From positions 1 to 23,203 of the IMG/VR virus record IMGVR_UViG_3300049489_000772: DNA of 23,203 nucleotides; one strand, given 5' to 3'. This document shows, in pieces, positions 1 through 23,203 of this stretch. Every line of letters starts with the position of its first letter. Positions within the stretch are counted from its first letter, which is position 1. This DNA comes from a virus. The translations under genes were made by a program, and so were the position numbers. Under the pieces are notes generated by a model. The model did not search any database and had not been told where the DNA came from. It saw nothing but the letters and a program-made list of their open reading frames with translations.

Positions 1-3000
1 CCGTGGCGGAGCCAACGTGCTCCATCTTCTCCATGAATGAACGGAAGCGAGACCCCACTGTCTTGTCCATCATCCCGAACTTGATCAGGAGGTCATCCTT
101 GCCGAACCCCACATCGGAGTTTCCGAAACGGTAATCCCCCATGCCGGACTGCGCCTTGAATGCCTGCGCTGCCTGCCCGTTGTTGTAGGCCTCCCGGAAG
201 CCAGTAACCGTGTTGTTGGTCAGGGTCAGGTTGGCACCGGTCGTCATGATGCCGGACGACACGGCACCCCTGATCGCGTTGCGGATCATGAAGGGCGGGG
301 TGAGCGTAATGCCCTGACGGAAGATGTTGGCCATGTCCGTCATGAAGCGCATCATCGTGCCCTGCTGGACCGGCTGCATGCCCGCAAGGGCAAGCATCAG
401 GGGGTATGCCTCCCGCCCCTCGGGGACAATCCAGCTCTCGACGCCGCCCTGCCACACGCGCACCGCGTTCTCGTCTGGCTTCTTCGCCGTCAGAGGCTCG
501 ACCCGAGCCAGCCCCGCGATCTGCATGAGGTCAAAGGTCTGATTGGCGGCGCGGTTCCGCATGCCTGCAGCCTGAATGGCCTGGCTGTTGCGGATCATGT
601 TCTGCATCAGGTTGTCGATGCGGAGCTTGTCGCCACCCTTGATCGCACGGATGCCCGGGTCGCGGCTCAAGACACCCGTCTTGGCCGTTCCGGCCCGATA
701 TTCCGGCAAAACCAGCTCTGGCGAAGTGCCATCTACCCTCTCGTCCGAACGGTAGAAGGGCACATAGAAGTCATCAGCCTGCATCGCCAGCTTCTGCGCG
801 CGGTTGATCCGCCCGGACTGTTCAAGGAAGTCCAGGTTGGCGTCGTTGAACTTCTTCCATTCGTCGGCGGCCTGCTGGAACTCCGGCACAGACGCGCCTT
901 TGGCCAGCGCGGTCTGAATGTCCTGCGGCGTGAGTGGGGTCTTGATCCCGCGCTTGGCAAGGTCCTGCGCCCGGCGGGCGACCATCCATTGCATCCAGTC
1001 CTGCAGCCGCTGCCCGCGATCGGCACCATCGCCCCCGGCCAGCTTAAAGATGTCGAACAGGCCAATCGTGCCGGGCGCGACAGAATACTCACCGTGCTGC
1101 CCGAAGGCGGCAGCGCCGTAATAGAGCATTGCCTCTTGGCGACCACTGTCCTGCACGGCCATCTCAACGGCCTTGAAGGCGCTCTCCGCACCGGTAGCCA
1201 AGCCGCCATTGATCGCGATCTCCAACCGCCGGATCGGGGCGGCGGCATTGAAAAACGTGTCTTCAAGCATCTGCATGAGGGTGCGGTTCGCCACTTGGGG
1301 CGAGTGCGCCATCTGCTGAACCTTGGCCACGAGCGACTGGCTTTCTGGAAGCTGCGCCATGTAATCGGCCACATCGACCGCGCGCCGGACCTCGGGCGCC
1401 AGATCCTCGATGCGTGATGCCCCCTGCCCGCGAACCGGGACGCTGGCAGGGGGCGATCCGGCGGCGGCAGCACCCGCGCCAACCTCCGGAACCTCTTCAT
1501 CGACAGCGCGGCGCAGTTCTGCGCCCGCCTCAGGAAGCTCAGCATACTGGGGAACGAAGTCGTAGGTCTTCCCCTCCTCGTTCACCACCTGGACATCCTC
1601 CCCAAAGACGGGGGTCGAGGTCATCAGGTCGTCGTAGTTGTAGCGCCCGACATTGTCGAACTGCTCAATATCAAGCTCGACCCCCTCGCGCCGAGCCATC
1701 GCGGTCAGTTCCTCGTAGATGGTCTTGGGAACCTCGATCTGCTCCATGATCGTCCGCATGCTCTCGCGGACCGCAGACGAAATCGCGCCCTCGTGCTCCC
1801 GGGGGACCGTGAAGCTGTCGTGGTTCGTGGTGATGTAGGCCCCGTCGGTCGCGCGCTTGTAACGCTCGACCGCACGATGCAGCACCGCGGCGTCGTAGGA
1901 TTGAACGAGGTTCGCCCACACCGCTTTGGCAACCTTGTCATGGTCAGGCTCAGGCTTGTCCACCTTGAATTTGATGGTGACCTCGGTCTCCTTATTCCCC
2001 GCCGTTTGCTTGACGCGGGTCTCCGCCTCGACGCGCTTTTGGCGCCGCACGGCAATCTGGCCATCGAGGCCTATGGTGAGCTCGATGGTCGGGGCCGCGT
2101 CTCCATATTTGGCGTAGAGCGCCCTGGACAGGTCTTTGACGGCAGCCAAGGTCCACTTCTGCAGGGCAAGCGCATGGGGCGCAGTCTTCTCTACCCCCTC
2201 CATGCCTGCCTCGGTCAGATAGGACCAAGCCCCCTCGTTGTCCGTCCCCGGGAGTTTAACCGTGTTCTTCAAGACCTTCTGCAAGACCCTGCGGAAGTTC
2301 TTGTCCAGGCCGCCATAGTTCATCGCGATGATGGCCGGCTTGATGCCGTCGCGATCAAGCGCCCAGGACTTCGGGTTTGCCGACGGGAAGATGGTGTCGA
2401 CAAAGTAGCGCGCCCACTGCTTGCGCTTCTCGGCTTTCCTGCGGGCGACCACGCCCAGACCGTCAGGGATGGCGCTCTCAGCGTCCCGAAGCAGGCGCTG
2501 CCGCATGGCCTCGAGCGTGTTGTTGTAGAGGTCGGACTTCGAGTATCCAGGCTCGGTGGCCTGCCCGCGCCCCATGTTCAAGTGCGGAGCGGCAACGTGG
2601 TCATAGGCCATCAGCGCGTTGATCTGCCAGCCAGAGGCAGAGTTGTCGACGGTGACCATGTCATCGACGATATTCTTGCCCTCATGCACGAAGATCGCCT
2701 TGATGTCGCCGTCAGCCTGCGGGTGGAACGAGCCATCTGCGTAAATCCGCCCCCGATCGTCGATCTGATAGAGGAAGCCAACGTCTCCATCAGGGCCATG
2801 CTTCGCAACGAAGGCTTCGTAGGCGGCCCGCAACTGACGGATGCGACCCTCAGCGTCACGGCGCTTCTCGTTGATCTTCCATCCAACATTCTTGATGTAG
2901 TCCTTGAGCTTCATGCCCTTGAGGTCAAAGCCAGGGAGGCTGTCAGGCAATGCCCTCAGCTTGCTGCCCGGAGGGAGCGCAGCCATCATCGCCTCTACTT

Positions 3001-6000
3001 GGGGCCTTATGACATCCCACTGGGGGATGTCTGATTTCTTGAGGCCGTCCCGCGCCAGGGATTTGCCGGAGATCAGGTCGTCGGGACGGATGGCGTAGAG
3101 CTTGGTCCGGTCGATCTTGTAGCGATTGCCCTGCAGGTAGCGTGCAGTGCGAGCGGCCGCTTCAAGACCCTCGGGCGAAAGCCTGTTGCTCTTCTCTCTC
3201 CGCTTGAGTTTCCGGGTGTCGTTCGTATCCTTCAGGGGAGGGTCAAACTGCATTCCCTCCGGTCCAACCAGCTCTGTGAACCTGCGGAGTTCGGGGGAAA
3301 CCTCCAGGAAGTATGTCTTTCCCTCACCCCAACCCCCAGCTGAGGCGAACCTGTTCTCCACACGCCTGATCTCGCCGAAGCCGGCGTTGTTGATCAGCCG
3401 CTCAAGGCCCAAGGCCAGTTGAAACTCAGGCCTGTACTCGGGCTTGAGGCTCCAAATCTTAGTGCCGACCTTAGTGGCACGGTTCCTCCTGACCTCGTCG
3501 CGCTGGAAAAGCATGTCGAAGGTAATCGGATCCCTGAACATCGCCCGACGAACATCGGTCACTGTGTACATCTGCTTGCGACCGTCGCTCCGAAGATACT
3601 CCCCGACCCCTGCGATAAGTTGGTCGCGGGAGATAATGCCGTCGCGGATCATCTTGGCAGTGGTGTTCGCCTTGGCCGTTTGCGCGGTCAGGTCCGCAAT
3701 GATCTTGTCGGCAAGCTCCGCGACACGCTCCTCGTTGTAAGCGGGGCGCTTCCGCCGGTTGGAGCTTCGTGGGTCCATGTAGCCAAGGACATCTTGCTCT
3801 AGGTCGAAGCCCTCTGGATCCCAGTCGTCTCCGCCGGCGTCGCCGTCTTCGACCGCTCCATCCGCCTCATCGACAGCTCTTCGCTCGCCAGCTGATCCCC
3901 CTGGGCCGCCAGCTTCCTCAGTTCCCGTTCGTCCAGCAGCTCCATCTCGTGCAAAAGCTGTGGCTGTGGTGTCGGTGACGGCGTCGACTGTTGCATTGAC
4001 GTAGTCCTTCTGCTTGTCGGACAGGCCCCGGAACGAGGTCTGATACTCGATGGCCCCCGCCATCTCCATCGCCTGCAGGAACGCCTCCTGACGGATCACG
4101 GCCCGCTCGATGAAGGGCATGTCTTGCGGCAAGGTCGTCGCAAGATGCTCCCGAACGGCGCGGAACACCCGGAAGAAGCCCTCGGGATTGTAGCGGCGCA
4201 GGGGTCGCATGACGATGACCGAGCCATCCGGCAGCACAGCGCGAAACTTCTGGCCCGACATGAGCGAAGCTCGAATGTCGGCAGACGAGAACGGGGTGTT
4301 CTGGGTGTGGGTGTGGGTGAACGTGACCGCCCGGTCGTTCAGCCCCTTCGCAGGCGGCATGATCGCGTTGACCATGTCGTTCGTCCCGACGCCCAAGACC
4401 TCGCCGGTGGCCTCGTTGACGTGAGCGCCGACCTCGAAGCCACTCTCGGCCGACCACTCAAGCATGGACGCCTCAAGGGCTTCCAGGCCTTTGCCAACCT
4501 CAAGGCTGGACGCCAGGTTGCGATAGGGATTGCCCCCCTCGATGTCGAAGCCATCGGTTGCCGGCACCCGCTTGTAGACCTTCGCCGCCATCGCTTGGCG
4601 GCCAGCCTCCCGATTGGTGGGAACCCCCGCAGTGATTGCACCCATCATCGCAATGTCTGCGTCTTCGCCAGCATCGCGGCTCGCCTCATAGGCGGCGGTC
4701 GCGCGCTTGCGCGCGGCGGTGTCCGTCACGCCGCGGCGGGTAAGGGACCGCTCGACAATCGCCCGCTCGGCGGCCCTGTCCGGAGCCAGACGGATGGCTA
4801 CCGCTTCTTCGGGATCCATGGCGGTGTCGAGCGCGTTGCGCGGACCGGCGGGCGCTGCCGCGCCCACCGGTCCTGATGCCTCACCCTCGGGCTGCAAACC
4901 CTCAGCTTCGGCGGATTGAGCCGTGGGCCCTGACGCCTCACCGCTCGCCGGGACCGCTACACCCTGAGCCTGCAGAACACGACGCGCTGCTTCCACCGCA
5001 GGTGTGGGCAGACCGCGCCGCGCCTCAAGATCGGCGATCTCGTCTGTGAGCCTATCAACATCCTCAGGAGATGTCGCGGCCCGTCTCTGGCGCTCGAGGC
5101 GCTTGATCTTCCCGTCGAGGCCGGCGTCCGGGCGAACGTCCGCCTCCGCCTCGGCGATGATTGCCTGCGCGCGCTCCGCGCGCAGCGCGGGCGCAAGGGT
5201 TTCCGGGAACTCAATCTCGGTCTGCCGCTCGATCGCACGCTCGCGCGCCGTGCTTTGGGCCGCACGGCGGCGTTGGGCCTCCGTCTGCCTTCCCTCCTGC
5301 TCGACAGCCTTCAGGGCTTGAGCAGGGGTCAGACCCTCCACCTTGACGCGAGCATCAATACGGGCCTGCTGCCGCTCGGCCAGAGCCTCATCCAGCTCTA
5401 TGCGGGCCTGCGCTTTCCGCTCGGGGTTCGCCATCGCATCGAGGCGGGTCTGCAAACGATCGACCTGCCCCTCCGCCGCCTCAAGGCGGTTCACCACCTC
5501 CTCACCAACCTCGGGCGACAATGCCTTCTGCGGCTTGAGGCCGATCTGGGCCAGCCGGTCCATCGTCTCACGCCGGCGCTCCCGCTCCAGCGCCTCGCGC
5601 TCCTTGCGGACATCCTCCAAGGATTTGGGAGCACCTATGGTGCTGGCGATGGTGTCGATCCGGTCATCCAGTTGGCGGTTCACCTGAAGACGAAGATCTT
5701 CGATCACATCGTCCGCCGATCCATCCTCGGGCCGATCGGCCTCAAGCTGCCGAAGGTTGGCAGATCGCGTGCGCTCGACCAGGCCAATATCCTTCACGGC
5801 GGCCCGCAGCTTTTGCATTCCCTCTTTCGTCTTGACCAGCTCATCCAGCTCCGCAGGGCCAAGCCCCAGGGGCTCCAGTACCTTGGCTGCAACCTTGACC
5901 TCTTGGGCGGTCTTCTGGTTCGTGATCTTCTGCTGCATTGCGGAAGCCGTGCCTCCAGCAGCGCCACCCAGGCCAAAGCCCGACAATGCGGCAACAACCC

Positions 6001-7033
6001 CATCCCGGCCGAAGGTGTCGGCAATCCAGGGGCCGAGCGTATCCCAGTCCTCCTTCGTCATCTTCGACCGAAGCTCGGGGTTGAGGAATACCTCCTCAAT
6101 GGCGGTGTCGATCACCTCCTGGCCGCCCTCGAGCACGCCCGTTTTCGTGCCCCCCGCCATGAACTGGCCGATCGCTGACCGCACACGCTCCGATGGTTTC
6201 GAGAGTTTGCCGAACAGAGACAGGGGTGTCGCCACAACCTCGAAGAGGCCGCGGATCAGCGACTGCCTGGTGTTGAGCTCATCAAGGTGCGGGTCTTCAG
6301 GGTCAAGCCCCTCCTCGATCATCCTGTCCTTGCCCATTGCCTTGTAGGCGGCAGAGGCCACCGTAAAACCGCCCAACGCCCCGCCGATGACAACAGCCGC
6401 CTTCCGACCTTTGCCGGGGACGGCATCCAGGGCTGCGTTCCACGCTTTGCGCTTGACCAGCGCCCTCACCTCCGGGCTGAGGGCATCCCACGCCTTGCCC
6501 GACAGCTTGCCGCTGGCGAAGGTCGCCAGAGTGGAGCCAGCGAGCTGCGGAGAAGACTGGACCAAAGCATCTCCAACCGTCTCGGCAATCGCCCGTGGCG
6601 CCCCGATCTCATCATCAGCTTCGCGCTGGGCCCGATCCGTCGCACGCTTGTCGACGGCCGCCCTCTGCGCTTCTGTCGGCCCGATGAAGTCGCCGATCGC
6701 GTTGCCTGCATCCTCAAGGACGTCAAGGCCGGTCACGTCCGCCGCAACCTCACTAAGGCCCGAAACCAGGTTGGACGCATAGTCGCGAGCCGCGGGAAAG
6801 AACTGACCAAGAGCGGAGGCTGGCTCGACGGGACCGGCCGGGGTGGCAGAAGGGTCCTGTGGCGGAGGCGTGGTTGCCGCCCCCACCATGCTGGTGGCCT
6901 CCTCGAGAGAATACCCCTGCCGGCCCAACTGAGCGATGAGCCTGGAGCGATCCTGCATCGTCATCGGCGGCTGAGGCTCGTTCAAGCCAGCGCCTGCGGG
7001 CTGGGTCCCGAACCCAAGGCCTGCCTGATCCAT
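1..7033 (-). CDS. Giant polyvalent virion protein with T7-like single-subunit RNA polymerase domain (3' end outside window)
   Basis: The frame is open for 2,344 codons from ATG 7033 (upstream GGAAGG) and leaves the window at the left edge. Single-subunit RNA polymerase motifs are visible in order. A DDRGR-IY block at 1425-1431 matches the T7 DWRGRVY element. Motif A is DNSASG-Q with catalytic D1463. Motif B is R1561-x3-K1565-x7-Y1573-G, the same spacing as T7 R627/K631/Y639. Motif C is H1738-D1739-S-F. Residues about 860-920 contain E867...H907-T-H909-x6-S916-x2-D919, a JAMM/JAB metallopeptidase-like signature. Residues about 205-230 are hydrophobic and glycine-rich, and about 410-700 are E/R/Q/A-rich and probably coiled coil. 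The last about 120 residues resemble large-polyvalent-protein domain LPD38 (weak, from memory). It is the last visible gene of the virion operon, the place of T7 gp16. I infer that it is packaged and ejected with DNA, like N4 vRNAP. The polymerase call is strong; virion location is inferred. Confidence 0.85.
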   Translation of the reverse strand, partial: MDQAGLGFGTQPAGAGLNEPQPPMTMQDRSRLIAQLGRQGYSLEEATSMVGAATTPPPQDPSATPAGPVEPASALGQFFPAARDYASNLVSGLSEVAADVTGLDVLEDAGNAIGDFIGPTEAQRAAVDKRATDRAQREADDEIGAPRAIAETVGDALVQSSPQLAGSTLATFASGKLSGKAWDALSPEVRALVKRKAWNAALDAVPGKGRKAAVVIGGALGGFTVASAAYKAMGKDRMIEEGLDPEDPHLDELNTRQSLIRGLFEVVATPLSLFGKLSKPSERVRSAIGQFMAGGTKTGVLEGGQEVIDTAIEEVFLNPELRSKMTKEDWDTLGPWIADTFGRDGVVAALSGFGLGGAAGGTASAMQQKITNQKTAQEVKVAAKVLEPLGLGPAELDELVKTKEGMQKLRAAVKDIGLVERTRSANLRQLEADRPEDGSADDVIEDLRLQVNRQLDDRIDTIASTIGAPKSLEDVRKEREALERERRRETMDRLAQIGLKPQKALSPEVGEEVVNRLEAAEGQVDRLQTRLDAMANPERKAQARIELDEALAERQQARIDARVKVEGLTPAQALKAVEQEGRQTEAQRRRAAQSTARERAIERQTEIEFPETLAPALRAERAQAIIAEAEADVRPDAGLDGKIKRLERQRRAATSPEDVDRLTDEIADLEARRGLPTPAVEAARRVLQAQGVAVPASGEASGPTAQSAEAEGLQPEGEASGPVGAAAPAGPRNALDTAMDPEEAVAIRLAPDRAAERAIVERSLTRRGVTDTAARKRATAAYEASRDAGEDADIAMMGAITAGVPTNREAGRQAMAAKVYKRVPATDGFDIEGGNPYRNLASSLEVGKGLEALEASMLEWSAESGFEVGAHVNEATGEVLGVGTNDMVNAIMPPAKGLNDRAVTFTHTHTQNTPFSSADIRASLMSGQKFRAVLPDGSVIVMRPLRRYNPEGFFRVFRAVREHLATTLPQDMPFIERAVIRQEAFLQAMEMAGAIEYQTSFRGLSDKQKDYVNATVDAVTDTTATAFARDGAAGRTGTEEAGGPGGSAGERRAVDEADGAVEDGDAGGDDWDPEGFDLEQDVLGYMDPRSSNRRKRPAYNEERVAELADKIIADLTAQTAKANTTAKMIRDGIISRDQLIAGVGEYLRSDGRKQMYTVTDVRRAMFRDPITFDMLFQRDEVRRNRATKVGTKIWSLKPEYRPEFQLALGLERLINNAGFGEIRRVENRFASAGGWGEGKTYFLEVSPELRRFTELVGPEGMQFDPPLKDTNDTRKLKRREKSNRLSPEGLEAAARTARYLQGNRYKIDRTKLYAIRPDDLISGKSLARDGLKKSDIPQWDVIRPQVEAMMAALPPGSKLRALPDSLPGFDLKGMKLKDYIKNVGWKINEKRRDAEGRIRQLRAAYEAFVAKHGPDGDVGFLYQIDDRGRIYADGSFHPQADGDIKAIFVHEGKNIVDDMVTVDNSASGWQINALMAYDHVAAPHLNMGRGQATEPGYSKSDLYNNTLEAMRQRLLRDAESAIPDGLGVVARRKAEKRKQWARYFVDTIFPSANPKSWALDRDGIKPAIIAMNYGGLDKNFRRVLQKVLKNTVKLPGTDNEGAWSYLTEAGMEGVEKTAPHALALQKWTLAAVKDLSRALYAKYGDAAPTIELTIGLDGQIAVRRQKRVEAETRVKQTAGNKETEVTIKFKVDKPEPDHDKVAKAVWANLVQSYDAAVLHRAVERYKRATDGAYITTNHDSFTVPREHEGAISSAVRESMRTIMEQIEVPKTIYEELTAMARREGVELDIEQFDNVGRYNYDDLMTSTPVFGEDVQVVNEEGKTYDFVPQYAELPEAGAELRRAVDEEVPEVGAGAAAAGSPPASVPVRGQGASRIEDLAPEVRRAVDVADYMAQLPESQSLVAKVQQMAHSPQVANRTLMQMLEDTFFNAAAPIRRLEIAINGGLATGAESAFKAVEMAVQDSGRQEAMLYYGAAAFGQHGEYSVAPGTIGLFDIFKLAGGDGADRGQRLQDWMQWMVARRAQDLAKRGIKTPLTPQDIQTALAKGASVPEFQQAADEWKKFNDANLDFLEQSGRINRAQKLAMQADDFYVPFYRSDERVDGTSPELVLPEYRAGTAKTGVLSRDPGIRAIKGGDKLRIDNLMQNMIRNSQAIQAAGMRNRAANQTFDLMQIAGLARVEPLTAKKPDENAVRVWQGGVESWIVPEGREAYPLMLALAGMQPVQQGTMMRFMTDMANIFRQGITLTPPFMIRNAIRGAVSSGIMTTGANLTLTNNTVTGFREAYNNGQAAQAFKAQSGMGDYRFGNSDVGFGKDDLLIKFGMMDKTVGSRFRSFMEKMEHVGSAT

Positions 7034-7035
7034 CG

Positions 7036-10000
7036 TCAACCTTCCTCTGGCAGGGCGTAGGGATTGGTGCTCCACGCCTCTTGGCTCTTGATGCCGAGAT
7101 ACCGCTCAGCCATGTCCTGGGCGGCGTCAAGGGTGAGGGTCGGGTCCATTGCCATCAGCCAGTCGACGTATTCCGTCACCTCCTGAAGCTTCTTGGGCAT
7201 CCCGCCCTCCGTGCCAGCATCCTTGCGCGCTCTCAACTCCTCTAGCGCGAACTCTGCACGCCAGCGAGCGTCCTCGAGCATTGCATCCTGCTGCGCCGCA
7301 AGTGCAGCTTTTTCTTCGTCATTCGCTGCGGTGACGCTTCCAAGCCCAGCCTGAAGACCCTCCCCTATGGCCTGCCAGGTGTCGCCCTTCGAGGCCAGGA
7401 GCGTCGATCCGAAGGAGACGAGCGCCTCTGCAGCCTTGGCGCGCTCGGAGGCGTCCGTCATGCCGAGCTTGTCCCGCATCTGGCGATTGATCCAGTTCAG
7501 TTCTTCCTCTGCCGCCTCGGCGTCTTCAGCCAGACCCGCCGCCCCGCGCTCCCGCGACGTGTTGAGGTCCCCCACCGCACCCGGGGCGGGTCTGCCACTG
7601 GGGGTCGTGGGCATCTCGACAGCCGGCGCCCCAGCAGTCCCCATGCTCAACCCACCCGGGCCGCCAACGACCGAGCCGGGAGCCACAGCAGGCGCGGCAG
7701 GAGCGGCAGGCTGAGGCTCATCACCGTCAAGATCCAGAAGGCCGTAGGTCAGCCAATCCGCCCAGCCCCGCGGCTTCTCCTCAGGCTGCGCCTGACCTCT
7801 CGGATTGAGCACCTCATCGCCATCGACAAGGGAACTGACAGCAACGTCCACCGCCTCAGGATCGTCGATTGTGCTCGCATAGGCGGGGCCGAAGCCGAGC
7901 AGGGTTCCAACATCAGCCCATTGATCGCCCTGCCCACCCGGTTCGATCGTGGGGGGCTCTACGGGCGGAGGGGCTGCACCGGGCTCTTTCGGCGGCGCGC
8001 GCCCACGGGTCGGCTCGCCGGTCGGCGTCAGCCCCAGCATGGTGGCCATCTTCTGCCACTCCATGTCAGCACGGCGGAAGTCGGCAGCGTTTTCGTCAAG
8101 GAAGTCCCCAGGCATACCCTGCGGAGGCAGGACACTGATCGGCAAGTCGCTCGGCGCCATCGGTAGCTGCGGCAGGTTCGGCTTTGGCATCGGGCCAAGG
8201 CGAGGATCCTCGGGGATCATCGTGCCCATCTGAGGAGGCATCGGAGAGCCGGCGAACATCGGGAGGCCTGCCTCCATCCCGGCACCGGCCAGGTTGCCCT
8301 GCTGGATGTATTGCGCGATCGTCATGCTGCTGCCGTCGGGGTTCCGACCCAGGGCGCCAATCTCCTCAAGGCGCTTGAGGTCCTCCATCCCCGGCATCCC
8401 GTAAGCACTCACCCCGGTCCCGCCGCCAGATGACCCACCAAGGCCCTGGTCTACTGCGCGGGCATCAGCCGAAAAGGCCTCAAATTCCTCCCTGTCCCGA
8501 GCGACATCACCAGGAAGCGGACTTGCAACTGACGTATCAAGAGGGTCATTACCCAACAGCTCAGCACCCTGCCCACGCATGAACTCGCGATAAAGCGGGT
8601 CAGTGAATTCGCCAGCGCCACTAGCCTGCAGCGCCCCGATCCCCTTTCGGGCAAGCTCGTAGGGCTGCGCGGCTCGTTCATCCATGGGGGCAAGGACGTA
8701 GTCGAACCAATTAAGGGGGTTGGCCGCCGCAAGGCCGAAGTTGCCAGCGTCTTGGAGCCACTCGGGAGAGTTGTTGATCGCGTTGGATACCGGACTGGTC
8801 TTGTCCTGAAGCATAAGCTCCCAGCCCTCGCGGGCCGGTCCCGCAAGGTACTCCTCGTAGGGGTCCATGATGACCTTGTCATAAGCCCCGGCCATCGCAT
8901 CCCAGGCGCGCTTTGGCAGCCCGTCCGGGACGAGTTCGGGCAACTCGCGGCCCGCATCCTTGGCGCGAGCATATTCACCCGCGCGCCGCACATACTCCAT
9001 GAACGCCGGCTCAGCCCCAACGGCTGCAGCCGTGTTCTCCATGCCGGCATCCGTCATGGCCTGCATCCGAAGCCAGACGTCCTCGGCCTCCAGCTCGAGG
9101 TCGTACTTGTCGAGAGCGGGCTGCCCTCCCTCCTCGTAGATCCTCCGCCGCTCGGCCTCGATGGCCCGCTTGTCGTCAAGCGGAAGGACATCGTAGCCAG
9201 CCCCCGGAATGTCGGGCGCACCCTCGTAGGGTACGGGATTGTAATCAACGTCGATCAGCCCGCCACTCCCGGCCGCCGGCGCCGAAGGCGCAGCCTTGCG
9301 GCGTGGCGGCATGAAGTCGCTTTCGCCAAGAAGGGACGTGGGGCCGTAGGTCATGCCGGGAGCAGAGGCAGGCGGTCCACCCGCGTCGATTATGTCAGCC
9401 TCGGACAGCATGAGGGCAACACGCTCCGGGCCATAATAATCCCGCAGGAAGTTCGCCTCATCCGCCGTGATCTGTCCGGTTTCCATCAAGCGGCCAGAAA
9501 TCTCGCGCGCTGCCTGGCCCTCAGGGTCAGACGCTACGTCCTCAGTGATCCAGTCCTTCGCCTTGTCAGCCAGGTAGAGACCGCCGAGCGCAAGAACCCC
9601 ACCCTTGGCCCCCGCCTTTACCTTGCCGGTCCGAGCCGCCCGGGCCTCGGCCTTCTTCTTGTTCGCATTGTTGAGCTTGTCGCTCTGCTGCTTGTAGGTC
9701 AGCTTCTGGTCTTCATCAGCAAGGCGCTGGGCCTCTTTGGCATAGTCAACGGAATTGACCGACAGGATCCGATCGCGCTCGGCATCGAGTGCCGTTCCGG
9801 CATCAACAACCATCTTGTCAGCCGCCCTGCGATCGGTGGGCCGCAAAGCCTCCGCTGCTGCAATCTTCCGGTCGTAATCAGCCTGAGCAGCGGCGACCGC
9901 GTCCGCTTGAGCCTGGCCCACACCGGAAAGCTTCTCCCGCCCAGCCTCAACCTCCGTCCTGCCCTTTGCTGCCCGCTCCTGCATTTCGGAAAGGGTCGAG

Positions 10001-10320
10001 CGAGCCTCCTTAAACGGCGCAGTCCGCAGGCCGGGGACGCCCTGCCACGCAGGCAGGCTCGGAAACGCGGTGCGAATGTCCTTGGCCCTGATCTTCCCCT
10101 CGGGAATGGGCGGCAGCTTCACACTGTCGAGGTTGCCTTTTTTCTTCGGGGGCGGTGGCGCACCCTCATTCAGCCCGGCACTGCCAGAGGAAGGCGCAGC
10201 CTTCACATAGCCTTGAGCCGCAAGCTTGGCGTCAAGCTCCGCCTGCTGCCTGACCAGATCGTCAAGGCTCTCATCCATGAAGCTCAGGTTGAGCCGCCGC
10301 GCCGCATTTCCATCAGCCAT
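7036..10320 (-). CDS. Large internal-virion-type protein, 1094 aa, function unknown
   Basis: I do not recognise a named family. The start ATG at 10320 has an excellent ribosome binding site (AAAGGGAGG) and the stop lies two bases before the giant polymerase gene. The N-terminal 30 residues are helical, followed by a proline/lysine-rich linker (GAPPPPKKKG) and a long charged helical region (about 100-230) rich in A, E, K, R and D. A glycine/alanine hydrophobic stretch (about 238-255) follows. Most of residues 330-850 is acidic and rich in P, G and M, suggesting flexible segments joined by short helices. Residues about 950-1060 are alanine-rich and helical again. Size and position between a gp14-like protein and the giant polymerase match T7 gp15-type ejection proteins. 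An internal core or ejection role is inferred from context only. Confidence 0.75.
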   Translation of the reverse strand: MADGNAARRLNLSFMDESLDDLVRQQAELDAKLAAQGYVKAAPSSGSAGLNEGAPPPPKKKGNLDSVKLPPIPEGKIRAKDIRTAFPSLPAWQGVPGLRTAPFKEARSTLSEMQERAAKGRTEVEAGREKLSGVGQAQADAVAAAQADYDRKIAAAEALRPTDRRAADKMVVDAGTALDAERDRILSVNSVDYAKEAQRLADEDQKLTYKQQSDKLNNANKKKAEARAARTGKVKAGAKGGVLALGGLYLADKAKDWITEDVASDPEGQAAREISGRLMETGQITADEANFLRDYYGPERVALMLSEADIIDAGGPPASAPGMTYGPTSLLGESDFMPPRRKAAPSAPAAGSGGLIDVDYNPVPYEGAPDIPGAGYDVLPLDDKRAIEAERRRIYEEGGQPALDKYDLELEAEDVWLRMQAMTDAGMENTAAAVGAEPAFMEYVRRAGEYARAKDAGRELPELVPDGLPKRAWDAMAGAYDKVIMDPYEEYLAGPAREGWELMLQDKTSPVSNAINNSPEWLQDAGNFGLAAANPLNWFDYVLAPMDERAAQPYELARKGIGALQASGAGEFTDPLYREFMRGQGAELLGNDPLDTSVASPLPGDVARDREEFEAFSADARAVDQGLGGSSGGGTGVSAYGMPGMEDLKRLEEIGALGRNPDGSSMTIAQYIQQGNLAGAGMEAGLPMFAGSPMPPQMGTMIPEDPRLGPMPKPNLPQLPMAPSDLPISVLPPQGMPGDFLDENAADFRRADMEWQKMATMLGLTPTGEPTRGRAPPKEPGAAPPPVEPPTIEPGGQGDQWADVGTLLGFGPAYASTIDDPEAVDVAVSSLVDGDEVLNPRGQAQPEEKPRGWADWLTYGLLDLDGDEPQPAAPAAPAVAPGSVVGGPGGLSMGTAGAPAVEMPTTPSGRPAPGAVGDLNTSRERGAAGLAEDAEAAEEELNWINRQMRDKLGMTDASERAKAAEALVSFGSTLLASKGDTWQAIGEGLQAGLGSVTAANDEEKAALAAQQDAMLEDARWRAEFALEELRARKDAGTEGGMPKKLQEVTEYVDWLMAMDPTLTLDAAQDMAERYLGIKSQEAWSTNPYALPEEG

Positions 10321-10332
10321 GCCGACCTCCCT

Positions 10333-10830
10333 TTACAGCAGTCCTGCGCCGATCTCGAAAAGGCGCGATGCACGGTCGAACTTGTTCGGCGCAGCCTCCT
10401 GAACCGGAGCCTGAGGCTGCTCGATGGGCTTCTTGGGCGTCTTGATCCCCATCATCTGGTTCATGAACATCTGCATCAGCCCCATCATCGGCGACATGCT
10501 CGATGCTGGCTTCTCAGCCTCGCCAATCCCGGCCTGCGGGTTGGGTTGCGGCCTCAGACTGGAGACAAGGCCAGGGTCGTCCACCAGCCCCGCTGAAGCC
10601 TGCGGCGGCGTAGCCGCCGCCATCGCCGGCTTGACAACAGTGCCGGTGTTCGCCCAGGTCCCCGCATTGCTCGTGGGCATCGGTATCTTGCCGGGAGGCG
10701 CGTTTGCCGGGTTCTGGAAGCGCAGCATGGGCTGACCCGCGCCCTTTTGCGCCGCGTACAGCTCTGCCAACTGCCTCGACTGCGTTGTGGTCGGTCGCGA
10801 CCCGAAGCTCAAGCCCGCCATTCCAGCCAT
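10333..10830 (-). CDS. Small virion-operon protein with shared DRASRLFEI tail, 165 aa
   Basis: Family not recognised. I chose ATG 10830 because GGGGGA lies just upstream and it clears the preceding stop at 10841; longer in-frame starts would run into the preceding gene. The protein is rich in P, A, M and Q. A methionine-rich helix (about residues 108-132) carries repeated MM, LM and QM pairs. A proline/glutamine linker precedes the C-terminal tail FDRASRLFEIGAGLL. Almost the same tail ends the M15 peptidase encoded immediately upstream (DRASRLFEIAATLLA). The shared tail suggests a common docking or assembly partner in the virion. Position between the peptidase and the 1094-aa protein supports a structural or ejected role. 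Confidence 0.7.
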   Translation of the reverse strand: MAGMAGLSFGSRPTTTQSRQLAELYAAQKGAGQPMLRFQNPANAPPGKIPMPTSNAGTWANTGTVVKPAMAAATPPQASAGLVDDPGLVSSLRPQPNPQAGIGEAEKPASSMSPMMGLMQMFMNQMMGIKTPKKPIEQPQAPVQEAAPNKFDRASRLFEIGAGLL

Positions 10831-10840
10831 GTCCGTCCCC

Positions 10841-11392
10841 CTACGCCAGTAGCGTTGCTGCAATCTCGAACAGCCGTGACGCACGATCCATGCGATCCCC
10901 AACCGTCGGCTCGTTCAGTCCTTCTTCCGCTACAGGAGCGCCCATGGACAATCCAGCACCGGTCCGCGGCGGGTAGTCAAGCCCAGCCGCCGCGCCATCC
11001 ATCGCCGGCCCACCACCAGAGCGCGCCCAGGACGGCTCAATGTGCCAGTTCTCATAGGACATGGGGTAGACCATGCCGTAGTCGTCAGCGTTCTCGTGCG
11101 CCCACTGGCGGGCCGCATCGCTGCCATAGCGGAAGTCGATCGCCAGCCCCTTGTTGTGGTAGGACCGGCCCGGCGGAGCGACCATCTTCCCGCTCTTGTC
11201 CGACGCCTCCCACAACTCGCGCTGCCGCTCGGGCGAGCGGTAGGCCGACATGATCATCAGGTCCTTGCGAAGCTCCTCGGGTGCTGCGCCATAGAACTGC
11301 TGCAGCATGGCAACGAAGCGAGGGTCGAGGTTGCGCGCGTCCGACCTCGTGGCCCCATCCACCGCATGCTGCCAAATGTCGTAGGGCTCCAT
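10841..11392 (-). CDS. Peptidoglycan peptidase, M15 (VanY/endolysin-like) family
   Basis: The 183-residue product has the zinc-peptidase M15 signature: SAYRSPERQ at 49-57, S77-Y-H79-N-K-G-L-A-I-D86 and W116-H117-I-E119. H79, D86 and H117 are the expected zinc ligands and E119 the likely general base. Family members cleave peptide cross-links or D-Ala-containing stems in peptidoglycan. There is no signal peptide or membrane segment. A glycine/proline linker (about 125-165) leads to the tail DRASRLFEIAATLLA, which recurs in the next virion protein. Its start overlaps the stop of the upstream gene (TGATG), so translation is probably coupled. Its place among internal virion genes suggests a virion-associated wall enzyme used at entry; a lysis endolysin is the alternative. 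Confidence 0.9.
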   Translation of the reverse strand: MEPYDIWQHAVDGATRSDARNLDPRFVAMLQQFYGAAPEELRKDLMIMSAYRSPERQRELWEASDKSGKMVAPPGRSYHNKGLAIDFRYGSDAARQWAHENADDYGMVYPMSYENWHIEPSWARSGGGPAMDGAAAGLDYPPRTGAGLSMGAPVAEEGLNEPTVGDRMDRASRLFEIAATLLA

Positions 11393-12483
11393 CAGGCCGC
11401 CTCCAGGCCTGCGTTGCTCCTTGTCCGGTCGTCGAGTTCCTTCACCGCAGCGACGACCGTGGCCAGAACCGCATAGGGCTCGACCACCTTCACCCCATCT
11501 TCGGTCTCGCGGACAGCACCGACGATGCCCGCACGCTCGAGGTCCTGCGCCATCAGGCCGGTCGTCTCGTCGCGCGTGTGGCCGTAGCCCTCCTTGTAGC
11601 GGTAGCGGTAGGCCTCAAGGTCACGCAGCTTGTCGAGTGCGTCGTGCTCGACCTCGATGTCCTCCTTGACGCGCTCGTCCGAGAAGGCCGCCCAGATCCC
11701 GGCCGCCGTCGAAGCCGCACCAAGAACCTGCGACGCCACGCTCTTGCCCGGCTGCTGGCCGGTAGCCGTCCCGCCACCGGTCGAGGGTAGCTGACGCGAG
11801 GAGTTGAACATGTCCGCATACCAGCTGAGCGCATCCCGCGGGGCCTCGCGCTGCGCGTCGAGCCGCTTTTGGTTGATGTCCCTGTTCATCGCGCCATAGG
11901 TGCTCTGGAACTGCGATGTCTTGCTTGCCGCATCGAGGCCCGAGCCCGCCAGGCTCTCCAGCGCTGCTGCCTCGTTGAGCCCCATCTCCGACCCGAAGCG
12001 GAATGCATCATCCCTGAGCTTGGCCTCCATCTGGGCACGGTCCATGCCGTGCAGCTGACCCCCAAGCGCGTCTGCAACTGCGGCCCGCGTCCCGCCAATC
12101 CCGCCGATCGCAGCCTCGGAAGCCCCGCGCGCAGCCATATCCCGGGCATAGTTGCGGTCCATCCCGGCCAGCGTCGTGTCAACCACGTCATCGGTGTACT
12201 CTGACATGTACTGATCGCCACCGATCGACTTGCGCGCCTGATCCAGGAGCGATTGGCTCTGCTGCCCCTCGCGCAACATGCGCTCGACGGCCGCCGTCTC
12301 GCTGTTCGACATGTTGGCAATCTGCTGGGGGTTCTTCGACAGCCACTCGGCAACCTTGGAGGAACTGTCCAAGAGCGCGCTGCCGGTGGCCGCGTCATCC
12401 TTGTAGTAGTCCATCGCCCAGTCCGGCAGGCCGGAATACGGGTCAGTCTTCTGCGTGGTGGTCTGCGTCTTGGGGCTGCCCAT
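11392..12483 (-). CDS. gp14-like virion protein with C-terminal S74 intramolecular chaperone domain
   Basis: Residues about 268-352 match the peptidase S74 / intramolecular chaperone auto-processing domain: S268-D-E-R-V-K273, then a Tyr/Arg-rich strand, GLMAQDLE at 309-316 and a closing helix AVLATVVAAVKELDDR. In this family the serine of SD-x-R-x-K cuts the chain just before itself after trimerisation, which would release about 96 residues. The preceding 267 residues are not a beta-rich spike. They are alanine-rich and helical, with an N-terminus (SPKTQTTTQKTDPY) typical of podovirus internal virion protein B. It follows the gp13-like gene, as gp14 does in T7. The start at 12483 has GGAGACGACAG upstream. 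The S74 domain is clear; the gp14 assignment is inference. Confidence 0.85.
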   Translation of the reverse strand: MGSPKTQTTTQKTDPYSGLPDWAMDYYKDDAATGSALLDSSSKVAEWLSKNPQQIANMSNSETAAVERMLREGQQSQSLLDQARKSIGGDQYMSEYTDDVVDTTLAGMDRNYARDMAARGASEAAIGGIGGTRAAVADALGGQLHGMDRAQMEAKLRDDAFRFGSEMGLNEAAALESLAGSGLDAASKTSQFQSTYGAMNRDINQKRLDAQREAPRDALSWYADMFNSSRQLPSTGGGTATGQQPGKSVASQVLGAASTAAGIWAAFSDERVKEDIEVEHDALDKLRDLEAYRYRYKEGYGHTRDETTGLMAQDLERAGIVGAVRETEDGVKVVEPYAVLATVVAAVKELDDRTRSNAGLEAA

Positions 12484-12499
12484 CTGTCGTCTCCATCGC

Positions 12500-12904
12500 T
12501 CAGGCGCGCGCCGTGCAATACCCGATGCGCTCGTTCCTGGTCCGGAAGAACAGGGCGCGCTGCCCCTTCTTCATGCCAGCATCAGACGTCATGACGCGAT
12601 AGACCTCGCGCCCTATGCGGATCGCAGGAACGCCAGGCATCCCCACAATGTCGATCACCCAGGTCAGCGGGCCATCCTCGAAGAACGCGCCCGCACTCAC
12701 CGCCACATGCGGCGGAGACAGGGGGCGGCACCAGATCACGAAGGCCGTGCCATCACAGATCAGCCGAGCCTTGCCTGCGGCAATGGCCGGGCGCATGACC
12801 CGGCCATTCCAGTCGTCCGGCAGGAGAGCGGCATAGGCAGGTTGCGACCGGACAATCTCGAGGATCGCCTCTGCCACATCCACGCCTGATCCCGCATCCA
12901 GCAT
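12500..12904 (-). CDS. gp13-position protein, possible GNAT/HlyC-type acyltransferase fold
   Basis: This 134-residue protein starts at ATG 12904, overlapping the preceding stop as TGATG. An alpha helix (AEAILEIVRSQPAYAALL) is followed by a DW-containing turn, then strands resembling GNAT-like proteins: an ICDGTAFVIW strand, a hydrophobic LTWVIDIVGMPGV strand and a basic RIGREVYRVM segment. The pattern recalls both T7 gp13/DUF2833 and toxin-activating lysine acyltransferases (W-hydrophobic-D followed by a glycine loop). Its position between the nozzle region and the gp14-like gene fits gp13. No catalytic residues can be assigned by eye, so activity should not be assumed; it may be purely structural. 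Confidence 0.6.
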   Translation of the reverse strand: MLDAGSGVDVAEAILEIVRSQPAYAALLPDDWNGRVMRPAIAAGKARLICDGTAFVIWCRPLSPPHVAVSAGAFFEDGPLTWVIDIVGMPGVPAIRIGREVYRVMTSDAGMKKGQRALFFRTRNERIGYCTARA

Positions 12905-13344
12905 CAGTCCCCCGCAACCGAAGCGTCATCGAGCGGGAAGCCCTCGATGCCGACGCTCGCCTGCCCCAGCGTGGCGGCTACGCCGCGCAGGGCGATGGGG
13001 CGGTCACGGCCATAAGCCACAGCCGGCGTCACCGCCGTCACGCCACCAGGAACCACCGCCGCCGCAGCGCGGAGGATGACCTCGGGCAGGCCACGGAAGG
13101 CAGGCAGCACCACGGCCACCGTGCCACCCGCAGGCGCGATGATGCCGAGGGTGTTGGTGACGAGGAAGTTGGCCGGCAGCATGCCGATCACCACGTCGTT
13201 CGCGCCCAGATCAACCGCCCGGCACTGGATCACGCCGCGCAGCGTCATGCGGGCAATGTTCTTGGGCAGTCCTGCCGCGTCCGGAACGGAGCCGGGACGA
13301 CCGCAGGTCGTCCGCATCAGGCCCTGGAAGGTATTGCGTGCCAT
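12904..13344 (-). CDS. Hypothetical virion protein, 146 aa, beta-rich
   Basis: Family not recognised. The ATG at 13344 follows GGAGGGCCTG and lies three bases after the preceding stop. The product is rich in V, A, G and P with alternating hydrophobic residues, for example DVVIGMLPANFLVTNTLGI followed by TVAVVLPAF, suggesting a small beta-sandwich such as a decoration or tail accessory protein. It has few charged residues and no membrane helix. It sits between a PKD-fold protein and the gp13-like protein, inside an unbroken virion operon. A structural role is inferred from position and composition only. Confidence 0.65.
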   Translation of the reverse strand: MARNTFQGLMRTTCGRPGSVPDAAGLPKNIARMTLRGVIQCRAVDLGANDVVIGMLPANFLVTNTLGIIAPAGGTVAVVLPAFRGLPEVILRAAAAVVPGGVTAVTPAVAYGRDRPIALRGVAATLGQASVGIEGFPLDDASVAGD

Positions 13345-13347
13345 GGT

Positions 13348-13791
13348 TCAGGCCCTCCGCTTGATGAAGAAGTTGATGTGCCCGTTCAGGGCAAGGTAGA
13401 TCGACCGCACCTCGAGGTCATCCGGCAGCTGATCCCAGGGATCAGGCTTGAAGGCCAGCGCCTGCTCGTAGGCCGTCTCCTGGCCACGAACACCCGCATA
13501 GACATCGGTCTCTGCGGCCAGCCCATCAGCGTCCGTCGCCTTGGCGTGGTATTCACCCTCGGCGGCATAGGTGTGGGCCGTGTTGCGACCATCGGCCGGG
13601 GTGTGCGTCTGCCCATCGCCAAAGTCGAATGTCGCCGGCTCCTTGCCGCCAACCGCCTTGAAGTGCCACTTGAGAGGATCAGTCTCGTCCTGCCTCGTCT
13701 CGAGCGTCATGATCTCGCTCGCGGTCGGCTCGACCGGCAGGCCCGCCTGATCCGCCGCGGGTGCCTCCTTCGTCGTCGGGGTTTTCGCCAT
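13348..13791 (-). CDS. PKD/Ig-like domain virion protein, 147 aa
   Basis: The start is set at ATG 13791 because GAGGAGGGAGAGA directly precedes it; an upstream in-frame TTG would put this ribosome binding site inside the gene. Residues 1-25 are a disordered K/T/A/P-rich leader. Residues about 40-95 look like a PKD-type beta-sandwich: FDFGDG at 55-60, HTYAAEGEY at 73-81 and a following TDADG turn, matching the family pattern of a W/FDFGDG loop and a HTY strand. The C-terminal part (about 100-147) is not recognised and ends in a basic FFIKRRA. PKD domains in phages usually sit on surface-exposed decoration or tail proteins, consistent with the adjacent nozzle gene. Confidence 0.75.
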   Translation of the reverse strand: MAKTPTTKEAPAADQAGLPVEPTASEIMTLETRQDETDPLKWHFKAVGGKEPATFDFGDGQTHTPADGRNTAHTYAAEGEYHAKATDADGLAAETDVYAGVRGQETAYEQALAFKPDPWDQLPDDLEVRSIYLALNGHINFFIKRRA

Positions 13792-13842
13792 TCTCTCCCT
13801 CCTCTTGGTTCGGCACAAAGGCCGTGGGATGCGGCAAGCATA

Positions 13843-15429
13843 TCACCGCTTGCCGGAAACGTCAGCCTCCACGTCAACAGGCGCAAAGGCGATGTGCGTG
13901 CGGATGTCCTTGGCCGCCAGAACCAGCTGGATGACCTTCCCGCCGGACCTCAACTCGCGCAGCATCTGCCCCACCGGCCGCTGATCGAAGTCCAGGACAG
14001 GATCCTCCGCCAAGTCCAGCTTGCCGTAGCTCTGCACCGCCACATAGAGCTGGTCAGCGCCAAGCTCAGCCCCGGGAATGGTGGCAGTCGTGTGCGAAAC
14101 GACGATGTTGCGGGTCCGAAGGCTCTCAAGCGTGGTGTCACTGGGCGCGATCCAGTTCGTCATCAGGAAGAACGAGAACGGCTCCGGCCTGATAGGCTCA
14201 GACCTGGAAGGGATGACCGGGAACACGCGCGGGTCCTTGAACGGCACCGGAGGATGGAACGGGGCGGGCGGGTTCTTCGGCATCGTGATGCTGGGCAGCA
14301 GCGCCTCCCGAATGTCGTAGAAGTAGACCTGCCCCGACTGGTCCAGCCCGATCGTGGGCCGGTCCCCATGCGCGTCCGTCATCGAGATGCGGTCAAGCGC
14401 GAAGGAATACCAGGCATCCTCCATGTAGTTGTAGACCAGCTCACGGAAGAAGCCGTCCTTGTCGGGATAGTGCAGGATCACCTCGCCGTTCTCGATGTCC
14501 GAGGACATGAAGCACAGGTCCAGGTCCTCGTCCGAGATGATCTCCGTGCTGACGTGCCGCATCGGGTTCATCACCTGGCGACCGCCACCTCCGTCGAAGA
14601 AGTTCAGCGTGCGCGTCTGGTCGAACCACCACAGGCGACCGTCACTCTCCACCCAGGCATGGCTCGACAGGATCCCGCGCAAGGAGACGACAGACTTCGT
14701 GAAGACGTAGAGGTCGTTGCGCGGCGCAAGCAGGATGGCGCGCGTGTCCGTCCAGACCATGAAGCCGAACTGCGTCGAAGCCCCGCCCCTGATCTCGCTG
14801 CCCTCATCGAGCAGGAACTCACCCGAGGCGTTCAGATCGCTTGGCGTCCAGTCCTCAAAGCCGAACGGGCCTCCCGGCCCGCCCGACGATGATGGGTCAG
14901 TGCGCCTGGCCGACCAGCGAACGACCATCTTCGGGCTGTCCCCCGCGAAGCCGTCCGTCCCCGCCTGGATCAGGATACCCGCCACGATGCCCCCGCCCAT
15001 CGACCCCTCGGGGGCGTTGGGCAGCAGGCTGACAGTCAGCGTCTCCCGGTTGACCACATAGGTCTTGCCGTTGAAGTTCGACCGCCCGCAGATGACCTCG
15101 GTCTCCGTCGCGGCAAACCACCAGCGCCCGTACCCACCCGCCTGCGGCGTGGGTACCGTGACACGAACGCCGTTATCCCACCGCAAGATCGTCAGCTGGT
15201 CGCCGTGGCCGAGCATCAGGAAGTTGGCATCGCCGTAGAGCGTTGCAGTCTTCTCGACCGCGGGAAACACCACTGGCTCACCCGTGTCCCGGGCATAGGC
15301 CTTGATGTAGAGGCCGATGGTCTCAGGCATGCCCATCCGGAACCGGATGTTCTCGCCGTAGAACCAGAACGGCTCGGGAGCGACAGGCGGCAGGTCGGTG
15401 CGGTAACCCGGCGGGCAAGCGACCTTCAT
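13843..15429 (-). CDS. Tail nozzle / stabilisation protein (beta-propeller, T7 gp12 or P22 gp10-like)
   Basis: The 528-residue product shows repeating beta-blade segments: YGDANFLMLG, WWFAATETEVICG, FGFMVWTDTRAILL, DGRLWWFDQTRTLNFF, VILHYPDKDGFFRELVYNY and SGQVYFYDI. Many blades have aromatic clusters and D/G turns. Podovirus nozzle and packaged-DNA stabilisation proteins have this look and close the tail tube below the portal. The N-terminus (CPPGYRTDLPPVAPEPFWFYGENIRFR) is typical of these proteins in environmental podoviruses. The ATG at 15429 has GGAGTGAGGACAG upstream. The region after about residue 380 is proline-rich and probably forms the distal end. The exact family is by resemblance. 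Confidence 0.75.
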   Translation of the reverse strand: MKVACPPGYRTDLPPVAPEPFWFYGENIRFRMGMPETIGLYIKAYARDTGEPVVFPAVEKTATLYGDANFLMLGHGDQLTILRWDNGVRVTVPTPQAGGYGRWWFAATETEVICGRSNFNGKTYVVNRETLTVSLLPNAPEGSMGGGIVAGILIQAGTDGFAGDSPKMVVRWSARRTDPSSSGGPGGPFGFEDWTPSDLNASGEFLLDEGSEIRGGASTQFGFMVWTDTRAILLAPRNDLYVFTKSVVSLRGILSSHAWVESDGRLWWFDQTRTLNFFDGGGGRQVMNPMRHVSTEIISDEDLDLCFMSSDIENGEVILHYPDKDGFFRELVYNYMEDAWYSFALDRISMTDAHGDRPTIGLDQSGQVYFYDIREALLPSITMPKNPPAPFHPPVPFKDPRVFPVIPSRSEPIRPEPFSFFLMTNWIAPSDTTLESLRTRNIVVSHTTATIPGAELGADQLYVAVQSYGKLDLAEDPVLDFDQRPVGQMLRELRSGGKVIQLVLAAKDIRTHIAFAPVDVEADVSGKR

Positions 15430-15435
15430 CTGTCC

Positions 15436-15999
15436 TCACTCCGCCGGCAGCTGCTGGCCTGCATCATGCGTGGGCGTGACATCCTTGGCAAGCCGACCCC
15501 ACGATGGCAGGTGATCGCGCCCCAAGGCGGCGGGCTTGATGTTGTTGGCCTCGGCCATCGCCTCGACCTCCTCGCGCAGCTTGCGAAGCTCGACGATGCC
15601 AGACAGCACCGAGTGCCGGGCCAGCGCCTCCTGCACAAACTTCAGCTGGTCGAAGGTCATGTCACCCTCGATCGCCAGGAGCAGCACCTGCTTCGAGATT
15701 TGCGCCACGTCATCAAGCGTCTCGAGCGCCTGCACCAGCGGAGCCATCAGCCCCTTCGGCATCCGGTTGCCATGCTCCTCAGCCAGGCGCTCGATGATCC
15801 ACCGGCTGGTTGGCACGTCGCCCTTCTTCAGCGCCTTGGCCACGTTCGTGTGCGCCTGGCCAAGCATCTCGTCGAGCTTGTTCCTGACGCGCATCGTCTT
15901 GCCCGGGCTGTCGGTTCTGCCCTTCGGGCGGCCGCCCTTCGGCGGAGGGTTGGAGCCATCCGGCCCGGTCCATGACTTTGCGGGTTTGGGGTTTGCCAT
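15436..15999 (-). CDS. DUF5681 / small-terminase-like protein, 187 aa
   Basis: I use ATG 15999 (upstream GCAGGGTG); a longer upstream start would overlap the preceding gene. Residues 5-35 read as a basic, glycine/proline-rich leader ending in GGRPKGRTDSPG, which resembles the GNPKGRPKG element of DUF5681 proteins encoded near phage packaging genes. The rest is helical: an amphipathic segment with RNKLDEMLGQAHTNVAKALKKGD, then LVQALETLDDVAQISKQVLLL and a leucine/glutamate-rich helix (about 125-165). A role as terminase small subunit or DNA-binding packaging factor is plausible, but no large subunit is in the window. Confidence in the gene is high and in the function low. Confidence 0.65.
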   Translation of the reverse strand: MANPKPAKSWTGPDGSNPPPKGGRPKGRTDSPGKTMRVRNKLDEMLGQAHTNVAKALKKGDVPTSRWIIERLAEEHGNRMPKGLMAPLVQALETLDDVAQISKQVLLLAIEGDMTFDQLKFVQEALARHSVLSGIVELRKLREEVEAMAEANNIKPAALGRDHLPSWGRLAKDVTPTHDAGQQLPAE

Positions 16000-16003
16000 C
16001 GTG

Positions 16004-16408
16004 TCACCCTGCCTTGCGAAGCTGAACCACGTTCCTCGCACGGAAGAGCGCGGTCAAGACTGCCGGCACATCAAGCGCAGGCCACTCGGCGATCAGATGC
16101 TCGCGCCAGTCATCGCCGGTCGTGTGAGGCCCGATCATCCGCACCCTGCCGTTCGGACTGCCAACCAGGTAGGCGCAGGGCACCCCGGCCGCATCAAGAC
16201 CCTGGCCGAAGGCAGGCTGTCCCTTGCGAAGGTCGGGCTTGGCGTTCGGACCGGCAACCTTGAGCTCCATCCATGCCTGACCCCAGCCACGGTGCGCGAG
16301 GAAGGTGTCGTAGGTTCCGAGGTTCCCGCTCGCATCCTCAATCCGGCGGACGAACCAGCCAGTCGGCATGCCGCGTCGGATCTGTGCCCAGAACTCAGCT
16401 TCCCTCAC
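16004..16408 (-). CDS. PD-(D/E)XK nuclease (VRR-NUC / resolvase-like)
   Basis: The 134-residue protein contains the pattern GTYD (D34) followed by MELKVAG (E48-L-K50) and PDLRKGQPAFGQGLDAAG, typical of compact VRR-NUC and phage Holliday-junction-type nucleases. In these, D and E-x-K bind the metal and the downstream Q packs near the active site. The likely substrate is branched or single-strand-interrupted DNA before packaging. The start is a GTG at 16408 whose last bases overlap the TGA of the upstream small gene (GTGA), so it is translationally coupled. Podoviruses often carry such a nuclease near packaging or tail genes. No fused domains. Confidence 0.8.
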   Translation of the reverse strand: MREAEFWAQIRRGMPTGWFVRRIEDASGNLGTYDTFLAHRGWGQAWMELKVAGPNAKPDLRKGQPAFGQGLDAAGVPCAYLVGSPNGRVRMIGPHTTGDDWREHLIAEWPALDVPAVLTALFRARNVVQLRKAG

Positions 16409-16575
16409 CGCCTGCCCTCGCGCGCCTGCTTCTTGTCGCTCAGCTTGTGCTGCACCTTGCCCAGCTTGATGCCAATGCCGTCGAGCCGCTTCTTGCTAGC
16501 CCTCGTCTCGGAAGACAGGTGGTCTGCCTTGGCGATCAGGGCCTTCATGTCGGGCTTGCCGGTGCTGCCACCCAT
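16405..16575 (-). CDS. Tiny basic protein, 56 aa
   Basis: Family not recognised. It runs from ATG 16575 (inside the upstream gene's TGATG) to TGA at 16405, overlapping the nuclease's GTG start. The sequence begins MGGSTGKPDMKALIAKAD and is dominated by K, R, S and D, ending KKQAREGRR. It is one of five tiny translationally coupled lysine-rich genes at the head of the virion operon. A helical, heptad-like middle (LIAKADHLSSETRASKKRL) may form a short coiled coil. A DNA-binding or scaffold role would fit the charge but is not shown. Confidence 0.65.
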   Translation of the reverse strand: MGGSTGKPDMKALIAKADHLSSETRASKKRLDGIGIKLGKVQHKLSDKKQAREGRR

Positions 16576-16700
16576 CACTTGGACCCTTTCGTCTTGGCGG
16601 GAGCCTTCGGCTTGGGCTTCTTGACCGGGAGAAGCGACATCACCTTGCCCATGCCCTTCCCGGACAGAGAGAGCGCACCTTTCGTCAGCTTGCTGGTCAT
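16575..16700 (-). CDS. Tiny lysine-rich protein, 41 aa
   Basis: Start ATG 16700 and stop 16575 both sit in AAGTGATG junctions shared with the neighbouring tiny genes, so it is read as part of a coupled chain. The product begins MTSKLTKGALSLSGKGMGK and ends in a K/P/A repeat (VKKPKPKAPAKTKGSK). About a quarter of its residues are lysine, and there is no aromatic residue. The tail resembles histone-H1-like or nucleoid-protein tails. It may be a DNA-condensing or ejected peptide, but this rests on composition alone. Confidence 0.6.
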   Translation of the reverse strand: MTSKLTKGALSLSGKGMGKVMSLLPVKKPKPKAPAKTKGSK

Positions 16701-16912
16701 CACTTGCCCGCCTTCAACTTGCCAGACTTGCCGTGAAGTTTGTCCCCGATGCCGGTGAGGGCTTTGGTGGTCCTCACCATTTTATCAACTTTTGCCCGGC
16801 GTGCTGCCTTCACAGACGCATCGTAACCGGACAAAGCCAGTGCCGTTTTCGGGGCTGCCGCCTTCAGCACACCCATCGCAGTTGCATATCCCGGATCACC
16901 TTTCTTCGCCAT
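16700..16912 (-). CDS. Small basic protein, 70 aa
   Basis: Family not recognised. ATG 16912 is chosen because it forms the same AAGTGATG overlap as the next two junctions; a GTG one codon earlier is the alternative. The N-terminal half (MAKKGDPGYATAMGVLKAAA) is helical, with an alanine-rich stretch. The rest is strongly basic (VKAARRAKVDKMVRTTKALTG), ending GKSGKLKAGK. Composition and the repeated lysine/glycine tail match its neighbours, suggesting related roles or shared ancestry. Confidence 0.65.
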   Translation of the reverse strand: MAKKGDPGYATAMGVLKAAAPKTALALSGYDASVKAARRAKVDKMVRTTKALTGIGDKLHGKSGKLKAGK

Positions 16913-17085
16913 CACTTGCCACCCTTCGGCTTGATGCAGTCGCGGCCGGCCCCGGCAGGGCCAGCCTTTACCTTGTCGCGGCCAGCACCAGCTCCGCTGG
17001 ACTTGCCCGCCTTCATCTGCTTGCCCACCTTCGGCGTCACACCCATGCGGAGACCGAAGGCAGACGACCTGGCGAGCGCGCTCAT
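16912..17085 (-). CDS. Small lysine/glycine-rich protein, 57 aa
   Basis: Family not recognised. ATG 17085 overlaps the preceding TGA (ATGA), which sets the start; longer upstream extensions would only read the preceding gene in another frame. The sequence starts MSALARSSAFGLRMGVTP and continues with an imperfect internal repeat: GAGAGRDKVKAG then GAGRDCIKPKGGK. It carries about nine lysines and a single cysteine. It belongs to the chain of five tiny genes and ends with the same K/G-rich tail as its neighbours. Confidence 0.65.
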   Translation of the reverse strand: MSALARSSAFGLRMGVTPKVGKQMKAGKSSGAGAGRDKVKAGPAGAGRDCIKPKGGK

Positions 17086-17249
17086 CTCGGAGTATTCGCC
17101 TTCGGCTTCGACTTCGACAGGTTCGCCAGGCGACTGTCGGGCTTGAGCGTGCCCTTCATCGGAAGGTCGGGCGCCGACTTCGGCAGGCGCGAGCGGCTCA
17201 GCGCCTGGACAGGCTTGCCGGGCATGCGCGAGGTGGACTTGGACTTCAT
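17082..17249 (-). CDS. Tiny basic protein, 55 aa, first gene of the virion operon
   Basis: ATG 17249 has a clear AAAGGAACTCCC ribosome binding site, the only strong one in the five-gene chain, so this is the entry point for ribosomes. The product begins MKSKSTSRMPGKPVQALSRS and is rich in K, S, R and P with few hydrophobic residues, so it is probably disordered and positively charged. A terminator (17320-17349) and a small dyad (17289-17304) lie upstream. No copy of the GGGGTCCCC promoter precedes it. The operon is therefore driven by another promoter or by read-through. Confidence 0.65.
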   Translation of the reverse strand: MKSKSTSRMPGKPVQALSRSRLPKSAPDLPMKGTLKPDSRLANLSKSKPKANTPR

Positions 17250-17288
17250 GGGAGTTCCTTTCGGTTCGCGATGGAGGTGCGTTCTCGG

Positions 17289-17304
17289 TCGTGTGCCGAC
17301 ACGA
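17289..17304 (-). promoter_or_regulatory. Perfect 6-bp dyad upstream of virion operon
   Basis: TCGTGT and ACACGA form a perfect 6-bp inverted repeat around a 4-nt loop, 40 bases upstream of the first virion-operon gene and directly after the preceding terminator. It could be an operator, an mRNA hairpin or part of a different promoter class. Nothing else in the sequence identifies it. Confidence 0.35.
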
Positions 17305-17319
17305 TACCAACGCCGTGCG

Positions 17320-17349
17320 AAAAAAGCCACCACCCTTGCGGGCAGTGGC
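17320..17349 (-). terminator. Rho-independent terminator after 43-aa gene
   Basis: On the minus strand a 10-bp stem (GCCACTGCCC with GGGTGGTGGC, two G-U pairs) closes a GCAA tetraloop and runs into six T. It follows the 17392-17523 gene by about 40 bases and separates it from the virion operon. Confidence 0.85.
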
Positions 17350-17391
17350 CTTGGTCGAAGTCAACGGGTGGTGCAGGTCAGGTCTCTGACC

Positions 17392-17523
17392 TCAGTTGCC
17401 GCAGAAGCCGAGCAGGGTGTCGACCATTCCACATTCCGGTCCGTAGGACAGGACGATGTAGAGGCCGAGAGCCAGCGAGGCGTTCAGTGCGAACGTGCCG
17501 AGGGTGATGAGCTTGATAGACAT
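17392..17523 (-). CDS. Small membrane protein, 43 aa
   Basis: ATG 17523 follows a CTGGAG ribosome binding site in a leader starting at the phage promoter 17548-17563. The product begins MSIKLITLGTFALNASLALG and is hydrophobic for most of its length (about residues 5-27), then ends with a short segment holding two cysteines (PECGMVDTLLGFCGN). It has a single predicted membrane helix. Its terminator and private promoter make it a monocistronic unit. Size and topology are compatible with a holin-like, spanin-like or superinfection-exclusion peptide, but no family is recognised. Confidence 0.7.
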   Translation of the reverse strand: MSIKLITLGTFALNASLALGLYIVLSYGPECGMVDTLLGFCGN

Positions 17524-17547
17524 GGGTTTTCTCCAGTTGGGTTTCAT

Positions 17548-17563
17548 TTCCTATGGGGACCCC
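17548..17563 (-). promoter_or_regulatory. Phage promoter copy (GGGGTCCCCATAGGAA)
   Basis: Read on the minus strand this is an exact copy of the 16-nt motif, with the likely first transcribed base G at the ATA|GG step. It lies directly behind a terminator and 25 bases ahead of the 43-aa gene. Confidence 0.8.
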
Positions 17564-17570
17564 GCCGTCG

Positions 17571-17598
17571 AAAAGACGCCCAGCCACGAGGGCTAGGC
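17571..17598 (-). terminator. Rho-independent terminator after 50-aa gene
   Basis: Minus-strand stem GCCTAGCC / GGCTGGGC (one G-U pair), loop CTCGT, then GTCTTTT. It ends the 17608-17760 unit immediately before the next phage promoter, the same terminator-promoter arrangement as in the right-hand array. Confidence 0.8.
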
Positions 17599-17607
17599 AT
17601 CCGTTGG

Positions 17608-17760
17608 TCACAAGGCAACGAGTTTCGCTGCCATGTCTTTCTGGGTCTGGACCTTGGTCTTGGCGATGCGGCGGCTGTACCACCATGCGCTCAGCTTGAG
17701 CGTGGTGATGGAACCGATGGCGAGGCCAGCGACGAAGGCGATCAGGTGCAGGTCGAACAT
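17608..17760 (-). CDS. Small single-pass membrane protein, 50 aa
   Basis: ATG 17760 follows CTGGAG in a leader almost identical to that of the next gene (shared AACCC(C)AACTGGAGAAA). The product begins MFDLHLIAFVAGLAIGSITT, giving one N-terminal membrane helix (about residues 5-27). A basic cytoplasmic-type tail follows (YSRRIAKTKVQTQKDMAAK). It has its own promoter and terminator. Family not recognised; candidates are a holin-like or host-membrane-modifying protein. Confidence 0.7.
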   Translation of the reverse strand: MFDLHLIAFVAGLAIGSITTLKLSAWWYSRRIAKTKVQTQKDMAAKLVAL

Positions 17761-17784
17761 GGTGTTTCTCCAGTTGGGGTTGAT

Positions 17785-17803
17785 GTTTCCTCATGGGGAC
17801 CAC
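17785..17803 (-). promoter_or_regulatory. Variant phage promoter (GTGGTCCCCATGAGGAAAC)
   Basis: On the minus strand the core GGTCCCCAT is kept, but the left arm has G-to-T and the initiator reads ATGAGG instead of ATAGG. It lies 25 bases upstream of the 50-aa membrane protein gene in the same position as the exact copies. Possibly a weaker promoter. Confidence 0.6.
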
Positions 17804-17856
17804 GGATCCCAAGGTAGCCCGTAAGTTTACACTAATCACGTCAGCTAGATAGGCCG

Positions 17857-17873
17857 GCGCGGCTGCGCCGCGC
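17857..17873 (+). promoter_or_regulatory. GC-rich 7-bp/3-nt hairpin between divergent promoters
   Basis: GCGCGGC and GCCGCGC form a perfect 7-bp stem with a three-base TGC loop, flanked by AT-rich stretches, in the 119-bp gap between two divergent phage promoters. The 7-bp stem and 3-nt loop have the dimensions of N4 virion RNA polymerase promoter hairpins. That function is speculation; a bidirectional insulator or operator is equally possible. Confidence 0.4.
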
Positions 17874-17922
17874 TGCGGCGTCGGGTCGTTTTACCAATCA
17901 TTAGCTTTTATCAATAGGTTAC

Positions 17923-17938
17923 GGGGTCCCCATAGGAA
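17923..17938 (+). promoter_or_regulatory. Phage promoter copy (GGGGTCCCCATAGGAA)
   Basis: Exact copy of the motif on the plus strand, diverging from the minus-strand copy at 17785-17803. It lies 33 bases ahead of the 57-aa membrane protein gene, which has its own terminator. Confidence 0.8.
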
Positions 17939-17971
17939 GCAATCCGCTTTCGACACAAGAGGAGCGTTCCA

Positions 17972-18145
17972 ATGGAACACACGCTTGCCGCCATCGCCAA
18001 CGCATCGCTGACAATCAGCGCGCCGACCGTGATCACCGTCACCGCACTCGCGGGGCTCATTGGACTGTCCATGTATGTGGGCAGGAAGCTGACCCTGCAG
18101 CGGACGTCGATCAACTGGTTCAAGCGCTACAAGAACGCGAAGTGA
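17972..18145 (+). CDS. Small membrane protein, 57 aa
   Basis: ATG 17972 follows AGAGGAGCGTTCCA. The product begins MEHTLAAIANASLTISAPTV and has one long hydrophobic segment (about residues 17-35) ending in a short basic tail (KLTLQRTSINWFKRYKNAK). It is monocistronic, with phage promoter upstream and a strong terminator directly downstream. The size, single helix and basic C-terminus resemble small phage holin or membrane-targeting peptides, but no specific family is recognised. Confidence 0.7.
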   Translation: MEHTLAAIANASLTISAPTVITVTALAGLIGLSMYVGRKLTLQRTSINWFKRYKNAK

Positions 18146-18159
18146 CCTGATGGTCCAGG

Positions 18160-18189
18160 GCGTCCGCATCACGCGGACGCTCCTTTTTT
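18160..18189 (+). terminator. Rho-independent terminator
   Basis: Perfect 8-bp stem GCGTCCGC / GCGGACGC with loop ATCAC, followed by TCC and six T. It ends the 57-aa membrane protein unit 14 bases after its stop codon. Confidence 0.9.
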
Positions 18190-18191
18190 CG

Positions 18192-18294
18192 GTGCCAATA
18201 TTTTGGCACTTCCCTAGGAAGCTCGCGTGTACGCGCGTATACGCGTGCGTACATACACGCGAACTCTTTGAGTAAGTGCCAAAACTTTGGCACT
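18192..18294. repeat. Inverted palindrome pair flanking a 38-nt alternating purine-pyrimidine tract (candidate origin or binding hub)
   Basis: Two versions of one palindrome lie in opposite orientation: 18192-18209 (GTGCCAA-TATT-TTGGCAC) and 18275-18294 (9-bp arms AGTGCCAAA/TTTGGCACT around AC). Read outward-in they share AAGTGCCAAAA. Between them, 18224-18261 alternates strictly pyrimidine-purine for 38 bases and contains the perfect palindrome CGCGTATACGCG; its ends TCGCGTGTA/TACACGCGA are also inverted. A small ACTC/GAGT dyad lies at 18263-18273. Neither palindrome has a T-run, so they are not ordinary terminators. The element separates convergent units next to the helicase gene. Origin, centromere-like site or operator are the candidates. 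Confidence 0.6.
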
Positions 18295-19856
18295 CAATTT
18301 TCCACTCCCAGCATCCCGTCCAGGAACTCCTTTTCGTCTCCATGCAGCTTCCACGAGCGAAGTTCGCTCTCCCACCGCCGGGCTTCCGTCTTCGTGAGGT
18401 CGCGGTCTTTTATCTTTCGCATCAGGATGTTGCCCATGAGCGTGCGCCCTTCTTCGGTGAGCGAACGCTGACGGATGTATCGGTCGGTGTTGGATTTGGT
18501 GATCGTCAATCCCTTCTCGTGGAGCAGGGATCCGATGTTCTTGCGCGCCGGGGCTTCGTTCCGCAGCGCCCATTCGTTGTAGACTGCCACGGCATCGCGC
18601 AGGTTCAGGCCTGGCTGGACGTGTTCATCCTCTTCGGTGCAATCGTCGATGAAGCGCCGGATGACATCCTGCTCGCGCAGATAGTCCTTGGAGGCTGTTT
18701 CGACGGCCGCGCAGGACTTGAGGTTTTCGGCTTGCACGCGCATGGCGCCCTCGATCATCCACCGAAGGATGCCTGGCCCTTCATTGGCGACGAGGTCATC
18801 CTTAAGGTCTTGCTTTTCCTTGCCCTCGTGACCGGGCCCGGCGAACGTGTGCGGCCAGATGAGGAGGCGCAGGCGGCGGGCGAGGGCGTTGTCCACCGTA
18901 TTGACGGGCAACTTGTGATTGGCCTCCATCACGAGGAGGCCTTTCGGGTCGAACGTGAGGGCGGCCTGGTACTTCATGTCGGCGGTGATCTTGTTCCCGC
19001 CTGTCCATTCCTTGACCCGGCCCATATCCCAGACCTCGTTCTCATCTGGTTCCGAGGCGACGACCAGGCGCTTGCCGCGCAGGCGGGCGAGGACTTGCAG
19101 GTGGCCCCGGTAGCCTGCCTTTCCGGCTGGCATGGTGAAGGTCCCGGCCTGTGCGACGGTGGCATACTCATCGAGGATGCGGAGCATGATCCCGGTGAAG
19201 ACCGACTTTCCGTTACCGCCGGTGCCGTGGAAGAACACGAAATGGTTTCCGGTCTGGCGTCCGATCAGGGCTTCGCCGGCCACCTTCTGGAGCCAGTCGA
19301 TGGCCTCTTCCTGCCCTTCGTGCGCCTCGCGCAGGAAGCTGAGGAACCTGGGGCATTCGGCGGTGGTGGCGGGGCTGCAGGCGGTGAGCATGGTGATGCG
19401 TTTGGCGGGATCGGGGGGCAGGATGGCTCCGGTGGCGAGGTCGACGTAGCCTTCGGGAGTGCCGAGGAGCAGGTCTTGGGTGTCGAAGTCATCGGCGTGA
19501 CGGGCCATGAGCACGGAGGCTGCTGCGACCTCGAGGGAGCCGCGATTGAACGAGGCTGACCCCACCGCCTTGTACGAGCGGGGATCGCGGACACGCAGGG
19601 TTTCCGTGAAGTGGATCATGCGGTTGAAGGCATACTCGCGCTTGTCGATCTCCCAGCGCATGCCGGTCCAGCGGAGCCATTGCCCGATGCCGTGGTCGTA
19701 GCAGAACTCGTCCGCGTATTCCTGCGCCCAGGCCAGCCCGATGCGGACCTGCAGGGGTTCCAGGTTTGCCACCCTGGTCTGGGTCGCCAGTTCTTCGCTG
19801 ACCTCGGCAGTCAGTGGCACGATTGTCGGTCGCCGCGGCCCCCGTTCGTCAGTCAT
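18294..19856 (-). CDS. SF3 replicative helicase (P4/D5-type primase-helicase C-terminal half)
   Basis: The 520-residue product has a superfamily 3 helicase core: Walker A GTGGNGKS at 211-218, Walker B-like RLVVASE at 263-269, motif C LLVMEANHKLP at 307-317 and the arginine pair RR at 327-328. Residues about 40-200 match the D5 N-terminal region found before phage/plasmid SF3 helicases. The C-terminal 120 residues resemble the D5/P4 winged-helix-type extension (DAVAVYNEWALRNEAPARKNIGSLL). The enzyme should unwind DNA at the fork or origin as a ring. It overlaps the upstream primase gene by 8 bp and has GAGGGACAGA before ATG 19856. Its stop codon lies inside the palindrome at 18275-18294. Confidence 0.92.
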   Translation of the reverse strand: MTDERGPRRPTIVPLTAEVSEELATQTRVANLEPLQVRIGLAWAQEYADEFCYDHGIGQWLRWTGMRWEIDKREYAFNRMIHFTETLRVRDPRSYKAVGSASFNRGSLEVAAASVLMARHADDFDTQDLLLGTPEGYVDLATGAILPPDPAKRITMLTACSPATTAECPRFLSFLREAHEGQEEAIDWLQKVAGEALIGRQTGNHFVFFHGTGGNGKSVFTGIMLRILDEYATVAQAGTFTMPAGKAGYRGHLQVLARLRGKRLVVASEPDENEVWDMGRVKEWTGGNKITADMKYQAALTFDPKGLLVMEANHKLPVNTVDNALARRLRLLIWPHTFAGPGHEGKEKQDLKDDLVANEGPGILRWMIEGAMRVQAENLKSCAAVETASKDYLREQDVIRRFIDDCTEEDEHVQPGLNLRDAVAVYNEWALRNEAPARKNIGSLLHEKGLTITKSNTDRYIRQRSLTEEGRTLMGNILMRKIKDRDLTKTEARRWESELRSWKLHGDEKEFLDGMLGVEN

Positions 19857-20748
19857 TCTGTCCCTCGCTTTCCCGGATCATGTCGAAGAAGGTCTTGCGC
19901 GTTGCGGGCGCCGACCGGTTCCATGTGTCGGCCAGCTTCCAGAGCTTGGCCTCTTCTGTGGTGGTGGGATCATCCTTGCGGGTCCACTTGTCCCGCGCGC
20001 CGTTGATCATGACGCAAAGCTGCTCGAAGGTTTCGGCTGGCTGGTGGCCGGCCCATGTCCACTGGAAGGTGAAGCGCAGGATCTCCGCGTCCGACCATCC
20101 TGATCCCACGAGGTGGGCGATGATGTCGCGGACCGGATCGTGCCAGGTGACGCCCTGCTCGATGAGGTCGCGCATGGCCATGATTTCGGTGGGGCACTTG
20201 CCGTCCTTGAGGTCCACGATGGCGCGGCGGAGCCGCGCTGCGGGGGGTTCTGGGGGTAACCCCCAGTCCTCCTTCTCGATGAGCCTCTCAAACCTGTAGC
20301 CGGGCGATGGAGGAATAAGGATATACCCTCCGTTGTTCCGGCAATCGACCCCCATCGCCCAGACATTGGCTGATGACTTGATGTCCTCGCGATACCGACA
20401 CAGGAAATGCAAGCCGCCGCTCTGTGTTCGGGATACGGTTGAGGCGAGCAGGTTCTTGCGGTTGTCGTCCAGCCATTCCATCGCGGATGCCCGGTGGGGC
20501 TTGCCCCTCCCGCAATCTACATCCACCACTGTGACCTGATTGATCTTTCCGGTGGGCATGCCGACGCCAGTGACGCGAGGGTGGGAGAAGAGGGCGACCA
20601 CTTCGTCCTCGTCGGTCGTGGCGGCATGCAGGCCGTCCCTGCCAGTGGGGCTCTTGCCCTTTTCCCAGACGGGCACCTTGCCTGCGACCGGGAAGATGGC
20701 CACACCATCGCCAGCGAGGCGGAGGGCTGCGTCAAGCAGGTTGCTCAT
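19849..20748 (-). CDS. Prim-pol type DNA primase/polymerase (bifunctional primase N-terminal family)
   Basis: ATG 20748 overlaps the HNH stop as ATGA and has GGCGGAGGG upstream; longer upstream extensions read through the HNH gene in another frame and are rejected. The 299-residue protein shows archaeo-eukaryotic primase signatures of the PF09250 group: GVAIFPVAGKVP at 15-26, GVGMPTGKIN at 61-70, metal-binding VVDVD (D76, D78), SGGLHF with H114, and the strand CRNNGGYILIPPSPGY. It makes primers, possibly extended as DNA, for replication. The C-terminal 120 residues are helical and probably contact the helicase, whose gene overlaps by 8 bp. In related elements both activities are often fused; here they are separate. 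Confidence 0.92.
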   Translation of the reverse strand: MSNLLDAALRLAGDGVAIFPVAGKVPVWEKGKSPTGRDGLHAATTDEDEVVALFSHPRVTGVGMPTGKINQVTVVDVDCGRGKPHRASAMEWLDDNRKNLLASTVSRTQSGGLHFLCRYREDIKSSANVWAMGVDCRNNGGYILIPPSPGYRFERLIEKEDWGLPPEPPAARLRRAIVDLKDGKCPTEIMAMRDLIEQGVTWHDPVRDIIAHLVGSGWSDAEILRFTFQWTWAGHQPAETFEQLCVMINGARDKWTRKDDPTTTEEAKLWKLADTWNRSAPATRKTFFDMIRESEGQND

Positions 20749-21224
20749 CCCTCCGCCCTCCGCTTCAGGATGACAGCCTGCGCCTCCTCCTCGGTGTCGT
20801 AGGTGCCCAGGTTGTGCCTGACTGTCCCGATCCTCACGCGCGCAGACCACCGGCCATTGCGTCGCCTCTCGGGCTTTGCGGCGGGGGTGTTCATGGCGTT
20901 CTGCTGGTGAGTAACGTCAGCCAGGTTCAGCCATCTGTTATTGGCCTTGACCCTGTCGCCGTGATCGACCTGACCCACGGGCCACTCGCCCGTCATCCAG
21001 AGCCAGACAATCCTATGGACGTAGTAGAGGCGGCCATAGAGCCGCACTGCGCGGTAACCGATCGGCATGGTGTACCCAGCCTCGTCTCCCGCCTTTACTT
21101 TCCCGCGAGACATCTTCCACGTCAGGATGCCGGTGTCTGGATCGTAGTCGAACCACGCTCGAACGCTGGCTGTATTGACAATCTGATCTTGTATCGTCTG
21201 CGCGCTGCCGCTATCTTGAGGCAT
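20745..21224 (-). CDS. HNH endonuclease with C-terminal AP2-like DNA-binding domain
   Basis: The 159-residue protein contains the HNH_3 core: YVHRIVWLWMTGEWPVG with H70, VDHGDRVKANNRW with D87-H88 and N96, then NLADVTHQQNAMN with N100, H106 and N109. Residues about 124-150 (GRWSARVRIGTVRHNLGTYDT) match an AP2 DNA-binding fold. This is the architecture of free-standing phage homing endonucleases, which nick or cut a recognition site. It starts at ATG 21224 (GGGAGG upstream) and ends with an ATGA overlap into the primase gene. It is the first gene of the replication operon, so it is translationally coupled rather than a loose insertion. Confidence 0.9.
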   Translation of the reverse strand: MPQDSGSAQTIQDQIVNTASVRAWFDYDPDTGILTWKMSRGKVKAGDEAGYTMPIGYRAVRLYGRLYYVHRIVWLWMTGEWPVGQVDHGDRVKANNRWLNLADVTHQQNAMNTPAAKPERRRNGRWSARVRIGTVRHNLGTYDTEEEAQAVILKRRAEG

Positions 21225-21301
21225 GACCTGATGCCTCCCACAGCATATTGGTCAAGGGACTGGCTGGTCCTTGCATGGAAACCCCTCTGGTTGGTAATCT
21301 A

Positions 21302-21375
21302 CCCTTGCGCCCCCTCGACAGGGCGCAAGGGCACTATGCGTCAGCCGGGTCTGCCTGTCGAGGGGGTCTGCCCTT
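21302..21375. promoter_or_regulatory. Overlapping, mutually exclusive perfect inverted repeats between divergent operons
   Basis: Three perfect dyads compete for bases. CCCTTGCGCCC (21302-21312) pairs with GGGCGCAAGGG (21321-21331). CCCCCTCGACAGG (21310-21322) pairs with CCTGTCGAGGGGG (21354-21366). AAGGGCA (21327-21333) pairs with TGCCCTT (21369-21375). The first cannot form together with either of the others. The region lies between the replication operon (minus) and the acidic-protein genes (plus), just upstream of a TTAATATT stretch. It could be paired operators for a regulator or an RNA switch in the plus-strand leader. Confidence 0.6.
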
Positions 21376-21396
21376 AATATTGACAAGGAGAGAACC

Positions 21397-21567
21397 ATGG
21401 CACCGAAGCCTGACGACCTGGACGAGCTTGATGGTGACGACCTGCCTGACGAGGAAGAGGAGTTCCTCGAGCAGATGGGGCTGGGAGCGGATGGCACGCG
21501 GATGCAGCTTGGGGACACGGACCTGACGGGTCGTCCGTGGGAGCCGGATCGGGCTGACGATGAGTGA
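21397..21567 (+). CDS. Strongly acidic small protein, 56 aa
   Basis: ATG 21397 follows ACAAGGAGAGAACC. About 21 of 56 residues are D or E against four K/R, giving a net charge near -17; the first half includes DDLDELDGDDLPDEEEEF. No family is recognised. Phage proteins this small and acidic are sometimes DNA mimics that inhibit restriction enzymes, nucleases or host RNA polymerase, but composition alone cannot show it. It overlaps the next gene by 8 bp, so the two are co-translated. The leader contains the inverted-repeat region at 21302-21375. Confidence 0.7.
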   Translation: MAPKPDDLDELDGDDLPDEEEEFLEQMGLGADGTRMQLGDTDLTGRPWEPDRADDE

Positions 21568-21790
21568 GGTTCCGGCCGGAGAGGAGCTGATCCCCACGCT
21601 GGAGGAGGCGCTGAACACCGTGGCCCAGGCGCTGCCCGGGCTGGGCCTGACCACCTTCCAGGAGAAGTACATCTCGATGGTCCTGGTCTACGAGCAGGTA
21701 CAGCTGAGCGAGGGGTGGGTGGCCGAATGGATCACCGACATGGCCGGGGCCAGCGCTGGCCTGCCGGAGGATGATCAGGGGTCCCCATAG
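21560..21790 (+). CDS. Small acidic helical protein, 76 aa
   Basis: The ATG at 21560 lies inside the end of the 56-aa acidic gene. The product begins MSEVPAGEELIPTLEEALNT and is acidic and mostly helical, with an aromatic core segment (FQEKYISMVLVYEQVQLSEGWVAEWI split over about residues 33-58). No membrane helix or known motif is seen. Its stop codon TAG is the TAG of the ATAGG initiator of the phage promoter at 21778-21793, so the gene end and the start of the small-RNA array are fused. A terminase-small-like or regulator role is possible but unsupported. Confidence 0.65.
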   Translation: MSEVPAGEELIPTLEEALNTVAQALPGLGLTTFQEKYISMVLVYEQVQLSEGWVAEWITDMAGASAGLPEDDQGSP

Positions 21791-21793
21791 GAA
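21778..21793 (+). promoter_or_regulatory. Phage promoter, array unit 1
   Basis: Exact copy of GGGGTCCCCATAGGAA. The likely first transcribed base is G21790. Its TAG also serves as stop codon of the 76-aa gene. The next unit's promoter starts 94 bases downstream. Confidence 0.85.
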
Positions 21794-21862
21794 ACCAAGC
21801 CAATCCCGAGGACCGGAGAGGGCTCGTTACCTTGCCGGCCCGCGGCGAAGGTAGGTTTTTTT
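21790..21862 (+). ncRNA. Candidate small RNA 1, about 72 nt
   Basis: The interval from promoter initiation to terminator contains no ATG or GTG start, so a protein product is unlikely. It starts GGAAACCAAGCC, carries a purine-rich stretch (GAGGACCGGAGAGGG) and ends in a strong hairpin with seven T. The purine-rich stretch resembles anti-anti-Shine-Dalgarno bait or a leftover leader of a lost gene. Function unknown. Confidence 0.55.
21828..21862 (+). terminator. Rho-independent terminator of small RNA 1
   Basis: TACCTTGCCG pairs with CGGC-g-AAGGTA (one bulged G) around the loop GCCCG, followed by GG and seven T. The next promoter begins 9 bases later. Confidence 0.88.
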
Positions 21863-21871
21863 CAGACATCC

Positions 21872-21887
21872 GGGGTCCCCATAGGAA
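21872..21887 (+). promoter_or_regulatory. Phage promoter, array unit 2
   Basis: Exact GGGGTCCCCATAGGAA preceded by CATCC and the T-run of the previous terminator. Likely start G21884. Confidence 0.85.
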
Positions 21888-21904
21888 TACACGGCCTCGC
21901 CCGG

Positions 21905-21921
21905 CATGCCGCAAGGCATCG
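21905..21921 (+). repeat. 17-nt hairpin repeat, copy 1
   Basis: CATGCCGCAAGGCATCG, a 5-bp stem with GCAA tetraloop, near the 5' end of small RNA 2. An exact copy forms the terminator hairpin of the same RNA. Confidence 0.8.
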
Positions 21922-22008
21922 CTTGGTAGTCCCGCAAGGGGCAGGTCTGAAAGACATTTGATCCTGGCTTCGGCCGGGCGACGGTGAATGGAGGATCCAG
22001 GCCGGAAA

Positions 22009-22025
22009 CATGCCGCAAGGCATCG
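22009..22025 (+). repeat. 17-nt hairpin repeat, copy 2 (terminator stem)
   Basis: Exact second copy of CATGCCGCAAGGCATCG, here followed directly by six T (22026-22031), so it works as the intrinsic terminator of small RNA 2. Confidence 0.8.
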
Positions 22026-22045
22026 TTTTTTCGCCTCGATAATCC

Positions 22046-22061
22046 GGGGTCCCCATAGGAA
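22046..22061 (+). promoter_or_regulatory. Phage promoter, array unit 3
   Basis: Exact GGGGTCCCCATAGGAA preceded by GATAATCC, an upstream block also seen before unit 4 (AATAATCC). Likely start G22058. Confidence 0.85.
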
Positions 22062-22216
22062 CGACCGATGCTGCCCTTGATGGGCAGATGGATCGCCACG
22101 ACATGAGAGGAAAAGCACTCCCTGCGGGGATGCAACATGGAAAACGTGGAGAGGTACCACCCGCACGCTGAGAAACGGCGGCTCGATGAGACAGGTCAAA
22201 TCTGTCGTTCTTTTTT
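22058..22216 (+). ncRNA. Candidate small RNA 3, about 159 nt
   Basis: Hairpins include CTGCCC-TTGAT-GGGCAG (22071-22087) and TCCC-TGC-GGGGA near 22119-22130. Several ATG codons occur; the longest reading frame from one (22088-22171, 27 codons) has no ribosome binding site, so coding is doubtful. It ends at a GACAG/CTGTC terminator. It may act as a small RNA or as the leader of a very short peptide. Confidence 0.5.
22190..22216 (+). terminator. Terminator of small RNA 3
   Basis: GACAG / CTGTC stem (5 bp) with a 7-nt loop, then GTTC and six T. Weaker stem than the others, but in the same position, 15 bases before the next promoter. Confidence 0.7.
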
Positions 22217-22231
22217 CCGCTTAAATAATCC

Positions 22232-22247
22232 GGGGTCCCCATAGGAA
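22232..22247 (+). promoter_or_regulatory. Phage promoter, array unit 4
   Basis: Exact GGGGTCCCCATAGGAA, 15 bases after the T-run of unit 3. Likely start G22244. Confidence 0.85.
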
Positions 22248-22432
22248 GAACGAGACAACCCGTTCTCAACTGCGCCTGCTGTCAAGCATGCGAAGGAAGA
22301 AGTGAAAACCGACAGAGATCGGGCCGTGACAGGCTCTGGAGAAGGTCGGCGGAAGCTTCGCAGTTGATGGCACGTCCGCGCAAAGCCTTACCTGTTCGCA
22401 CAGGTCTGGACGACCGTGAGTTCTTTTTTTTT
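22244..22432 (+). ncRNA. Candidate structured small RNA 4, about 189 nt
   Basis: Long-range pairing CAACTGCG (22267-22274) with CGCAGTTG (22359-22366) encloses an 84-nt domain. An alternative pairing TGCGAAG (22289-22295) with CTTCGCA (22356-22362) uses the same right arm, so two folds exclude each other. Before these is GAACG/CGTTC (22247-22265). A 6-bp hairpin ACCTGT-TCGC-ACAGGT (22390-22405) follows, then nine T (22424-22432) that probably end transcription. No frame with a ribosome binding site is seen. A switch-like regulatory RNA is possible. Confidence 0.6.
22390..22432 (+). terminator. Likely terminator of small RNA 4
   Basis: Hairpin ACCTGT-TCGC-ACAGGT followed by 18 bases and nine T. 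The gap is longer than usual; outer pairing of CACG/TCC with GGA/CGTG may extend the stem nearer to the T-run. Confidence 0.6.
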
Positions 22433-22434
22433 GC

Positions 22435-22450
22435 GGGGTCCCCATAGGGA
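22435..22450 (+). promoter_or_regulatory. Phage promoter, array unit 5
   Basis: GGGGTCCCCATAGGGA, one base different from consensus in the initial transcribed region. Starts two bases after a run of nine T. Likely start G22447. Confidence 0.83.
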
Positions 22451-22615
22451 TGCAGTTAACGCTGCCCTGTCTGATGAAAGACGACGACATTGATAGTCAG
22501 ACTACCTACACCTACCCATCTCAGGGGGACGGTGGAGGCTGAGAGCCTAGGGTGCGGGGCCGACGCACCAAGATCGCATTCGTCACCGATTGGCACCCTA
22601 ACGGGTGCTTTTTTT
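22447..22615 (+). ncRNA. Candidate small RNA 5, about 168 nt, with possible leaderless 30-codon frame
   Basis: The RNA would start GGGATG, placing an ATG (22450) at +4. A 30-codon frame (22450-22542, beginning MQLTLPCLMKDDDIDSQTTY) follows without ribosome binding site, so any translation would be leaderless. The rest holds hairpins TCTCAG/CTGAGA (22520-22543) and GGTGCG-GGGCCGA-CGCACC, then a strong terminator. I favour a structured RNA, with a leaderless peptide as the alternative. Confidence 0.5.
22593..22615 (+). terminator. Terminator of small RNA 5
   Basis: Perfect 6-bp stem GCACCC-TAAC-GGGTGC followed directly by seven T, seven bases before the next promoter. Confidence 0.9.
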
Positions 22616-22622
22616 CTTGCGC

Positions 22623-22638
22623 GGGGTCCCCATAGGAA
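22623..22638 (+). promoter_or_regulatory. Phage promoter, array unit 6
   Basis: Exact GGGGTCCCCATAGGAA. It drives the 128-aa gene with a 30-base leader containing AAGGAG. Confidence 0.85.
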
Positions 22639-22664
22639 ACCAATCACGACCAAGGAGAACAACT

Positions 22665-23051
22665 ATGGAAGGAGAGTGGAAACTTTACCTATGGAGCAAT
22701 GAAGAGCACAATCTTCTGAAGCCAGGCATTACAACGCGAGCTGCCAAGAAACGCTTGCCTGAATACCTCAAGGAACATCCTGAACTTCCCCGCAAGGGAT
22801 GGCTACTACAGACCGAAATCCCTTTGGGGACGACACTTCGCATCACCGCAACCCTCATTGAGATTGCGGTGAAGGCGGTGCTGATCGTCGCCGGGGCAAC
22901 CGGCGTGGTCGCTGTCGCTGGGGCGAAAGGAATACATGAGGTCTTCAGGTGGAGACGTGACGTGGCGCTGGCTAAAAAGCTGGTTGAAGATGAAGTAGCC
23001 TTGCATCTGAAGGATAAGGCCAAACCCGCCAAGAAGCTCGCAAGAGCGTGA
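22665..23051 (+). CDS. Membrane protein with GIY-YIG-like N-terminal fragment, 128 aa
   Basis: ATG 22665 follows CAAGGAGAACAACT; an in-frame extension upstream would cross the promoter and is rejected. Residues 5-35 (WKLYLWSNEEHNLLKPGITT then RAAKKRLPEYL) resemble the start of GIY-YIG/T5orf172-type domains, where a Y-strand is followed by K-x-G-x-T and an RL helix. The rest of that nuclease fold is absent. Residues about 60-88 form a strong membrane helix (ATLIEIAVKAVLIVAGATG and onward). The C-terminus is basic and helical (KKLVEDEVALHLKDKAKPAKK). It is monocistronic, with its own promoter and terminator. A nuclease role is doubtful; a membrane-anchored exclusion or lysis-timing role is possible. 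Confidence 0.75.
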   Translation: MEGEWKLYLWSNEEHNLLKPGITTRAAKKRLPEYLKEHPELPRKGWLLQTEIPLGTTLRITATLIEIAVKAVLIVAGATGVVAVAGAKGIHEVFRWRRDVALAKKLVEDEVALHLKDKAKPAKKLARA

Positions 23052-23057
23052 AGTCCA

Positions 23058-23080
23058 CCGCCCCTTCGGGGGCGGCTTTT
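23058..23080 (+). terminator. Rho-independent terminator
   Basis: Perfect 7-bp stem CCGCCCC / GGGGCGG closing a TTCG tetraloop, then C and four T, seven bases after the stop of the 128-aa gene. Confidence 0.92.
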
Positions 23081-23085
23081 CGCGC

Positions 23086-23101
23086 GGGGTCCCCGTTGGG
23101 A
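23086..23101 (+). promoter_or_regulatory. Variant phage promoter, array unit 7
   Basis: GGGGTCCCC is intact but the initiator reads GTTGGGA instead of ATAGGAA. It sits directly after a terminator and ahead of another gene, as the exact copies do, so a weaker or differently timed promoter is likely. Confidence 0.65.
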
Positions 23102-23130
23102 GTAACCCCAAGCGCAAGAGAGGAGAGCAC

Positions 23131-23203
23131 ATGCTCACGAGCTACATCCGCCAAACTGAGATGCAGGACATTCAGCATCTCTCAACTGCGGACTTGCGAC
23201 AAC
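23131..23203 (+). CDS. Partial gene of array unit 7, function unknown
   Basis: ATG 23131 follows AGAGAGGAGAGCAC, a strong ribosome binding site. The frame stays open to the window end for 24 codons (MLTSYIRQTEMQDIQHLSTA and on). Too short to assign. It is transcribed from the variant promoter at 23086-23101. Confidence 0.6.
   Translation, partial: MLTSYIRQTEMQDIQHLSTADLRQ

Follow-up and report, generated by a model that had tools for sequence, protein, structure and literature searches.

Five tandem units on the plus strand of a tailed-phage fragment (positions 21778-22615), each with its own promoter and terminator, very probably form a real set of noncoding RNA genes. The fragment is a 23.2-kb IMG/VR sequence (record IMGVR_UViG_3300049489_000772, positions 1-23,203), called here the window in its whole length, and its source is a phage without close cultured relatives. 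The original prediction had proposed separately promoted, structured, noncoding phage RNAs, and this is supported by the promoters, by a contrast in translation signals with neighboring cassettes, and by folding and comparison with a related phage. The units, and the protein-coding cassette that serves as a comparator, are as follows.

21778-21862 (+): unit 1; promoter 21778-21791, inferred RNA 21790-21862 (73 nt), terminator hairpin followed by seven T
21872-22031 (+): unit 2; promoter 21872-21885, inferred RNA 21884-22031 (148 nt), terminator with six T
22046-22216 (+): unit 3; promoter 22046-22059, inferred RNA 22058-22216 (159 nt), terminator with six T
22232-22432 (+): unit 4; promoter 22232-22245, inferred RNA 22244-22432 (189 nt), terminator with nine T
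22435-22615 (+): unit 5; promoter 22435-22448, inferred RNA 22447-22615 (169 nt), UAAC-loop terminator with seven T
22623-23051 (+): next cassette, protein-coding; same promoter (22623-22636), Shine-Dalgarno (SD) sequence and a 128-aa ORF (22665-23051)

Each unit opens with an exact copy of a 14-nt promoter, GGGGTCCCCATAGG, and closes with a hairpin and a T run, so that the promoter and terminator expected of a noncoding RNA gene are both found. The predicted promoter spacings (94, 174, 186, 203 and 188 bases) are exact, the predicted tetraloops (GCAA, TTCG, TCGC and TAAC) all occur in the units, and predicted sizes of about 72, 148, 159, 189 and 168 nt compare with the 73, 148, 159, 189 and 169 nt that we inferred from the sequence. 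Unit 2 contains GNRA and UUCG hairpins. A strict terminator scan detected three of the five unit terminators, the remaining two being judged by eye. T runs measure 6-9 at the ends of RNA units versus mostly 3-5 for protein cassettes (window and related phage combined).

The only array-bearing relative that we found is a 69,145-bp IMG/VR contig, IMGVR_UViG_3300048586_000179 (hereafter G002). A further contig, IMGVR_UViG_3300048587_000215, is identical to it across the 20 kb compared, so the relative is present as two contigs. The polymerase segment is 81% identical between the window and G002, and a related polymerase, though not the array region, is present on a third contig (20 kb). Compared with the portal proteins of Pelagibacter HTVC023P, Roseobacter CRP-902 and Caulobacter RW, that of G002 shows 24-28% identity; in the stretches shown of the annotation tables of these three phages there are no RNA genes and no giant RNA polymerase. 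Other features of the window that bear on the array are listed below.

Left part (-): structural proteins, namely the giant ORF, a VanY-like peptidase, an endosialidase-chaperone tail protein and a virion structural protein
2-7075 (-): giant ORF of virion type (2358 aa), running off the window end; a T7-type RNA polymerase domain lies within 1376-3628
17550-17563 (-): promoter of the GGGGTCCCCATAGG type before a small ORF with an SD sequence
17790-17803 (-): another promoter of this type
17923-17936 (+): another promoter of this type
23086-23203 (+): promoter variant GGGGTCCCCGTTGG and the start of an ORF (MLTSYIRQ...) that is 94% identical in G002

The structural genes are followed by a D5-type primase-helicase and a prim-pol, and from about 21.4 kb rightward the genes lie on the plus strand, presumably as part of the early arm. 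Exact copies of GGGGTCCCCATAGG occur at 21778, 21872, 22046, 22232, 22435 and 22623 (+), and also at 17923 (+) and 17563 (-), eight in total. Allowing up to three mismatches, the window holds 13 matches versus 2.9 expected, and none of 100 shuffles had as many. Using the pattern G[G/T]GGTCCC[C/T]NNN[G/A]G we defined 40 promoter sites in the window and G002, across which positions 3-8 are invariant (partly owing to how the pattern was constructed). About 30 of these promoters are found in G002, where they precede nearly every small gene of the left arm; all lie in the early arm or beside its primase end, and the structural arm has none. One correction to the original prediction is that the array does not stand alone: it is the RNA portion of a more extensive early region, whose small genes are almost all organized as promoter-gene-terminator cassettes. 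The sequence ATAATCC stands immediately upstream of four of the eight RNA-unit promoters versus 0 of the 32 others (P 0.0008), and may be a strength element or merely reflect common ancestry of cassette ends.

The promoter ends in ATAGG, which resembles a T7-class start. The polymerase domain of the giant protein matches PF00940 (E 1e-10) and the RNA polymerase family PHROG 414 (1e-28); its sequence matches in the PDB are T7-type RNA polymerase chains only, with T7 RNA polymerase the best. It is the only polymerase of T7 type found in the window record and in G002, and we infer that it reads these promoters. A single-subunit polymerase domain within a giant protein recalls N4 and the Schitoviridae, which likewise have a giant virion-type protein with a T7-type RNA polymerase and a dedicated early-gene promoter (PMC4496689); in our phage the neighboring structural genes suggest that the giant protein is located in the virion. 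N4 has three early promoters, recognized as DNA hairpins centered at -11 (PMC4496689). Here, by contrast, there are about 30 promoters in G002, the start is the T7-like ATAGG, and the PDB matches are confined to T7-type chains. We rejected an N4-type hairpin promoter with a 3-nt loop, because position 2 is T in 14 of the 40 sites, which breaks a G-C pair of a short inverted repeat of at most three pairs. Separately, we noted by eye a JAB-peptidase-like motif, HTHTQNTPFSSAD, ahead of the polymerase domain in the giant ORF (2-7075, -).

The clearest distinction between the units and the other cassettes lies in translation signals. An SD-like sequence and a start codon follow all 32 promoters outside the RNA units versus none of the eight RNA-unit promoters (five in the window and three in G002; Fisher P 1e-8, a value that overstates independence in that the eight sites were set apart by this same feature). 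The SD and start mostly lie 4-26 nt from the inferred transcript start, with longer leaders at G002 21290 and 20322. As predicted, none of the units pairs a start codon with a good ribosome-binding site, and a conserved open frame with such a site, the lack of which is expected of a noncoding RNA gene, is absent. It is very improbable that the units instead encode very small proteins. The point in favor of that reading is a GTG frame of 21 codons (GTG + 20) with an SD-like sequence in unit 4, which is kept in G002. However, all four substitutions between the two copies of this frame are nonsynonymous, and thus we do not regard it as supported as coding. Unit 2 also differs from its G002 counterpart by a 1-nt indel, and the standard SD-ATG arrangement is missing from all eight units. 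Judged from the sequence, each unit combines a repeated phage promoter and a terminator with no well-supported translatable frame.

The array occupies the same genomic place in G002 in rearranged form. Slot 1 holds a 277-nt RNA whose sequence is unrelated to unit 1 (fold z -5.3). Unit 2 is kept (130 of 148 columns identical, 88%). Unit 3 is replaced by a promoter of the same type, an SD sequence and a membrane-type ORF of about 40 codons (MKWIYIAAILF...). Unit 4 is kept with 81% identity, comprising a core of 115 identical columns out of the first 127 (91%) and a 3' part with 42 of 66 (64%). Units 1 and 5 and the 128-aa ORF after unit 5 have no counterpart in G002. Because slots were swapped, lost or replaced in this way, RNA and protein cassettes are interchangeable modules, with gain, loss and replacement between two related phages and with units 2 and 4 retained. 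In its terminator-promoter junctions between RNA units (window 22026-22245; L016 2612-2652 of G002) the region carries TTTTTTCGCCTCGATAATCC-like sequence, possibly a homology patch for cassette exchange.

Third-codon identity between the window and G002 is just 0.47-0.65 in five of the genes measured (leaving out the measurement acidic53, which used an out-of-frame copy), so units 2 and 4 seem to evolve slowly. Part of their high identity could come from recent local exchange: window 17781-18191, which includes the gene of a 58-aa membrane protein, shares 88% identity with G002, and the gene has a third-codon identity of 0.89, far above other genes, and this similarity may itself reflect recent exchange or overlapping constraint.

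These observations bear on whether the units, especially 1, 3 and 5, are remnants of small genes, decayed or reduced to little more than a promoter and a terminator, whose products have no function. The turnover of cassettes between the two phages fits such an origin, as do units 1, 3 and 5, which lack a homologue and have weak fold scores (z versus shuffles of -2.1, -1.8 and -1.4; mean -0.3 for coding windows). For these three the absence of a homologue leaves the fold scores as the indication of structure. Units 2 and 4, however, are more conserved than most of the genes measured, which would be unexpected of relics, and we consider this explanation unlikely.

Changes in unit 2 point to RNA structure. 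RNAalifold on the two sequences gave 48 pairs, 12 of which carry substitutions; all 12 remain paired, two of them through compensatory double changes. The consensus energy is 6.3 standard deviations below that of column shuffles (z -6.3), and none of 1000 shuffles was as low. For instance, the hairpin CCUGGC-UUCG-GCCGGG of the window becomes CCCUGG-UUCG-CCAGGG in G002, and the loop GCAA becomes GAAA, both being GNRA. When the structure was fixed from one sequence, the result was one-sided: P 0.008 from the window side and P 0.64 from the G002 side, where the single-sequence fold differs. In unit 4 the three compensatory pairs do not exceed chance (z -1.4; two sequences), and fixing the structure gave significance in neither direction; its conservation appears to be one of sequence, with weak covariation. 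In this comparison of two sequences, covariation is good for unit 2 and weak for unit 4.

The compensatory changes and the GNRA-to-GNRA loop exchange in unit 2 also argue against a role of the region as DNA or in cis, as a transcription barrier, a replication origin or a packaging signal between divergent blocks. The array does lie near the turn point of two gene directions and five consecutive terminators would insulate, but five promoters would be superfluous for an insulator, and we hold a cis role to be quite improbable.

Database searches gave no relative of the RNAs beyond G002. For the window and G002, Rfam returned no relevant match for any unit at the gathering score or at E 10. This includes CRISPR repeats, which an RNA anti-CRISPR would be expected to mimic. 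ARAGORN found no tRNA or tmRNA, nor did Rfam, and a tRNA or tmRNA decoy was rejected on these fold results. There was no DNA similarity in phage and plasmid records. In IMG/VR, the core patterns of units 2 and 4 matched the same relative only, as its two contigs, and the promoter-plus-T-run pattern matched the relative and one unrelated sequence by chance. Six matches of an 18-mer of unit 4 in bacterial genomes have unrelated flanks and were set aside as chance. A comparison of unit 2 with 115 genomes from the class to which the Sphingomonas match belongs gave short scattered matches only. We also dropped a 13-base identity between TTTGATCCTGGCT in unit 2 (about 21957-21970) and the 16S rRNA 5' end, since it is not kept in G002 and is probably chance. 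Noncoding phage RNA is a known kind of molecule, and to judge by these libraries the arrangement and the RNA sequences appear to be new.

We propose that the array consists of five independent early genes whose products would be structured noncoding RNAs. Entering with the DNA, the giant virion protein would transcribe all cassettes early in infection through its T7-like polymerase domain, and owing to the separate promoters and strong terminators each RNA would be abundant and have a defined length. Less certainly, the RNAs would then target host factors in trans, serving host takeover or counter-defense as decoys, inhibitors or mimics. We favor this step because the RNAs belong to the same early regulon as host-interaction genes and show the same turnover of cassettes, and such host-directed action would most likely be their role. 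To the complete explanation, an early bank of noncoding RNAs that includes host-directed action, we give a little less than an even chance, the comparative evidence coming from two phages. The broader picture, a modular bank of RNA effectors of counter-defense or takeover, made by a polymerase carried in the virion as infection begins and with RNA and protein cassettes interchangeable in the same slots, is more tentative still.

Somewhat unlikely, in our view, is a regulatory antisense role, in which the units would control the timing of expression by pairing with mRNAs of the phage or the host. Their size and their own promoter and terminator would suit trans-acting sRNAs, a type reviewed for phages in PMC12197685. 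However, target prediction against the phage early mRNA leaders (5 in the window and 27 in G002) revealed no unusual complementarity (mean z about 0; longest perfect match 10 nt). Another structured phage RNA of comparable size, under 200 nt, is the prohead RNA of phi29. It is a single RNA of known fold; the units have no Rfam match to it even at E 10, and G002 encodes a conventional terminase large subunit according to profile matches, which makes a packaging RNA hardly credible. Of the original proposals, structured and separately promoted noncoding RNAs are supported; among the roles listed, packaging is disfavored, pairing with the phage's own early transcripts gained no support, and anti-defense action is a candidate.

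The proposed host-directed action would have counterparts elsewhere. Adenovirus VA RNAs and herpesvirus EBERs act on host defense factors; these viral RNAs are short and structured, are individually promoted and terminated, and in some cases lie in tandem. The comparison would concern the manner of working alone, as these belong to another domain of life, use another polymerase and share no homology. Two published cases serve as an analogy, rather than as evidence, for trans action on host components. In phage PhiTE, the noncoding pseudo-ToxI neutralizes host defense by antitoxin mimicry (PMC3475682). Pseudo-ToxI carries a tandem 36-nt repeat in one RNA, whereas the five units are unrelated in sequence and lack such internal repeats. 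We rejected a type III antitoxin mimic on a repeat search, which found tandem repeats in none of the units, apart from a 20-nt hairpin that is duplicated in unit 2. Archaeal viruses of the SIRV2 type express many diverse small early genes, proposed to be anti-defense genes, from a near-identical strong promoter (PMC11065993). Those genes encode proteins, whereas eight such cassettes in our two phages appear to encode RNAs.

Phage counter-defense and takeover have been studied mainly as the work of proteins, and here several early promoters appear to be given to structured RNAs of no described family. If the proposal is right, units 2 and 4 would represent a minimum of two new, conserved classes of RNA, and RNA effectors in the early regions of other phages could be sought by a simple rule based on the promoter.

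Three further elements were noted. The terminase large subunit ORF of G002 (44521-45471; L017 4521-5471) has just 316 aa, and several terminase profiles match it in their later part; the ATPase half may be encoded elsewhere. At G002 20059-20345 (L016 59-345), the promoter GTGGTCCCCATCGG precedes an ORF that begins ATGATG, and the leader between them is unusually long and apparently structured. In the window, two perfect stems of 11 and 13 bp overlap at positions 21302-21366, upstream of the ORF at 21397, and exclude each other. These stems are nearly invariant in G002 and are perhaps a conserved cis element, an attenuator or an origin.
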